Source of the DNA: Pacificibacter maritimus | GTDB taxonomy: Bacteria > Pseudomonadota > Alphaproteobacteria > Rhodobacterales > Rhodobacteraceae | Direction of reading: 5' to 3' | NCBI RefSeq assembly: GCF_003814915.1 | Contig: NZ_RKQK01000005.1 | Coordinates: 186,001-250,000 of the forward strand | Length of the DNA: 64,000 nt | Shown: piece after piece, positions 1-64,000 of the stretch | Layout of the letters: each line of letters starts with the position of its first letter | Position numbering within the stretch: the first letter of the stretch is position 1 | Position numbers and translations under genes: made by a program | The notes under the pieces: model-generated | The model's database searches: none | What the model saw: the letters and a program-made list of their open reading frames with translations, nothing else | Told to the model about the DNA's origin: nothing

Positions 1-1
1 T

Positions 2-1570
2 GCAATGTGTTACGGTCGTGACCTTGCACGCGGCACCATGGTGAACCAAGGTGAAGCTGTCGGCATCATCGCGGCGCAATCTATCGGTGAGCCGGGTACA
101 CAGCTTACCATGCGTACGTTCCACATTGGTGGTGTTGCGCAGGGTGGCCAACAGTCATTCCAAGAAAGCAACCAAGAGGGCAAGATCGTTCTTACGAATA
201 CTGCGCTATTGGAAAACACTCATGGCGAAAACATCGTTATGGGTCGCAACATGCAAATGGCAATCGTCGATGAGCATGGTGTGGAGCTTGCGTCCTACAA
301 ACTTGGTTACGGCACAAAGGTCTTTGTGAAAGACGGCGAAATGATCCCACGTGGTCACAAGCTGTTTGAATGGGATCCATACACGCTTCCGATCATCGCT
401 GAAAAAGGCGGTAAAGCGAAGTTTGTTGATCTGATCTCTGGCCTGTCTGTGCGTGACGTGACCGATGACGCGACTGGCATGTCTCAGAAAATCGTTTCCG
501 ATTGGCGTTCTGTGCCAAAAGGTGGCGATCTGAAACCTGAGATTTTGATCTTGGACGCTGATGGCGAACCTATGCGCAATGACGTTGGCAACCCTGTCAC
601 ATACTTGATGTCTGTTGATGCCATCCTTTCAATCGAGGACGGTCAGGACATTCAAGCGGGTGATGTTGTTGCTCGTATTCCACGCGAAGGCGCGAAGACA
701 AAAGACATCACCGGTGGTTTGCCGCGTGTTGCTGAACTCTTCGAAGCACGTCGTCCGAAAGATCACGCGATCATCGCGGAAATCGACGGTTACGTGCGCT
801 TTGGCAAAGACTACAAAAACAAGCGTCGTATCGCGATCGAGTCTAAGGAAGATCCAGAGGTTAAGGTCGAATACATGGTGCCAAAAGGGAAACACATCCC
901 TGTGGCCGAAGGCGATCTTGTGACCAAAGGCGACTACATCATGGATGGCAACCCAGCGCCGCATGATATCCTTGCGATTATGGGTATCGAAGCACTGGCT
1001 GTTTACATGATTGCAGAGGTTCAAGAAGTGTACCGTCTGCAAGGCGTTAAGATCAACGATAAGCACATCGAGGTTATCGTACGTCAAATGTTGCAAAAAT
1101 GGGAAATCCTCGAATCCGGCGATACCACACTTCTCAAAGGCGAGAACGTGGACAAGATCGAATTCGAAGAAGCCAATGCAAAAGCAGAGTCCAAAGGTGG
1201 ACGTCATGCAAAAGGTCAGCCGATCCTTCTCGGGATCACCAAGGCGTCTTTGCAGACACGTTCCTTCATCTCTGCGGCGTCATTCCAAGAGACCACACGT
1301 GTTCTCACCGAGGCATCCGTCCAAGGTAAACGCGATAAGCTGGTTGGTCTCAAAGAAAACGTCATCGTTGGCCGTTTGATCCCAGCGGGTACTGGTGGCG
1401 CGACGAAAGCCGTACGCAAAGTGGCGCTTGATCGTGACTTGACCGTTATCGAAGATGCGCGCGCAGAAGCAGAAGCCGCAGCAATGTTGGCCGCGCCGAC
1501 GCCTGCTGCAGATTCTTCGGGTGATACATTCGACAGCACATTGGTTGAGACACCTGAATCTGACGCTTAA
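2..1570 (+). CDS. rpoC: DNA-directed RNA polymerase subunit beta', C-terminal part (5' end outside window)
   Basis: About 520 C-terminal residues of the beta' subunit, the catalytic clamp subunit of RNA polymerase. The frame is open from the first bases of the window, so the gene starts upstream; the first Met at position 5 is internal. The strongly conserved segment [20 protein letters not shown] and the following TMRTFHIGG lie at the beginning. The [16 protein letters not shown] segment and the late [20 protein letters not shown] segment typical of beta' C-termini follow in order. The tail after about residue 485 is rich in Ala and acidic residues. The gene ends in TAA just before an intrinsic terminator, so it closes the rpoBC transcription unit. 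Confidence 0.97.
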
Positions 1571-1589
1571 GCTTCGGATAAGAGACAAA

Positions 1590-1625
1590 AAAGGGCCTCG
1601 CAAAATTGTGGGGCCCTTTGCTATT
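1590..1625 (+). terminator. Intrinsic terminator after rpoC
   Basis: Eight-base stem AAAGGGCC (1590-1597) pairs with GGCCCTTT (1612-1619), with a few further pairs inside the loop, followed by a T-rich stretch. It lies 20 bases after the rpoC stop. The A-rich left arm also allows it to work for the converging reverse-strand gene at 1674. Confidence 0.8.
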
Positions 1626-1673
1626 TTTGCGCCAGACAACAAGGTGTTTATCAAAGGCCGCTGGCAAAGTCGG

Positions 1674-2672
1674 CTATGTGCGCAGTTTCTTCGCCGTAGC
1701 CATATGTTCAATGTAGCGTGAATCATCTCGCGGATCGCTACCGGTATTTTCATTCAACATCTTTACGTATTGCGCGCAGTTCAGATGGTGTAGCGCCTTT
1801 AAGTCTGGAACTGTCATCAAAGCATCGTAGATAGGCTGAAATCTATCTGTCAATTTTCGTGCACTTGTCTCACGCGTTTCGTTGCGGTTGTAGCGCTCGA
1901 AAAATTCAGCTGAATATCGCGGTTTGTTTGATTTGCGGTACAGGCCGCGCGCGCCAGCTTTGGCTGAAAAGCTTTCAAACCATTTGGTGATGTAATGATT
2001 AACTTGAGCGCCTTCATGCGAAATATACTGGGGTTTGGTATATTTTCTTGGCGATCCATTTGGGTTGAAATTGATCTTTTGACCATCAGCGCGCTCAAAA
2101 ACATTGGGGCGTTCGCCCCATGGTTCTTCGGGCAAAAAGTCGCGCGGCTCATGGGCGCCGATATGCTTAAAGCGGCGCGGCTGGTACAAAAAGGTTTTGT
2201 AAAACGCATTGGCAAAATTTTTGGTCTTGGCTGCCCGAACAAAGGTGCGGTGCAATAACGCGTCTTCCCAAACATAATTGCTGCCTGTGCCAAAAGTTTT
2301 CCACTGAACAATAATGCCAGCACAATTGAGATGACGGTCCTGTAAAAAAGCCTGAACTGTTGGGTCGTCTGCGTGAATGACAAGGTATTCATCAACGTCG
2401 CACAGAAAAAACCAATCAGCATTTTTAACCAACGGGTGCTGTTGAATGCAGCGCTGCGCCGACGGGCCTGGCATCGTGTTTTCGTCCGGAAAGTGTTCGG
2501 CCGCAGTTATCCAACCCGCATTTTCGAGCACATAAAGCATCTCTTTGAAAATTGGATCGCAATCATTGTGCACGACCAAAATATCATCAAAGCCTAACAT
2601 CTTTTGCCAAGCGACCCATTCCAGCAAATAGGCGCCTTCGTTTTTGACTTTGGTCGCTACGGTATATCGCAT
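1674..2672 (-). CDS. Glycosyltransferase family 2-like protein (Glyco_tranf_2_4 type)
   Basis: About 332 residues with a GT-A fold pattern. The N-terminus RYTVATKVKNEGAYLLEWVA is the usual start of this family (a soluble enzyme that recognises a nucleotide sugar). CDVDEY is the DxD-like metal-binding motif, near residue 95. Late aromatic and basic segments (QVNHYITKWFESF, GLYRKSN) are also typical. No signal peptide or membrane segment is visible. An in-frame start lies 36 bases further upstream at 2708, but ATG 2672 with GGGTGA in front matches the family start better. It converges on rpoC and is not part of an obvious operon; acceptor and product are unknown. Confidence 0.75.
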   Translation of the reverse strand: MRYTVATKVKNEGAYLLEWVAWQKMLGFDDILVVHNDCDPIFKEMLYVLENAGWITAAEHFPDENTMPGPSAQRCIQQHPLVKNADWFFLCDVDEYLVIHADDPTVQAFLQDRHLNCAGIIVQWKTFGTGSNYVWEDALLHRTFVRAAKTKNFANAFYKTFLYQPRRFKHIGAHEPRDFLPEEPWGERPNVFERADGQKINFNPNGSPRKYTKPQYISHEGAQVNHYITKWFESFSAKAGARGLYRKSNKPRYSAEFFERYNRNETRETSARKLTDRFQPIYDALMTVPDLKALHHLNCAQYVKMLNENTGSDPRDDSRYIEHMATAKKLRT

Positions 2673-2857
2673 TGTATCATCACCCAAATGCTCAAGTGGC
2701 CCCCGCACGCGTCAAGAACGTCTTCCTGTGTTCACTCACTACAGTAACGGCGCGCTTAAACCGCGTTTAGGGATGGGAAAAAATAAACACCCCATACACG
2801 GACTTTCGCATACGCTGCCACAAAATATAAAGCTATAACAGCCTCAGTGGAGGGCGT

Positions 2858-3754
2858 ATGGGCAACTTGAATGAAAATATGCGCGGCGCGATCTTGATGA
2901 TGGCCGCTATGGCTGCCTTTGCATTGAATGATGCGATCCTCAAAGCCTTGGTTGTGAATAATGCGCCTTTGCAAGTTATTTTTCTACGTGGATGTGTGAC
3001 ATTGATCTTAGTGTATTTCGTGCTGTCACGCATCACGGGACCAGTGTCATTTAGGATGTCACGACGGGACGCAAAATGGGTTGCCATCCGATCTGTTGCG
3101 GAAACTTGCGCGTCCTTGGGCATTATCATGGCCCTGTCCCAAATGCCTTTTGCCAATGTGAGCGCGACCTTGCAATCTACGCCGCTTTTGATTTCAGTTG
3201 GTGCGGCCATCGCTTTTGGTGTGCCACTTGGATGGCGGCGATTGCTTGCAATCGCTATAGGTTTTGTGGGTGTGTTACTTATCGTAAAACCTGGTCCTGA
3301 GGGCTTTTCGAATGGTGTCCTTTGGGCTTTGCTCGGTGTTTCCAGCGTGACCGTGCGCGACCTTAGCGTCAAAGCCATGTCGTCAGATGTGAATGCCTCT
3401 ACCGTGACATTCTTTGCGATCCTATGCACGACTGTTATCTTTGGTCTATCTTGCATTGGCGGCGATTGGGGAGTGTGGTCGCCGCGTGACCTATTTTTGT
3501 TGGTTCTCGTCGCCTGCGCGATCATCGCGGCCTATGCTTTGTCTGTGATTGTGATGAAGGTGGGAGACATATCTTTTGTCGCACCCTATCGGTATACCGC
3601 TTTAATCTGGGCGCTTTTGATCGGCTTTTTTGTGTTCAATGAGACCCCTGATATTTGGACATTTCTTGGGGCAGGGGTTATTGCAGTAACGGGTGTTTAC
3701 ACCTTGATCGGCGAACGCCGTATGACCCGTCAAATACAAACCGATTTGCGTTAA
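2858..3754 (+). CDS. EamA/DMT-family transporter
   Basis: 298 residues made almost entirely of hydrophobic segments, with the two five-helix repeats typical of the drug/metabolite transporter superfamily. It starts MRGAILMMAAMAAFALNDAI a few residues after ATG, and helix pairs such as FVGVLLIVKPG mark the end of repeat one. A second repeat, including VAPYRYTALIWALLIGF, completes the fold. A GGAGGG ribosome site precedes the ATG. It acts in the inner membrane, usually as a metabolite exporter; the substrate cannot be read from sequence. It is probably monocistronic, and the str promoter follows it at 3777. Confidence 0.85.
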   Translation: MGNLNENMRGAILMMAAMAAFALNDAILKALVVNNAPLQVIFLRGCVTLILVYFVLSRITGPVSFRMSRRDAKWVAIRSVAETCASLGIIMALSQMPFANVSATLQSTPLLISVGAAIAFGVPLGWRRLLAIAIGFVGVLLIVKPGPEGFSNGVLWALLGVSSVTVRDLSVKAMSSDVNASTVTFFAILCTTVIFGLSCIGGDWGVWSPRDLFLLVLVACAIIAAYALSVIVMKVGDISFVAPYRYTALIWALLIGFFVFNETPDIWTFLGAGVIAVTGVYTLIGERRMTRQIQTDLR

Positions 3755-3776
3755 AGGCTTGGGCATTCTGGCCCTG

Positions 3777-3805
3777 TTGACAACGGGGGCGACTCTCCAT
3801 ATACC
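3777..3805 (+). promoter_or_regulatory. Probable sigma-70 promoter of the str operon
   Basis: TTGACA (3777-3782), 17-base spacer, TATACC (3800-3805). The -35 is perfect and the -10 is good, placed about 230 bases before rpsL, which would give a long 5' leader. The match quality and the position ahead of a highly expressed operon support the call. Confidence 0.65.
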
Positions 3806-3948
3806 GCGCTTCATCCGGCATATGGGGTTTTCCCTTTTACGTCGAATTCTACATCGTAGTGGCCAAGATCCGAGCACTTTAAGACGCTTTGATCCTCTGG
3901 GAACTCACCGCGTCGTTCACCTCGGAATGGGAGCGATTGCGGGTTTTT

Positions 3949-3971
3949 GTGTTATGCGCTTTGCATAACAC
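3949..3971 (+). promoter_or_regulatory. Perfect 9-bp hairpin in the rpsL leader
   Basis: GTGTTATGC (3949-3957), loop GCTTT, GCATAACAC (3963-3971). No T-run follows, so it is not a normal intrinsic terminator. It lies about 65 bases before the rpsL start, inside the predicted leader, and could be an RNA control element or a protein-binding palindrome. Confidence 0.5.
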
Positions 3972-4035
3972 GCCAATCTGAAATGTTGTGGCACTTTGCC
4001 ATGATGAAATGTGTTGAAACACGGGGAAATACCCA

Positions 4036-4407
4036 ATGCCAACGATCCAACAGCTGATCCGCAAGCCGCGCCAGCCGAAAGTCAAGCGCTCGAAGTCTAT
4101 GCACTTGGAGTCCTGCCCACAAAAACGTGGTGTATGTACGCGCGTCTACACAACGACGCCAAAGAAACCTAACTCCGCTATGCGTAAAGTTGCCAAAGTG
4201 CGCCTTACAAACGGTTTCGAGGTTATTTCTTACATCCCAGGTGAAAGCCACAACCTTCAAGAGCACTCTGTTGTTCTGATCCGTGGCGGCCGCGTAAAAG
4301 ATCTTCCTGGTGTACGTTACCACATCCTTCGCGGTGTTCTCGATACGCAAGGCGTTAAAGATCGTAAACAACGTCGTTCGAAATACGGCGCTAAGCGTCC
4401 TAAGTAA
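4036..4407 (+). CDS. rpsL: 30S ribosomal protein S12
   Basis: 123 residues, the usual bacterial length. S12 sits at the decoding centre of the 30S subunit and monitors codon-anticodon pairing. The diagnostic core [17 protein letters not shown] and the basic tail [16 protein letters not shown] are present. Lys43 (in TPKKPNS) and Lys88 (in RVKDLPGV), whose substitution gives streptomycin resistance in other bacteria, are both wild type. It is the first gene of the str operon; rpsG begins 12 bases later. Confidence 0.98.
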
Positions 4408-4419
4408 GGAGAGACTGGT

Positions 4420-4890
4420 ATGTCCCGTCGTCACGCCGCTGAAAAGCGCGAAATTTTGCCCGACGCCAAATTTGGTGATCGCGTTTTGTCCAAGTTCATG
4501 AACAACCTCATGATCGATGGAAAGAAATCTGCTGCTGAGAAAATCGTTTACAATGCGTTTGACCGCGTTGAAGACAAGCTCAAAAAAGCACCAGTCGAAG
4601 TGTTCCACGAAGCACTCGAAAACATTAAGCCATCTGTAGAAGTTCGCTCACGCCGTGTTGGTGGTGCAACTTATCAGGTGCCTGTTGAAGTACGCACCGA
4701 GCGCCGCGAAGCACTTGCTATTCGTTGGTTGATCTCTGCGGCGCGTTCACGCAACGAAAACACAATGGAAGAACGCCTCGCTGGTGAATTGCTTGACGCA
4801 GTTAACGGCCGTGGTTCCGCTGTGAAAAAACGTGAAGATACGCACAAAATGGCCGACGCGAACAAAGCGTTCAGCCATTACCGCTGGTAA
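4420..4890 (+). CDS. rpsG: 30S ribosomal protein S7
   Basis: 156 residues, full length. S7 nucleates assembly of the 30S head and contacts the E-site tRNA. It starts [20 protein letters not shown]; the conserved [13 protein letters not shown] segment and the C-terminal [14 protein letters not shown] are present. A GGAGAG site lies just before the ATG. The gene is 12 bases after rpsL and 24 bases before fusA, in the standard str order. In enterobacteria S7 represses its own operon; no matching RNA site was recognised here. Confidence 0.98.
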
Positions 4891-4914
4891 CTTACAACGA
4901 AGGACGGCAGCCCA

Positions 4915-7035
4915 ATGGCACGCGAATATCCCCTCGAACTGTACCGTAACTTCGGTATTATGGCGCACATCGATGCAGGTAAAACAACCTGTTCTGAGCG
5001 CATCTTGTTCTACACAGGTAAGTCCCACAACATCGGTGAGGTGCACGATGGTGCGGCCACTATGGACTGGATGGAGCAAGAGCAAGAACGTGGTATTACC
5101 ATCACCTCTGCTGCGACAACCACATTCTGGGAACGCACAGAAGACGGTCAAACACCGGATTCACCTAAGCACCGCATGAACATCATCGACACACCAGGTC
5201 ACGTTGACTTCACAATCGAAGTTGAGCGTTCCTTGGCTGTTCTCGATGGTGCTGTTTGTGTTCTCGACGCCAACGCTGGTGTTGAGCCCCAAACAGAAAC
5301 TGTTTGGCGTCAAGCGGACCGCTACAAAGTTCCACGTATGGTTTTTGTCAACAAAATGGACAAAATCGGTGCGGACTTCTTCAACTGTGTTCGCATGATC
5401 GAAGACCGTACAGGCGCACGTGCTGTTCCTGTTGGTATTCCAATCGGTGCTGAGACTGAGCTCGAAGGTCTTCTTGACCTCGTAACCATGAAAGAATGGT
5501 TGTGGCAGGGTGAAGATCTTGGTGCGTCATGGATCCAAGTTGACATTCGCCCTGAACTTCAGGACATGGCGACTGAGTGGCGCGGCAAATTGGTCGAAGC
5601 TGCTGTTGAAATGGACGACGATGCGATGGAAGCATTCTTGATGGAAGGCACAGAGCCTGAAGTTAAAGAATTGCGCGCATTGATCCGTAAGGGTTGTTTG
5701 TCCATGAGCTTCGTCCCTGTTCTTGGCGGTTCTGCGTTCAAAAACAAAGGCGTTCAGCCACTTCTCAACGCTGTTGTTGACTACTTGCCGAGCCCGCTCG
5801 ACGTTGTTGACTACATGGGCTTTAAGCCTGGCGATGAGGAAGAGGTTCGTAACATTCCACGTCGCGCTGACGATGAAATGGCCTTCTCTGGTCTTGCGTT
5901 CAAAATCATGAATGACCCATACATGGGTACATTGACCTTTACGCGTATCTACTCTGGTAAATTGGCCAAAGGCGACACGCTTTTGAACTCTACCAAGGGT
6001 CGCAAAGAGCGTATCGGCCGTATGGTTATGATGCACTCCAACAAGCAAGACGAAATCACCGAAGCGTTCGCTGGTGACATCATCGCGCTTGCTGGTTTGA
6101 AAGACACGACAACTGGTGACACGCTTTGTGCCGTCAACGATCCAGTGGTTCTTGAAACAATGACTTTCCCTGATCCTGTGATCGAGATTGCTGTTGAGCC
6201 AAAAACCAAAGCTGACCAAGAAAAAATGGGTCTTGGCCTTCAGCGTCTTGCAGCTGAGGATCCTTCCTTCCGTGTTGAAACTGACCTCGAATCTGGTCAG
6301 ACGATCATGAAAGGTATGGGCGAGCTTCACCTCGACATTCTTGTGGATCGCCTCAAGCGTGAGTTTAAAGTGGAAGCCAACATCGGCGCCCCACAAGTGG
6401 CTTACCGCGAGACAATTTCACACGAAGTTGAGCACAGCTACACGCACAAGAAACAGTCCGGTGGTTCTGGTCAGTACGGTGAGGTGAAAATGCTTATCTC
6501 TCCAACCGAGCCTGGTGAAGGTTACTCCTTCGAATCCAAAATCGTTGGTGGTGCTGTTCCTAAAGAATACATCCCAGGTGTTGAAAAAGGTATCGAATCC
6601 GTCATGGATAACGGTCCTTTGGCTGGCTTCCCTGTGATCGACTTCAAAGTGCAGTTGCTCGATGGTAAGTTCCACGATGTTGACTCTTCTATCATGGCAT
6701 TTGAAATCGCTGCACGTATGTGTATGCGTGAAGGCATGAAGAAAGCTGGCGCGAAAATGCTCGAGCCAATCATGAAAGTGGAAGTGATTACACCAGAAGA
6801 ATACACTGGTGGCATCATTGGTGACCTGACATCACGTCGTGGTCAGGTTCAGGGTCAAGACACACGCGGCAATGCGATTGCAATCGACGCGTTTGTTCCT
6901 CTTGCCAACATGTTCGGTTACATCAACACATTGCGCTCCATGTCTTCGGGCCGTGCGCAGTTCTCGATGCAATTCGACCACTACGAAGCTGTTCCGTCAA
7001 ACATCTCGGAAGAAATTCAAGCGAAATTCGCTTAA
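4915..7035 (+). CDS. fusA: Elongation factor G
   Basis: 706 residues. EF-G is the GTPase that drives ribosomal translocation. All G motifs are present: AHIDAGKTT (residues 17-25), [26 protein letters not shown] and the GSAFKNKG region. Domains II to V follow, with the domain IV tip segment and the C-terminal [16 protein letters not shown]. It starts with an AAGGACGG-type ribosome site and sits between rpsG and tuf as in most bacteria. Nothing is missing or shifted. Confidence 0.98.
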
Positions 7036-7043
7036 GCGCAATT

Positions 7044-7069
7044 GGGGATCGGGCCACGGTCCGATCCCC
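7044..7069 (+). promoter_or_regulatory. Hairpin between fusA and tuf
   Basis: GGGGATCGG (7044-7052) pairs perfectly with CCGATCCCC (7061-7069) around an 8-base loop. No T-run follows. It may be an mRNA processing or stability element separating fusA from the more abundant tuf message. Confidence 0.5.
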
Positions 7070-7092
7070 CTCAGATTTATTAGGAGGCCATC

Positions 7093-8271
<1,179 letters not shown>

Positions 8272-8293
8272 TTTACTCAGCGATATGATTAGG

Positions 8294-8320
8294 AAAGGGC
8301 GCCCGCGTGGCGCCCTTTTT
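8294..8320 (+). terminator. Intrinsic terminator of the str operon
   Basis: AAAGGGCGCC (8294-8303), five-base loop, GGCGCCCTTT (8309-8318), then more T. A weaker GGGC/GCCC hairpin with a T-run follows directly at about 8324-8342. This is the best-formed terminator in the first 10 kb. Confidence 0.9.
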
Positions 8321-8351
8321 CATGGGCAAGGCCCTTTTTTTACCAAGGGTA

Positions 8352-8380
8352 TTGCCACAACTCGATTCCCGCTGTATTGG
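8352..8380 (+). promoter_or_regulatory. Candidate promoter of the S10 operon
   Basis: TTGCCA (8352-8357), 17-base spacer, TATTGG (8375-8380), between the tuf terminator and rpsJ. Spacing is ideal but both boxes are imperfect. A promoter is expected in this interval because the str operon is terminated just before it. Confidence 0.35.
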
Positions 8381-8502
8381 GCGTGAATTCGTATTACACG
8401 AAGTCTACGGGTGAGATTCGTCTTGTCCAATTTGGGTTCGATGTGGGAGTGCAATAAGGTGCTTCGACCTCTCAACTTCAAAGCCTAAACGGAGGCATTG
8501 CA

Positions 8503-8811
8503 ATGCAAAGCCAAAACATCCGCATTCGGTTGAAGGCCTTTGATTTCCGCGTTCTTGACGCATCTACACAGGAAATCGTGAACACTGCTAAGCGCACCGG
8601 CGCTCAAGTACGTGGCCCGATCCCACTGCCAAACAAAATCGAAAAATTCACTGTTTTGCGTGGTCCACACGTTGACAAGAAATCCCGCGATCAGTTCGAG
8701 ATCCGTACGCACAAGCGTCTTCTCGACATCGTAGACCCAACACCGCAAACAGTAGACGCGCTGATGAAGCTCGACCTTGCTGCCGGCGTTGACGTCGAAA
8801 TCAAAGTATAA
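8503..8811 (+). CDS. rpsJ: 30S ribosomal protein S10
   Basis: 102 residues, standard length. S10 is a 30S head protein that also acts in transcription antitermination as NusE. It starts [19 protein letters not shown] and carries the conserved [20 protein letters not shown] loop and the [16 protein letters not shown] segment. It is the first gene of the S10 cluster, with an ACGGAGG-type ribosome site; rplC follows 14 bases after the stop. Confidence 0.98.
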
Positions 8812-8825
8812 GGGGGCAATTGAAT

Positions 8826-9551
8826 ATGTTGCGCTCTGGTATTATCGCGAAAAAAGTGGGCATGACCCGCTTGTTCATGGAAGACGGCAAGCAGGTTCCT
8901 GTTACTGTTCTTCAACTCGAAAACTTGCAGGTTGTTGCGCAGCGCACCTCTGAGAAGCACGGCTACACAGCTGTTCAACTTGGTTGTGGCAATGCAAAAG
9001 CAAAACGCACATCACAAGCTATGCGTGGCGTTTTCGCCGCTGCGAATGTTGCGCCAAAACGCAAAATCGCAGAATTCCGCGTAGACGAAGCGAACCTCAT
9101 CGCTGTTGGTGAAGAAATCTCAGCTGAGCATTACTTCGAAGGCCAATACGTTGACGTTGCCGGTACATCTATCGGTAAAGGTTTTGCTGGTGCGATGAAG
9201 CGTCACAACTTTGGCGGTCTGCGTGCGACACACGGTGTGTCTATCTCTCACCGTTCGCATGGTTCAACTGGTCAGTGTCAAGATCCAGGTAAAGTTTTCA
9301 AAGGTAAGAAAATGGCTGGTCACATGGGCGCTGCTCGTGTCACGACGCAAAACCTTCAGGTTGTCCGTACAGACGCTGACCGTGGCTTGATCATGGTTAA
9401 AGGCGCTGTTCCTGGCTCCAAAGGTGGCTGGGTTACTGTCAAAGACGCTGTGAAAAAGCCATTCCCTGAGAATGCGCCACTTCCAGCTGCCTTGAAATCT
9501 GCGGCTGCAGCGGCTCCGGCTGAAGCACCTGCTGAAGGAGGTGAAGCATGA
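8826..9551 (+). CDS. rplC: 50S ribosomal protein L3
   Basis: 241 residues. L3 nucleates 50S assembly near the peptidyl-transferase centre. ATG 8826 ([18 protein letters not shown]) is taken as the start. An in-frame TTG at 8820 adds two residues, but AAGGGGG is best spaced for the ATG. The conserved [18 protein letters not shown] loop contains the Gln that PrmB-type enzymes methylate. The last 30 residues are an Ala/Pro/Glu-rich tail longer than in enterobacteria, as is common in alphaproteobacteria. The stop overlaps the rplD start (ATGA), suggesting coupled translation. Confidence 0.97.
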
Positions 9552-10168
9552 AACTTGACGTAATCAAACTTGACGGCGAAAAAGCTGGCACATTGGATCT
9601 GGACGAAGCTCTCTTCGGTCTTGAGCCACGTGCTGACATTCTTCACCGTGTGGTTCGCTGGCAGCGCAACAAAGCGCAAGCTGGTACACACAAGGTAAAG
9701 ACACGCTCAGAAGTTAGCTACTCCACGAAGAAGATCTACCGTCAAAAAGGTACTGGTGGCGCACGTCACGGGTCCCGCAAGGCGCCGATCTTCCGCAAAG
9801 GTGGTATCTACAAAGGTCCTACACCGCGTTCGCATGGTCACGAGCTTACGAAGAAATTCCGTAAACTTGGCCTCAAGCACGCGCTCTCCGCGAAAGCTGG
9901 AGCAGGTAACCTCGTGATCCTCGACGACGCCAAATTGGCTGGTGCGAAGACTGCGGTTCTTGCAAAAGCTGTCAAAGAGCAGGGCTGGAAACGCGTTCTT
10001 ATCATTGATGGTGCTGACATCGACGCAAACCTCAAAGCTGCTGCGGCAAACTTGACTGGTGTTGATATCCTGCCAACAATGGGCGCAAACGTATACGACA
10101 TCCTGAAACGTGACACTCTCGTGCTCACAAAATCAGCTGTCGAAGCTCTGGAGGCTCGCCTCAAATGA
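9548..10168 (+). CDS. rplD: 50S ribosomal protein L4
   Basis: 206 residues. L4 lines the peptide exit tunnel. The tunnel-tip loop is visible as [19 protein letters not shown] followed by the [15 protein letters not shown] stretch. It overlaps rplC by four bases and rplW by four bases (ATGA in both), so the three are probably translated in a coupled manner. In enterobacteria L4 regulates the S10 operon through the leader; no such leader structure was recognised here. Confidence 0.97.
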
Positions 10169-10461
10169 CCACTAAATCAGAACTCTACGACGTAATTCGT
10201 AAGCCTATCATCACTGAGAAAGCCACTATGGCTTCCGAAAATGGTGCGGTTGTTTTCGAAGTTGCGATCGACTCTAACAAGCCACAAATCAAAGAAGCCG
10301 TTGAAACGCTCTTTGGTGTGAAAGTTAAAGCCGTGAACACATCGATCACAAAAGGTAAAGCAAAACGCTTCCGCGGGATGCTCGGCAAACGCAAAGACGT
10401 TAAAAAAGCCTACGTGACACTCGAAGAAGGCAACTCCATCGACGTGTCCACTGGTCTCTAA
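10165..10461 (+). CDS. rplW: 50S ribosomal protein L23
   Basis: 98 residues. L23 sits at the tunnel exit and docks trigger factor and SRP. The conserved [15 protein letters not shown] start and the [19 protein letters not shown] segment are present. It would normally be followed directly by rplB. Here a strong intrinsic terminator, a foreign-looking nuclease gene and about 1.25 kb separate the two. It overlaps rplD by four bases. Confidence 0.97.
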
Positions 10462-10491
10462 ATCCTTTCGGATTTGACTGGTTAGAAATTG

Positions 10492-10523
10492 AAAAGCCCT
10501 CCGAGCGATCGGGGGGCTTTTTT
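10492..10523 (+). terminator. Strong intrinsic terminator after rplW, inside the S10 gene series
   Basis: Twelve-pair stem AAAAGCCCTCCG (10492-10503) with CGGGGGGCTTTT (10510-10521), one T-G wobble, six-base loop, six T. It would end the rpsJ-rplC-rplD-rplW transcript, so rplB and later genes need a separate promoter or readthrough. Confidence 0.9.
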
Positions 10524-10643
10524 GCGGTCAGTTCGTATTCCTCCTAGAAAGAGTTGCTCTGCTAGGAATGTTGAAGCGTATATTGCTGTCAGGTAAAAAC
10601 GAGCTATCGGCATAGAAGCGCCATATTTTACGGAAAGTCCCAA

Positions 10644-11555
10644 ATGAATAAAGACGAACATATCCTGCGCGTTCTGAGAAAAATCGCACACAAGAAATAT
10701 GAGAGCTTCGTTATTTCAAGAATTGTTCAACAAATTTTTGCAACCGATATCAAATTTGTATGTCAGCAAATGGTTCGACGACCAAATGGGCATAATGCTT
10801 TATTGGATATTTATTTTCCCCAAGTGAAGCTGTCCCTAGAAATTAATGAAGGATACCATGACAGCGAGGAGCAAAAGCGCTTAGATGAAATGCGCTCCCG
10901 TGATGTAGTTCAAGCGGCAGATATTGATATAATATTCCTTCCGGTGATGGACAGTGGTAGGTTAAAGTCGCTTGATGAAATTGCCAGTGATACGGACGAA
11001 TTTTTGAAGTGCCTGTATAGCAAAGTTGACGAGATAAAGGGTCTCAACGACTGGCGGCCTTGGGATTTTGAAACTGAATTTACGGCAGCACCGCACCTCA
11101 AGCGCGGGTATATCGATGCCAACGAGGACGTATTGCTGCGCAAACACACTGATGCCATTGAGCTGTTCGGCATAAAGCTCAGGGGGCATCAAAGTGGCAG
11201 CTGGAAAACGCCAAAGCGGTTCGGTCTGGCTATGGCATGGTTTCCCAGGCTTTATGAAAATGACAAGTGGGATAATTCACTTTCTCCAGATGGTTCCAAA
11301 ATTGTGGAGAAAAACAAAGACGAGCGTGGTGCTCAGATTCTCAACTATGATAAATACGGACCAAACCATCGCCGCGCGGTTTTTGCGAGAAAGGAAGAAC
11401 CTCTAATCAGGACACTGTACAGATTTGTTGGGGTGTTTGAGTACTCACTTAGTGAGTCTAAAGAGAGAGGGGCGGCGATTTATAATAAGGTCTGCGACAG
11501 GATTGAATTGGGCGATCACAATCGTATTTCCCCACAAAACCCCACTCCCCACTAG
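10644..11555 (+). CDS. PvuRts1I/AbaSI-type modification-dependent restriction endonuclease
   Basis: 303 residues. The N-terminal half looks like the Vsr-type PD-(D/E)XK nuclease domain of the PvuRts1I family. It opens DEHILRVLRKIAHKKYESFV; then come FVCQQ (38-42), D55 in LLDIYFP and the E66-I-N68 core in LSLEINEGYHDS. The C-terminal half, about 150-290, resembles the SRA-like base-flipping domain: GYIDAN, FGIKLRGHQSGSW, MAWFPRLYE, LSPDGSKI and RTLYRFVGVF. Known members cut DNA containing 5-hydroxymethylcytosine or its glucosylated form, as in T-even-like phages. It stands alone, with no methylase or second subunit nearby, between rplW and rplB. Ribosome site GGAAAG. It uses AGA, AGG and ATA codons and is more AT-rich than its neighbours, suggesting transfer. 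Family call is confident; exact base specificity is inferred. Confidence 0.8.
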   Translation: MNKDEHILRVLRKIAHKKYESFVISRIVQQIFATDIKFVCQQMVRRPNGHNALLDIYFPQVKLSLEINEGYHDSEEQKRLDEMRSRDVVQAADIDIIFLPVMDSGRLKSLDEIASDTDEFLKCLYSKVDEIKGLNDWRPWDFETEFTAAPHLKRGYIDANEDVLLRKHTDAIELFGIKLRGHQSGSWKTPKRFGLAMAWFPRLYENDKWDNSLSPDGSKIVEKNKDERGAQILNYDKYGPNHRRAVFARKEEPLIRTLYRFVGVFEYSLSESKERGAAIYNKVCDRIELGDHNRISPQNPTPH

Positions 11556-11627
11556 ACACCCAATCCCCCCTCTGGTACTCCCCACAAATCTTATGGCTAC
11601 AGATTCGCTCTGTGGCCTTTTGATATA

Positions 11628-11655
11628 TGACATTGGGCACCTACGGGGGCCTACA
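11628..11655 (+). promoter_or_regulatory. Leader element ahead of rplB, also seen ahead of rpmC
   Basis: The segment contains TGACATT followed by CCTACGGGGGCCTAC. A near copy (TGACATT, then CCTAACGGGGGCCCAC) is found at 16728-16772 before rpmC. Both sit where a ribosomal operon must restart after an inserted block. Function is inferred: promoter, leader or regulator site. Confidence 0.3.
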
Positions 11656-11714
11656 CACAGACCTTTCAGGGCGACCTGAGCATAAGGTCACAAAGCAAAC
11701 GGAAGACAGAAACT

Positions 11715-12554
11715 ATGGCACTAAAGTCGTACAAACCAACGACGCCTGGCCAGCGCGGGCTGGTTCTGATCGACCGTTCGGAGCTTTGGAAAGGACGTCC
11801 AGTCAAATCCCTTACTCAGGGTCTGACAAAAAAGGGCGGCCGGAACAACACCGGACGGATCACGATGCGTCGCATCGGCGGGGGCGCTAAGCGTCTTTAC
11901 CGCATCGTCGATTTCAAGCGTAACAAATTTGATGTACCAGCAGTTGTAGAACGGATCGAATATGACCCGAACCGCACAGCGTTCATCGCCCTAATCAAAT
12001 ACGAAGACGGAGAGCAAGCATACATCATCGCTCCTCAGCGTCTTGCAGTTGGTGACAAAGTCATCGCATCTGCAAAAGCTGACGTGAAGCCTGGTAATGC
12101 TATGCCGTTCTCTGGTCTGCCAATCGGTACTATCGTCCACAACGTTGAGATGAAGCCAGGCAAAGGCGGTCAAATCGCTCGTGCTGCTGGTACTTACGCT
12201 CAGTTCGTTGGTCGTGACGGTGGCTACGCTCAGATCCGCCTTTCTTCTGGCGAGTTGCGCATGGTTCGCCAAGAATGCATCGCAACTGTTGGCGCAGTAT
12301 CCAACCCTGACAACTCCAACCAAAACTTTGGTAAAGCTGGTCGTAACCGTCACAAGGGCATCCGCCCATCTGTGCGTGGTGTTGTTATGAACCCGATCGA
12401 TCACCCGCACGGTGGTGGTGAAGGTCGTACCAGCGGTGGTCGTCACCCAGTTACACCTTGGGGTAAGCCAACTAAAGGCGCGAAAACGCGTAAAAACAAA
12501 GCGACGGATAAATACATTATTCGTTCGCGTCATGCTCGGAAGAAGGGTCGCTAG
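11715..12554 (+). CDS. rplB: 50S ribosomal protein L2
   Basis: 279 residues. L2 bridges the subunits and is needed for peptidyl transfer. It starts [20 protein letters not shown]. The C-terminal hallmark [20 protein letters not shown] contains the conserved catalytic-region His, followed by the basic tail. It begins the second part of the S10 series, after the nuclease insertion. rpsS follows after only three bases, so rplB-rpsS-rplV-rpsC-rplP is one tight unit. Confidence 0.98.
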
Positions 12555-12557
12555 AAT

Positions 12558-12836
12558 ATGGCACGTTCTGTCTGGAAAGGCCCATTTGTGGACGCGTACG
12601 TCCTCAAGAAAGCCGAGAAAGCTCGCGAGTCTGGTCGTAACGAGGTCATCAAGATCTGGTCACGCCGCTCAACTATTTTGCCTCAGTTCGTTGGTCTCAC
12701 CTTTGGTGTGTACAACGGCCGTAAGCACATTCCTGTAAACGTCACAGAAGACATGATTGGTCAAAAGTTTGGTGAGTACTCACCAACTCGCACCTACTAC
12801 GGTCACGCTGCTGACAAAAAAGCGAAGCGGAAATAA
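12558..12836 (+). CDS. rpsS: 30S ribosomal protein S19
   Basis: 92 residues, standard size. S19 forms a 30S head complex with S13 near the A site. It starts [20 protein letters not shown]; the conserved [21 protein letters not shown] stretch and the [16 protein letters not shown] end are present. It is separated from rplB and rplV by three bases on each side. Confidence 0.98.
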
Positions 12837-12839
12837 GCC

Positions 12840-13220
12840 ATGAGCAAGGATAAGAATCCCCGCCGCGTGGCTGACAACGAAGCAATGGCGAAAACGCGCA
12901 TGCTTCGTACATCCCCGCAAAAACTGAACCTCGTTGCTCAGATGATCCGTGGTAAGAAAGTTGATAAGGCTCTTACAGACCTTACGTTTTCTAACAAGCG
13001 TATCGCAGCAGACGTGAAGAAATGTCTTCAGTCCGCGATTGCCAACGCCGAAAACAACCACAACCTTGATGTTGACGAACTTGTTGTCGCAGAAGCTTGG
13101 GTTGGTAAAAACTTGACTATGAAACGTGGTCGTCCACGTGCTCGTGGTCGTTTCGGCAAGATCTTGAAGCCATTCGCTGAAATCACCATCTTGGTGCGCC
13201 AGAATGAGGAGCAAAGCTAA
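12840..13220 (+). CDS. rplV: 50S ribosomal protein L22
   Basis: 126 residues. L22 lines the exit tunnel opposite L4; its long hairpin carries the macrolide-resistance region. Conserved segments are [40 protein letters not shown] and [17 protein letters not shown]. Its stop shares one base with the rpsC start (TAATG), which implies coupled translation. Confidence 0.97.
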
Positions 13221-13927
13221 TGGGTCATAAAGTAAACCCGATCGGTTTCCGTCTGCAGATCAACCGCACATGGGATAGCCGCTGGTACGCTGAGTCCAAA
13301 GATTTTGGCGATCTTCTTTTGGAAGACATCAAAATTCGCGAATTCGTTAAAGAAGAGTGCAAGCAAGCTGGCATCTCTCGCGTGATCATCGAACGCCCAC
13401 ACAAGAAATGTCGTGTGACTGTTCACACCGCACGTCCTGGTGTGATCATCGGTAAAAAAGGCGCAGACATCGAAACGCTTCGCAAGAAGATCGCTGCGAT
13501 GACTGACTCTGAATTGCACCTCAACATCGTTGAAGTTCGCAAGCCAGATCTAGACGCTGCACTCGTTGCCGAAGGCATCGCGCAGCAACTTGAGCGTCGT
13601 GTTTCTTTCCGTCGCGCTATGAAGCGTGCGGTTCAAAACTCAATGCGTCAGGGTGCTCTTGGTATCCGTGTGAACGTTGCTGGTCGTCTTGGTGGCGCTG
13701 AAATCGCGCGTACTGAATGGTACCGCGAAGGCCGCGTTCCTTTGCACACTTTGCGTGCTGACATTGATTACTCACACTTCGAAGCTGAAACTGCTTATGG
13801 CATCATCGGCATCAAAGTTTGGATCTTCAAAGGCGAGATCATGGAACACGATCCACAGGCTCGTGACCGTCGTCTCGAAGAAGCCCAACAAGGTCCGGCG
13901 CCCCGTGGCGACCGCGGCCGTCGCTAA
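13220..13927 (+). CDS. rpsC: 30S ribosomal protein S3
   Basis: 235 residues. S3 is part of the mRNA entry channel and its helicase activity. It starts [20 protein letters not shown]. The KH RNA-binding loop is [11 protein letters not shown], and the C-terminal domain carries [20 protein letters not shown]. The final 20 residues ([11 protein letters not shown]) are basic and poorly conserved, as usual. It overlaps rplV by one base; rplP follows 13 bases later. Confidence 0.98.
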
Positions 13928-13940
13928 GGAGATCTGATAA

Positions 13941-14354
13941 ATGCTTCAGCCAAAGCGTACAAAATTTCGCAAGATGCACAAAGGCAGCATCAAAGGTCTC
14001 GCCAAAGGCGGATCTGATCTGAACTTCGGCACTTACGGTCTTAAGGCTCTCGAGCCTGAGCGCGTAACTGCTCGTCAGATCGAAGCTGCTCGTCGTGCAA
14101 TGACACGCCACATGAAACGCCAAGGCCGCGTTTGGATCCGCATCTTCCCAGATGTACCGGTAACATCCAAACCGACCGAAGTTCGTATGGGTAAAGGTAA
14201 AGGCTCTGTTGATTACTGGGCATGCAAGGTCAAACCTGGCCGCGTTATGTTCGAAATCGACGGCGTTGGTGAAGACGTTGCACGTGAGGCACTTCGCCTT
14301 GCAGCAATGAAACTGCCTGTCAAAACCCGCACAGTGGTGCGCGAAGACTGGTAA
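13941..14354 (+). CDS. rplP: 50S ribosomal protein L16
   Basis: 137 residues. L16 organises the A-site and aminoacyl-tRNA binding in the 50S subunit. It starts [20 protein letters not shown]. The Arg82 in [10 protein letters not shown] aligns with the Arg that the oxygenase YcfD hydroxylates in E. coli L16. In the canonical order rpmC follows; here a terminator and three unrelated genes intervene, one of them a putative 2OG-Fe(II) oxygenase. Confidence 0.97.
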
Positions 14355-14401
14355 ATCAGTTCGGCCGCTCGCGGTCGGTTTGACTTCCATCTGAAATATT
14401 A

Positions 14402-14432
14402 AGACCCCCGTTGAGCAATCAGCGGGGGTTTT
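14402..14432 (+). terminator. Intrinsic terminator after rplP
   Basis: ACCCCCGTTG (14404-14413) pairs with CAGCGGGGGT (14420-14429) with one wobble, loop of six, T-run after. It ends the rplB-rplP unit before the inserted channel gene. Confidence 0.85.
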
Positions 14433-14665
14433 GCTGTTACAGGCCGCACCACGCGAATCCGCAAGATTCCGCCCGTGTTTTAACGTTTTGCGGTTTTATA
14501 CTTGGCCGTTTTGCATGCCTCAAAGCGACGTGGCGAGCGATGAGCATCGGTTAGGTGGCGAAACAGACCATTGAGCGGGTTTTGCCGCCCATAAGCGCAA
14601 CCAAGGCTTGATCCCCATGGTATCTGACGCCATATCGTGACGACAACGCCACAGGAGCCACCCCC
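14433..14665 (+). other. Non-coding gap between the rplP terminator and the channel gene
   Basis: No convincing ORF on either strand, no repeat and no RNA gene. It must contain the promoter of the downstream channel, but no -35/-10 pair stands out. Confidence 0.5.
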
Positions 14666-15427
14666 ATGCGCCAACAGATTGCCGAAATCCTAGATCGTAA
14701 GGTCACCCAAAATATCATCATGGGCGTGATCTTATTCAACGCCGTCATTTTGGGACTGGAAACATCTGACGCGGTGATGGCGCGGGCAGGTGGGCTGATC
14801 AAAGCTTTGGACATTGCCTGTCTCACCATTTTTGTGATCGAAATCGCAGCCAAAATCTATGCGCGCCGCTTGGCCTTTTTCAAATCGGGTTGGGGCCTGT
14901 TTGATGTGGTGATCGTCGGTATTTCGCTTTTGCCCTTTGGCCAAGGTATCGCCGTGCTGCGCGCCTTGCGCATTTTTCGGTTGCTACGCGTTATTTCCGT
15001 CGTGCCATCCCTGCGCCGCGTGGTCGAAGCCTTTATCAAAGCCTTACCTGGCATGGCATCGGTGTTTTTCCTCACCGCAATTATCTTTTACATCGGTGCC
15101 GTAATGGCGACGAAACTTTATGGCGACACCTTCCCTGATTGGTTCGGCACCTTGGGTGGATCGCTTTACTCGTTGTTCCAGATCATGACGCTGGAAAGCT
15201 GGTCCATGGGCATCGTGCGTCCGGTCATGGAGGTCCACCCGAATTCGTGGTTGTTCTTTATTCCGTTCATCTTGGTGACAGCTTTCGCGGTAATGAACTT
15301 GGTCGTCGGTCTGATCGTCAACTCCATGCAAGACGCCCACGCAGCAGAGGAGCTGGCCGAAACCGATGCCTATCGCGAAGACATCACAGCACGCCTTGAT
15401 CGGATTGAGCGCGCTTTGGAGCGGTAG
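14666..15427 (+). CDS. Voltage-gated sodium channel, NavBac type
   Basis: 253 residues: one six-helix ion-channel subunit that forms a tetramer in the inner membrane. S1-S3 lie at about 15-90. S4 at about 97-118 has gating arginines at every third position (R99, R102, R105, R108). The pore loop carries FQIMTLESWSMGIVRP with TLESW at 175-179, the Na+-selective filter of NaChBac-like channels; S6 is rich in F and V. A short charged C-terminal coiled coil ends the protein (LAETDAYREDITARLDRIER). An AGGAG site precedes the ATG. It lies alone between rplP and rpmC. In other bacteria such channels serve motility and pH/Na+ homeostasis; the role here is inferred. Confidence 0.93.
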   Translation: MRQQIAEILDRKVTQNIIMGVILFNAVILGLETSDAVMARAGGLIKALDIACLTIFVIEIAAKIYARRLAFFKSGWGLFDVVIVGISLLPFGQGIAVLRALRIFRLLRVISVVPSLRRVVEAFIKALPGMASVFFLTAIIFYIGAVMATKLYGDTFPDWFGTLGGSLYSLFQIMTLESWSMGIVRPVMEVHPNSWLFFIPFILVTAFAVMNLVVGLIVNSMQDAHAAEELAETDAYREDITARLDRIERALER

Positions 15428-15456
15428 GGCATAGGGTGAAAATTAAACAGCTCGTT

Positions 15457-15945
15457 TTAGACATCGTTGATGAATTTCAGTCCGTCGATAAGTGGGTTGT
15501 ATATCGATCTATGAAGTTGGCTTCGCTTTGTGTACTTTAGTCCTAGCTGGAGAAGTGTAGTTCTAGGTAGCACGAATGGGCCCTTGTCTAGCAAATTCGC
15601 TGACTTGAGGCAGGACTTCATATTACTCGTATCTGGGAACCTTCGAGCTGTTCGCATCAGTGTTGCTTCTCCAACTAATCCGCAATCGAAGTCTATCCAC
15701 GCATGTCCTTCCCAGTCGACTAATGATTTGGGTCTCTTGGGAAAAGCCTTCTTGTATTGAAATGCCTTAACTCCGTTGCAAGATAGAGACCCTAGAGCGA
15801 TAGAATGCGGTATTTCATCTTGATCCAATTCTGACGATATTAGCGCGCAAACAGCTACACATTGGCTTGCAGTGTTTGGGTGTGTTTTTAACATATCCCG
15901 CGAAATTTCCATGAAGCGCACGGCAGCAGAATCAATATCTGTCAA
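15457..15945 (-). CDS. Unknown protein with possible Cys-His-Asp (transglutaminase-like) core
   Basis: 162 residues, family not recognised. No signal peptide or membrane helix is visible. A helical N-terminus contains C29 and C33 (SQCVAVCALIS), and a later segment reads EGHAWIDFDCGLVGEATL with H81, D85 and D87. The order Cys ... GHAWxxF/D is what transglutaminase-like and papain-like cysteine enzymes show, so a catalytic Cys-His-Asp triad is possible but unproven. It is encoded four bases downstream of the oxygenase gene, on the same strand, so the two probably form a small operon inside the ribosomal cluster. Codon use is less biased than in the ribosomal genes. Confidence 0.55.
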   Translation of the reverse strand: MTDIDSAAVRFMEISRDMLKTHPNTASQCVAVCALISSELDQDEIPHSIALGSLSCNGVKAFQYKKAFPKRPKSLVDWEGHAWIDFDCGLVGEATLMRTARRFPDTSNMKSCLKSANLLDKGPFVLPRTTLLQLGLKYTKRSQLHRSIYNPLIDGLKFINDV

Positions 15946-15949
15946 AAAA

Positions 15950-16570
15950 CTACTCCCAACGGTAATTAAAGCTCACAGAAATACGGTGATCTTCGGACAT
16001 ATTCATCGGCACTTCGTGGCGCAGCCAGCTTTCCCACAACAGCACATCCCCTACGGCGGGTTTCACGTAGACGAAATTCTTCATCTCTTCGCGGGCGTCT
16101 TTGATGCGGGGTGGGGCGGCCATCATCATCGCGTGACGCGGATCTTCGAGTTTGAGGGCAGAGGCGCCTTCGGGCATGGCAACGTAAGTTGTGCCAGAGA
16201 TCACAGAATGCGGATGGATGTGGGCGGAATGCGCGCCACCTTCGGGCAGAATGTTGATCCAGATGTCTTCCAAAACCAGTTTGCGATCGTCCAGATCGAA
16301 TTGCAGGTCGGCAGCAAAGGCTGCGACATGTTGATCAAGGCTGTCGACAATGTCTTTGAAAATCGGAAAGCGCCACGCGAGGTCCGTCAGAGACGCGTAG
16401 CTGGTGTAGCCCGGAAAATCATTGGCCTCACACCAGTCTTGGCCCGCCTCGTCATCTTCGGCGATGGACAGGCAGGAGTTTTCCAATTCATCCGCGTCCA
16501 CAGGCGTGCCAAATTCGGATAAGGCCGCGCGGTAAAGGCGGGTGACAAAGAGAGAAGTGATATCGGACAT
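15950..16570 (-). CDS. Putative 2OG-Fe(II) oxygenase (TIGR02466 family)
   Basis: 206 residues. The family signature is clear: WCEANDFPGYTSYASLTDL, DIWINILPEGGAHSAHIHP (His 114-121), ISGTTYVAMPEGA, LEDPR, and the late SWLRHEVPMN with His185, followed by Arg196 in RISVSFNYRW. The paired early His cluster, late His and terminal Arg fit a double-stranded beta-helix that binds iron and 2-oxoglutarate. The substrate of this family is not established. The gene reads against the ribosomal operons, between rplP and rpmC, and is followed by the unknown gene at 15457. Because other 2OG oxygenases hydroxylate ribosomal proteins, a ribosomal target is a possible but untested idea. Confidence 0.8.
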   Translation of the reverse strand: MSDITSLFVTRLYRAALSEFGTPVDADELENSCLSIAEDDEAGQDWCEANDFPGYTSYASLTDLAWRFPIFKDIVDSLDQHVAAFAADLQFDLDDRKLVLEDIWINILPEGGAHSAHIHPHSVISGTTYVAMPEGASALKLEDPRHAMMMAAPPRIKDAREEMKNFVYVKPAVGDVLLWESWLRHEVPMNMSEDHRISVSFNYRWE

Positions 16571-16638
16571 GGTGGTGGCTTTCTGGTGGGGATGCGATAA
16601 TCTGATTTTTGTCGATGTTATGCCGTGAAAACACTATA

Positions 16639-16665
16639 GAAAAAAGGGGCAAGTAAGGCTTGCCC
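16639..16665 (-). terminator. Intrinsic terminator oriented on the reverse strand
   Basis: GGGCAAG (16647-16653) and CTTGCCC (16659-16665) form a 7-bp stem. The A-run at 16640-16645 gives a run of T on the reverse strand, so it terminates right-to-left transcripts. It lies about 70 bases upstream of the oxygenase start. Confidence 0.55.
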
Positions 16666-16727
16666 TAAAGCGCGTGGCCCCCTATAGAGACGCATCGCTC
16701 GAACCCCATCAGGGGATTCGTGTGTTT

Positions 16728-16772
16728 TGACATTACCCACCAGATCATGGGTGACCCTAACGGGGGCCCACT
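16728..16772 (+). promoter_or_regulatory. Leader element ahead of rpmC (matches that of rplB)
   Basis: TTGACATT at 16727 could be a -35, but no good -10 follows. Inverted ACCC/GGGT arms and CCTAACGGGGGCCCAC come next. The last motif is a near copy of the element at 11640-11655. Confidence 0.3.
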
Positions 16773-16796
16773 GGTGCTTAGGAAAAGGATAGGGCT

Positions 16797-16997
16797 ATGA
16801 ACGCCGACGACCTGCGCGCTAAAACGCCAGACGAGCTCCGCCAAGAGCTTGCAAACAACAAAAAAGAGTCTTTCAACCTGCGCTTTCAACAAGCAACTGG
16901 TCAGCTCGAAAACACCGTTCAAATTCGTAAAGCGCGCCGTGCAGCTGCACGCGTAAAGACAATTTTGAACGAAAAAGCCGCAGCTGCGGCTGAGTAA
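16797..16997 (+). CDS. rpmC: 50S ribosomal protein L29
   Basis: 66 residues. L29 is a two-helix protein at the tunnel exit. It contains [20 protein letters not shown] and the conserved [20 protein letters not shown], with an Ala-rich end. It restarts the ribosomal series after the channel/oxygenase insertion and is followed by rpsQ 14 bases later. Confidence 0.96.
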
Positions 16998-17011
16998 GAG
17001 GAGCTGAGACT

Positions 17012-17239
17012 ATGCCTAAACGTATCCTTTCAGGTGTCGTGACGTCTAACCAAAACGAGCAAACAGTGACTGTTTCCGTTGAACGTCGTTTCAAGCACCC
17101 AGTTATGAAAAAGACCATCCGTAAGTCCAAAAAATACCGGGCTCACGATGAGAACAACCAATTCAACGTTGGTGATACAGTCCGTATTCAGGAATGTGCA
17201 CCAAAGTCGAAAACCAAGCGTTGGGAAGTTCTCGCGTAA
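17012..17239 (+). CDS. rpsQ: 30S ribosomal protein S17
   Basis: 75 residues. S17 is a primary 16S rRNA binder with an OB fold. [20 protein letters not shown] and the loop [17 protein letters not shown] are typical, as is the end [16 protein letters not shown] site precedes the ATG. A 110-base gap with a hairpin separates it from rplN. Confidence 0.97.
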
Positions 17240-17243
17240 TCAT

Positions 17244-17269
17244 TCGATTTTAACATCAGTTGAAATCGA
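17244..17269 (+). promoter_or_regulatory. A/T-rich 11-bp hairpin between rpsQ and rplN
   Basis: TCGATTTTAAC (17244-17254), loop ATCA, GTTGAAATCGA (17259-17269), one T-G wobble. No T-run follows. It starts directly after the rpsQ stop, so it may be an mRNA end-protecting or processing site. Confidence 0.45.
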
Positions 17270-17350
17270 TTGTGCCAGAGTAACTCAGCATAATCGAAAC
17301 CCTGGGGAACTACGCCACTGCAGGCAGCCCCAAAGGTCGGGAGAAACCAC

Positions 17351-17719
17351 ATGATTCAGATGCAGACCAATCTGGATGTTGCTGACAACAGCGGCGCTCG
17401 CCGTGTTCAGTGCATCAAGGTTCTCGGCGGTTCACACCGTCGGTACGCGTCAGTGGGTGACATCATCGTTGTATCGGTGAAAGAAGCCATTCCACGTGGC
17501 CGTGTTAAGAAAGGTGACGTGCGTAAAGCCGTTGTCGTTCGCACAGCAAAACAAGTTCGTCGTGAAGACGGCACAGCAATCAAATTTGACAGCAACGCTG
17601 CTGTGATTTTGAACAACAACAATGAGCCAGTAGGTACACGTATCTTTGGGCCAGTTGTTCGCGAATTGCGTGCGAAAAACTTTATGAAGATCATCTCACT
17701 TGCTCCGGAGGTGCTGTAA
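17351..17719 (+). CDS. rplN: 50S ribosomal protein L14
   Basis: 122 residues, exact family length. L14 contacts 16S rRNA at intersubunit bridges and is where RsfS binds. It starts [20 protein letters not shown]; the [20 protein letters not shown] and [13 protein letters not shown] segments are present. It begins the spc-type series here, with GGGAGAAA as ribosome site. Its TAA shares one base with the rplX ATG. Confidence 0.98.
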
Positions 17720-18024
17720 TGGCTGCTAAACTCCGTAAAGGTGACAAGGTCATCGTTCTTGCTGGTAAAGACAAAGGTAAACAGGGCGAAATCGCTTCTG
17801 TGAACCCGTCAAAAGGCAAAGCCGTAATCGAAGGCATCAATGTCTCATTGCGTCACACAAAAGCGTCCCAAGGCGACCAAGGCGGCAAGAAACCGGTCTC
17901 TATGCCGATCGACTTGTCAAACCTTGCAATCGTTGACGCAAATGGCAAAGCAACACGCGTTGGCTTCCGTATGGAAGGCGACCAAAAAGTGCGCTTCGCT
18001 AAGTCCACAGGAGACGTGATCTGA
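17719..18024 (+). CDS. rplX: 50S ribosomal protein L24
   Basis: 101 residues. L24 is an early assembly protein with a KOW motif ([18 protein letters not shown] at residues 8-25). The [13 protein letters not shown] stretch follows. It overlaps both rplN and rplE by one base, so the three are almost certainly coupled in translation. Confidence 0.97.
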
Positions 18025-18587
18025 TGCTCGATACTGCAAATTACACTCCACGTCTTAAAACCGTGTACACTGACGCCGTTCGTCCAGCTCTTAAAGAAGA
18101 GTTCGGCTACAAGAACGACATGCAGATCCCACGTTTGGACAAAATCGTTCTCAACATCGGCTGTGGTGCTGAAGCTGTGCGTGATTCCAAAAAAGCAAAA
18201 TCTGCTCAGGAAGATCTCACACTCATCGCTGGTCAAAAGGCTTTGACAACGATCGCTAAGAAATCAATCGCTGGTTTCCGCGTTCGTGAAGATATGCCCC
18301 TTGGCGCGAAGGTTACTCTTCGTGGCGAAAAGATGTACGAATTCCTCGATCGTCTTATCACGATTGCTATGCCACGTATCCGCGACTTCCGCGGCATCTC
18401 TGGCAAATCCTTTGACGGCCGTGGCAACTACGCCATGGGTATTAAAGAGCACATCGTCTTCCCTGAAATCGACTTTGATAAAGTTGATGAAAACTGGGGT
18501 ATGGACATCGTAATCGCAACCACTGCGAAAACTGACGCAGAAGCTAAGGCCTTGTTGAAAGCATTCAACATGCCTTTCAACAGCTGA
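18024..18587 (+). CDS. rplE: 50S ribosomal protein L5
   Basis: 187 residues. L5 binds 5S rRNA in the central protuberance. Conserved parts are [37 protein letters not shown] and [19 protein letters not shown]. It follows rplX with a one-base overlap and is followed by rpsN after 19 bases. Confidence 0.98.
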
Positions 18588-18606
18588 TCGCGAGGAGTTA
18601 GAGAAC

Positions 18607-18912
18607 ATGGCTAAGAAATCCATGATCGCACGTGAGGCAAAACGCGCTAAATTGGTGGCAAAATATGCAACCAAACGCGCTGCTCTCAAAGAGATCATCT
18701 ATGACCAAGAGAAGCCCATGGAAGAGCGTTTTCGCGCAACCATGAAGCTTGCTGAGTTGCCGCGCAATAGCTCGGCTGTCCGTCTTCACAACCGCTGTCA
18801 GCTGACAGGCCGTCCACACGCTTACTACCGTAAGCTTAAGGTCAGCCGTATCATGCTGCGGGAACTTGGCTCATTCGGCCAGATCCCTGGTCTCGTGAAA
18901 TCAAGCTGGTAA
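18607..18912 (+). CDS. rpsN: 30S ribosomal protein S14, zinc-free form
   Basis: 101 residues. This is the long C-minus type: it lacks the paired CxxC zinc motifs of the short form. [40 protein letters not shown] and [20 protein letters not shown] are typical. S14 is a late-assembling 30S head protein. An AGGAG site lies 10 bases before the ATG. Confidence 0.98.
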
Positions 18913-18924
18913 GGGGAGCATAGT

Positions 18925-19317
18925 ATGAACGATCCTATCGCAGATATGCTCACACGTATCCGTAACTCTCAAATGCGCGGTAAATCCGTTGTCTCAACAC
19001 CAGCTTCTAAGTTGCGTGCTTGGGTCTTGGACGTATTGCTCGACGAAGGTTACATCCGTGGCTACGAAAAAGGCACAAACGAGCTTGGTCACCCAACGCT
19101 TGAAATCAGCCTTAAATACTTCGAAGGCACTCCTGTTATTCGCGAAGTGAAACGGGTTTCAAAACCTGGTCGTCGCGTTTACATGGGCGCTAAAGACATC
19201 CCATCTGTCCGTCAGGGTTTGGGTTTGTCGATTGTCTCTACACCTAAAGGTGTGATGTCTGATGCAAACGCTCGTGCCAACAATGTTGGCGGCGAAGTGC
19301 TTTGCACAGTCTTCTAA
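18925..19317 (+). CDS. rpsH: 30S ribosomal protein S8
   Basis: 130 residues. S8 binds the central 16S domain and, in enterobacteria, represses spc translation at the rplE start. [20 protein letters not shown], the [19 protein letters not shown] loop and the terminal [11 protein letters not shown] are present. It follows rpsN after 12 bases with a GGGGAG site. Confidence 0.98.
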
Positions 19318-19327
19318 GGAGGGTCTG

Positions 19328-19861
19328 ATGTCTCGCATTGGTAAAAAACCGGTCGAGCTGCCCAGCGGCGTAACTGCTTCTGTTTCAGGTCAGACCATCG
19401 AAGTGAAAGGCCCTAAGGCTACTCACACATTCACCGCAACTGATGACGTAACTGTCGCAGTTGAGGACAATACTGTAACTGTCACGCCTCGCGGTAAATC
19501 CAAGCGCGCGCGTCAACAGTGGGGCATGTCCCGCACTGTTATCGCCAACTTGGTGACAGGTGTATCTACAGGCTTCAAAAAAGAGCTTGAGATCAACGGT
19601 GTTGGTTACCGTGCAACTATGCAGGGTAACACTCTCAAACTGGCTTTGGGTTATTCACATGACGTTCTCTTCGAAGTTCCTGCTGGCGTAACAGTCACAG
19701 CTCCGAAGCAAACGGAAATCGTTGTTGAAGGTACAGACGCACAACTCGTTGGCCAAGTCGCGGCAAATATTCGCGAATGGCGGAAACCTGAGCCCTACAA
19801 AGGCAAAGGTATCAAATACAAAGACGAGTATATCTTCCGCAAAGAAGGTAAGAAGAAGTAA
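19328..19861 (+). CDS. rplF: 50S ribosomal protein L6
   Basis: 177 residues. L6 is placed next to the sarcin-ricin loop where elongation factors dock. The start is ATG 19328 ([20 protein letters not shown]) with AAGGAGG before it; the longer in-frame reading from 19262 lies inside rpsH and is not used. The conserved [20 protein letters not shown] motif closes the protein. Confidence 0.97.
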
Positions 19862-19872
19862 GGACGTAGATC

Positions 19873-20232
19873 ATGGCAAACAGCAAAAGAGACCTGTTCT
19901 TGAAGCGCCGCCTGCGCGTCCGGAACAAACTTCGCAAGATGGCAAACGGACGTGCGCGTCTGTCTATCCATCGTTCGAACAAGAACATCAGCGTTCAGTT
20001 GATCGACGACGTAAACGGCGTGACACTCGCCTCTGCGTCAACACTCGAGAAAGATCTCGGTGTGGTCGGCAAAAACAACGTCGATGCAGCTTCCAAAGTT
20101 GGCGCTGCTATCGCGGAACGTGCCAAGAAAGCTGGCGTGGAAGTATGTTACTTCGACCGCGGCGGCTTCCTATTCCACGGCAAAGTGAAGGCCTTGGCCG
20201 AAGCTGCGCGTGAAGGCGGCTTGAAGTTCTAA
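19873..20232 (+). CDS. rplR: 50S ribosomal protein L18
   Basis: 119 residues. L18 binds 5S rRNA with L5. Conserved pieces are [32 protein letters not shown] and the end [19 protein letters not shown]. It follows rplF after 11 bases; an unusual 134-base gap with two hairpins separates it from rpsE. Confidence 0.97.
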
Positions 20233-20245
20233 ATCACTTGTGGGT

Positions 20246-20270
20246 GGCGCTTAACCTTAGGGTTGGCGCC
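20246..20270 (+). promoter_or_regulatory. First hairpin in the rplR-rpsE gap
   Basis: GGCGC (20246-20250) with GCGCC (20266-20270) and an inner AACC/GGTT pairing. It lies 14 bases after the rplR stop and is followed by a C-rich run, not T. Confidence 0.4.
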
Positions 20271-20289
20271 CCCCCGATGATCCAGGGAG

Positions 20290-20311
20290 GCGCAGCCTAG
20301 GCTGCGCTTTT
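20290..20311 (+). terminator. Short terminator-like hairpin before rpsE
   Basis: GCGCAGC (20290-20296), loop CTAG, GCTGCGC (20301-20307), then four T. Weak T-run, so it would be a leaky terminator or attenuator inside the spc series. Confidence 0.5.
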
Positions 20312-20366
20312 CCACTAGGATTGATAACATCCGGCGCCTCGCGCCACCTATTTAAGGAAATGCCCA

Positions 20367-20936
20367 ATGGCAGATAACAACCGTGGGAACCGTCGCGATC
20401 GCGATGAAACTCCAGAATTTGCAGATCGCCTTGTCGCGATCAACCGTGTGTCTAAAACTGTAAAAGGTGGTAAGCGTTTTGGCTTTGCTGCTCTTGTAGT
20501 TGTAGGCGATCAAAAAGGCCGCGTTGGCTTTGGTAAAGGTAAGGCGAAAGAGGTCCCTGAGGCCATTCGCAAAGCCACAGAGCAAGCGAAACGCCAAATG
20601 ATCCGCGTGCCTTTGAAAGAAGGTCGCACATTGCACCACGACGTCAACGGCCGTCACGGTGCTGGCAAAGTGGTTATGCGTACTGCGCCACAAGGTACTG
20701 GTATCATCGCTGGTGGTCCAATGCGTGCTGTATTTGAAATGCTCGGTGTTCAGGACGTTGTGTCCAAATCCATCGGTTCTTCAAACCCATACAACATGAT
20801 CCGTGCGACTATCGACGGTCTTAAGCAAGAATCATCACCACGTTCCGTCGCTCAGCGTCGCGGCAAGAAAGTGGCTGACATCTTGAAAAAAGATGACGCC
20901 GCTGCAGCCGCACCTGCTGAATCAGCAGAAGCGTAA
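20367..20936 (+). CDS. rpsE: 30S ribosomal protein S5
   Basis: 189 residues. S5 shapes the mRNA entry site and accuracy of decoding. Segments [40 protein letters not shown] and [20 protein letters not shown] are intact. The N- and C-terminal extensions are low-complexity, as in other alphaproteobacteria. The ribosome site is AAGGAA. rpmD follows after 12 bases. Confidence 0.98.
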
Positions 20937-20948
20937 GGAGTAGACACA

Positions 20949-21140
20949 ATGGCTAAAACTATCGTTGTAAAACAGATCGGTTCTCCGATCCGTCGCCCAC
21001 AAGATCAACGTGCTACGTTGGTTGGCCTTGGCCTCAACAAAATGCACAAGACACGTGAGTTGGAAGATACTCCAGCGGTTCGCGGCATGGTGCGTAAGAT
21101 TTCTCACATGGTAGAAATCATCGAAGAGCGCGACAATTAA
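20949..21140 (+). CDS. rpmD: 50S ribosomal protein L30
   Basis: 63 residues, normal for L30. It reads [20 protein letters not shown] and [20 protein letters not shown], the conserved core. Followed by a terminator instead of rplO, which comes 1.6 kb later after two unrelated genes. Confidence 0.97.
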
Positions 21141-21170
21141 GTCGATCTTTTTGATCTAAAGCTTTTGGAA

Positions 21171-21201
21171 AACGCCTCGTTGGAAACAGCGGGGCGTTTT
21201 T
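21171..21201 (+). terminator. Intrinsic terminator after rpmD
   Basis: AACGCCTCG (21171-21179) pairs with CGGGGCGTT (21190-21198), one wobble, then T. Its core, 21175-21194, is identical over 20 bases to 22097-22116 in the terminator of the next gene. Confidence 0.85.
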
Positions 21202-21282
21202 GTATTTGCGGGCTCACGGCGTCGTGACATTGCCGCGGGACGGTTGCGTGCTATCTATTGCCTAATTCATGGAGGTTGAAAG

Positions 21283-22065
21283 ATGACACAAACACGCCGT
21301 TCCTTTTTAACGCATGCTGGCGCTGCCGTCGGTTTGATTACAGTATTGCCGTTTTCCGCGCGCGCTGCTGGCCATATGTCTGATGTTTTCGCAGATGGTG
21401 CGATCACAGTGCATCCGATTGCGCATGCATCCTTTGTTATGGAAACGCCTGCAGGGGTGATTTACGTTGATCCGGTGGGGGATGCTGCAAGCTATGAAAG
21501 CCTGCCCTCTGCCGACTACATCCTGATTACTCATGAGCATGGCGATCACTATAATGTTGATACTTTGACGGCGCTCAAGGGGGATGCGACCCAGATGATC
21601 ACCAATCCTGCGGTCTTTGAAAAACTACCCGAAGGGTTAAGAAACAACACGCAAGTTTTGGCCAATGGCGAATCGGCCGCTTGGGGTGAAATCGGGGTTG
21701 ACGCGATCCCTGCCTATAACACCACTGAAGAGCGCATGAATTTTCACCCAGAAGGGCGCGATAACGGGTATATTGTAACCTTGGATGGTTTCCGCACTTA
21801 CATTTCTGGCGACACTGAGCCTACGCCTGAAATGCTGGCGCTGACAGATATTGATCTGGCGTTCCTCTGTATGAACCTGCCATTCACGCAAACAGCGCAG
21901 CAAGCAGCAGAGGCGGTTAAAGTGTTTAAACCGACCTATGTCTACCCATACCACTACCAAGGCCGCGATGGCGGGACACAAGATCCTGAACAATTCGCGG
22001 AACTTGTCGGGGGCGCGTCTGAGGTCAAAATCGGCGATTGGTACGGTGATCACAGCCACGGCTAG
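21283..22065 (+). CDS. Tat-exported metallo-beta-lactamase-fold hydrolase (UlaG-like)
   Basis: 260 residues. A Tat signal is visible: TRRSFLT at residues 4-10, a hydrophobic stretch, and ARAAG near 26-30, so the protein is likely periplasmic. The metal site THEHGDHYN (H84, H86, D88, H89) and later ISGDTEPTPEM and YPYHYQGRDGG fit the UlaG-like branch of the metallo-beta-lactamase fold. The substrate is unknown. It sits between rpmD and rplO with its own terminator. GGAGG lies nine bases before the ATG. Confidence 0.87.
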   Translation: MTQTRRSFLTHAGAAVGLITVLPFSARAAGHMSDVFADGAITVHPIAHASFVMETPAGVIYVDPVGDAASYESLPSADYILITHEHGDHYNVDTLTALKGDATQMITNPAVFEKLPEGLRNNTQVLANGESAAWGEIGVDAIPAYNTTEERMNFHPEGRDNGYIVTLDGFRTYISGDTEPTPEMLALTDIDLAFLCMNLPFTQTAQQAAEAVKVFKPTYVYPYHYQGRDGGTQDPEQFAELVGGASEVKIGDWYGDHSHG

Positions 22066-22093
22066 AATGGAATAATCTACCTGAACAGTCTGA

Positions 22094-22124
22094 AGCCCTC
22101 GTTGGAAACAGCGGGGGTTTTTTT
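22094..22124 (+). terminator. Intrinsic terminator after the metallo-hydrolase gene
   Basis: CCCTCG and GTTG pair with CAGC and GGGGG around GAAA, followed by seven T. It shares a 20-base identical block with the rpmD terminator. Confidence 0.8.
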
Positions 22125-22280
22125 ATATCGGATAGAGCTATGCACGCGCTGCATGGCGGGTTTGGGAATCTAATGCTACCTAAAAGTTTTCAAACCGCCT
22201 AAATGATCATCAACACCCCAGACGGGGATGTCGAAAAATAGACGCAATGAAAACGTTCAAATCTTATAAGGTTCCGCACA

Positions 22281-22496
22281 ATGGCACACGTAACAACATT
22301 CTCAACACCAGCTCACACTTCAGTATTCGCTTCTATCGTATCTGCATTCTCAGCAGCTGTATCAGCATTCAAAGAAGCGCGTGCAATCGAAGCAACATAC
22401 ACTAAATTGAGCGCTTTGTCTGACCGTGAATTGGCTGACATTGGCTTGAACCGCGGCTCAATCTACGAAGCTGCAATGGGTACAAAGCTTAAATAA
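22281..22496 (+). CDS. DUF1127 small protein
   Basis: 71 residues. The C-terminal half, KLSALSDRELADIGLNRGSI, is the DUF1127 motif. The N-terminal half is Ser/Ala/Thr-rich with a helix of alternating A and V. DUF1127 proteins of alphaproteobacteria are abundant small proteins, some linked to RNA turnover and phosphate or carbon metabolism. The role here is unknown. Its codon use is strongly biased, like that of the ribosomal genes, which suggests high expression. Confidence 0.85.
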   Translation: MAHVTTFSTPAHTSVFASIVSAFSAAVSAFKEARAIEATYTKLSALSDRELADIGLNRGSIYEAAMGTKLK

Positions 22497-22729
22497 GCTT
22501 TTACCACAGTATTTAGGTTGGATGCCTTGCGTTTATGGTCTGCAGTTTTGCGGGCCATTTTGCATTTTAAGGCCGCCTTTTAAAACTGGGCAATGCCAAT
22601 AGCAGGCTTGAATAGCGCGCGGAACTTGCGTATACGCGCCAAGTGGGTTTTTAGCCCATCAGAATCATTAATTTTACGCCGTGTTTGGCCTTCCGTCGCT
22701 GGGGGTCAGTTCCGGCAAGGAGAAGCGAC

Positions 22730-23200
22730 ATGAAACTACACGAACTTCACGATAACGAAGGCGCAACAAAGAAACGCAAGCGCGTTGGCCGTGGTCCAGG
22801 TTCTGGCACAGGTAAAATGGGTGGCCGTGGTATCAAAGGTCAAAAATCCCGTTCAGGTGTTGCGATCGGTGGCTACGAAGGCGGTCAAATGCCATTGTAC
22901 ATGCGTCTTCCTAAGCGCGGTTTCAACAAACCAAACCGTAAGAAATTTGCAGTTGTGAACCTTGGCCTAATCGAAAAATTCGTAGCCGAAGGCAAAATCG
23001 ACGCAACAGCAGCGATCACAGAAGATACATTGGTTGCTTCTGGTTTGATCCGCCGCAAATTGGACGGTATCCGCGTTCTCGCAAAAGGCGAAGCGACATC
23101 CAAATTGAACATCACTGTGACTGGCGCGTCTAAAGCAGCTGTTGAAGCTGTTGCAAAAGCAGGCGGCTCTCTCACAGTAACGGCACAAGCGGCCGAATAA
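22730..23200 (+). CDS. rplO: 50S ribosomal protein L15
   Basis: 156 residues. L15 is a late 50S assembly protein. The start is ATG 22730 ([20 protein letters not shown]), with AAGGAG eight bases before; the in-frame reading from 22685 is leader. The Gly-rich [20 protein letters not shown] core and the [18 protein letters not shown] segment are diagnostic. It restarts the spc series after the two inserted genes and precedes secY. Confidence 0.97.
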
Positions 23201-23303
23201 GGGTTGTGATAGGGGGCGTTGCCCCTTACATCAATTCTATGTTTTCCAAGCGCCGCCGACCGGGAAACCCGGTTCGGCGGCGTTATCGCGAAAGAGAGAC
23301 CTA

Positions 23304-24662
23304 ATGGCATCCGCAGCAGAACAAATGGCAGCGAACCTTAGCTGGGGCACCCTCGGGAAAGCCACTGAGCTTCGCCAACGTATTATTTTCACCCTCGGTC
23401 TGTTGATCGTCTACCGTCTCGGGACATTTATCCCCGTGCCTGGTATCGACGCAAATGCGCTCCGTGACTTTATGGAACAAGCTTCTAGCGGCATTGGCGG
23501 TATTCTGTCGATGTTCACTGGTGGTGCTTTGGGCCGTATGGGTATCTTTGCATTGGGCATCATGCCCTATATTTCTGCATCGATCATCGTGCAGCTTCTA
23601 ACTGCTATGGTTCCCAAGCTTGAGCAACTCAAGAAAGAGGGCGAGCAGGGGCGTAAAAAGATCAACCAATATACGCGCTTTGGCACGGTGGCTTTGGCCT
23701 TGTTCCAAGCCTATGGATTGGCTGCCTCTTTGGAAGCTGGCGATTTGGCCCATGAAGCGGGCTGGTATTTCCGCGCAGGTGTGATCATCACGCTTGTGGG
23801 GGGGACAATGTTCTTGATGTGGTTGGGTGAGCAAATCACCAATCGCGGCATCGGCAATGGCATTTCCTTGATCATCTTCGTTGGTATCGTCGCAGAAATT
23901 CCAAGTGCGATGGCGCAATTCCTAGCCTCTGGTCGGTCTGGCGCGATTTCACCCTTTGTGATCATTCTGGTGCTTGCCATGATCGTCGGTGTGATTGCTT
24001 TTGTGGTCTTCATGGAGCGCGCGCTTCGCAAGGTGCACATTCAGTACCCACGTCGTCAGCAAGGCATGAAAGTATTTGACGCGCAAAGCAGCCACTTGCC
24101 GATCAAAGTAAACCCAGCGGGCGTTATCCCTGCTATCTTTGCATCGTCTTTGTTGTTGTTGCCAACCACGATCGCAACCTTTTCAGGTCAGTCTGATCTT
24201 GGTCCTGTGATGTCTACAATCTTGGCTTACTTTGGCCCCGGCCAGCCTCTTTACTTGCTGTTCTTTACAGCAATGATTGTATTCTTTGCTTACTTCTACA
24301 CTGCGAACGTTGCTTTCAAATCTGATGAGGTTGCAGACAACTTGAAAAACCAAAACGGTTTCATTCCAGGCATTCGTCCTGGCAAGAAAACCGAAGAGCA
24401 CCTTGATTATATCGTGGCGCGTATTTTGGTGATCGGCTCTGCGTATCTTGCGGCTGTGTGTTTGTTGCCAGAAATCGTGCGCAGCCAGTTTGCAATTCCG
24501 TTCTACTTTGGTGGGACATCTGTTTTGATTGTTGTGTCTGTAACTATGGACACAATTCAGCAGGTGCAGTCACATCTATTGGCGCACCAATATGAAGGCT
24601 TGATTGAAAAATCTCAGCTGCGTGGCAAAAAACGCAGTAAGCGGGGGAGCGCGAGACGATGA
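23304..24662 (+). CDS. secY: Protein translocase subunit SecY
   Basis: 452 residues with ten membrane helices; the core channel of the SecYEG translocon. Typical features are [17 protein letters not shown] near residue 40, the plug region [20 protein letters not shown], the cytosolic loop [20 protein letters not shown] and the end [13 protein letters not shown]. The stop overlaps adk by four bases (ATGA). A 103-base gap after rplO contains a GC-rich dyad (near 23245-23284) but no clear terminator. Confidence 0.98.
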
Positions 24663-25234
24663 ACATTATTCTGCTTGGACCACCTGGTGCGGGAAAAGGC
24701 ACACAGGCACTTCGCCTTGTGCAAGAGCGCGGTATGGTGCAGCTTTCTACGGGTGATATGCTGCGTGAAGCGCGGACTTCTGGCTCAGAAATGGGCAAGA
24801 AAGTTGCCGCAGTCATGGATGCAGGTCAGCTTGTAACAGACGAAATCGTTATCGGTTTGATCGAAGAAAAAATCCAAGCTGGCAATGCTGCAGGTTTTAT
24901 CTTTGACGGCTTTCCGCGTACGCTGGGTCAGGCTGATGCTTTGAACGAATTGCTGTCACGCAATGATGTACAATTGGACGCAGTGGTTCAGCTTGAGGTC
25001 GACGATGAAACCTTGGTCAAGCGTATTGTTAATCGCGCGGCAGAAGCTGCTGCTGCAGGCAAACCTGTGCGTGCAGATGACAATGAAGAAAGCGTCAAGA
25101 TCCGTTTGATGGAATACTACAAGAAAACGTCGCCGCTGATTGGCTATTACTATGCGCGGGGCGAGTTGCGCACAGTGGATGGTTTGCAAGATGTTGAACG
25201 CGTCGCCAGCGATGTCGCAAAAGCACTAGGCTAA
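24659..25234 (+). CDS. adk: Adenylate kinase, short form
   Basis: 191 residues. It interconverts ATP + AMP and 2 ADP. P-loop [11 protein letters not shown] at 7-17, the AMP-binding LSTGDMLR and [12 protein letters not shown] are present, and the LID is the short version (no zinc Cys). It overlaps secY by four bases, the usual arrangement, and ends at a strong terminator. Confidence 0.97.
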
Positions 25235-25254
25235 GGTCTTTTACATAGCATTTC

Positions 25255-25288
25255 AAAGGCCGCGCACGGGAAACTGGCGCGGCCTTTT
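25255..25288 (+). terminator. Intrinsic terminator after adk
   Basis: AAAGGCCGCGC (25255-25265) pairs perfectly over 11 bases with GCGCGGCCTTT (25277-25287); the T-run is short. It separates the spc/secY unit from the alpha operon. Confidence 0.85.
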
Positions 25289-25382
25289 GGTTTAGTGGGG
25301 CGGCTTCTGCGTGACAACTTATGGTAAGCTTGCCTCATATTTCTCAAATGGTTATGGGAAATTGCGGGGCATATCACCAAAG

Positions 25383-25411
25383 GGCTTGACGCTGTCACAG
25401 CGGGGCAGTAG
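25383..25411 (+). promoter_or_regulatory. Candidate promoter of the alpha operon
   Basis: TTGACG, 17-base spacer, TAGTGA, about 160 bases before rpsM. The -35 is good and the -10 poor. A promoter is expected because the adk terminator lies just upstream. Confidence 0.35.
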
Positions 25412-25528
25412 TGAGACCCATCCCGTAAGGGGTAATAGATTCGCTAAGGGTCGCTCCCAAACGTGAAGATCATCGAATTCAGCTGACGCTCGTAGGTGAA
25501 AAACTTGCGGGCTTCCGTTGTGAAAAAA

Positions 25529-25548
25529 GGTTCCGGTACTACGGAACC
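25529..25548 (+). promoter_or_regulatory. Hairpin in the rpsM leader
   Basis: GGTTCCG (25529-25535), loop GTACTA, CGGAACC (25542-25548): a perfect 7-bp stem ending nine bases before the AAGGA ribosome site. It could mask or present the start of rpsM. Confidence 0.5.
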
Positions 25549-25569
25549 GCAACGAAAAAGGAATATACA

Positions 25570-25938
25570 TTGGCTCGTATCGCCGGCGTAAACATCCCGA
25601 CAGGCAAGCGTCTTCCTATCGCATTGACCTATGTAACGGGTATCGGATCTAAATCCGCAAAAGACATTTGTGCAGCAGTTGGCATCGACGAAACTCGTCG
25701 TGTTAACGAATTGTCCGATTCAGAAGTTCTAGCTGTGCGTGAGCACATCGACGCGAACTACACTGTTGAGGGCGACCTGCGCCGTGAGACACAGATGAAC
25801 ATCAAGCGCGCTATGGACCTTGGTTCATACATCGGCTTGCGTCACCGTCGCAACCTCCCTGTACGCGGTCAGCGTACGCACACAAACGCACGTACTCGCA
25901 AGGGTCCTGCGAAAGCCATTGCTGGCAAGAAGAAGTAA
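25570..25938 (+). CDS. rpsM: 30S ribosomal protein S13 (TTG start)
   Basis: 122 residues. S13 contacts P-site tRNA and the 50S subunit. The protein begins [20 protein letters not shown] right after the initiator, so the initiation codon at 25570 must be TTG; there is no in-frame ATG nearby. AAGGA lies eight bases upstream. The [19 protein letters not shown] motif and the basic end [12 protein letters not shown] are normal. A weak start codon at the head of the alpha operon is unusual and could reflect translational control. rpsK follows after 15 bases. Confidence 0.95.
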
Positions 25939-25953
25939 GGGAGGCTACTTAAC

Positions 25954-26343
25954 ATGGCACGTGATACTCGTCGCACTAAGAAAAAAGTTTCCAAGAACAT
26001 CGCCACTGGCGTTGCTCACGTAAACTCTACATTCAACAACACTAAGATTTTGATCTCTGACGTTCAGGGTAACGCGATCTCTTGGTCTTCTGCTGGTACT
26101 ATGGGCTTTAAAGGGTCACGCAAGTCGACTCCTTACGCTGCTCAGATGGCTGCTGAAGATGCTGGTAAAAAAGCACAAGAGCACGGCGTGAAAACTTTGG
26201 AAGTTGAAGTTCAAGGTCCAGGTTCTGGCCGTGAGTCCGCTTTGCGCGCTCTGGCTGCTCTTGGTCTTAACGTTACATCTATCCGTGACGTTACACCAAT
26301 GGCGCACAACGGCTGTCGCCCACCAAAGCGCCGCCGCGTATAA
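25954..26343 (+). CDS. rpsK: 30S ribosomal protein S11
   Basis: 129 residues. S11 lies on the 30S platform near the mRNA exit. It contains [40 protein letters not shown] and the conserved end [17 protein letters not shown]. It follows rpsM in alpha-operon order; rpsD is absent here, as usual in alphaproteobacteria, so rpoA comes next. Confidence 0.98.
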
Positions 26344-26359
26344 TATATACTGATTTTTT

Positions 26360-26393
26360 GGATCGCGGGCCTTATTGCCCGCGGTCCGTTTTT
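26360..26393 (+). terminator. Terminator-like hairpin between rpsK and rpoA
   Basis: GGATCGCGGGC (26360-26370), loop CTTATT, GCCCGCGGTCC (26377-26387), one wobble, followed by G and five T. Strong enough to stop or attenuate transcription before rpoA. Confidence 0.65.
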
Positions 26394-26463
26394 GCGTTTT
26401 TAAGACCCCTCGGGCGTCCCCTACTTAAGGACATGGGTTTGGGACAAGAATGGAGGCTACAGC

Positions 26464-27480
26464 ATGATCCACAAGAATTGGGCAGAGCTCATCAAACCAC
26501 AGCAGCTTGAAGTGAAGCCTGGCAACGAGCCAGCACGTCAAGCGACTATTATTGCTGAACCACTTGAGCGTGGCTTCGGTCTGACAATGGGCAACGCCCT
26601 GCGTCGTATTTTGATGTCGTCCCTTCAGGGTGCCGCTATCACTTCCGTTCAGATCGACAACGTTCTTCACGAATTTTCGTCAGTCGCTGGTGTTCGCGAA
26701 GACGTCACAGACGTTATCTTGAACCTCAAAGGTGTTGCTTTGCGCATGGAAGTTGAAGGACCTAAGCGTCTTTCTATTTCTGCAAAGGGTCCAATGGTTG
26801 TAACCGCTGGTGACATCTCTGAAACTGCTGGCATTGAAGTTTTGAACAAAGATCACGTGATCTGTCACTTGGATGACGGCGCTGATTTGTTTATGGAACT
26901 GACTGTCAACACAGGCAAAGGCTATGTCTCTGCTGAAAAGAATAAACCAGAAGATGCACCAATCGGCCTTATTCCGATCGATGCGATCTATTCACCAGTG
27001 AAAAAAGTGTCCTATGACGTGCAACCGACCCGCGAAGGTCAGGTTCTCGACTATGACAAACTCACATTGAAAATTGAAACTGATGGTTCTGTCACGCCAG
27101 AAGACGCTGTTGCTTACGCTGCGCGCATTCTGCAAGACCAGCTTGGTATCTTCGTGAACTTCGATGAGCCTGAGTCTGCCAATCGTCAGGAAGAAGACGA
27201 CGGTCTTGAGTTCAACCCACTTCTTCTTAAGAAAGTGGACGAGCTTGAATTGTCAGTACGTTCCGCGAACTGCCTCAAGAACGACAACATCGTTTACATA
27301 GGTGACCTTATTCAGAAAACCGAAGCTGAGATGCTCCGCACGCCAAACTTTGGCCGCAAGTCTTTGAACGAGATCAAAGAAGTGTTGTCAGGCATGGGTC
27401 TGCACCTCGGTATGGACGTTGAAGAATGGCCGCCAGAGAACATCGAAGATCTTGCTAAGAAATTCGAAGATCAGTTCTAA
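26464..27480 (+). CDS. rpoA: DNA-directed RNA polymerase subunit alpha
   Basis: 338 residues. Alpha dimerises to nucleate polymerase assembly and its C-terminal domain contacts UP elements. The N-terminal domain has [20 protein letters not shown] and [19 protein letters not shown]; the C-terminal domain has [20 protein letters not shown] and [14 protein letters not shown]. It starts at ATG 26464 with GGAGG upstream. It lies in normal order but behind a terminator-like hairpin. Confidence 0.98.
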
Positions 27481-27487
27481 GTGATTT

Positions 27488-27511
27488 GGGGGAAGGCTTC
27501 GGCCTTCTCCC
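27488..27511 (+). promoter_or_regulatory. UUCG-tetraloop hairpin after rpoA
   Basis: GGGGGAAGGC (27488-27497), loop TTCG, GCCTTCTCCC (27502-27511), one wobble. Very stable, no T-run. Seven bases after the rpoA stop, so probably a 3'-end stabiliser or processing site. Confidence 0.5.
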
Positions 27512-27633
27512 GCAAATGCCCGTTTTGATACGGGGAAGATCTGGGCACTGGATCCTCAGTGAAGGGCCCCAAGGAGAGTAGCTGACACGCATCGGCTGCC
27601 AGACAAAGCAAAACACGCTATAGGAGATTTACA

Positions 27634-28059
27634 ATGCGTCACGCTAGAGGTTACCGCCGCCTAAACCGTACACACGAACACCGCAAAGCGATGTTCTCGA
27701 ACATGGCTGGCTCGCTCATCGAACATGAGCAAATCAAAACAACTTTGCCAAAAGCAAAAGAATTGCGTCCAATCATCGAGAAATTGATCACATTGGGCAA
27801 ACGCGGCGACTTGCACGCGCGTCGTCAGGCTGCAAGCCAGTTGAAACAGGAAAAATTTGCGGCAAAACTTTTTGACGTTCTCGGCCCACGTTATGCTGAG
27901 CGTTCAGGTGGTTACGTTCGTATCGTAAAAGCTGGTTTCCGTTACGGTGACATGGCGCCTATGGCGATCATCGAATTCGTAGACCGCGATCCAGCAGCGA
28001 AAGGCGCCGACGACAAAGCACGCCTTGCCGCCGAAGACGGTACAGTTGCAGACGCATAA
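27634..28059 (+). CDS. rplQ: 50S ribosomal protein L17
   Basis: 141 residues. L17 is at the tunnel exit. [20 protein letters not shown], the [20 protein letters not shown] segment and [20 protein letters not shown] are conserved, with the longer alphaproteobacterial tail rich in Ala and Asp. It closes the alpha operon, 153 bases after rpoA. Confidence 0.97.
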
Positions 28060-28082
28060 GCGTTTCCAACGTCTAATAATTG

Positions 28083-28114
28083 GGCCTCGTTCAGTTGAAC
28101 GGGGCCTTTTTTTT
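28083..28114 (+). terminator. Intrinsic terminator of the alpha operon
   Basis: GGCCTCGTTC (28083-28092), loop AGTT, GAACGGGGCC (28097-28106), one wobble, eight T. This is the end of the ribosomal block. Confidence 0.92.
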
Positions 28115-28334
28115 GACTTTGTGGTAAATAGCTTAAAAGTTTATCGATTTTTCTGCTGTGATGGGATACCGATTTTTTCAGATTTGTTTACAATACCTTA
28201 TGCTCAATTCTGGTAAAGTGTCGGCAGCTAGGTCGTTTAGGTTCTAAGTTCAGACGTTACGATGCAGATGACTTTCGGGCATAATAGGGCAATCCTGACT
28301 TCCCATGTGAATACCATTGGTTTAGCTTGGGGTG

Positions 28335-28349
28335 ATAAGGTCGCCTTAT
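28335..28349 (+). promoter_or_regulatory. Inverted repeat upstream of the luxR-type gene
   Basis: ATAAGG, TCG, CCTTAT: a 15-base dyad centred about 43 bases before the start codon. It could be an operator, possibly for autoregulation. It does not match the usual 20-base lux box. Confidence 0.35.
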
Positions 28350-28384
28350 GGTTGTCGAGTCCCTTTAACAGCGAATGAATTCTT

Positions 28385-28996
28385 ATGATTGGTATGACAG
28401 AGTTAAATCGACTATTTGCGCAGCTTCGTGAAGCATCCCCCGTTGGTTATACGGCGGGGCTGCATATTCGATTCGCTGCGCCTTTAGTGTATCAATCAAC
28501 CTACGATCCCAAATGGTTGGAGCATTACACGTCCAATGCGTATGCGTTGCGTGATCCAATGATCGCTTGGGGTTTAAGCTGCGAGGGGCAAACACGGTGG
28601 AGCGAAATTGATCTCCCCGATCCATTTGGAATTTGGAGGCAGGCCGCTGAATTCGGCCTGAATTACGGAATGGCTGTGTCCTGCGGGCCAGTTCAGTCGC
28701 GATCTATTGTTGGTTGCTCTCGCACCGATCGCGAATTTACCGATGCTGAAATGGCAAAGATTGCGTTGGTTGTGCGCACTTTGCATGAGGTGTCCGAACC
28801 CCAGACAGATCTAACACAAGCTCAAATTCAGGCTCTCCGGTGCATCGCGGGCGGTGATCGTCACGCAGCTGCCGCGGCCAGACTCGGGATATCCGAAAGT
28901 GCATTAAAAGCGCGGTTGGTATCAGCCCGAGAGCGTCTCATGGCGCGGACCACCTCAGAGGCAATCCAAAAAGCCAAGGAGATTAAGCTGTTGTGA
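28385..28996 (+). CDS. LuxR-family quorum-sensing transcription factor
   Basis: 203 residues. The N-terminal autoinducer-binding domain keeps the ligand-site pattern W..Y (EHYTSNAY), the DP pair (RDPMIAWG), and W with the GL..G that follows (FGIWRQAAEFGLNYG). The C-terminal LuxR helix-turn-helix spans about 138-195: LTQAQIQALRCIAGGDRHAA and LGISESALKARLVSARERL. ATG 28385 or 28394 is possible; neither has a strong ribosome site. A luxI-type synthase lies 53 bases downstream, so the pair probably senses its own signal. The helix-turn-helix is less canonical than in enteric members. Confidence 0.88.
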   Translation: MIGMTELNRLFAQLREASPVGYTAGLHIRFAAPLVYQSTYDPKWLEHYTSNAYALRDPMIAWGLSCEGQTRWSEIDLPDPFGIWRQAAEFGLNYGMAVSCGPVQSRSIVGCSRTDREFTDAEMAKIALVVRTLHEVSEPQTDLTQAQIQALRCIAGGDRHAAAAARLGISESALKARLVSARERLMARTTSEAIQKAKEIKLL

Positions 28997-29049
28997 TGGT
29001 GAGCCTCCCTGCGTTGCGTTGAAGAAATCAACCGACACTGGAGACTACC

Positions 29050-29637
29050 ATGCAAACAACCACACTTTCTTTCACCAATTTGCACAACTATGGCGATCTT
29101 TTTGCGAACATGCTTCGCGCAAGACATGAAACCTTCATTCAGCAGGCGAAATGGGATCTGCCACAAGCAGATGGTATGGAGTACGATCAATACGATACAC
29201 CTGCGTCCCGTTGGATTGCAGTTCATGAATTTGGCGAGGTTCTAGCAGGGATCAGACTGACCCCTACAACAACGAAATGCGGTATATATTCTTACATGAT
29301 CCGCGACGCTCAGCGCGGTCTTTTGGATAGTATCCCATCCGACCTGCTCTTTGAGGAAGCGCCTGTCGCGCCGCATGTCTGGGAATCCAGTCGCATTTTT
29401 GTATCCCACCGCGTTCCCGCAAAAATCCGTATGCGCGTTCAGATGAATCTCATCAATGAAATGACGCTGTCTGCGCGTGCACTTGGCGCAACCTCAGTGA
29501 TCGGATTGATTCCTGAAAAGGGTCCGCGTTGGGGGCGCCGCGTCGGCTTAGATATCGACGTGATCGGCCGCGTAATGGACATCGGAGGGGCGAATAACGC
29601 CTGCATTCGCATCAACCTGTCCAATAAACTGCACTAG
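29050..29637 (+). CDS. luxI: Acyl-homoserine-lactone synthase (LuxI family)
   Basis: 195 residues, normal for LuxI. The catalytic N-terminal set is present: R24 in RARHETF, then F28 and W35 in KWDLPQADGMEYDQYD, with two conserved Asp. GIRLTPT carries the next conserved Arg and WESSRIFV the E/R pair. It would make an acyl-homoserine lactone from SAM and acyl-ACP; the chain length cannot be told. It follows the luxR-type gene on the same strand and ends at a terminator. Confidence 0.92.
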   Translation: MQTTTLSFTNLHNYGDLFANMLRARHETFIQQAKWDLPQADGMEYDQYDTPASRWIAVHEFGEVLAGIRLTPTTTKCGIYSYMIRDAQRGLLDSIPSDLLFEEAPVAPHVWESSRIFVSHRVPAKIRMRVQMNLINEMTLSARALGATSVIGLIPEKGPRWGRRVGLDIDVIGRVMDIGGANNACIRINLSNKLH

Positions 29638-29649
29638 CAAATACTCACG

Positions 29650-29684
29650 ACGGGGCCGCAACGCAGTATTGTGGCCCCGTTTTC
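29650..29684 (+). terminator. Intrinsic terminator after luxI
   Basis: ACGGGGCCGCAA (29650-29661) pairs with TTGTGGCCCCGT (29669-29680) with one wobble, then four T. Confidence 0.85.
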
Positions 29685-29721
29685 CCTTTTACCACGTGGT
29701 ATTGCGGCGTAGTGTTGGCGC

Positions 29722-31035
29722 ATGTCTGACCTATTCCAATCCGATATCTCTAAACCCGAAGTCCAAGCGCCGCGCCCGCTTGCGGACCGTTTGCGCCCGA
29801 AATCTTTGGGTGAGGTTATCGGCCAATCCCATGTGCTCGGACCCGAAGCCCCTTTGGGTGTGATGCTGGCCTCTGGATCTTTATCGTCGATCATTTTCTG
29901 GGGACCGCCTGGCGTTGGTAAAACCACCATCGCGCGGCTATTAGCGGATGAAACGGATCTGCATTTTGTCCAAATCTCGGCGATCTTTACGGGCGTTCCT
30001 GATTTACGCAAAGTTTTCGAGGCAGCGAAATTGCGCCGTCAGAATGGTAAAGGCACGTTGTTATTTGTCGACGAAATCCATCGTTTCAACAAAGCACAGC
30101 AAGATAGTTTTCTGCCTCATATGGAAGACGGCACAATTCTTTTGGTTGGCGCAACGACTGAAAACCCCAGCTTTGAATTGAACGCAGCGGTCATGTCACG
30201 CAGCCAAGTGATGATTCTGGAACGTTTGTCGCTGGATGAGCTCGCATTGATGGCCGCGCGCGCTGAGACCGAATTTGAGCGCGATTTGCCGCTGACCCAG
30301 CGCGCACGCGAAACCCTATGTGAGATGGCCGATGGCGATGGTCGCACGCTTTTAAATCTGATTGAACAGGTCATGGCATGGCGGGTTTCGCAGCCGCTTG
30401 ACAGCGATCAGTTGGGCAAGCGTTTGATGCGGCGTGCTGCCAAATATGACAAATCTGGTGAGGAACATTACAACCTGATTTCAGCGTTGCACAAGTCGGT
30501 GCGAGGGTCCGATCCTGATGCGGCGTTGTACTGGTTTGCCAGAATGCTAGAGGGCGGCGAAGACCCGCGCTACCTCGCGCGCAGGCTTGTGCGGATGGCG
30601 GTCGAAGATATCGCATTGGCCGACCCTCAGGCGCAAACGGTTTGCCTGCACGCGTGGGAAACTTTTGAGAGGCTTGGCTCCCCTGAAGGCGAGTTGGCCC
30701 TATCGCAGGCTGTGATATATTTGGCATTGGCGCCAAAATCTAACGCGGCTTACGTCGCCTATAAGGCGGCGCGTGACGCGGCGCGCAAAACGGGATCAGA
30801 GCCGCCCCCCAAGCACATTTTAAATGCGCCGACCAAGATGATGGAAAAGCATGGGTATGGCGTAGGCTATGCCTATGACCACGATTCTAAAGATGGATTT
30901 TCAGGGCAAAACTTTTTTCCTGAAACCTTGCCACGCACCCAGTTCTACGCCCCTGTTGAACGCGGTTTTGAACGTGACTTAGCTAAACGTGTTGCCTATT
31001 TTGAAAAGCTTAGAGATCAGCGAAAACGAGATTAG
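29722..31035 (+). CDS. rarA: Replication-associated recombination protein A (AAA ATPase)
   Basis: 437 residues. RarA/MgsA is a clamp-loader-like ATPase acting at stalled forks with SSB. Walker A GPPGVGKTT at about 54-62, Walker B LLFVDEIHRFNKAQQD, sensor ATTENPSFELN and the C-terminal MgsA domain ending KRVAYFEKLRDQRK are visible. The N-terminus PRPLADRLRPKSLGEVIGQS is the usual RarA opening. It heads a forward row with crcB, though a 69-base gap lies between. Confidence 0.95.
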   Translation: MSDLFQSDISKPEVQAPRPLADRLRPKSLGEVIGQSHVLGPEAPLGVMLASGSLSSIIFWGPPGVGKTTIARLLADETDLHFVQISAIFTGVPDLRKVFEAAKLRRQNGKGTLLFVDEIHRFNKAQQDSFLPHMEDGTILLVGATTENPSFELNAAVMSRSQVMILERLSLDELALMAARAETEFERDLPLTQRARETLCEMADGDGRTLLNLIEQVMAWRVSQPLDSDQLGKRLMRRAAKYDKSGEEHYNLISALHKSVRGSDPDAALYWFARMLEGGEDPRYLARRLVRMAVEDIALADPQAQTVCLHAWETFERLGSPEGELALSQAVIYLALAPKSNAAYVAYKAARDAARKTGSEPPPKHILNAPTKMMEKHGYGVGYAYDHDSKDGFSGQNFFPETLPRTQFYAPVERGFERDLAKRVAYFEKLRDQRKRD

Positions 31036-31104
31036 GCCAAAACCCCAATATCTGTTGACATTTCACTGAATGAGACCCAAGGAACAGGCAAAAGGACACC
31101 AAAA

Positions 31105-31479
31105 ATGGCACCTCTCTTGCAAGTGGCCCTTGGCGGGGCGATCGGCGCATCGGCGCGGTATTTAACCTCCATTGCACTGGCTCGTTTACTGGGCGGTGGC
31201 TTTCCTTGGGGCACTTTGGCAGTCAACTTTGTCGGCTCGTTCCTTATGGGTGTTTTTATCGTGGTTTTGGCGGAAACGTCAGGTCATCGCTTCACTCTGT
31301 TTTTGTTGACAGGTGTCTTAGGGGGCTTCACCACATTTTCCGCGTTTTCGCTTGATGCGATCGCGCTGTATGAGCGGGGGCAATTCGGCCTAGCCGCGAG
31401 TTATGTTTTAGGGACCTTGGTTTTGGCGCTTGGCGGCATTGCTATTGGTCTTGCAGTTGCACGGGGAGTCGTCGCATGA
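31105..31479 (+). CDS. crcB: Fluoride ion channel CrcB/Fluc
   Basis: 124 residues, four membrane helices; a dual-topology dimer exports fluoride. GGAIGASARYLTSIAL, GTLAVNFVGSFLMG and GVLGGFTTFSAFSLD, with the conserved Asn and the Phe box, are all present. No fluoride riboswitch was recognised in the 69 bases upstream. It overlaps the pseudouridine synthase gene by four bases. Confidence 0.95.
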   Translation: MAPLLQVALGGAIGASARYLTSIALARLLGGGFPWGTLAVNFVGSFLMGVFIVVLAETSGHRFTLFLLTGVLGGFTTFSAFSLDAIALYERGQFGLAASYVLGTLVLALGGIAIGLAVARGVVA

Positions 31480-32516
31480 GCAAAGTTCAAATGATCACCA
31501 TAGGGGATGATCAACCCGAGCAGCGTTTGGATCGTTGGTTTCGAAAGTCTTTTCCACAGATCACGCAGGGCAACATAGAAAAACTATGCCGCAAGGGTGA
31601 TATTCGTGTCGATGGGGGACGCGTTAAATCAAATACGCGCGTCGGCCCTGGCAATGTAGTGCGTGTGCCGCCGCTGCCCGATGTGGAAGCGCCAAAGCAT
31701 AACAATATTCGATTGACCAATGCTGACATTAAAATGATGCAGCAGTCTGTTTTGTATAAAGACGACCATATTATCGTCATCAACAAGCCTGCGGGGCTGC
31801 CGACGCAAGGTGGCTCAAAACAGTTGCGCCACGTCGATGGATTGTCTGAAGCGCTGCGTTTTGATTACGATGAAAAGCCTCGCCTTGTGCACCGTTTGGA
31901 CAAGGACACATCAGGTGCATTGGTTTTGGCACGCACCCCTGCGATGGCCACAAAACTGACCGAAGCCTTCCGTCACCGTAATACGCGCAAAATCTATTGG
32001 GCCTTGGTCGCGGGCGTTCCCGTTCCATATTTGGGTGAGATCAAATACGGATTGGTCAAAGCATCGGGGCGCGGCAAAGGTGGTGAAGGCGAGAAAATGT
32101 ATGCTGTTCACCCGCGCGATGTAGACAGCACCGAGGGCGCAAAACGCGCGAGCACGCTGTATGCTACGTTGTATCGCGTCGGCAGCCGTGCGTCATGGGT
32201 GGCGATGGAACCTTTGACAGGGCGCACCCACCAGCTGCGCGCGCATATGGCTGAAATCGGTCATCCGATTGTAGGCGACGGCAAATATGGTGGCTCTGGA
32301 CAAGAAAACATGGGCGACGGCTGGGGCGCACAACTTGGCGGTGTCATCAGCAAAAAGCTGCACCTACATGCACGCCGTATTGCGTTTGAACACCCTGTAA
32401 CACGTAAACTGCTGAGCGTGACTGCGCCTTTGCCAGAGCATATGAAAAACAGCTGGGACACTTTCGATTGGTCTGAAGACTTGGCGGCGGAAGATCCGTT
32501 TGAGACGCTCAGATGA
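31476..32516 (+). CDS. Ribosomal large-subunit pseudouridine synthase (RluC/RluD type)
   Basis: 346 residues. An N-terminal S4 domain (QRLDRWFRKSFPQITQGNIE) precedes the catalytic domain, where RLVHRLDKDTSGALVLAR holds the nucleophilic Asp. LTGRTHQLRAHMAEIGHPIV is the second RluA-family signature. It isomerises uridines in 23S rRNA; RluC-like by layout, exact sites not provable. It overlaps crcB and the HAD gene by four bases each, so the three are coupled. Confidence 0.9.
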   Translation: MSKVQMITIGDDQPEQRLDRWFRKSFPQITQGNIEKLCRKGDIRVDGGRVKSNTRVGPGNVVRVPPLPDVEAPKHNNIRLTNADIKMMQQSVLYKDDHIIVINKPAGLPTQGGSKQLRHVDGLSEALRFDYDEKPRLVHRLDKDTSGALVLARTPAMATKLTEAFRHRNTRKIYWALVAGVPVPYLGEIKYGLVKASGRGKGGEGEKMYAVHPRDVDSTEGAKRASTLYATLYRVGSRASWVAMEPLTGRTHQLRAHMAEIGHPIVGDGKYGGSGQENMGDGWGAQLGGVISKKLHLHARRIAFEHPVTRKLLSVTAPLPEHMKNSWDTFDWSEDLAAEDPFETLR

Positions 32517-33181
32517 GCAAGCTCGTTATTTTTGATGTCGATGGAACGCTTGTCGACAGTCAGGCGCATATCGTTGCCTCAATGACCGCGGCCTTTGACA
32601 GCGTTGCCTTGCCCCAGCCAGAACGCCAAGCGGTGCTCTCTATCATCGGGCTGTCTTTGCCCTATGCGATGAAAGAACTTGCGCCCATGGCGGATGACCA
32701 GACAGTCGCGCAAATGGTAGAGGTCTATAAGTCTGATTTCAGCGCCAACCGTTTGCGTTCTGATGCGATGCCGCCGCTTTATGATGGGGCTGAGGCAGCG
32801 ATTGCGGCGCTTGCTTCACGTGGGGATATGATGCTTGCAATTGCAACAGGCAAAAGTCGCCGCGGGCTAGATGCTTTGCTTGAATCTTGGCCATTTGCCG
32901 ATGTTTTCGCCACAACACATTGCGCCGACGATCACCCATCAAAGCCGCATCCTTCGATGGTGCAGGCCTGTTTGACCGATTGCGATGCCCAAGCGGCGGA
33001 TGCGGTTGTGGTGGGGGATACGACTTACGATATGGAAATGGCGAAGGCCGCGCGCTGTGCTTCGATTGGTGTGTCTTGGGGCTACCACGGGGTGCGTGCC
33101 CTAACGACGACTGGGGCGGCGGCGATTGTGACTGATTTTTCACAGCTTGAGACGACGCTCGATACGATTTGGAAGGACTAG
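32513..33181 (+). CDS. HAD-family phosphatase
   Basis: 222 residues. HAD motifs in order: FDVDGTLVDS (1), IATGKSRRGLD (2), a Lys in HPSKPHPSM (3) and VVGDTTYDMEMAKAA (4), with a four-helix cap between 1 and 2, i.e. subfamily IA. The substrate is not evident; phosphoglycolate-like molecules are common. It overlaps the pseudouridine synthase gene (ATGA) and precedes the ATP12 gene by three bases. Confidence 0.9.
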   Translation: MSKLVIFDVDGTLVDSQAHIVASMTAAFDSVALPQPERQAVLSIIGLSLPYAMKELAPMADDQTVAQMVEVYKSDFSANRLRSDAMPPLYDGAEAAIAALASRGDMMLAIATGKSRRGLDALLESWPFADVFATTHCADDHPSKPHPSMVQACLTDCDAQAADAVVVGDTTYDMEMAKAARCASIGVSWGYHGVRALTTTGAAAIVTDFSQLETTLDTIWKD

Positions 33182-33184
33182 ACC

Positions 33185-33895
33185 ATGGCGGATTTTGAGG
33201 CAAAGCGCTTTTGGAAAGAGACAACAGTGGCCCCTGTTGAGGGCGGCTTTACGGTTTTGCTAGATGGGCGCAATGTGCGCACGCCAGCCAAAGCGCTTTT
33301 GGTTGTGCCGACGCAGGATTTAGCTGAACACATCCGTATCGAATGGGATGCCCAAGAGGGTAAGATCGATCCAAATTCAATGCCCTTCACGCGGGGGGCT
33401 AATGCGGCAATCGACAAGGTGCGCATTCAACATGCTGAGGTCGCTGATATGCTGTCGGAATACGGCGATAGTGATCTTGTGTGTTACCGTGCCAGCTATC
33501 CGCGCGAACTTGTCGCGATGCAGGCTGAAGCATGGGATCCTATTATCGCTTGGGTGAAAGATCGATTTGGTGCCGCTTTGCAGACGCGTGAAGGTGTGAT
33601 GCCCGTCCCGCAAGATCAAGCGTCACTTGATCTGTTGCGCCAGCACGTGCATGGGTTCACCGAATTTGAACTGTCCGCCTTTCATGATCTTGTGGCTTTG
33701 ACGGGATCACTAGCCTTGGGTTTGGCTGCAACCGAATCAATTTACAGTGAAAAAGACCTCTGGGATCGCTCGCGCATTGATGAAACATTCCAAATTTCGC
33801 AGTGGGGCGCTGATGACGACGCTACGTCAATCGCTGAGATAAAAAGAGACAGTTTTTTTCACGCCTATCGTTTTTTCCACATGGCGCAAAAATAG
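33185..33895 (+). CDS. ATP12-type F1-ATPase assembly chaperone
   Basis: 236 residues. It contains KRFWKETTVAPVEGGFTVLL, LDGRNVRTPAKALLVVPT, IEWDAQEGKIDPNSMPFTRG and DLVCYRASYPRELVAMQ, the pattern of ATP12, a chaperone for the F1 alpha subunit in alphaproteobacteria and mitochondria. It is soluble. It closes the crcB-to-ATP12 run with three bases after the HAD gene. Confidence 0.93.
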   Translation: MADFEAKRFWKETTVAPVEGGFTVLLDGRNVRTPAKALLVVPTQDLAEHIRIEWDAQEGKIDPNSMPFTRGANAAIDKVRIQHAEVADMLSEYGDSDLVCYRASYPRELVAMQAEAWDPIIAWVKDRFGAALQTREGVMPVPQDQASLDLLRQHVHGFTEFELSAFHDLVALTGSLALGLAATESIYSEKDLWDRSRIDETFQISQWGADDDATSIAEIKRDSFFHAYRFFHMAQK

Positions 33896-34209
33896 AGATA
33901 CCCCAGTTTTTGCGATCAGGCCTGATTTTAGGCAACAAAATTAGGGAAATGCTTGTGCCTGCGATTTGTATACTGTGGTGTGCTGTAAATTGATGCTAAA
34001 ATTGCATCAGCTATAGATTGCGCTGCTATAGCCTAAGAAAAAAGCAAATGCCTATTTTGCATACGAATCTTTGATCATAGCCTTGACGATACGTGATGAT
34101 TCCTCTCAACTTGAGCGCAGGAGAGGCTGTGAACTGCCTCCCGTCTTAATTACCAGCCACTCAAGGTTGGACTAGCGTTGTATCGACGTGAACTCAGGAA
34201 GAGGTAAAA
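33896..34209 (+). promoter_or_regulatory. Control region upstream of aapJ
   Basis: No gene. It holds two dyads of the form ATGC-N7-GCAT: 33993-34007 (inside the longer TGATGC...GCATCA at 33991-34009) and 34048-34062, centred 55 bases apart. This is compatible with the T-N11-A shape used by LysR-type regulators. TTGACG at about 34083 is a possible -35 without a good -10. A perfect 12-base palindrome (ATCAGGCCTGAT) lies at 33915-33926. Confidence 0.4.
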
Positions 34210-35244
34210 ATGAATAAAACTGCATTTGTAAGCGCTTTGGCTGCCGCAGGGCTTGTTGCAACTGGCGCCATGGCTCAAAGCTCTGGCTCTGCAACTTTGG
34301 CTGCTGTGCAAGAACACGGCGCTGTTAAGTGTGGCGTGAACACTGGTACACCCGGTTTCGCTGCCCCAGACGCTGACGGCGTGTGGAAGGGCTTTGACAT
34401 CGACTTCTGTCGCGCTGTTGCTGCGGCTGTCTTTGGCGATCCAGAAAAAGTTGAGTACACTCCTTTGACTTCAGCGACGCGTTTTACAGCGCTGTCTTCT
34501 GGCGAGATCGATTTGCTTGCACGTAACACAACATGGACATTCTCGCGTGATGTTGACCTGAAACTCGATTTCGTAGGTGTAAACTACTACGACGGTCAGG
34601 GCTTTATGGTTCCAAAAGATCTTGGTGTGTCTTCTGCGAAAGAACTTGAAGGTGCGACTGTATGTATCGAAACAGGTACAACAACAGAGCTTAACCTTGC
34701 AGACTTCTTCCGCATCAATGAGCTGGACTATGAACCAGTTCCAGTAGAAAGCTTCACAGAAGCGCAAAACCAGTTCTTGGCTGGCGCTTGTGACGTTTAC
34801 ACCACGGATGCATCTGCACTTGCGGCTGCACGTTCTGCGTTTGAAACACCTGGCGACTACGTTGTTTTGCCAGAAATCATTTCTAAAGAGCCACTCGGCC
34901 CACTTGTACGCCACGGCGACTCTGAATGGGCAGATATCGTACGTTGGTCATTCAACGCGATGGTTGCTGCTGAAGAATTGGGTGTGACATCTGCGAATGC
35001 GGCTGAAATGGCTGAAAACGGTACGAATAGCCCTGAAATCAACCGTTTGCTCGGTCGTGAAGGTGAGCTTGGTGCGATGCTTGGTTTGCCAAATGACTTT
35101 GCTTTGAACATCATCACCAAAGTAGGCAACTACGGTGAAAGCTTTGAAGCGAACATTGGCGAAAGCACAACAATCGGTCTTGCACGTGGTTTGAACGCGC
35201 AGTGGACTGATGGTGGCCTCATCTACTCCCCACCCTTCCGCTAG
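34210..35244 (+). CDS. aapJ: General amino-acid ABC transporter, periplasmic binding protein
   Basis: 344 residues. A signal peptide is clear: MNKTAFVSALAAAGLVATGA, cut after about AMA (22). The mature part begins with the family-3 solute-binding fold, including VKCGVNTGTPGFAAPDADGV, WKGFDIDFCRAVAAAVFGD and LSSGEIDLLARNTTWTFSRD. It captures amino acids in the periplasm for AapQMP. It is followed by a terminator-like hairpin that probably makes it more abundant than the membrane subunits. The ribosome site AGGAAGAGG is strong. Confidence 0.95.
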   Translation: MNKTAFVSALAAAGLVATGAMAQSSGSATLAAVQEHGAVKCGVNTGTPGFAAPDADGVWKGFDIDFCRAVAAAVFGDPEKVEYTPLTSATRFTALSSGEIDLLARNTTWTFSRDVDLKLDFVGVNYYDGQGFMVPKDLGVSSAKELEGATVCIETGTTTELNLADFFRINELDYEPVPVESFTEAQNQFLAGACDVYTTDASALAAARSAFETPGDYVVLPEIISKEPLGPLVRHGDSEWADIVRWSFNAMVAAEELGVTSANAAEMAENGTNSPEINRLLGREGELGAMLGLPNDFALNIITKVGNYGESFEANIGESTTIGLARGLNAQWTDGGLIYSPPFR

Positions 35245-35256
35245 GTTCTAATGACA

Positions 35257-35286
35257 AAGGGGGCGCGGATCACTCCGCGCCCTTTT
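35257..35286 (+). terminator. Attenuator-like terminator between aapJ and aapQ
   Basis: AAGGGGGCGCGG (35257-35268) pairs with CCGCGCCCTTTT (35275-35286), two wobbles, T-run short. Likely partial termination that lowers expression of the permease genes. Confidence 0.75.
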
Positions 35287-35380
35287 CATATCTACAGATC
35301 AAAAAACAAAATGGCCAAAACGATAGGATTTTTCCCATCGAATTTTGCGCTAACTTCGGGGAAATGGGGGACAGTCTACA

Positions 35381-36601
35381 ATGACGACAATGATAGACCC
35401 ACCAAAGGCTGCTGGTTTTCACATCAGCCAACTGCTTTACGATACTCGCTATAGGTCGATGACAATCCAAGTGATTGTGTTCTTGCTCGTAATGGGGCTC
35501 GGCGCTTATCTGCTAAATAATACCATCATCAATCTGGCCGCCGCTGACAAAGACATCGATTTCGGATTTCTTGGCAATCGAGCTGGCTATGATATCAATC
35601 AATTGCTTATCCCGTATTCGTCCGATTCCACTCATTGGCGTGCGACGATTGTAGGGCTTTTGAACACGCTCCTTGTTGCGTTTTTAGGCTGTATCCTTGC
35701 AACGATCATCGGGGTTGTTGCGGGTGTTTTGCGTTTGTCTAAAAACTGGCTCACAGCAAAGATCATGTCATTCTATGTGGAAAGCTTCCGCAATATTCCT
35801 GTGCTGCTTTGGATTTTGGCGTTTTTCGCTGTTTTGTCTGAAATGGATCGTAAGCCACGTTCATTCCGCGGTGAAGACGCTGTGAATAACATGTGGTTGT
35901 GGGATTCCGTTGCTGTCACAAACCGCGGAACATATATCCCAGCACCTATTTGGGGCGATGGATCTGCGCTTGTTGTGATCACGTTCTTGTTGTCGCTTTT
36001 GGGCATCTGGGCTTACGGAAAATGGTCACATCGCCGCTTTGAAGCGACGGGTCAGATTTTGCCGAATTTCTGGTACAAGCTTGGCATTTTCATTGTGCCG
36101 TCATTGGCCGTTTTCTTTTTGCTAGGCCGCCCGATTGCCTTGTCTATCCCAGAAATCAAAGGATTTAACTTTTCTGGCGGTTTGCATATTCGCAATTCAC
36201 TTTTGGCGCTGTGGTTGGCTTTGTCATTCTACACAGGGTCATTCATCGCTGAGATCGTGCGCTCTGGCATTTTGGCCATTTCCAAAGGACAGACAGAGGC
36301 AGCCGCAGCGCTTGGTTTGCGTCCCTCACGGACGATGAACCTTGTGATTTTGCCGCAAGCTTTGCGTATCATCATTCCGCCGCTGATTTCACAATACCTG
36401 AACTTGACAAAGAACTCGTCACTGGCCTTGGCCGTGGGATACATGGACTTGCGATCAACTTTGGGTGGCACGACTTTGAATACCACAGGGCGGGAGCTGG
36501 AATGCATGTTGTTGATGATGATGGTCTATCTGGCTGTCAGCTTGACGATTTCAACATTCATGAACGTCTACAACAACTCTGTAAAACTGAAGGAGCGGTA
36601 A
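35381..36601 (+). CDS. aapQ: General amino-acid ABC transporter, permease AapQ
   Basis: 406 residues. Inner-membrane permease of the His/Glu/Gln/Arg/opine family with the long AapQ-type insert. Hydrophobic helices start at about 26; the EAA-like loop appears as SKGQTEAAAALGLRPSRTMN and YTGSFIAEIVRSGILAI precedes it. It forms the heteromeric channel with AapM. It begins ATG 35381 with GGGGGA upstream and is one base apart from aapM. Confidence 0.94.
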   Translation: MTTMIDPPKAAGFHISQLLYDTRYRSMTIQVIVFLLVMGLGAYLLNNTIINLAAADKDIDFGFLGNRAGYDINQLLIPYSSDSTHWRATIVGLLNTLLVAFLGCILATIIGVVAGVLRLSKNWLTAKIMSFYVESFRNIPVLLWILAFFAVLSEMDRKPRSFRGEDAVNNMWLWDSVAVTNRGTYIPAPIWGDGSALVVITFLLSLLGIWAYGKWSHRRFEATGQILPNFWYKLGIFIVPSLAVFFLLGRPIALSIPEIKGFNFSGGLHIRNSLLALWLALSFYTGSFIAEIVRSGILAISKGQTEAAAALGLRPSRTMNLVILPQALRIIIPPLISQYLNLTKNSSLALAVGYMDLRSTLGGTTLNTTGRELECMLLMMMVYLAVSLTISTFMNVYNNSVKLKER

Positions 36602-36602
36602 T

Positions 36603-37913
36603 ATGAAAAATTCGAAATCCGTCGCCTTCGTGCGCGAAGGCATGATCGATCAACAGCCGGCGCCTGCGTCACAAATCGGTGCTGTGCGGTGGTTGAAAGA
36701 CAACTTGTTTTCTTCCGTACTCAACTCGATTTTGACGATCATTTCCCTACTCGTCATTTTCTGGGTTTTATCTGGCATTGTGCCGTGGATGTTCGGGGGC
36801 GTGTGGAATGCAAGTTCGCTTTCTGAGTGCCGTGACATTTTGAACGAACGCTATGGCAATACGCATTACGCCTGTTGGGCGGTTTTGACAGAACGCTGGC
36901 AGCAATTATTATTTGGCTTCTATCCCGCCGAAGAAATCTGGCGCGCTGTCGTGGCCTTTGTACTGATGCTTGTTGCGATTGCGCCTGTTCTGTTTGAATC
37001 TGTGCCACGCAAACTGTTGTGGGTGACCATTGCCTTTCCATTCTTGATGGTTTGGCTTGTTTGGGGCGGTCCAATTTGGGGGCCACTTCTGGTCGCTCTT
37101 GGCTTTGTCCTTTTCTATGTCTCTTATGTGGTACTAGAGCGCAAATCATCGACCTTGTTGGCGCTGATTGGATCATTGGTTATCGGATTAGTCTGGTGGA
37201 TGTTCTGTGTCGGTCCATTGAGTGAGGCTTTGGGGTCTGCATTGCCGATTGGCGATTTGGAACGCGTTGAAAGCCGCGTCTTGGGTGGGTTTATGATCTG
37301 TGTGATCATTGGCCTCTCTGGCATCGCATTATCATTGCCGATTGGTTTGATCTTAGCGCTTGGCCGCCAATCGAACCTATGGGTGGTAAAGGCAATTTGT
37401 GTGGGCTTCATCGAATTTATTCGTGGCGTGCCGTTGATTACCTTGCTGTTCACGGCGTCTTTGTTGCTGAACTATTTCCTACCACCAGGCACTGCCTTTG
37501 ACTTGACGTTGCGGGTGATCATTATGGTGACGCTATTCTCATCTGCCTATATGGCCGAAGTGATCCGCGGGGGCTTGGCAGCTTTGCCAAAAGGTCAGTA
37601 CGAAGCAGCAGATGCATTGGGGCTTGATTACTGGCAGTCTCAGCGCCTGATCATCATGCCGCAGGCTTTGAAAATCTCGATTCCTGGAATCGTAAATACG
37701 TTCATCGGCCTGTTTAAAGACACGACTTTGGTCATGTTCATCGGCATCTTTGACATGCTTGGTCTATCTAACGCTATCCGCGCGAACTCCGCTTGGAACG
37801 GCATCAATTGGGAGCTGTATATCTTTATCGGGCTCGTCTTTTGGATCTGCTGTTTTTCAATGTCGCAATATTCTCAGTGGCTGGAACGCAAGCTGCGCAC
37901 TGGTCATCACTAA
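36603..37913 (+). CDS. aapM: General amino-acid ABC transporter, permease AapM
   Basis: 436 residues, the partner permease of AapQ. The EAA loop is ALPKGQYEAADALGLDYWQS, followed by PQALKISIPGIVNTFIGLFK, with many membrane helices before it. A large periplasmic loop at about 60-100 contains Cys residues (SECRDILNERYGNTHYACWA). Tight spacing to both aapQ and aapP shows one operon. Confidence 0.94.
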   Translation: MKNSKSVAFVREGMIDQQPAPASQIGAVRWLKDNLFSSVLNSILTIISLLVIFWVLSGIVPWMFGGVWNASSLSECRDILNERYGNTHYACWAVLTERWQQLLFGFYPAEEIWRAVVAFVLMLVAIAPVLFESVPRKLLWVTIAFPFLMVWLVWGGPIWGPLLVALGFVLFYVSYVVLERKSSTLLALIGSLVIGLVWWMFCVGPLSEALGSALPIGDLERVESRVLGGFMICVIIGLSGIALSLPIGLILALGRQSNLWVVKAICVGFIEFIRGVPLITLLFTASLLLNYFLPPGTAFDLTLRVIIMVTLFSSAYMAEVIRGGLAALPKGQYEAADALGLDYWQSQRLIIMPQALKISIPGIVNTFIGLFKDTTLVMFIGIFDMLGLSNAIRANSAWNGINWELYIFIGLVFWICCFSMSQYSQWLERKLRTGHH

Positions 37914-37928
37914 GAAAGGAGACTGTCT

Positions 37929-38696
37929 ATGTCTGCTGAACTTCAAAACCATCTCGCCGACGAAGTGGCGATCCAAATCACCAATATGAACAAGTGGTAC
38001 GGTGATTTCCACGTGTTGCGCGACATCAACCTAACGGTTCAACGCGGTGAACGTATCGTGATTGCTGGCCCATCTGGTTCGGGCAAGTCCACTATGATCC
38101 GCTGTATCAACCGTTTGGAAGAGCATCAAAAAGGTCAGATCGTTGTTGATGGCACCGAATTGTCGTCGGATCTGAAAAATATTGATAAGATCCGTCGAGA
38201 AGTGGGGATGTGTTTTCAACACTTCAACCTGTTTCCGCATTTGACGATCTTGGAAAACTGCACCTTGGCGCCGATGTGGGTCCGCAAGACACCTAAGAAA
38301 GAAGCCGAAGAACTGGCGATGCATTTCCTTGAAAAGGTGAAGATCCCTGATCAGGCCAACAAGTACCCAGGCATGCTGTCAGGTGGTCAACAGCAACGTG
38401 TGGCGATTGCGCGGTCTTTGTGCATGCAGCCGCGTATCATGCTATTTGATGAACCTACATCAGCCCTTGACCCTGAGATGATCAAAGAGGTGCTCGACAC
38501 CATGGTTACGCTCGCGGACGAAGGCATGACTATGCTTTGTGTGACGCATGAGATGGGCTTTGCCCGTCAGGTTGCTGACCGCGTGATCTTTATGGATCAA
38601 GGGCAAATTGTTGAGCAGAACGAGCCAGAAGAGTTCTTTAACAACCCTAAATCTGATCGAACAAAACTGTTCCTCAGCCAAATTTTGGGTCACTAG
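37929..38696 (+). CDS. aapP: General amino-acid ABC transporter, ATPase AapP
   Basis: 255 residues. Walker [11 protein letters not shown] at about 48-57, signature [19 protein letters not shown], Walker [15 protein letters not shown] and the H-loop [14 protein letters not shown] are complete. It powers AapQM. It is the last gene of the operon, with AAAGGAG before the ATG and a terminator after it. Confidence 0.95.
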
Positions 38697-38714
38697 GCTT
38701 TCGGTCAATATAAT

Positions 38715-38740
38715 AAAAGGCGCCTGCGGGCGCCTTTTTT
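38715..38740. terminator. Bidirectional terminator between aapP and the SixA-like gene
   Basis: AAAAGGCGCC (38715-38724), loop TGCG, GGCGCCTTTT (38729-38738), six T; the A-run on the left also gives T on the reverse strand. It serves both converging operons. Confidence 0.9.
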
Positions 38741-38770
38741 ATGCGGAAACGCTGCGCAGTTGGATATGCC

Positions 38771-39262
38771 CTAACTTTGAGGTGTCCAAAAATTTTGCAG
38801 GATGTTTTCACCGAGCGCCACGTCACTCCAACGTGGTGCTGCTATGTCAAAAACTGCTGTCGCGCAGGTTGGGTAGTGTACGAAATCTGAATGCGGGGCA
38901 GGGAATTTTATCAAACGATTGGCCAGTTCGCCGATGCCGGGATTATGTGCAAGCAGCAGGACACAATTTCCTGTAGCGCGCTGAAGCGTTTGCAAAAGCA
39001 CATCACAAGACGCCAAGTATAAAGCGTCAAGGTTTTGCGCCTCAGCTTGAATAGCGCCGATCTGTGCAATGACAGACCACGTTTCTTGTGTCCGCGCAGC
39101 GGTTGAAACAATGGCCTGATCTATGTCGCTGTCCGTCAACCAGCGACCCAAGCGCGCGGCATCTGCGCGCCCTCGATCTGCAAGAGTGCGGTCCTTGTCG
39201 TCTTGTATCGGGTCTGCCCAGCCCGACTTTGCATGACGCGTCAGGATCAGTCGCAGTGCCAC
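38771..39262 (-). CDS. SixA-like histidine phosphatase
   Basis: 163 residues. The phosphohistidine nucleophile motif is LTRHAKSGW, and CVLLLAHNPG provides the second His, as in SixA and the histidine phosphatase superfamily. The start is GTG (39260-39262), sharing one base with the argB stop codon TAG, so translation is probably coupled. The target may be a phosphotransfer protein or a small phosphate ester. It is the last gene of the rpmH-argB operon. Confidence 0.85.
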   Translation of the reverse strand: MALRLILTRHAKSGWADPIQDDKDRTLADRGRADAARLGRWLTDSDIDQAIVSTAARTQETWSVIAQIGAIQAEAQNLDALYLASCDVLLQTLQRATGNCVLLLAHNPGIGELANRLIKFPAPHSDFVHYPTCATAVFDIAAPRWSDVALGENILQNFWTPQS

Positions 39263-40179
39263 TACTGTTCCGTTCTCTTTTCGTCGGGAAGATTATCCCT
39301 AATTAACGACCCTGCGCCATGTTCGGTGAACAATTCTAACAGGCAGGCATTCGGTGCACGTCCATCCAAGATCACAACTGCGCGCACGCCATCTGCAAGG
39401 GCATCCAGCGCGGTTTGTGTCTTGGGAATCATGCCGCCAGCAATCACGCCATCGGTCGTCAAGCTGCGGATCATATTGGAATCAAGTGCAGTTAAAACTT
39501 CACCATCGGCCCCTTTGACGCCCGACACATCTGTCAAAAGCAAAAGGCGGTCGGCTTGCAGCGCGCCTGCAATCGCGCCTGCCGCGGTATCGCCATTCAC
39601 GTTGAAGGTTTCGCCATTCTTGCCAGCGCCAAGAGGGGCAATCACTGGGATAAGGCCCTTACTGCCGAGATCATCAATGATCGCAGGCTTCATTTCGACA
39701 GGCGTACCAACATAGCCCAGGTCGGCGTTGGTCTGATCGCAAACCATAAGGTTCGCATCTTTGCCTGAAATGCCGACAGCACGCCCACCTTGGTTGTTGA
39801 TCGCTTGCACGATACGCTTGTTGACGAGGCCTGAAAGCACCATTTCAACAACTTCCACCGTTGCCTTGTCAGTCACTCGCTTGCCGTCGACAAATTCGGA
39901 TTTAATGTTCAGGTCTGACAGCATTTTGTTGATCATCGGGCCGCCGCCATGAACGATCACGGGCTTAACACCGACTTGCTGCATCAAAACCACATCGCGT
40001 GCAAAGCTGTCCATAGCCTCATCGGATCCCATGGCGTGACCGCCAAGTTTTATCACAACTGTGGCCCCTTCATAGCGCTGCAAATAGGGCAGGGCTTGGG
40101 ACAATGTGCGGGCAGTGGCGATCCAGTCTCTGTTCATGTCTTGTTTCTTCATGGCTTTGGGGTCCAAGGTTTGTGCCAT
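39262..40179 (-). CDS. argB: Acetylglutamate kinase
   Basis: About 305 residues from ATG 40179; alternatives are TTG 40191 and ATG 40152. It catalyses the second step of arginine synthesis. [43 protein letters not shown], the N-rich [18 protein letters not shown] site and the [20 protein letters not shown] end are all present. The arginine-sensitive long N-terminal helix ([19 protein letters not shown]) is seen, so feedback inhibition by arginine is likely. It follows yihA in the operon. Confidence 0.94.
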
Positions 40180-40221
40180 GCAGCGGACCAATCCTTCGGG
40201 ATTCGTGGCTGCATCGGCGAA

Positions 40222-40869
40222 TTATTCCAGCGTTGAAATCACAGCGCGCAATACGTCAATGCCCCAGCCTTTTTCCGATGAAGTCACAATGATTTCAGGG
40301 TAGGCTGCAGGGTGCTTTGAAACGGCCTCGCGAGTTTGCTCTAAATTTTTCGCTCGCTCAACTTCTTTGACCTTATCTGCTTTCGTCATCACAACTTGAA
40401 AGGTCACTGCGGAACGGTCCAGAAGACTCATGATTTCTTCATCTACCGCTTTGACGCCGTGACGGCTGTCAATCAGAACAAACGCGCGGCGTAAAGTGGC
40501 GCGACCTGACAGATATGCTTTCAGAAGGCGCTGCCATTTGGCGACAGTGTCTTTTGGGGCTTTGGCAAAACCATAGCCTGGCAAGTCGACCACATAGTGG
40601 CTGTCCGCGCAGGTGAAAAAGTTAATTTCTTGGGTGCGACCGGGGGTGTTTGATGCACGCGCCAATGCTTTACGGCCTGTCAGCGCGTTGATCAGCGTGG
40701 ATTTACCCACGTTGGATCGGCCTGCGAAACAGATTTCGATTCTGTCATCTGGTGGCATGCCGTCCATGGCAACGACACCTTTGAGGAAATCAGTTTCACC
40801 AGAAAAGAGGAGGCGACCCTTCTCAAGGGCCGCCGCATCTGGTTCCGCAATTGGGAATGTTAGTTTCAT
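40222..40869 (-). CDS. yihA: Ribosome biogenesis GTPase YihA/EngB
   Basis: 215 residues from ATG 40869 (MKLTFPIAEPDAAALEKGRL). Longer in-frame readings lie inside the yidC end and are not used. G motifs are FAGRSNVGKSTLINALTGRK, DLPGYGFAKAP, TKADKVKEVERAK and SSEKGWG. It is needed for late 50S assembly. It starts 16 bases after the yidC stop. Confidence 0.95.
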   Translation of the reverse strand: MKLTFPIAEPDAAALEKGRLLFSGETDFLKGVVAMDGMPPDDRIEICFAGRSNVGKSTLINALTGRKALARASNTPGRTQEINFFTCADSHYVVDLPGYGFAKAPKDTVAKWQRLLKAYLSGRATLRRAFVLIDSRHGVKAVDEEIMSLLDRSAVTFQVVMTKADKVKEVERAKNLEQTREAVSKHPAAYPEIIVTSSEKGWGIDVLRAVISTLE

Positions 40870-40885
40870 ATGGGTGATACGGCCC

Positions 40886-42691
40886 TTAGGCCGAACCTTC
40901 CTTTTTCTTGAGGCGCAAGGATCTGGCAATGTTGCCAAACAGATCCGGCTTGTGGCCGTGACTGCGCATGATGAGATATTGCTGGATAAACGTGATCGTG
41001 TTGTTGGTGATCCAATATAGAACCAGACCAGATGCGAAGCTGCCCAACATGAACATAAACACCCATGGCATCCACGCAAAGATCATCGCTTGCGCGGGAT
41101 CTGTGGGCGCTGGGTTCAGTTTTTGCTGTAACCACATGGAAATACCCAGCAAGATTGGCAAAATGCCGAGGCTGATAAACGCCAGAATGGATGAGGGGTC
41201 GGGTGGTGAAAAGGACAACAAGCCGAACAGGTTCAGGATTGAGCTAGGGTCTGGCGCGGAAAGATCGCGGATCCACCCCAGCCAAGGTGCATGACGCAGC
41301 TCAATGGTGACAAAGATCACTTTGTACAAAGAGAAGAACACAGGGATTTGCAAAAGCAATGGCAAGCAGCCCGAAGCTGGATTTACTTTGTTTTTCTTGT
41401 ACAGCTCCATCATGCCTTTTTGCAGTTTTTCACGATCTTCGCCTGCATCGGCTTTCATTTTTTCCATCTCAGGCTGCAATTCTTTCATGCGAGCCATTGA
41501 AACGTAAGATTTATAGGCCAGTGGGAACATGATACCTTTGATCAAAAGCGTTAAAGCGATGATCGACCAGCCCATGTTGCCAATCAACAGATTGATAGCG
41601 TGCAAAAGTCGGAAGATTGGCTGCGTGAAGAAGAAAAACAGACCCCAGTCGATGGAGTAGATAAAGCGGTGAATGCCCAAATCATCTTGGTAACCTTTGA
41701 TCGCTTCCCACTCTTTAGCACCAGCGAACAAGTATGTTTTGCTTGTGACGGTTGCGCCAGCTGCGACTTCTTGCACGGGCAGGCGGGATTCGATTTGGTA
41801 AGTGTCTTTTGTCGGCACGTATTTCGCAACTGATGTAAAGGCTTGGCCAGGTTGTGGCACCAAGGTTGTCATCCAGTTCTTATCAGTAAAGCCGATCCAG
41901 CCATTTTCTTCGGATGTATACTTAGAGGTGTTGCCACCCTCGGCTGCATTCATGTCGAATTTGGCAATCTTTTTGTATGTCTCTTTTTCGTAGCTGTCGT
42001 CGCTTTGCAGAATCAGACCTTCATGCAACACGAAGTATCCTGAAACGTCAGGCGTGCCGTGACGGGCAACGATGCCGTAGGGGGAGAGGCGAACAGGCGC
42101 AGCACTTGTGTTTTCGACTGATTGCTCAACCGAGAACATATATTCATCATCAATCGCAATCGTGCGGCGGAAAATCATGCCGTTGTCATTGTCCCAAACC
42201 AAAGTAATCGGTGTGGTCTGTGTTAGAACATCCCCTTCTTCTACAGACCAAATCGTGTTGGCATTTGGAACATATTCTTGCGGTAGGTCGCCGGCAGGTG
42301 CCCAGCCATAAACGGCGTAGTAAGGCGATTCTGCCCCAACGGGTTCAAGCAGCGTTACGATTTCATCGCTGTCTAAATCGACCGTATAGTCTTTCAGGGA
42401 AAGATCGTCGATCCGGCCGCCTGCCAATGAAAGTGATCCTTGAAGACGATCAGTATCTATCGTGATGCGTTCTGCTGTAGCAGCTGTTGGACTAGGTGTA
42501 TCTGTAGATGCCTGAACGCCCGCATCAGTGCTTGGAGGCAAAAGTGGGGCCGCACTATCTGTTGGTTGGGAAAGTTGAGTTGTTTCTACTGCTGTCGTCT
42601 GTGTTGGCGCAGGGAAAAAGACCTGCCATGCCAGCAACACGATCCCGCTGAGTGCTACAGCCAGAATCAAGTTCTTGTTTTGATCATCCAT
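40886..42691 (-). CDS. yidC: Membrane protein insertase YidC
   Basis: 601 residues from ATG 42691 (a GTG at 42694 adds one residue). An N-terminal helix, MDDQNKNLILAVALSGIVLLA, precedes a large periplasmic beta domain. The conserved insertase core with five helices follows, including LTLLIKGIMFPLAYKSYVSM, KVNPASGCLPLLLQIPVFFS and FMLGSFASGLVLYWITNN. It inserts inner-membrane proteins with or without SecYEG. Confidence 0.97.
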   Translation of the reverse strand: MDDQNKNLILAVALSGIVLLAWQVFFPAPTQTTAVETTQLSQPTDSAAPLLPPSTDAGVQASTDTPSPTAATAERITIDTDRLQGSLSLAGGRIDDLSLKDYTVDLDSDEIVTLLEPVGAESPYYAVYGWAPAGDLPQEYVPNANTIWSVEEGDVLTQTTPITLVWDNDNGMIFRRTIAIDDEYMFSVEQSVENTSAAPVRLSPYGIVARHGTPDVSGYFVLHEGLILQSDDSYEKETYKKIAKFDMNAAEGGNTSKYTSEENGWIGFTDKNWMTTLVPQPGQAFTSVAKYVPTKDTYQIESRLPVQEVAAGATVTSKTYLFAGAKEWEAIKGYQDDLGIHRFIYSIDWGLFFFFTQPIFRLLHAINLLIGNMGWSIIALTLLIKGIMFPLAYKSYVSMARMKELQPEMEKMKADAGEDREKLQKGMMELYKKNKVNPASGCLPLLLQIPVFFSLYKVIFVTIELRHAPWLGWIRDLSAPDPSSILNLFGLLSFSPPDPSSILAFISLGILPILLGISMWLQQKLNPAPTDPAQAMIFAWMPWVFMFMLGSFASGLVLYWITNNTITFIQQYLIMRSHGHKPDLFGNIARSLRLKKKEGSA

Positions 42692-42792
42692 CACGGTCGC
42701 CTGATTGTTGGAATTTGTCTGGGTGGTTCAACCCGTCCAAGCGCCGAAGGTCAAGCAAATTCGATGTTTTTCCAAGGAAAGTGAAAAAATGC

Positions 42793-44322
42793 TCAGCTGG
42801 CCTTCCGTCCGATTTGAGGGGTTTGCGCCATTTTTTGGCGGTGATTCTCCATCCACTCCATCGTCAAATCAAATGCCATCGGGTGTGCAATTGAAAACCC
42901 TTGCACATGACCGCAACCAAGTTGAGCGAGCATCGCGTGCTCTCCGACGGTTTCAACGCCTTCCGTAAGTGTTTCTAAATTGATCCGTTCTGCCATCGTT
43001 AGGATGGCGGCTAGCATATCTTGTTGTTCACGATCTATATCGCAGCGGGTGACATAAGATCTGTCTATCTTGATCCGCTTTACCGCAAAGCGACGAATGT
43101 TTGAAATCGACGCATGCCCCGTGCCAAAGTCATCTAAATCAATGCCGCAGCCGAGCTGGCTAAGCGCAGTGATATTGCGCGTAATCGTGTCATTTTCGGA
43201 ATAGGAAATCACGTTTTCTAGGATTTCAACGGTCAATCTAGATGGCGCAAGCTCGAAGCGGTCCAGTTCCCACCGAATTTTGTCCACCAGTGCGGGGTTT
43301 GCAAGTTCTGTAGCTGAAAAATTTACTGCAACCGTCGGAACATCAATTCCAGCCTTATCCCAAGCTTGGAGAGCAGTGAAAGCATGATATAAAATGATTT
43401 CACCGAGGCGTTCGATTAGGCCGCTTTCTTCAATCATGTAAATAAATTCGTCAGGTGGGATTATGCCGTGCTCAGGATGGTTCCAGCGTGCGAGCGCTTC
43501 CATCCCAGACACTGTGCCTGTATCGGTGGAAACTTGCGGCTGAAACCATGGAATGATGTCACCGTTCTCAAGGGCTTCGCTGACCTCGATAGACAATGAA
43601 CTACGATCCCGCGTTGTTTGCAGCGTTGCAGATGAAAAGGCGCGAATAGATCCAGCGCCGTGACGTCGCGCCTCGGCCAGCGCCGCTTCTGCTGAGTCTA
43701 AATATGCCGCGCCCGAATGCGCAGGGGCTCGCGAGGGCATGCAAAACCCAATACTTGCTGAAACATATATTTTGGTTGCATCAATTGACAGAGGTTCGGA
43801 TAGCGCTGATTGCAGGCGCGATGCCATTTGAATGAGCGTTTCCAGATCCGCGCGGCGGACAGGCGCGAGGGCAATGCAGAATCGCGGGCCATCTAGTCGT
43901 GCAACGATATCTAAATCACGTAGGCTTTCGGTAATGCGGTGCGCGCAAGCGCGCAAAACGGATTCAGCCGCTTCTGCCCCAAAGGTGGATTGGATTCCTC
44001 GATAATCATCAACTTCAATGGCAAGGCATGCCGTCGTTCGCCCCGTTGATACCTGTGCATCCAGTATTTGGTCCATAGCGTCGATGACAGCTGGTCTGAG
44101 GGGAAGGGCGGTCAGGCCGTCGAAATTTTGCTCTGACTGTTTTTGCGATACCCCGTTTATAGCGGTGATAAGAATAGGCAGACAGATTGCGATTTCTATG
44201 AGTGCCGCCTCACCGCCAAGCCAAAATGCGCCTAGACAGACCGCAGGAAAAAAGGCCAGCGCCTGATGACCTGACAAAAGCATTTGCATGAAGTGTAGCG
44301 TGGCAGAAAGGTTCTGGCGCAT
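42793..44322 (-). CDS. Cyclic-di-GMP phosphodiesterase with degenerate GGDEF and intact EAL domain
   Basis: About 509 residues from ATG 44322 (AGGAC in front); a GTG reading from 44361 is less likely. Two membrane helices near the N-terminus (about 20-57) are followed by a GGDEF domain whose signature is LDGPRF, not GGDEF, so no cyclase activity is expected. The EAL domain is complete: GMEALARWNHPEHGIIPPDE, VAVNFSATEL, TVEILENV, GIDLDDFGTGHASISN, VKRIKIDRSYV, EGVET and QGFSIAHP. It should hydrolyse c-di-GMP, possibly under control of the inactive GGDEF domain. It sits between ttcA and yidC. Confidence 0.9.
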   Translation of the reverse strand: MRQNLSATLHFMQMLLSGHQALAFFPAVCLGAFWLGGEAALIEIAICLPILITAINGVSQKQSEQNFDGLTALPLRPAVIDAMDQILDAQVSTGRTTACLAIEVDDYRGIQSTFGAEAAESVLRACAHRITESLRDLDIVARLDGPRFCIALAPVRRADLETLIQMASRLQSALSEPLSIDATKIYVSASIGFCMPSRAPAHSGAAYLDSAEAALAEARRHGAGSIRAFSSATLQTTRDRSSLSIEVSEALENGDIIPWFQPQVSTDTGTVSGMEALARWNHPEHGIIPPDEFIYMIEESGLIERLGEIILYHAFTALQAWDKAGIDVPTVAVNFSATELANPALVDKIRWELDRFELAPSRLTVEILENVISYSENDTITRNITALSQLGCGIDLDDFGTGHASISNIRRFAVKRIKIDRSYVTRCDIDREQQDMLAAILTMAERINLETLTEGVETVGEHAMLAQLGCGHVQGFSIAHPMAFDLTMEWMENHRQKMAQTPQIGRKAS

Positions 44323-44406
44323 GATTGGGCGTCCTGTTTCGTGGCTGTGTGCAAGGGGCACGGCTTATTCCACAGACACAGTAACGCCTATCAAGTAGCG
44401 TCAGAG

Positions 44407-45300
44407 TTAACGCAGCTTCGGGATTTCAGTAGAATTGTTCATATTTTTCTCGTCCGCAGCAAGGGCCGCAGGATTCTGTGCTGTCATCAAACCCAAAAAA
44501 TCATGCAGTTTTGGATCAAGCATGTGACTTGGACGAATGTTTGTCAGAGCCTTGAACATAACTTGGCGCCGACCAGGGCTGTTCTTTTCCCAACCGTCCA
44601 GAATTTGTTTGACCTGCTGACGTTGTAAACCGTCTTGTGACCCACATAAATCGCAAGGAATGATTGGGTAATTCATTGATGTTGCGAATTTTTCACAATC
44701 TGCTTCCGCGACATGTGCAAGCGGTCGATACAAAAACAGGTCGCCTTCTTCATTGACCAGTTTGGGCGGCATGGTTGCCAATCGCCCCCCGTGAAACAGG
44801 TTCATGAAAAAGGTTTCCAAAATGTCATCGCGGTGATGGCCAAGCACAACGGCTGAACAACCTTCTTCGCGCGCTACACGGTACAGGTTTGCGCGGCGCA
44901 GGCGTGAACATAGGGCGCAATATGTGCGGCCCGCTGGCACTTTTTCGGTCACGATCGAGTAGGTATCTTTATATTCGATTCGGTGCGGAATTTTCATTTT
45001 TTCAAGAAATTCTGGCAAGACTGTCGCAGGAAAGCCAGGTTGCCCTTGGTCGAGATTGCATGCCAAAAGTTCAACGGGCAGCAGTCCACGCCATTGCAAT
45101 TCGTACAAAATCGCCAAAAGGGTGTAGCTGTCTTTGCCCCCCGACATGCAGACAAGCCATTTTGCGCCGCGTTCAATCATGCCGTATTGCTCAACTGCTT
45201 CACGGACATTGCGTACGATGCGCTTGCGGAGTTTTTTAAATTCAGTTGTGGAGGGCGCCCCGTGAAATAAAGGGTGGATGTCGTCGTGATCGTCCAGCAT
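44407..45300 (-). CDS. ttcA: tRNA 2-thiocytidine synthetase TtcA
   Basis: 297 residues. It thiolates cytidine 32 of some tRNAs using a [4Fe-4S] cluster. The PP-loop is [19 protein letters not shown], and the iron-binding [18 protein letters not shown] pair and the late [20 protein letters not shown] are present. It follows yidD after three bases in the reverse operon. Confidence 0.95.
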
Positions 45301-45303
45301 GGC

Positions 45304-45564
45304 TTAATCCTTAGGGGCGTTTGTTTTTGTGTCAGGCGCTTTTTTACTAGGCACTGGGTCATAGCCGCTTTTGCCTAAGGGGTGGCAGCGACCAATGCGC
45401 CGCGCTGTCAGATATGCGCCCTTTAATGCACCGTGTTTTTCCAAAGCTTCCATTGCATAGGCACTACAGGTTGGCTGATATCGACAATTGTAGCCAACCC
45501 ATGGGCTGAAAACCATGCGATAGGCACGCACAGGCAAAGAAACGATAAATGCAAAAGGAGTCAC
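45304..45564 (-). CDS. yidD: Membrane protein insertion efficiency factor YidD
   Basis: 86 residues. A short amphipathic start, then [40 protein letters not shown] and GKSGYDPVP, the complete YidD pattern. The start is GTG at 45562-45564, overlapping the rnpA stop (GTGA), so translation is coupled. Confidence 0.95.
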
Positions 45565-46022
45565 GACTGAGATCTCTTTGATGCGCTGGCTGTGCGCTTG
45601 TCTTCATGCACCTTGCGCAGGGCGTAGCGCAGATCTTTCAGCAAAGCTTCAAAGACTCGGGCGCTGGTGTCACCTGCTTTGCCAATCAAGACATAATCCC
45701 AGCCATCGCAGCCCAATTCAGGAATCACAGCGCGAGCTGCTTCGCGTAGGCGGCGTTTGGCATGGTTGCGCTTGACTGCATTGCCAACTTTTTTCGAGCA
45801 AGTATAGCCGACCCGAATGCCTGTGGCGGGTTCGGTGTCTTTGCGCTTGCGACCTTGAAGTAGAAAGCTTGACGTACCTTGACGACGCGCGCGAGCTGCC
45901 AATAAAAAATCAGCGCGTTTTTGTAGCGTTGTGATTTCAGGTGTCGAACATGACAAAACCGCCGACTGCGTCCCATTCGATGTGGCGTGAGCCATAACTT
46001 TGGGGGCATTCGACGGTGTCAT
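45561..46022 (-). CDS. rnpA: Ribonuclease P protein component
   Basis: About 153 residues from ATG 46022, with AAAGG in front (TTG 46043 and ATG 46028 are possible). The protein binds the RNase P RNA for tRNA 5' maturation. The RNR motif is [20 protein letters not shown]; the conserved start of the fold is [20 protein letters not shown]. An N-terminal extension of 30 residues is less conserved. It lies between rpmH and yidD. Confidence 0.94.
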
Positions 46023-46045
46023 TTGCATAGCCTTTCGGCACAACT

Positions 46046-46180
46046 TTACGCTGACAAGTTCTTCCGACCTTGTGCACGACGTGCGTTGATAATTTTGCGG
46101 CCCGCTTTAGTTGCCATACGCGCACGGAAACCGTGGCGGCGTTTGCGAACGAGGTTGCTTGGTTGAAAGGTGCGTTTCAT
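46046..46180 (-). CDS. rpmH: 50S ribosomal protein L34
   Basis: 44 residues from ATG 46180: [20 protein letters not shown] followed by [20 protein letters not shown]. The longer upstream reading is leader. It is the first gene of the operon, 23 bases before the chosen rnpA start. Confidence 0.97.
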
Positions 46181-46256
46181 CGCAACGTCTCCATCGGTTA
46201 AAATTCTGGCCCAAATCCAAAAAGGGGATTCGAAGGCATATAGGTTCGAAGCGCAG

Positions 46257-46285
46257 TCTTTAGGCAGGACAGGGGGGCTTGTCAA
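46257..46285 (-). promoter_or_regulatory. Probable promoter of the rpmH operon
   Basis: On the reverse strand TTGACA (46280-46285), 17-base spacer, TAAAGA (46257-46262), about 75 bases before the rpmH start. The perfect -35 and spacing support it. Confidence 0.55.
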
Positions 46286-46443
46286 TTGACCTAAGGCATA
46301 TTCGTAAAAGAATTCCTTCGATTATTACAGTTTCGCATCCCAAGATCACTCTATGGTCATTGTCGCGTGAGATGCAGCGTTTTTACTGGCCACTGTATGT
46401 GTCTCGCCCCATTTTATCGCTCAAACACCTTAAAGGAAAGCCC

Positions 46444-47226
46444 TTGCCAGATTCTCGCCCCGAAATTGAACAAGACCCGTGCGGCCTTGAAGACCCTTGT
46501 GTTCAAGGGAGTTGGAAGCGCTTTGTGCCACTGGCACTCTTTGTCGCTTTGGCCATCGCTTTGGCGGTGGTCTTTCGCGATTCTTTGAGTTTTGAGGCGT
46601 TGGCCCAAAACCGTGAAACCCTGATCGCCTATCGCGATTCGCATTATTTTGCCGCAGTGGCGGTATTCATCGCGCTGTATATCGCGGTTGTGACATTCTC
46701 GTTGCCAGGTGCCACAGTTGCCACTTTGGCGGGCGGATTTCTGTTCGGAGCTTTTCCGGGCGTTTTATTTAATGTCGCAGGGGCAACCATTGGGGCAAGT
46801 TGTTTGTTTCTGGCCGTACGTTGGGGGCTTGGCGAATGGCTTGCCGCAAAGATGGATGCAAGTTCGGGGCGGATAAAGCAGGTCAAAGATAGCATCGATA
46901 CCAACCAATGGCCGATGTTGTTTCTTATTCGTCTTTTGCCGATTTTACCGTTTTTTGTCGCCAACTTGCTGCCGGCTTTTGTGGGGGTCCCTTTGCGGAG
47001 GTTTGTTATCTCGACTGGGATCGGTATTATTCCCGGCACCTTAGTAATCACATCTATCGGTTCTGGTCTTGGATCTGTGCTAGATGAAGGCGGTGCGCCT
47101 GATTTAGGTGTGTTCTTCGAGCCGCGCATCCTGTTGCCACTCTTGGGGCTCGCCGCCTTGTCCGCTGCGCCCATTGTCTACAAACGCTACAAAAGCAACC
47201 TAGGGGGCTCATATGAAAAAGATTAA
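46444..47226 (+). CDS. TVP38/TMEM64 (VTT-domain) membrane protein
   Basis: About 260 residues if it starts at TTG 46444, which has AAAGGAAAG before it. The longer reading from TTG 46279 would cross the rpmH promoter. The VTT domain is clear: VVTFSLPGATVATLAGGFLF, the GRIKQVKDSIDTNQWPMLF loop and RLLPILPFFVANLLPAF, with five to six helices. Function of the family in bacteria is not settled (lipid scramblase-like activity is proposed). It overlaps the downstream oxidoreductase by 14 bases, so the two are co-translated. Confidence 0.85.
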   Translation: MPDSRPEIEQDPCGLEDPCVQGSWKRFVPLALFVALAIALAVVFRDSLSFEALAQNRETLIAYRDSHYFAAVAVFIALYIAVVTFSLPGATVATLAGGFLFGAFPGVLFNVAGATIGASCLFLAVRWGLGEWLAAKMDASSGRIKQVKDSIDTNQWPMLFLIRLLPILPFFVANLLPAFVGVPLRRFVISTGIGIIPGTLVITSIGSGLGSVLDEGGAPDLGVFFEPRILLPLLGLAALSAAPIVYKRYKSNLGGSYEKD

Positions 47227-48634
47227 AACAGATGTTTGTGTCATCGGCGCGGGTTCTGGTGGTCTGTCTGTTGCCTCTGGGGCTGTGCAGATGGGTGCAA
47301 AAGTTGTGCTCATCGAGGCTGGTGAAATGGGGGGAGATTGCCTGAACTACGGCTGTGTCCCGTCGAAAGCTTTGTTGTCTGCGGCCAAGCAAGCGCATGT
47401 GATACGCGAAGGTGGCGCAGGGATTGCGGGCGTCACGCCACAGGTCGATTACGCCGCCGCGATGGATCATGTGCAATCCGCCATTGCCACGATTGCGCCC
47501 CATGACAGTCAGGAGCGATTTGAAGGTTTAGGCTGCACTGTTATCCGCGCTCACGCCCGCTTTATCTCGCCCAGAACTGTGCAGGCCGGCGATACAGAAA
47601 TTACAGCGCGCCGCTTTGTGATTGCCACGGGGTCGCGTGCGTTTATTCCGCCAATCGACGGCTTAAAGAACACGCCATTCCTGACCAATGAAACGCTTTG
47701 GGCACAACGTTCTGCACCGAAACACCTTTTGATTCTTGGTGGAGGCCCTATCGGAATGGAAATGGCGCAAGCGCATCGCAGGCTTGGATCTGATGTGACC
47801 GTTGTTGATGCAGGCAAAGCGCTGGGCCGTGATGATCCTGAAGCGGCTGAGGTCGTTAAGGCGACGTTGCGCAATGAAGGCGTGTCGATCATCGAAGATG
47901 CCCCTGTTATACGCGTGTCGGGGGGCGCTGGTGATATTCAGTTGCACCTAAAAGATGGTCAAACCCTTTCAGGGACTGATCTATTGGTTGCCGTTGGGCG
48001 TGTCGCCAATACGGATAGTTTAGATGCTGAGAAGGCTCGCATTGATCTGACTTCGAAAGGTGTGAAAGTTGATGCCGCATTGCGCAGCTCTAACCGCCGT
48101 GTTTATGCAATCGGGGATGCTGCGGGCGGGATGCAATTTACACATGTTGCGGGCTATCATGCGGGCGTTTTGATCCGCGCGCTTTTGTTTGGCTTGCCTG
48201 CCAAAGCTGCAAGTCACCACATTCCGCGTGCGACCTATACCGATCCAGAACTCGCACAGATCGGCATGACGGAAAGTGAGGCACGTGAGGCGCATGGCAA
48301 TGCCTTGACCGTCACCCGTGCAGAGATTTCAGGAAATGATCGCGCTATCGCAACTGGGCGCAGCGCTGGTGGCGGCTTTATTAAGGTTATGATCGTTAAA
48401 AAACGTCCCGTTGGGGTTACGATTGTGGGGCCTGATGCGGGTGAACTGATCTCATTTTGGGCCTTGGTTGCGGCATCTGGACTGAAAATGGGACAAATCG
48501 CTGGTATGGTCGCGCCATATCCTACATTGATGGAGGTTAACAAACGCGCGGCGGGTGCCTATTTTACTCCAAAGCTGTTTGAAAGCCCTCGGGTGAAAAC
48601 TGTGGTGAAATTGGTGCAACGGTTCCTGCCATAG
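47213..48634 (+). CDS. FAD-dependent disulfide oxidoreductase (Lpd/MerA-like)
   Basis: 473 residues. The FAD-binding start is VCVIGAGSGGLSVASGA, the redox-active disulfide GGDCLNYGCVPSKALLSAA, the NAD(P) site ILGGGPIGMEMAQAHRRLGS, and the FAD-closing YAIGDAAGGMQFTHVAGYHA. The dimer domain ends VAPYPTLMEVNKRAAGAYF. There is no N-terminal HMA domain or C-terminal Cys pair for mercury, so it is a dihydrolipoamide-dehydrogenase-like enzyme of unknown substrate. Coupling to a VTT protein is a repeated pattern in bacteria. Confidence 0.9.
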   Translation: MKKIKTDVCVIGAGSGGLSVASGAVQMGAKVVLIEAGEMGGDCLNYGCVPSKALLSAAKQAHVIREGGAGIAGVTPQVDYAAAMDHVQSAIATIAPHDSQERFEGLGCTVIRAHARFISPRTVQAGDTEITARRFVIATGSRAFIPPIDGLKNTPFLTNETLWAQRSAPKHLLILGGGPIGMEMAQAHRRLGSDVTVVDAGKALGRDDPEAAEVVKATLRNEGVSIIEDAPVIRVSGGAGDIQLHLKDGQTLSGTDLLVAVGRVANTDSLDAEKARIDLTSKGVKVDAALRSSNRRVYAIGDAAGGMQFTHVAGYHAGVLIRALLFGLPAKAASHHIPRATYTDPELAQIGMTESEAREAHGNALTVTRAEISGNDRAIATGRSAGGGFIKVMIVKKRPVGVTIVGPDAGELISFWALVAASGLKMGQIAGMVAPYPTLMEVNKRAAGAYFTPKLFESPRVKTVVKLVQRFLP

Positions 48635-48652
48635 GAATCAAAATGAGGGTTT

Positions 48653-50083
48653 ATGAAGGTTCCGCGCTTTCTAAATACGCTAACAGGGCGGTTTTTGATG
48701 CTGACGGTCATTTTCGTGATGTTGGCAGAAATCATGATTTTCGTGCCCTCTATTGCGCGGTTCCGCGAAGACTTTTTGCTGTCCCGTCTAGAGCGTGCTC
48801 AAATCGCTTCTTTGGCGCTTTTAGCGAATGATACGATTGATATGGGGCTTGAAGACGAACTTTTGGCCAATGCTGGAGTCTATAACGTTGTTTTGCGGCG
48901 CGATGAATTGCGTCAATTGGTTTTGTCGTCGCCGATCCCTGCACAGATATATGAGACATACGATCTTCGAAACGCGTCTGCATTGGAGCTGATCCAAGAT
49001 GCGATGACAGTGCTGATCGACCCCGAAGATAAAGTGATCCGCGTGATTGGCGACCCTGTGAAAGAAGCGGGGCTGCTGATCGAGGTGACGGTCTCGACTG
49101 CGCCTTTGCGCGCTGCCATGCTAGACTATGGTGTGCGCATTTTGGCGCTTTCTGCCGCTATTTCGCTTTTCACTGCCACGCTGCTGTTTTTCGTGGTGCG
49201 TTCTTTTATGGTGAAACCGATTAAACACGTGGTCAGCGCGATGACATCATATACGCAGGCGCCTGAAGATGCGCGGCGTATCTTTGTGCCCACCGCGCGG
49301 ATACAAGAATTGCGCGAAGCGGAAACGGCATTGTTTGAAATGCAGACCGAACTCACGGGGGCTTTGCGTCAAAAAGAAAGATTGGCGCAACTTGGCGGCG
49401 CTGTTGCTAAGGTCTCGCATGATCTGCGCAATATTTTGACCACGGCGCAATTGTTTAGCGATCGTTTGGAAGCCTCAGAAGATCCAGCTGTGATGCGATC
49501 TGCGCCAAAGCTGGTGAACTCTATCCATCGCGCGGTTAACCTATGCGAATCGACGTTGGCTTTTGGCAAAGCTGAAGAGCCAGCTCCAAAGCTAACAGGG
49601 GTTCGTATTGCTGAACTGGTGGCGGAGGTGATCGAAAGCGAACGACTTGCGATTGGCGATTTTGACCTGTCCTTTGCCGAAGATGTGCCTGCGACCATGG
49701 TCCTGCGGGCGGATGATGAACAGTTACACCGCGTGATATCGAATCTTGTGCGTAATGCGCGCCAAGCGATCATGGCAACTGGGCAGGCGGGAGAAATTGC
49801 TGTGACAACTTTCGAAGAACCTGCTGAATGGGTCATCCAGATCGTCGATACAGGGCCCGGCCTCCCCAAAAAAGCGCGCGAGCACCTGTTTCAACCCTTT
49901 CAAGGGGGCGCGCGCAAAGGCGGCTTTGGTCTTGGGTTGGCGATCGCCTCTGAGCTGGTGCGGGGGCATGGAGGGCGTCTGGCGCTTGAGAATAGTGATG
50001 AAACTGGTACGCGCTTTGCGATCCATTTGCCGAAGGGGTTCGATTTGGAGCAAAACAGTTCCGTTGCATCCGAGGTCACGTAA
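48653..50083 (+). CDS. Sensor histidine kinase
   Basis: 476 residues. Helices at about 12-33 and 163-183 bracket a periplasmic sensor region. A HAMP-like linker follows, then the H-box VAKVSHDLRN with His256, the N-box VISNLVRNARQAIMA, DTGPGLP and GGFGLGLAIASELVRGHGG. All kinase motifs are intact. No response regulator lies next to it; the partner is elsewhere. It is 18 bases after the oxidoreductase and may be in the same operon; tRNA-Arg follows. Confidence 0.9.
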   Translation: MKVPRFLNTLTGRFLMLTVIFVMLAEIMIFVPSIARFREDFLLSRLERAQIASLALLANDTIDMGLEDELLANAGVYNVVLRRDELRQLVLSSPIPAQIYETYDLRNASALELIQDAMTVLIDPEDKVIRVIGDPVKEAGLLIEVTVSTAPLRAAMLDYGVRILALSAAISLFTATLLFFVVRSFMVKPIKHVVSAMTSYTQAPEDARRIFVPTARIQELREAETALFEMQTELTGALRQKERLAQLGGAVAKVSHDLRNILTTAQLFSDRLEASEDPAVMRSAPKLVNSIHRAVNLCESTLAFGKAEEPAPKLTGVRIAELVAEVIESERLAIGDFDLSFAEDVPATMVLRADDEQLHRVISNLVRNARQAIMATGQAGEIAVTTFEEPAEWVIQIVDTGPGLPKKAREHLFQPFQGGARKGGFGLGLAIASELVRGHGGRLALENSDETGTRFAIHLPKGFDLEQNSSVASEVT

Positions 50084-50128
50084 AATGACCAGAAACAAAG
50101 TTTTTTTACCAAAAATGCAAATGGCCTC

Positions 50129-50157
50129 TTGCGCCCCCTCGCCACACTCGGTAAATC
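50129..50157 (+). promoter_or_regulatory. Candidate tRNA promoter
   Basis: TTGCGC (50129-50134), 17-base spacer, TAAATC (50152-50157), 13 bases before the tRNA. Spacing fits, boxes are moderate. Confidence 0.4.
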
Positions 50158-50169
50158 GCCCCCATGAGC

Positions 50170-50246
50170 GCACCCGTAGCTCAGCTGGATAGAGTACCTG
50201 ACTACGAATCAGGGGGTCAGAGGTTCGAATCCTCTCGGGTGCACCA
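50170..50246 (+). tRNA. tRNA-Arg (anticodon ACG)
   Basis: A 77-base cloverleaf. The acceptor stem GCACCCG pairs with CGGGTGC; the D-arm TAGCTCAGCTGGATAGAG, anticodon stem CCTGA/TCAGG with loop CTACGAA, and T-arm GAGGTTCGAATCCTC are all regular. The encoded CCA end is present. The A34 of ACG is expected to become inosine and read CGU, CGC and CGA. Sequence after the 3' end is a decayed mobile element. Confidence 0.97.
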
Positions 50247-50309
50247 TACTTCCCCTCTTTCGCTTAAGCATATCAGTGCCAAAATTATCTCACGATGCGT
50301 GATGGTTTG

Positions 50310-50605
50310 TGCCGTGATCACTGCGAAATTCAACGCAAGCTGCGGATTCTGCGCCGCTGAAGAGATTGGCATCCGTCATGCGGACATCAAACGCGGACAC
50401 CGCAACTCAACGGCATAGTTGAACCTTCGCACAGATCTGACGGGAAAGAATTTTATCAGTTGCTTAGAGACAAAGATGATGTTGCTTTACAGGCGAAACT
50501 CGATGAATGGGAACGCTTTTGCAACTTCCATAGATCGCGGGTCGCCACAAGGTTTTCACGACATTGCTGTGGAGCGCTCAAGGCTGAGCTGATCTGGTGA
50601 CCGGG
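50310..50605 (+). pseudogene. IS481-type transposase remnant (C-terminal catalytic part)
   Basis: Degenerate DDE transposase. Translation in one frame reads EEIGIRHADIK, then with a shift TPQLNGIVEPSHRSDGKEFY followed by QLLRDKDDVALQAKLDEWE and RFCNFHRS. This matches the KPRTPQLNGKVERSHRxD...EFY and LxEWExFYNFHRPHG pattern of IS481 transposases. Expected K and R in the motif are replaced by I and P, and there is at least one frameshift and a stop. No terminal repeats are recognisable. It lies just downstream of tRNA-Arg. Confidence 0.6.
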
Positions 50606-50692
50606 AAATGCAACACCTAAGTCCGATTGGTTGTTGCAAAGAGCAGCTTAATTCGCGCCAGAAACTGCCCAAAAGATATGGAGAAGGTCAAA

Positions 50693-51907
50693 TCACAACA
50701 GGACTTTGAGCAGCCCCTTCAGTAGCCCAGATGACGGTGGAAGCAATGGGAGCAGGCAGGCTTGCACCGAGTGGTACAGGTCAGGTTTGCCTTGAAAAGG
50801 ATGTTCGTCCATCTCAACAGCATTTTGAGGTACCGGCCACCAGCCGCCATTTGGGTCGATGAAGTCGCGCGATATAACGGCCCAAATTTCCGCATACCAA
50901 TGCTGTGCCTTGGTGTCTTCAAATGCTGTTTGCAGGGCCGCCGCCGCCGCGACGCCTTCGCAAGCGGGCCACCAGATGCGTACCCGTTGATCGGGTTGGT
51001 TCTTAAAGTCTAACGTATAGTAAAACCCGCCGTTTGTTTGATCCCAACCAGTTTGGCAGGCCATATGGAACAGATTTGCGGCCGCGGTTGGCATCCATGC
51101 GTGACTTTGATCACCCAGATGCCAAAGCTGCACCAAAAGCCGAGACCATTCGAGAGCGTGTCCCGGCGTTGTGCCTGCAGGGCCGAACATTGGATCCCCA
51201 GAATAGGTCAAATCCGGCGTCCAGTCTGCGTTGAAATGTTCGATCACCACCCAATTGGCTGCCCGAGCATGGCGGTTGATAATCAAGTCCGCGATCCTTT
51301 GAGCCATGGATAAATAGCGGGCATCGCCAAATGCTTCATACGCGGCCATGAGCGCTTCAACGGTATGCATGTTTGCATTTTGCCCGCGATAGTCTTTAAG
51401 TCCTGTCCAATCAGCATTGAATTCTTCGCGCAATGCACCAGCGTTTTCGTCCCAAAAATGTGTATCGATGGCGTGCATTGCCAAGGCGCAAAGCTGTTTG
51501 GCTTTCGGGTGCCTAATCTCATGGGCAGAGGCTGCTGCGAGCAAAACAAAGGCGTGCCCATATGCACGCTTTGCCGCATTCGTGGGGCCGTTTTGATCGA
51601 CCTCCCAAAAGAAACCACCATTGGTTGTGTCGTAATGATGCTCAATAAGAAAGGACATGCCATGATCAACCATATGCATCGCGCCAGGATGCCCAAGCTG
51701 ATGACCTGCCGCAAAGCAGTGCACCATTCGGCATGTATCAAAAAGCTGTTGCTGTTGGTTCGCCAAAGGGTTGCCGTTGTCATCAAGCGTATAGAACCCA
51801 CCCGCCGGATTGCGGGCATTGGCACCAAAAAAGTCGAACAAAGTGCGGGCCTGCGAAAGCAGCCATAGGCGATGATATGGACGTTGGGTCATAGGCGTTT
51901 CGATCAT
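50693..51907 (-). CDS. AGE-family sugar epimerase/isomerase
   Basis: 404 residues with the (alpha/alpha)6-barrel pattern of the N-acylglucosamine 2-epimerase/YihS group. Recognisable parts are GGFYTLDDNGNPLANQQQQL, GGFFWEVDQNGPTNAAKRAY, TPGHALEWSRLLVQLWHLGD, GGFYYTLDFKNQPDQRVRIW and GGWWPVPQNAVEMDEHPFQG. The two late His and Trp-rich loops suit a mannose or glucose isomerase, but the substrate is not certain. No transporter or kinase partner is intact nearby: its downstream neighbour is a mobile-element remnant and its upstream neighbour a decayed fragment, so it may be an isolated survivor. Confidence 0.85.
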   Translation of the reverse strand: MIETPMTQRPYHRLWLLSQARTLFDFFGANARNPAGGFYTLDDNGNPLANQQQQLFDTCRMVHCFAAGHQLGHPGAMHMVDHGMSFLIEHHYDTTNGGFFWEVDQNGPTNAAKRAYGHAFVLLAAASAHEIRHPKAKQLCALAMHAIDTHFWDENAGALREEFNADWTGLKDYRGQNANMHTVEALMAAYEAFGDARYLSMAQRIADLIINRHARAANWVVIEHFNADWTPDLTYSGDPMFGPAGTTPGHALEWSRLLVQLWHLGDQSHAWMPTAAANLFHMACQTGWDQTNGGFYYTLDFKNQPDQRVRIWWPACEGVAAAAALQTAFEDTKAQHWYAEIWAVISRDFIDPNGGWWPVPQNAVEMDEHPFQGKPDLYHSVQACLLPLLPPSSGLLKGLLKVLL

Positions 51908-51925
51908 GACGATTTCCTCTTTAGA

Positions 51926-52216
51926 TCAAAGATTGCGCGCAGCCTGTTGCGGCAGTAGCAATGACGGGTTTAGAGCTGTTTCAACAACCACAGCGGTGTT
52001 GAAAGAAGAGGGTAAAGGTTTGGGCCTGATTATATTCACTTCGCCCAACTTAAGGTTTTCTATCGCGCAAGCAAACAATCTAGGCATTCCATCAGGATAA
52101 TCTACAAGCCCGAACACTTTGCCGGTTTCATCAAGATGCCAAGCGTTGATCCGACCTGCCGCATCAGCGGAGGCAAACCGGTCATCGCGCTTGCGCTGGC
52201 CATGAACCCGTCTCAC
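51926..52216 (-). pseudogene. Unrecognised reading frame, probably a gene fragment
   Basis: 96-codon frame on the same strand as the AGE gene and 18 bases before its start. The last 75 residues (from about RINAWHLDETGKVFGLVDYP) look protein-like, whereas the first 20 are antisense to the ABC ATPase remnant. It is probably the 3' end of a gene whose start was lost at a deletion junction near 52160. No family is recognised and no function is proposed. Confidence 0.35.
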
Positions 52217-52762
52217 TCATGGCCGCAGACGAAGCCGTCTCGGCCTTGGATGTGTCGGTGGCAGCGCAAAACATCAATTTATTACAAGACATGCAAGACA
52301 AGTTTGATCCAACCTATTTGTTCATTCCCCATGATTTAGGCATGGTCGAACATATCTCGGGTCGAATTGCCGTTATGTATCTGGGACGGAACGTTGAGAT
52401 GGGTCGCACCGATGAGTTGCTCGTACAACCGCGCCATCCCTATACCGAAGCGCTTTTGAGCGCTGTGCCACAGCCGGATCCCGCAAACGTAGCCGCGAGA
52501 AGCACGGGGGTCTACGGGGGGAAATCCTCGATGCGTGAACCCGCCAACGGGGTGCGCCTTTCATCCACGTTGGCCCCGATGCAACCGCGCTTTGCAGCCA
52601 AGAAAGGCCGACCCAACGCGAGATATTCGGACGACAGATCAGTTGCCATCATGCCGAAGATTTGAACCTAAAGTCAGGCTCTGCGAGACGGTTCATCTGA
52701 ACCTAGCCTATCGCTGGCACTGTCGTTTTAATCTTGCCAACCAAGTGCCACGGATCCCATGA
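52163..52762 (+). pseudogene. Oligopeptide/dipeptide ABC ATPase (DppF/OppF type), frameshifted 3' remnant
   Basis: Only the part from the signature motif onward is left. One frame gives ISGGKPVIALALAMNPS, the next (from 52219) gives ADEAVSALDVSVAAQ, LFIPHDLGMVEHISGRIAVM and RHPYTEALLSAVPQPDP. A third gives NPPTGCAFHPRWPRCN and CRRFE. These match successive parts of DppF-type ATPases. Walker A is absent and at least two frameshifts are needed, so it is inactive. It is fused at its 5' edge to the unrecognised fragment. Confidence 0.75.
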
Positions 52763-52850
52763 GCCGCTCAATGGATTTGGGAACTCAATAAAACAGAGGG
52801 CTAAAGACGCCTGAGTGGCCAAGTTTTAGTATGTCTGACAACGTTTTGGC

Positions 52851-52876
52851 GAACGGGTGCTTGGGGGCACCCGTTC
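52851..52876. terminator. Inverted repeat after the BCCT gene
   Basis: GAACGGGTGC (52851-52860), loop of six, GCACCCGTTC (52867-52876). T-run on the reverse strand is weak, so it is a likely but not certain terminator of the BCCT gene. Confidence 0.55.
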
Positions 52877-52888
52877 AATTCGTTTACG

Positions 52889-54547
52889 TTAGGAGTGTTT
52901 GTGCTCTTGGGACAGGCCCTTGAAAATACACCAGCACATGACCAGCAAGACGATGGTGAATGGCAAGCCTGTAGAAATTACCATGGCTTGCAATGATCCA
53001 AGGCCACCACCTAGCAGTAGCGCGATGGCCACGAGGCCTTCGAAGGTACACCAAAACACGCGCTGCGGGATCGGCGCGTCGACCTTGCCGCCAGCAGTAA
53101 TAGTATCGATCACAAGACTGCCTGAATCGGACGATGTGACAAAGAACACGATCACAAGCACAATGCCGACCGTTGAAGTGATGGATGCCAAGGGCAGGCT
53201 GTCGAGCATCGCAAAGAGTGACAGCTCTGGCTTATAGGCGTCGATCACGTTGGCTTTCACCGCGCTCAAGTCAACATTTGCGATCATGTCATTGATGGCG
53301 GTGCCACCGAAGACAGACATCCAGAACACACAAACCAAAGATGGAATAATCAACACACAGGTCAAGAATTCACGCACTGTGCGTCCACGTGAAACACGCG
53401 CGATAAACATGCCAACGAAAGGTGACCAGCTGATCCACCATGCCCAGTAGAATGCAGTCCAACCTTCGCGGTATCCATCATCCACACGCCCGATCGGGTT
53501 GGAAAGCGGAATGACTTCTTGTGCGTAGGCGACCAGAGTTTTGCCGAAATCGGTGAAAACACCAACAGCGCCTGCGGTGAAGACCACAAACACAAGCAGC
53601 ACAATCGCCAACACCATGTTTACTTCGGACAGGATCTTCACGCCACCATCAAGGCCACGCAGGACAGAAATCAAAGCCATCAGAGTGATGCCGACGATCA
53701 AGAGCACCTGAACCGTAACGTTCGTCGGGATGCCATAGACAAATTCCAAACCAGCATTGGCTTGCTGCGCCCCTAAGCCTAGTGACGTTGCGAGGCCAAA
53801 GAGTGTGGCAAAGACCGCAACGATATCAATAAGGTGACCCCACCAACCCCAAACACGTTCGCCTAGGATCGGGTAGAATGCAGAGCGAATGGATAGGGGA
53901 AGTCCTTTGTTGTAGCTGAACAGTGCAAGTGCCAAAGCAACAACAGCGTAGATCGCCCAAGGGTGAAGCGCCCAATGGTATGATGTTGCAGCAAGCGCCA
54001 TGCGTTTCGCGGCTTCAACATTTTCAGGGATCAATGCGCCACTTTCGGTGAAGGGACGTACCGCGCCTAAAGGTTCGTCACCCCAAGGGGTTCCAAAGTA
54101 ATAGGCAGGTTCTAGAACGCCAAAGAACATCAGCCCGATACCCATACCAGCGGCAAAGAGCATCGCGAACCAGCCAGCGTATCCGTAATCAGGTCGCGCA
54201 TCCACGCCGCCCAGTCGGACCGAGCCATAAGGCGATACGATAAGAGCCAGACAGAACAGAACAAAAATATTTGCAGCTGACAAGAAAAAGCCGTCAAAAG
54301 TTGATGTCAGTGTTGGGCGTAGCCAGCCAAAGAAACTGGCGGCTTGGTCTGGGGCAATCAGCGCGTAGATCACAAAGACCACCACTGATAAACCCGAGAT
54401 CAAAAAGACGGGATTGTGAATATCAAGGCCGAATGGGCCAATCTGTGCTTCTATGTTGTCCTGACCGACTTCGTAGTCGGTATCAATGATCTCTGACGCG
54501 CCCTCTGGCGCAGGAATGCCAGTGTTTACATCTTCTTCGTCGGCCAT
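52889..54547 (-). CDS. BCCT-family transporter (betaine/choline/carnitine type)
   Basis: 552 residues, twelve membrane helices after an acidic N-terminal tail of about 35 residues. The family motif is intact: AFYWAWWISWSPFVGMFIAR followed by VSRGRTVREF. GYAGWFAMLFAAGMGIGLMF and FFGVLEPAYYF carry the Gly-rich helix and substrate aromatic residues. It imports a quaternary-ammonium or sulfonium osmolyte (betaine, choline or DMSP in marine relatives). The substrate cannot be fixed. The C-terminal tail is short, so osmosensing of the BetP type is unlikely. AAGGAGG precedes the ATG. Confidence 0.92.
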   Translation of the reverse strand: MADEEDVNTGIPAPEGASEIIDTDYEVGQDNIEAQIGPFGLDIHNPVFLISGLSVVVFVIYALIAPDQAASFFGWLRPTLTSTFDGFFLSAANIFVLFCLALIVSPYGSVRLGGVDARPDYGYAGWFAMLFAAGMGIGLMFFGVLEPAYYFGTPWGDEPLGAVRPFTESGALIPENVEAAKRMALAATSYHWALHPWAIYAVVALALALFSYNKGLPLSIRSAFYPILGERVWGWWGHLIDIVAVFATLFGLATSLGLGAQQANAGLEFVYGIPTNVTVQVLLIVGITLMALISVLRGLDGGVKILSEVNMVLAIVLLVFVVFTAGAVGVFTDFGKTLVAYAQEVIPLSNPIGRVDDGYREGWTAFYWAWWISWSPFVGMFIARVSRGRTVREFLTCVLIIPSLVCVFWMSVFGGTAINDMIANVDLSAVKANVIDAYKPELSLFAMLDSLPLASITSTVGIVLVIVFFVTSSDSGSLVIDTITAGGKVDAPIPQRVFWCTFEGLVAIALLLGGGLGSLQAMVISTGLPFTIVLLVMCWCIFKGLSQEHKHS

Positions 54548-55102
54548 TTTACAGCCTCCTTATTGATTTTGATTTTTGGATGAACGCCCTTTGGCGCATC
54601 ACCATTCTTGTGCAGTTTGCCGCTATGCCCGTTGTGCTGGGCACGTTTCCAAAGGCTAGATTGGAGAATGCCTTTGGCTGGGTCGCATCGCTGGGATGCC
54701 AGCCCATAGAACTGGGGCAACCTGTCGATTGGTCAAGTCATCTGTACTTTTGAGCTGTCGAGGCGAAACAAATTGGCTGGCGCCAAAGTGTGTCAGAAAA
54801 CTTTTTCTCGCTCTGGGTAAAAATGACTTTTTGGCAAGTAGGTACTTCTCAGATTTGTTTCGTTTCAACGCTAATTACACATTGCCCCTAGCCATGAACC
54901 TAATCGAATACCGACATGGAATGCAAACACAGTCCCTCTCTTGGGGCTGTGTTAATTCTGTTGCATCTTTGCGTTTTGACCAAGTACGGGTTTTTGACCT
55001 CTGAATGCAATATAAACACTGTATGAAACGTTTCATATTGACTGCCACACCAAGAACCGTCACACAAAAGAAAACGCGGTTTCAAAGAAAGGCGGAAAAA
55101 TC
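54548..55102. other. Long intergenic region between BCCT (reverse) and the sugar operon (forward)
   Basis: No convincing gene. It holds divergent control signals: a 10-bp hairpin AACACAGTCC/GGGCTGTGTT (54926-54935, 54944-54953), a TATAAA at 55011-55016 that could be a -10, and the operator palindrome at 55023-55036. Small frames here have no family features. Confidence 0.5.
55023..55036. promoter_or_regulatory. LacI-type operator 1 (sugar kinase/regulator unit)
   Basis: ATGAAACGTTTCAT, a perfect 14-base palindrome with the central CG typical of LacI/PurR-family sites. It lies just after a possible -10 and 67 bases before the kinase start. The same site recurs at 57662 and, as 12 bases, at 57717. 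A LacI-family gene is inside the cluster. Confidence 0.8.
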
Positions 55103-56002
55103 ATGTCCAAAGTTGTTGTCGTCGGAAGTATCAATATCGATTTCACGGTTCGACTTCCGCATTGGCCCGCGATAGGCGAAACTATTTTTGGTTCAGATGC
55201 TGCCACATCTGTTGGCGGCAAGGGAGCCAATCAGGCGGTGGCTGTTGCGCGTCTTGGCGGCAATGTGCATTTCGTGGCTGCTGTTGGCGAGGATTCATTT
55301 GCGGACATGGCAACCACGGCATGCCATCAAAATAATGTTTCTGCCGCGTTTCTTGAAGCTGATGGGCCGACGGGGCTTGCTTTTATCGACATCGGACCAA
55401 ATGGCGACAATATCATTCGGCTCTCACCTGGCGCCAATGCAAAGCTGACGGATGAGTTTATAGACCGACGTTCATCTGTATTTACGGATGCAAAAGTTGT
55501 GCTGCTGCAAAATGAAATCTCGCTTTGTGCATCCATAGCTGCCGCGAAAGCAGGCAGAGCGGCGGGTGCCACAGTGATTATGGATCCCGCGCCAGCTGCT
55601 GTCCCCACTTGGGGTGTCGAAGAATTTAAGCATTTTGATCTCATTACCCCCAACAGTACCGAAGCTGGGGCTCTATTGGGGCAGGCGCCTCAGACCTTAG
55701 CCGAAGGTCAGCGCGCAGCGATGGCCCTAAAGGATCGTTTGGGTGTGGATGCGATTGTCACGATGGGAGAGAAAGGCGTTGCGTGGTGTATCAAGGGAGA
55801 GAGTGGTCAAGCGCCCTGTCCCAGAGTTGATGCAATCGACACTGTCGCGGCGGGTGACTGCTTTAATGGTGCACTGGCGACCGCGATATCGCAGGGTAAA
55901 CCACAGTTTGATGCGATCAAATTTGCCTTAAAAGCAGCTGCGTTGGCCACAACACGTCATGGCGCAATCGATTCGCTGCCTTATCTGAATGACTTGCTGT
56001 GA
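55103..56002 (+). CDS. rbsK: Ribokinase-like sugar kinase (PfkB family)
   Basis: 299 residues. VVVVGSINIDFTVRLPHWPA, the N-terminal signature GGKGANQAVAVARLGG (38-53) and the late IDTVAAGDCFNGALATA, with the catalytic Asp at about 252, are intact. The NSTEAGAL motif near 190 is also present. It phosphorylates ribose or a related sugar after uptake. AAAGGCGGA lies before the ATG. The regulator gene follows after 54 bases. Confidence 0.88.
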   Translation: MSKVVVVGSINIDFTVRLPHWPAIGETIFGSDAATSVGGKGANQAVAVARLGGNVHFVAAVGEDSFADMATTACHQNNVSAAFLEADGPTGLAFIDIGPNGDNIIRLSPGANAKLTDEFIDRRSSVFTDAKVVLLQNEISLCASIAAAKAGRAAGATVIMDPAPAAVPTWGVEEFKHFDLITPNSTEAGALLGQAPQTLAEGQRAAMALKDRLGVDAIVTMGEKGVAWCIKGESGQAPCPRVDAIDTVAAGDCFNGALATAISQGKPQFDAIKFALKAAALATTRHGAIDSLPYLNDLL

Positions 56003-56056
56003 AATTCACAACACGCATCTAGCTTGTTCAAGCGCAACAAGATATCTGTTTGAATA

Positions 56057-57058
56057 ATGGCACGGATAAAAAACATAACAATCAAAGATGTTGCGGCACA
56101 TGCTGGTGTTTCCGTGGGGACTGTTTCAAGAGTGCTTGCCAAGAATCAAACGGTTAAAAAAGCACTGTTTGATCGGGTGAATGCGTCGATTGTTGAACTG
56201 GGGTTCAAGCCAAACCTTGCAGCGCGGGCCATGCGCGCCAAACATGTGAACGTGGTTGGTCTGATCGTTCCCGATATTACCAATCCGTTTTTTGCGCAAT
56301 TGGCGAACGAGTTAGAGCGGTTTTCGTCAGATCACAATCACGCGCTGATCCTAGCGAGTTCTCGAAACCAGTGGCAACATGAAGCGCTGCAACTACAAGC
56401 TATTTTAGAACATAAGCCCAAAGCCGTGCTGATCGTACCGTCTGACGAGAACAGATCTATCGACGTCCCTGATGATACTTTGGTGCTGGCGCTTGATCGA
56501 AATGTCGATGGGATAGGGTCAATTTGTACCGATCAAATGGCCAGTGCAGCATTGGCCCTAGATCATCTGATCGAACTGGGGCATCGAAAAATCCTATATA
56601 TTGCGGGCCCTGAAAACACTGCAACCGCGCGCCAACGCAAAGATGGTTTTTGTGCCAGAGTGAATGAACTCAAAGACCAAGGCGTTGATATTGATCTGCG
56701 TGTGACGGGTGGGGCGTTTAGCTTTGAATCGGGCGATCAAATCGCGCGTGAGGTGCTATCACAGCCCAATCCGCCGACCGCGATTGCAACCGCGAGTGAT
56801 CAGCAGGCCATTGGCGTGATCCGTGCGGCGCGTGATATTGGAGTCGTGGTGCCCCAGCAGCTATCCGTGATCGGCTTTGATGATATCGCATTGGCGGATA
56901 TCGTGGTGCCTAGGCTGACGACAATTCGCCAGCCCGTCGCGGATATAGCCAAGTGCGCAATCGACCGTTTATTTGATGATACGCCAGCCGACAGTGATGC
57001 ATTGTTTATGGGGGAACTGATTGTCCGCCGCACAACTGCTGTCGTGTCTAAGGCTTAG
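56057..57058 (+). CDS. LacI-family transcriptional repressor
   Basis: 333 residues. The helix-turn-helix is TIKDVAAHAGVSVGTVSRVL at about 8-27, with the hinge helix PNLAARAMRAKHVN, then a periplasmic-binding-protein-like core (VGLIVPDITNPFFAQLANEL). LSVIGFDDIALADIV and TTIRQPVADIAKCAIDRLF are the usual C-terminal parts. The palindromes at 55023, 57662 and 57717 are good candidates for its operators. Its end overlaps the opposing mutarotase gene by 11 bases. Confidence 0.93.
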   Translation: MARIKNITIKDVAAHAGVSVGTVSRVLAKNQTVKKALFDRVNASIVELGFKPNLAARAMRAKHVNVVGLIVPDITNPFFAQLANELERFSSDHNHALILASSRNQWQHEALQLQAILEHKPKAVLIVPSDENRSIDVPDDTLVLALDRNVDGIGSICTDQMASAALALDHLIELGHRKILYIAGPENTATARQRKDGFCARVNELKDQGVDIDLRVTGGAFSFESGDQIAREVLSQPNPPTAIATASDQQAIGVIRAARDIGVVVPQQLSVIGFDDIALADIVVPRLTTIRQPVADIAKCAIDRLFDDTPADSDALFMGELIVRRTTAVVSKA

Positions 57059-57518
57059 TTTCGATTACATCCTCAGGTCTGATGACGCCTTTGCGGAAGA
57101 TAAAGCAGCCAAAAAATCGTGTTTCGCCAGTTTGCACAATTGCATAGGCGGTTTTTGCGAGATCGTAGAATTTAAATCGTTCAACCTGCCGAGTGGGCTC
57201 TGAGCGGCCATCGAATTTTGCGATACAGCTGTCGACTTCTCGCTGCACATCAGGTCGCCCAGTCGGATCGCCGACGACCTCCATGGACATCGCATAGTCG
57301 TCGACAAACGTGTCTAGGGGCAAAACTGATAAGATTACTGACGTTGCCTCAGCGCTGCTCAGATTTTCCAGCATCAAGGGGCGTTTTAGCACCGTGTCTT
57401 GCGCGACAGACTGCGCAGGAAAGTTGCGATCGCATAAGACAATCAAGTCGCCATGCCCCATTGCGCGCAAGGCCTGCAATAGGTCTGCATTCAGTCGATG
57501 ATCAATTCCTTTAAGCAT
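57048..57518 (-). CDS. RbsD/FucU-family sugar mutarotase
   Basis: 156 residues from ATG 57518 with GGAG at the right distance; the longer reading is leader. It starts MLKGIDHRLNADLLQALRAM, with HGDLIVLCDRNFPAQS (the catalytic His), and ends FYDLAKTAYAIVQTGETRFF, closer to FucU than RbsD. It interconverts sugar anomers after transport. It is transcribed away from the ABC genes, from the same operator region, and its 3' end overlaps the repressor gene. Confidence 0.85.
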   Translation of the reverse strand: MLKGIDHRLNADLLQALRAMGHGDLIVLCDRNFPAQSVAQDTVLKRPLMLENLSSAEATSVILSVLPLDTFVDDYAMSMEVVGDPTGRPDVQREVDSCIAKFDGRSEPTRQVERFKFYDLAKTAYAIVQTGETRFFGCFIFRKGVIRPEDVIETKP

Positions 57519-57661
57519 TCTTTGCTCCGTTCGGATCGGTGTGTTGCGATGGGCTGAGGCGTTTTCGCCATGTGGCTTGAGTGAAACTTGCATAAATAGG
57601 CCTGCTTTAGACCCTTTTATAGTCAGCTTAGCGTAGTTTTTTAGTGATTGCATTCAAAATA

Positions 57662-57675
57662 ATGAAACGTTTCAT
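57662..57675. promoter_or_regulatory. LacI-type operator 2
   Basis: ATGAAACGTTTCAT, identical to operator 1, and followed by the same ATTGACT sequence as that copy. It sits between the divergent mutarotase and binding-protein genes. Confidence 0.8.
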
Positions 57676-57716
57676 ATTGACTCGCGATAGATCTTATCAT
57701 TAATTCGACCTGTTGT

Positions 57717-57728
57717 TGAAACGTTTCA
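57717..57728. promoter_or_regulatory. LacI-type operator 3
   Basis: TGAAACGTTTCA, the 12-base core of the same palindrome, 54 bases centre-to-centre from operator 2. This spacing would allow looping or cooperative binding. Confidence 0.75.
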
Positions 57729-57747
57729 TTTATCTTGGAGGAGAGAA

Positions 57748-57798
57748 ATGCAGCGGGTGACAGCGCGCAAGCGCAAGTGCAAATCGGACGGGCTTTGA
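57748..57798 (+). CDS. Possible 16-residue leader peptide
   Basis: ATG with a strong GGAGG six bases upstream, then a frame MQRVTARKRKCKSDGL that ends in TGA. It is rich in Arg/Lys and lies between operator 3 and the binding-protein gene. It could be a translated leader, or a by-product of rearrangement; evidence is only the ribosome site. Confidence 0.3.
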   Translation: MQRVTARKRKCKSDGL

Positions 57799-57878
57799 AT
57801 GCTCCGATGTGCAGCTGTCATGACAGAAGTTATTTAACAGTGCGGGTTTCGCGCACAAATTCCTTGGGAGGAAAAACT

Positions 57879-58799
57879 ATGAAATTTATGAAACTGGCTG
57901 CTGTTGCAGCGACAAGCCTAATGGTTCTCACAACCAGCGTATCTGCAGACGAAGAGCGCCCAGTGGTTGGGCTGGTCATGAAGTCGCTGGCAAATGAGTT
58001 CTTTCAAAACATGTTGGTCGGCGCGCAAGCTCATGCAGAAAAGCGCGGCGATTATGATTTGATCGCTGTTGGCATGCAGAACGAAACCGACTTTGAATCT
58101 CAGATCAATGCGGTCAACAATTTTATCACACAGGGCGTGGATGCAATCGTACTTGCGCCAGCTGATAGCCGCGCGATGGTGCGACCGCTCAAACGCGCAA
58201 TGGAAGCTGGCATTACAGTGATCAATTTTGACGTCGCCTTAGACACCGAAGCGAAAGAACAGCAAGGTGTTGAGCTCGCGTTTGTTGGACCAGACAACCG
58301 CGAAGGCGCGAAAATGGCAGGCGATGCCCTTGCAGCAGCTCTGCCGAGTGGCGCAAAAGTCGTCATTATCGAAGGCAACCCTGGTGCTGATAACGCAACG
58401 CAGCGTCGCCTTGGGTTTGAAGATTCCATTGCCCAAGCAGGGCTGACCTTGTTGGACAGTCGTACGGCCTATTGGGAAACAGAAGAAGCCAATTCAGTCT
58501 TTGCCAACATGCTGACGGCCAATCCTGACATTCAAGGTGTGATGGCGGCAAACGACTCTATGGCGATTGGTGTTGTTCAAGCGCTGTCCTCAGCAGGTCG
58601 CGACGACATTCTCGTTGTTGGTTTCGACAATGTCCCTGCTGCAGCGCAATTGGTGAAAGAGGGCAAGTTGTTGGCCACAGTTGATCAGTTTGGCACCGAA
58701 ATGGCCGCGAATGCGATTGATATGGCCATCGACGTTGTGCAAGGCGCGCCTGAACTTGAAGGCTGGGTGCGCACGCCCATCGAATTGGTTACTCAATAA
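57879..58799 (+). CDS. rbsB: Sugar ABC transporter, periplasmic binding protein (RbsB-like)
   Basis: 306 residues from ATG 57879 (GGGAGGAA before it); a longer in-frame reading from 57735 is leader. The signal peptide is MKFMKLAAVAATSLMVLTTS, cut near SADE. VVGLVMKSLANEFFQNMLVG, QINAVNNFITQGVDAIVLAP, VAFVGPDNREGAKMAGDAL-like segments and VVGFDNVPAAAQLVKEGKLL fit the ribose-type fold. It captures a pentose or similar sugar. It is the first gene of the ABC unit. Confidence 0.9.
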   Translation: MKFMKLAAVAATSLMVLTTSVSADEERPVVGLVMKSLANEFFQNMLVGAQAHAEKRGDYDLIAVGMQNETDFESQINAVNNFITQGVDAIVLAPADSRAMVRPLKRAMEAGITVINFDVALDTEAKEQQGVELAFVGPDNREGAKMAGDALAAALPSGAKVVIIEGNPGADNATQRRLGFEDSIAQAGLTLLDSRTAYWETEEANSVFANMLTANPDIQGVMAANDSMAIGVVQALSSAGRDDILVVGFDNVPAAAQLVKEGKLLATVDQFGTEMAANAIDMAIDVVQGAPELEGWVRTPIELVTQ

Positions 58800-58893
58800 G
58801 CCAGTATGAGCATTGCTTACCGCACCACGCATCGTTGCGGTAAGCCACATCATATCTTTCCATAAAATGACGACTGAAGTTGAGGTCCCTTTC

Positions 58894-60438
58894 ATGCAAT
58901 CTGTCACCCAGCTGATCCCTGACTTGCTCTGCGTCAGCGATTTGAAAAAACACTTCGGTGGCGTCAAAGCGCTGGATGGCGTTGATCTAAACGTGCGCCA
59001 AGGCGAAGTGCATGCCCTTGTCGGGGAGAACGGCGCGGGAAAATCGACACTGATTAAGGTGTTAACGGGAATCCATATGCCGACCGATGGGCAGATTTCA
59101 TTTGCGGGAAAGCCTTTTGACGCTGGATCCCCGCATGCCTCCAAAGATGTCGGTATTCAGGTGGTCCACCAAGAATTCAACTTGCTTGAACATCTCTCAA
59201 TCGCAGAAAATATCTCTATCGAAGACCTGCCGACAAGCCGTTGGGGTCTTTTGAACCGAACCGAAATGCGCAGCCGTGCAGTGGTGGCAATCGCAGCGGT
59301 CGGATTGGACGGTGTGAATGTGAACCGGCCTGTTTCGAGCCTTGGAATTGCGCACCGTCAGTTGATCGAAATCGCGCGATCTTTGCAATCTGACAGCAAG
59401 CTTTTGATCTTGGATGAACCCACCGCGACACTGACGGAACGCGAAAAAGTGAAGCTGTTTAAAATCATTCAAAACGTAAAAGAACAAGGCGTGTCGGTTT
59501 TGTTTGTCTCTCATCACCTCGATGAAGTGTTCCAGATCTGTGATCGCGTGACGGTGTTTCGAAATGGTAAAACCGTCATCACGCAAGACATAGATCAGAC
59601 CTCACCAAGTGAGGTCGTATCACATATGGTTGGGCGTCACGTCGATCATACAGACGCGAGCGCCGCGCAGGCGGTTCCTTTTGGGCCAATTGCCCTGCGC
59701 ACAAAGGAGTTGAAAACAATTGCCAATCGCAGCGAACAAGGCGTCTCTATCGCAGTTCAATCGGGGGAAATTTTGGGCATCGCAGGTTTGGTTGGCGCTG
59801 GGCGCACAGAATTTCTGCGCGCAATATTTGCAGCCGATAAGTCAAATGGCGGCACTGTATACATCAAGGAAAAGCAGGTAAAATTTCGCGGACCTCGCGA
59901 CGCAATCGATGCGGGTATTGGTTTTGTCACCGAAGATCGCAAAGACGAAGGGCTGATCTTGCAGATGCCGATTTCGATGAACATCAGCATGGTCAATTTG
60001 AAGAAACTGTTTCGTACGGGCCTTATTCGACATTTCGCAGAGCACCATCAAGCGGTGAAATACGGTGATAACTTGCAGATGAAATATGGCAAAACTGCCG
60101 ATGCGGCAGCATCACTTTCTGGGGGCAATCAGCAAAAAATTGTCCTTGCGAAATGGCTGGCAAGCAAACCTGCCGTACTGTTGCTTGACGAACCGACCCG
60201 TGGTGTCGATGTCGGGGCAAAGTTTGAAATATACGGCATACTACGTGCACTGGCCGCCGAAGGCGTGGCGATGATTGTGGTGTCGTCTGAACTGCCTGAA
60301 CTCATGACCTTGTCTGACCGAATAGCGGTGATGGCCGATCACAAAATTTCTGGCGTTCTGACGCGAAGTGAATACTCCGAAGAACGCATTTTACAACTCG
60401 CCTACGGGCAAACCGTCGAACAAAGGGTAGCCCAATGA
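58894..60438 (+). CDS. rbsA: Sugar ABC transporter ATPase (RbsA-like, two nucleotide-binding domains)
   Basis: 514 residues from ATG 58894, with TTGAGGT nine bases before (ATG 58867 also possible). First domain: Walker A GENGAGKSTLIKVL, a signature replaced by SSLGIAHRQLIEIARSL (no canonical LSGGQ), and Walker B LLILDEPTATLT. Second domain: AGLVGAGRTEFLRAI in place of Walker A, LSGGNQQKIVLAKWL signature, and VLLLDEPTRGVDVGAKFEIY. This division of motifs is normal for RbsA/MglA ATPases. It overlaps the permease by four bases. Confidence 0.94.
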   Translation: MQSVTQLIPDLLCVSDLKKHFGGVKALDGVDLNVRQGEVHALVGENGAGKSTLIKVLTGIHMPTDGQISFAGKPFDAGSPHASKDVGIQVVHQEFNLLEHLSIAENISIEDLPTSRWGLLNRTEMRSRAVVAIAAVGLDGVNVNRPVSSLGIAHRQLIEIARSLQSDSKLLILDEPTATLTEREKVKLFKIIQNVKEQGVSVLFVSHHLDEVFQICDRVTVFRNGKTVITQDIDQTSPSEVVSHMVGRHVDHTDASAAQAVPFGPIALRTKELKTIANRSEQGVSIAVQSGEILGIAGLVGAGRTEFLRAIFAADKSNGGTVYIKEKQVKFRGPRDAIDAGIGFVTEDRKDEGLILQMPISMNISMVNLKKLFRTGLIRHFAEHHQAVKYGDNLQMKYGKTADAAASLSGGNQQKIVLAKWLASKPAVLLLDEPTRGVDVGAKFEIYGILRALAAEGVAMIVVSSELPELMTLSDRIAVMADHKISGVLTRSEYSEERILQLAYGQTVEQRVAQ

Positions 60439-61421
60439 GCGATACAACCGTCACACCAACGAAAACAATTACCGTCCAAGGCCTGTTGCAAAGCACTGGT
60501 ATCGGCTTGGCCTTGTTCCTCTTGATTGTGTTCTTTTCCCTCTCATCAGAACATTTCTTAACCTCTGGGAATATTTCAAACATTCTAACCCAAATCACGA
60601 TTAACTTGATCCTTGGGGTGGGCATGACCTTTGTGATTTTGATTGGCGGCATTGATTTGTCTGTGGGCTCTGTGCTGGCGTTTTCTTCAGTTGTCGCAGG
60701 AAAGGTCATGACTATGACAGGTCTGGGCGATGGGACAGTTATCGTATTTGCTGTCATGGCTGGCTTGGGTACAGGTATGCTTTGCGGACTGATGAACGGT
60801 GCCATTTCCGCTTGGTGGGGATTGCCTTCCTTTATCATTACTTTGGGGATGCTAAACATCGCACGCGGTGGAGCGCTGCATGTCGCAGAAGCGCGCACTA
60901 TCTATTCGTTTCCCTACGCCTTTGAAGAATTCGGCAGCATTTCATTTTTTGGAATCCCAATTTTGTTCCTATTGGCGTTGCTGCTTGTTTTGTTGGCATG
61001 GTTGATTTTGAATTTCACAGTCTTTGGGCGCATGGTCTACGGCATTGGAAACAACGAAGAGGCCGTCCGATTGGCGGGGCACAATGTGTTTCGCTACAAA
61101 GTTGGCGCTTTTGCAATTTGTGGGACCTGTGCAGGTCTTGGAGCGTTGGCTTATATGGCCCGCTTGAACATCGCCTCTCCGATCGCGGGTATAGCCTTTG
61201 AACTGGATGCAATCGCAGCCGTCATTATCGGCGGCACCTCACTGGCGGGTGGCCGAGGATCTGTTATAGGCACGCTGATGGGCGCCTTTATCATAGGCGT
61301 CTTGGCAAATGGCCTAATTTTAATGGGGCTAAATGACTTTATGCGCCAAATGATTACAGGTCTTGTCATCATTGTTGCGGTGATCGTGGATTATTACCGC
61401 GCCAAGTATGCAAACGTTTAG
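60435..61421 (+). CDS. rbsC: Sugar ABC transporter permease (RbsC-like)
   Basis: 328 residues, about ten helices. VGMTFVILIGGIDLSVGSVL, WWGLPSFIITLGMLNIARGG and AAVIIGGTSLAGGRGSVIGT are family signatures. It forms the inner-membrane channel. The start overlaps rbsA (ATGA), so RbsABC is a coupled unit. No clear terminator is seen in the following 77 bases. Confidence 0.93.
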   Translation: MSDTTVTPTKTITVQGLLQSTGIGLALFLLIVFFSLSSEHFLTSGNISNILTQITINLILGVGMTFVILIGGIDLSVGSVLAFSSVVAGKVMTMTGLGDGTVIVFAVMAGLGTGMLCGLMNGAISAWWGLPSFIITLGMLNIARGGALHVAEARTIYSFPYAFEEFGSISFFGIPILFLLALLLVLLAWLILNFTVFGRMVYGIGNNEEAVRLAGHNVFRYKVGAFAICGTCAGLGALAYMARLNIASPIAGIAFELDAIAAVIIGGTSLAGGRGSVIGTLMGAFIIGVLANGLILMGLNDFMRQMITGLVIIVAVIVDYYRAKYANV

Positions 61422-61498
61422 GGCCATCAATTTAGCAGGACCGTTTTGGCGATCGGCATCGCTGCGCTACTCAATGCAATGTTTGCACCAAAGGCGCA

Positions 61499-61714
61499 TC
61501 ATTTGTAGTTTTCGCGGCGGTCCGAAAAATCGCGCACACGTTTGCGCCACGTGCGGTAGCTGCCTGTTTTAAGTTCGGAGCGCATCAATGCTTTGACGTC
61601 CTTTTCCCCGATACCGTATTCGCGTTGAATATTGGCGAAACTGATATGATCACTGAGCGCCATTTGAATGATGTCGCTGACCTGTGCTTGTGTGAATTGC
61701 GTTGATTTTGTCAT
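61499..61714 (-). CDS. TIGR03643-type small protein
   Basis: 71 residues from ATG 61714. It reads [20 protein letters not shown] and [19 protein letters not shown], then [18 protein letters not shown], which matches the TIGR03643/DUF2805 family. It overlaps the DUF2256 gene by four bases. Function unknown. The repeated pairing with DUF2256 and photolyases suggests a shared role. Confidence 0.8.
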
Positions 61715-61863
61715 ACCGATTTCGCCTTTGTTGCTGCGCGTTGGCCACGGCAGCGTTTTGAACAATAGCGCACGTCTTCCCAGACTTTGGCCCATTTTTT
61801 GCGCCAAGTGAAAGGTCGTCTGCAGGTTGCGCATGTTTTTTGTGGCAGGTCAGTTTTTTTCAT
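61711..61863 (-). CDS. DUF2256 Cys-rich small protein
   Basis: 50 residues from ATG 61863. [20 protein letters not shown] is followed by VRYCSKRCR, so four Cys form a zinc-ribbon-like CxxC...CxxxC. The family is small and uncharacterised. It overlaps the photolyase stop by 14 bases and the next gene by four, so three genes are coupled on the reverse strand. Confidence 0.85.
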
Positions 61864-63382
61864 CGACGCCAATCTCACGTAGAAACCTTTGGCTGTCATC
61901 CGCAATGGCTTGGCGTTTGTCGTCATCCATGCGACCGAGCGTTTTATACATGAACCCCATGCGTGGATTGCTGTGCAAGAGTTTAGAATTGCGATCGATA
62001 AAATCCCAATACAAATAGTTGAATGGGCAGGCCTTGGGCCCGTTTTTGATGGTCGGTTTATAGCTGCAACTGTCGCAGTAGTTCGACATTTTCTTTATAT
62101 AGGATCCGCTGGCCGCATAGGGTTTCGATGCCAAAATTCCCCCATCTGCAAATAGGATCATGCCGCTGACATTGGGCAATTCCACCCATTCATAAGCATC
62201 AGCATAGACCAGCATGTACCAATTGTTGACGTCGTCAGGATCAATTCCCGCGAGCAAAGCAAAGTTCCCCAAAACCATCAGGCGTTGAATATGGTGGGCA
62301 TAGGCATTTTGTTTGGTTTCCAAAACACATTGGCGCAGGCAATTCATTTGCGTCTCGCCCGTCCAATAGAAATCGGGCAGGGGGCGCGTGGCACCAAGCA
62401 CATTCATATTTTTATATTCGGGCATTTTCAGCCAATAGATGCCGCGCACATATTCGCGCCATCCGAGGATCTGGCGGATGAAACCTTCGACAGCGTTGAG
62501 TGGCGCAGAGCCCTCGTAAAAGGCAGCCTCGGCGCGCCGAATACATTCAAGTGGCGTCAACAATCCGCAGTTTAAATACAGGCCGATATGACTGTGATAC
62601 ATCCATGGTTCATCTTGGATCATGGCATCTTGGTAGTCGCCGAATAAAGAAAGGCGTTGATCAATGAACTGATCCAATGCCTCCAACGCGCCACTACGGG
62701 TGACGGCGAAATGAAAGGGGGTTAGGTCGCCAAAATGATCGGGAAAAGCGATGTGAACCAGATCGATAACCTGTCGTGTGATCGCATCTACAGGCGTCTT
62801 ATATGTTTCAGGCACAGTCAGGTGTTTGGGGGGCGGCTTTCTATTCTCGGCGTCATAGTTCCATTGCCCACCTACGGGGGCGGTTCCGTCCATCAGCACG
62901 TTGTGTTTTCGGCGCATCTCGCGATAGAAAAATTCCATACGCAGCTGTTTACGCCCATCGGCCCAATCCGCGAATTCCGATGGAGTGGCAAGAAAACGGT
63001 CGTCTTCGCGCAATTCGACTGGCACGCTTAGTTCTGTACGCCATGTTTCAAATTCGCTGAGCAATCTGTATTCGGCGGGCTTGGTCAATACGACCTGTGA
63101 CACTGGGTGAGATGCTATAAAATTTTGCACCTCGCCAAGCAAAGAGCCTGTGTTGTTGGGGTCGTCATAGGCCACATACTGCACAGTATAACCTTGGGCG
63201 CGAAGATCCTGCGCGAAGTGGCGCATGGCGCTAAACACAAATGCGATTTTCTTTTTATGATGTTTTACATAGGTTGCTTCTTGTTTGACCTCGCAGATCA
63301 AAACGACATCATCTTTTGCAACGTCTTGCAGGGACGCGATGGACAGGCTGAGTTGGTCGCCCAGCACCAGCCTAAGTTTCAT
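61850..63382 (-). CDS. FeS-containing photolyase/cryptochrome (PhrB/CryB group)
   Basis: 510 residues. [20 protein letters not shown] and the N-terminal Rossmann-like domain identify the photolyase-related protein family (DPRP). C436, C439 and C452 in [20 protein letters not shown], plus an upstream Cys in NCLRQCVL, fit the [4Fe-4S] cluster of FeS bacterial cryptochromes. Members repair (6-4) photoproducts and bind FAD and a lumazine; some also affect photosynthesis gene expression. The aromatic and Trp-rich C-terminal FAD domain is complete. It is the first gene of the three-gene reverse unit. Confidence 0.92.
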
Positions 63383-63766
63383 GCTGCATACTCTGTGTGC
63401 TTTGCAAAGTGCACAGTTGATTGAGCGTAAAAACCAGAGTTTGCATAGGCACTTTCCCGTTGCTTGATATCGCGTTTGCCAGTCGATTGGGCGATACTTA
63501 GTTTACGGAAAAACAGACACTATGGATCATTCTTTCTTCACCGCATTCATGCCACGGTGAGCGGGGCGTGACCTTTCATTTATTGTGCCGACACTTTAAT
63601 TTCCTTGTGGTGAGGGCGCCGTCATCTCACTTTAATAGGATCGCTTGCTGCATGACTTTCCAAAGGGCAAGCCGCGCGTGTTTGACATGTGCCGAATTGT
63701 TGACTTCTTTGGCAAAGCTGCCAAATCTTTATTGCCCCTTTGGGCAAATACTGGTTTGTACCAAAT
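63383..63766. other. Intergenic region before the final ABC gene
   Basis: Divergent control region without a convincing gene on either strand. It includes a small TTGCCC-CTTT-GGGCAA dyad at 63732-63747, about 20 bases before the ATG of the ABC gene. No BioR box was recognised. Confidence 0.5.
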
Positions 63767-64000
63767 ATGACTGATCAAAGCCCATCCGACCTTGTGTTTT
63801 TCACTAAAAACCTTTGCCTTTCGCAAGGAAATAAAACGATTTTGCGGGACATAAACGTCGATGTTTCCACGCAGCGTATTGGAATTGTAGGGCGCAATGG
63901 ATCAGGTAAAACCACTTTGGCGCGTGTTCTGGCTGGATTGCTCGCGCCAAGTTCTGGATCTGTCTCCATATGTGGAATCGATCCTGCGAAAGATCGAAAA
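63767..64000 (+). CDS. ABC transporter ATPase, N-terminal part (gene runs off the window)
   Basis: 78 codons are visible from ATG 63767. The frame reads VFFTKNLCLSQGNKTILRDI, then Walker A GIVGRNGSGKTTLARVLAGL, then LAPSSGSVSICG, i.e. the start of a small ABC ATPase of the CbiO/energy-coupling type. BioM of Rhodobacteraceae is one candidate, but no bioY is visible upstream. The 3' end is outside the window. Confidence 0.85.
   Translation, partial: MTDQSPSDLVFFTKNLCLSQGNKTILRDINVDVSTQRIGIVGRNGSGKTTLARVLAGLLAPSSGSVSICGIDPAKDRK

Follow-up and report, generated by a model that had tools for sequence, protein, structure and literature searches.

The closest described relatives of the enzyme discussed here are PvuRts1I, whose gene is carried by the conjugative plasmid Rts1 of Proteus vulgaris, and AbaSI. 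The cutting distance in the PvuRts1I family is 11–13 nt (PMC4027163, PMC4157451), and PvuRts1I cuts DNA with 5-hydroxymethylcytosine (5hmC), 5-methylcytosine (5mC) or cytosine in a ratio of 2000:8:1 (PMC4157451). Glu20, Asp57 and Glu68 are the candidates for its catalytic residues; an Asp stands where a lysine is usual, Lys17 is close by, and the base-pocket mutants Trp215Ala and Glu228Ala lost activity (PMC4027163). A second study describes Asp57, Leu58, Pro61, Glu68, Asp70, Glu71 and His74 as absolutely conserved; its mutants had all lost activity except Asp70Ala, which retained some (PMC4157451).

Two descriptions of gene exchange are also relevant to the site of the gene. The minimal mobile elements of Neisseria are different whole-gene cassettes found between the same two conserved genes; an integrase is not needed, and restriction genes are often carried (PMC3898611). 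Integration hotspots without recognizable mobile elements have been described from within-species comparisons in 80 species, in a paper whose main text does not contain the word "ribosomal" (PMC5635113).

The window analysed here is a stretch of 64,000 nt from the genome of Pacificibacter maritimus (3.08 Mb, 99.94% complete). An intact frame of 303 amino acids (10644–11555, forward strand, like the other junction features given below) lies, just where a first-pass annotation of the sequence had placed it, between rplW (10165–10461), the conserved left flank and tblastn anchor, and rplB (11715–12554), the conserved right flank and anchor for junction measurements. It is the sole match for the endonuclease in its own genome and occupies a ribosomal junction on a 255-kb contig (C5), in contrast to the plasmid location of the PvuRts1I gene.

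The product is an ordinary, though divergent, member of the known PvuRts1I/AbaSI family, with a nuclease domain (residues 1–140, approximately) and an SRA domain (about 146–292). Pfam recognizes both, as PvuRts1I-like_N (PF21598, residues 6–90, 9.1e-26; 91 bits against a cut-off of 27) and SRA (PF18491, residues 151–289, 1.5e-28, above cut-off), and the PADLOC model mREase_II matches residues 1–289 at 3.6e-81. By sequence, the nearest solved structures are PvuRts1I (about 3e-53) and AbaSI (phmmer, 1.4e-40), both over approximately the whole length; identity to PvuRts1I is 34–36%, and the two domains, the frame of the active site and the pocket are the same. An AlphaFold2 model built from an alignment of 47 sequences (mean pLDDT 88.7, pTM 0.82) gave as its best Foldseek matches PvuRts1I (4oq2, 2.8e-27) and AbaSI (4par, 9.6e-27), the next different entry standing at 2.5e-3. 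Superposition of this model by VIA-align yielded a Z of 25.3 with AbaSI (rmsd 4.3, 285 residues aligned, 28% identity), which indicates a whole-length match of the predicted fold, and of 25.1 with PvuRts1I (rmsd 3.2, 261 aligned); AbaSI differs in that some 20 additional residues follow its EGHH motif. The modelled nuclease domain resembles Vsr endonuclease (1cw0, Z 8.5) and modelled residues 146–292 resemble the SRA domains of AspBHI (Z 7.4) and LpnPI (Z 7.3). Since the profile, sequence and fold matches span the whole length, chance resemblance is ruled out. The earlier proposal of a PvuRts1I/AbaSI-type enzyme with nuclease and SRA-like halves is therefore borne out by Pfam, PADLOC, PDB and fold matches alike, and the motifs on which it was based (D55, E66-x-N68, WFPRLYE and LSPDGSKI) are all present in the frame.

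The gene itself looks recently acquired, judging from its distribution and composition. No homologue was found in any of the 19 congeners (one of which, G005, is 85% complete), and only one of 60 relatives, a member of another family (G051), possesses one, at 38% identity. The scan of genomes with the single protein gave no relative; these were recovered with an alignment-based scan. AGA, AGG and ATA account for 4.6% of its codons; conserved window genes average 0.13% below 29 kb (35 genes) and 0.62% beyond it (19 genes, none higher than 1.9%). Its G+C content of 44.6% is about three standard deviations lower than in the same two sets, which average 50.7% and 51.7% (sd 2.2 in both). The foreign codons, higher AT content and acquisition read from the letters in the first-pass annotation are thus upheld, and an old, vertically inherited gene was rejected because the homologue is absent from 19 of 19 congeners. 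All matches in plasmid (49) and phage (10) records fall below 60% identity, and the family PDLC03210, detected in seven genomes of the class, is near full length only in P. maritimus and G051, the other five matches being short and partial.

For comparison of the surroundings, 90 other loci of the enzyme family were collected (80 of 98 confirmed genome loci, together with 10 viral loci). Twelve proteins encoded in the ribosomal region (from the S10 cluster, the ion channel, the oxygenase and a 162-aa ORF described below) were compared with these loci, whose flanks reach at most 6 kb on either side, and none matched; hence a second ribosomal address was not seen. One Rhodobacteraceae homologue (L132, 6001–6861) stands beside genes that read, from their sequence, like atpC and atpD, and loci L129 and L133 are also found among housekeeping-like genes. 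On the Thioclava plasmid p2 (L122, 5989–10297) the homologue adjoins genes annotated as Mu-transposase C-terminal-domain, TniB and TniQ proteins, which suggests that it is carried by a Tn7/Tn5053-like element.

The first-pass annotation had described the gene as lying inside the S10 operon, which holds for gene order and probably not for transcription. On the 3′ side of rplW is a strong hairpin with a T-run (stem 10491–10522, −23.4 kcal/mol, z −4.13), built on the inverted repeat 10492–10504/10509–10521; on the strength of this repeat and its folding energy it was taken as an intrinsic terminator (10491–10523) and as the left edge of the variable segment. The 10 congeners compared have a G+C-rich hairpin with a T-run at the same place. 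On the right, an L2-Alphaproteobacteria ribosomal protein leader (RF03142, 11635–11712, 59.3 bits, E 1.4e-12) immediately precedes rplB; the assignment is firm only for some relatives, because the Rfam threshold was reached in five of 13 related loci. Between the two lies the variable or cargo segment (10524–11546), beyond whose edges, judged by eye on side-by-side sequences, similarity to G008, G009 and G010 sets in. The closest congeners have in common the terminator on the left and the sequence from about a CTAGAC box rightward, and differ in the middle. This box, which contains the stop codon of the endonuclease (11553–11555), opens the conserved start of the rplB unit (11547–11634), where we infer the promoter to be, although a scan for sigma-70 consensus sequences found a promoter neither here nor before the endonuclease. 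A GATTCG-containing stretch at 11595–11617, upstream of the L2 leader, is common to 17 of 18 aligned rows (G017 being the exception); in P. maritimus it forms a terminator-like hairpin, which may end cargo transcripts or belong to the 5′ end of rplB. With a terminator on one side and the start of the rplB unit with its leader on the other, the endonuclease gene probably occupies the space separating two transcription units and does not lie inside one. Insertion breaking a transcript was rejected, as the gene is flanked by the rplW terminator and the L2 leader.

The rplW-rplB junction is a recurrent insertion site. In the genus, with one genome per species compared, the gap could be measured in 16 of the 19 congeners and ranged from 230 to 1862 nt (stop codon included here and in the wider survey). 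The remainder were G010 and G005, in which the two genes fall on separate contigs (the contig with rplB in G010 has no rplW in some 26.7 kb of upstream sequence), and G015, in which rplW was not found. Across the Rhodobacteraceae, rplB was located in 106 other genomes, 79 of which were examined; two contig-end loci were dropped, leaving 77 (60 sequence stretches and 17 loci). Both genes were present in 68 of these, with 37 gaps of 27–394 nt and 31 of 483–5520 nt; in seven no rplW lay within 6 kb, and two reached the end of a contig. A search of PMC full text for this junction as an insertion site returned nothing relevant among the matches listed. Cargo ORFs were called mechanically in both surveys, and not all of them can be genes because some overlap on opposite strands. 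Eleven ORFs of at least 100 aa were found at the junction in 10 of 13 genomes, the other three having none; grouped by blastp (1e-6, half of the shorter length), all 11 were singletons, with no family common to each other or to other junctions.

As a control, 53 junctions were measured, bounded by 54 genes of the window that are conserved in six or more of 12 congeners (8–12 genomes per junction, the window being covered to about 50 kb). Seven were recurrently variable, differing by more than 600 nt, and all are within the first 23.2 kb: ORF 5–1570|rpsL, tuf|rpsJ, rplW|rplB, rplP|channel, channel|oxygenase, oxygenase|rpmC and rpmD|rplO, several of the gene names being assigned from gene order. 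Four further junctions passed 600 nt owing to one genome each. That the variable seven belong to the ribosomal cluster region, and that junctions within tight operons scarcely vary, also suits a simpler reading, which we regard as a serious possibility though somewhat short of an even chance: the gap would be tolerant intergenic space, in which chance insertions survive at a unit boundary and no exchange process of its own need operate. Other spacers of more than 100 nt in the window are, however, near constant (27634|28385, 241–344 nt; 33185|34210, 222–315 nt). In addition, the DNA of rplC, rplD, rplW and rplB is 92.6–97.0% identical to that of the close congeners G008 and G009, a degree of flank identity that generally suffices for recombination, yet the cargo has been turned over entirely, which suggests exchange.

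Other parts of the cluster vary as well. The tuf-rpsJ (8271–8503) and rpmD-rplO (21140–22685) junctions differ by kilobases among congeners and have some cargo families in common. Between rplP and rpmC, the ribosomal cluster is split by the genes of an ion-channel protein (PF00520) and of a 2OG-Fe(II) oxygenase (PF13759; together 14666–16570). This holds for P. maritimus and for all 12 congeners measured, and the spacers around the two genes vary. A 162-aa ORF on the reverse strand between these two conserved genes (15457–15945) resembles the endonuclease gene in its foreign composition, with 4.9% AGA/AGG/ATA codons and 44.6% G+C, and gave no Pfam or PADLOC match; unrelated frames take its place in G008, G009 and G016, and it probably represents another recent insertion into the cluster.

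With different whole-gene cargoes between the same conserved flanks, the rplW-rplB slot is, on the best reading, similar to a minimal mobile element. The Neisseria elements were compared between strains, whereas the slot was compared between species and genera and lies between ribosomal-protein genes. A minimal mobile element enters by homologous recombination only; repeats at the P. maritimus site are of no more than chance size, and other sites have transposase-like genes. The concept of a hotspot without recognizable mobile elements also fits the slot.

With respect to the enzyme, the residues reported as needed for activity are kept. The seven called absolutely conserved in PvuRts1I correspond to D55, I56, P59, E66, N68, E69 and H72; the catalytic set K17, E20, D55, E66, E69 and H72 equals PvuRts1I K17, E20, D57, E68, E71 and H74, and the pocket residues W199, P201, W209, N211 and E222 align with W205, P207, W215, N217 and E228. 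After removal of six proteins outside 255–340 aa, 84 full-length relatives from the 90 loci were aligned, and K17, E20, D55, P59, E66, E69, H72 and N211 proved invariant in all 84 and in the endonuclease. The constancy of D55 and P59 proves less, because the search pattern included both, as well as L, M or I at the I56 position, and the census is biased at these three; for the viral loci it is partly biased at E66–H72 too. In the pocket columns Trp is found at W199 in 82 and at W209 in 81 relatives, and Glu at E222 in 72. The main oddity of the protein is E66-x-N68, with Asn for Asp70 of PvuRts1I; Leu58 is likewise not kept, being I56 here. Among the relatives the N68 column reads D in 79, N in three, L in one and Q in one, and the I56 column L in 55, M in 23 and I in six. 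Because these columns vary and the Asp70Ala mutant keeps some activity, Asp70 and Leu58 do not define the family.

These two departures from residues called absolutely conserved (PMC4157451), along with the low identity to PvuRts1I, could be taken to mean that the protein belongs to the family by descent and has shifted its preference to 5mC or another base, forming a barrier to methylated foreign DNA and not to hydroxymethylated phages. We consider this improbable, as the named pocket residues are kept, the Leu58 position is not invariant, and the genome includes a dcm-family cytosine methyltransferase, so that cleavage at 5mC could endanger the host itself should this methyltransferase be active; on the same proviso an enzyme that spares 5mC fits this genome. 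A little less probable again is a protein that is catalytically dead or unexpressed, a recent insert heading for decay. Such a fate might be read from a solitary gene behind a terminator, with no consensus promoter found, many rare codons and Asn in the active-site strand; the frame is nevertheless full length, E20, D55, E66, E69 and H72 are retained, I56 is a conservative change and replacement of Asp70 by Ala is reported to leave some activity (PMC4157451).

The remaining cargo bears on whether the slot serves defence in general. In the genus, G008 carries a MarR regulator and a deiodinase/AhpC-like protein, G018 a SocA/Panacea-like protein split over two frames, and G015 frames that resemble a transposase close to where its contig stops, together with an ALIL pseudoknot. 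Many congener cargo proteins have no Pfam match. Of the 18 congener cargo ORFs examined with Pfam, 10 were also put through PADLOC; the best PADLOC match was to HEC-07 in G012, a weak one at 3.2e-6, and weaker ones (4e-4 or worse) were to LmuB in G003, CARF/CasR in G008 and mad1 in G015. In other genera, 40 cargo ORFs of at least 130 aa from 25 of the 31 long gaps matched 19 Pfam families. Most of these are enzymes, regulators, membrane proteins or DUFs; one ORF encodes an rve integrase-core protein. At a PADLOC threshold of E 1e-5, none of the 40 matched anything but a generic CRISPR-associated 2OG model (two of 40). Known defence cargo, as represented in PADLOC-DB 2.0, hence does not recur at rplW-rplB in the manner of a defence island or hotspot. 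That a mobile element bearing its own integrase supplies the junction as a dedicated defence hotspot, while in keeping with the recurrent insertions, the PvuRts1I-type gene here and the SocA/Panacea-like, HEC-07 and weaker matches, is very improbable and was rejected on the cargo content of congeners and other genera; mobile-element insertion at the P. maritimus site was rejected as well, since direct repeats there reach only 11 nt, a chance size, and no integrase-like frame is present. Of the small recurrent defence insertion site first envisaged, recurrence thus survives, on the gaps of both genus and family (31 of 68 long in the Rhodobacteraceae), and defence as its theme is not supported by known families. 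Known defence genes are a minority cargo, the endonuclease being the only firm one seen, and undescribed defence genes could hide in the cargo because many of these proteins are of unknown function.

Taken together, we think it very likely that the gene encodes a solitary, Type IV-like PvuRts1I-family enzyme dependent on 5hmC or its glucosylated form, in a slot whose contents are swapped, probably by homologous recombination. The C-terminal SRA domain would flip out and read the modified base, and the N-terminal Vsr-like PD-(D/E)XK domain would cleave the DNA at a distance of roughly a dozen nucleotides, so destroying the DNA of phages that replace cytosine with 5hmC or glucosyl-5hmC; restriction of such phages is its likely action. 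A search for hydroxymethylated roseophages gave papers on other phages among the matches listed, and no phage of this host with hydroxymethylated DNA was found. Within the slot, which extends from the rplW terminator to where the rplB unit starts, small pieces of DNA, often of one or two genes, would be swapped through recombination in the conserved ribosomal flanks.

One vehicle for such pieces may be a gene transfer agent. RcGTA packages short DNA, and the genome possesses an RcGTA-type cluster, near complete by profile (L281, 5012–19154, contig C1), with matches for portal, protease, capsid, major tail, tape measure, distal tail, hub, NlpC and megatron; its first frame, where the terminase is expected, had no NCBIfam match. 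TIGR02217 occurs in 18 of 20 genomes of the genus, G007 having three matches. DNA borne by RcGTA is integrated by homologous recombination with the help of DprA and RecA (PMC10883770), and the agent of Caulobacter packages 5–15 kbp (PMC9632790). Two published points weigh against this vehicle: the success of recombination drops exponentially with divergence (PMC10883770), and agent-mediated recombination is reported to bring no selective benefit (PMC6209664). The gene dprA is present in P. maritimus as in all 20 genomes of the genus and, being common (10 of 14 control genomes), is weak evidence. Two congeners, G016 and G019, lack TIGR02217 yet have filled slots, with gaps of 801 and 944 nt; unless these genomes lost the agent at a later stage, it cannot be the only vehicle in every case.

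The same two genomes lower the odds of a broader proposal, which we hold to be possible but unlikely, that the ribosomal cluster is a standing dock throughout the family, its terminator-to-promoter slots refilled by homologous exchange through near-identical ribosomal flanks, to a good extent via gene transfer agents. If so, a short agent package would have room for one small gene together with the flank on either side, and defence genes such as the endonuclease would travel without any mobile element. The endonuclease itself is a divergent and probably active addition to a family used for mapping hydroxymethylcytosine. Its setting matters more than the enzyme: a fast-changing slot is flanked by essential, slowly changing ribosomal genes, and in an agent-carrying group the rplW-rplB slot offers a defined address at which to test what agents and recombination move.
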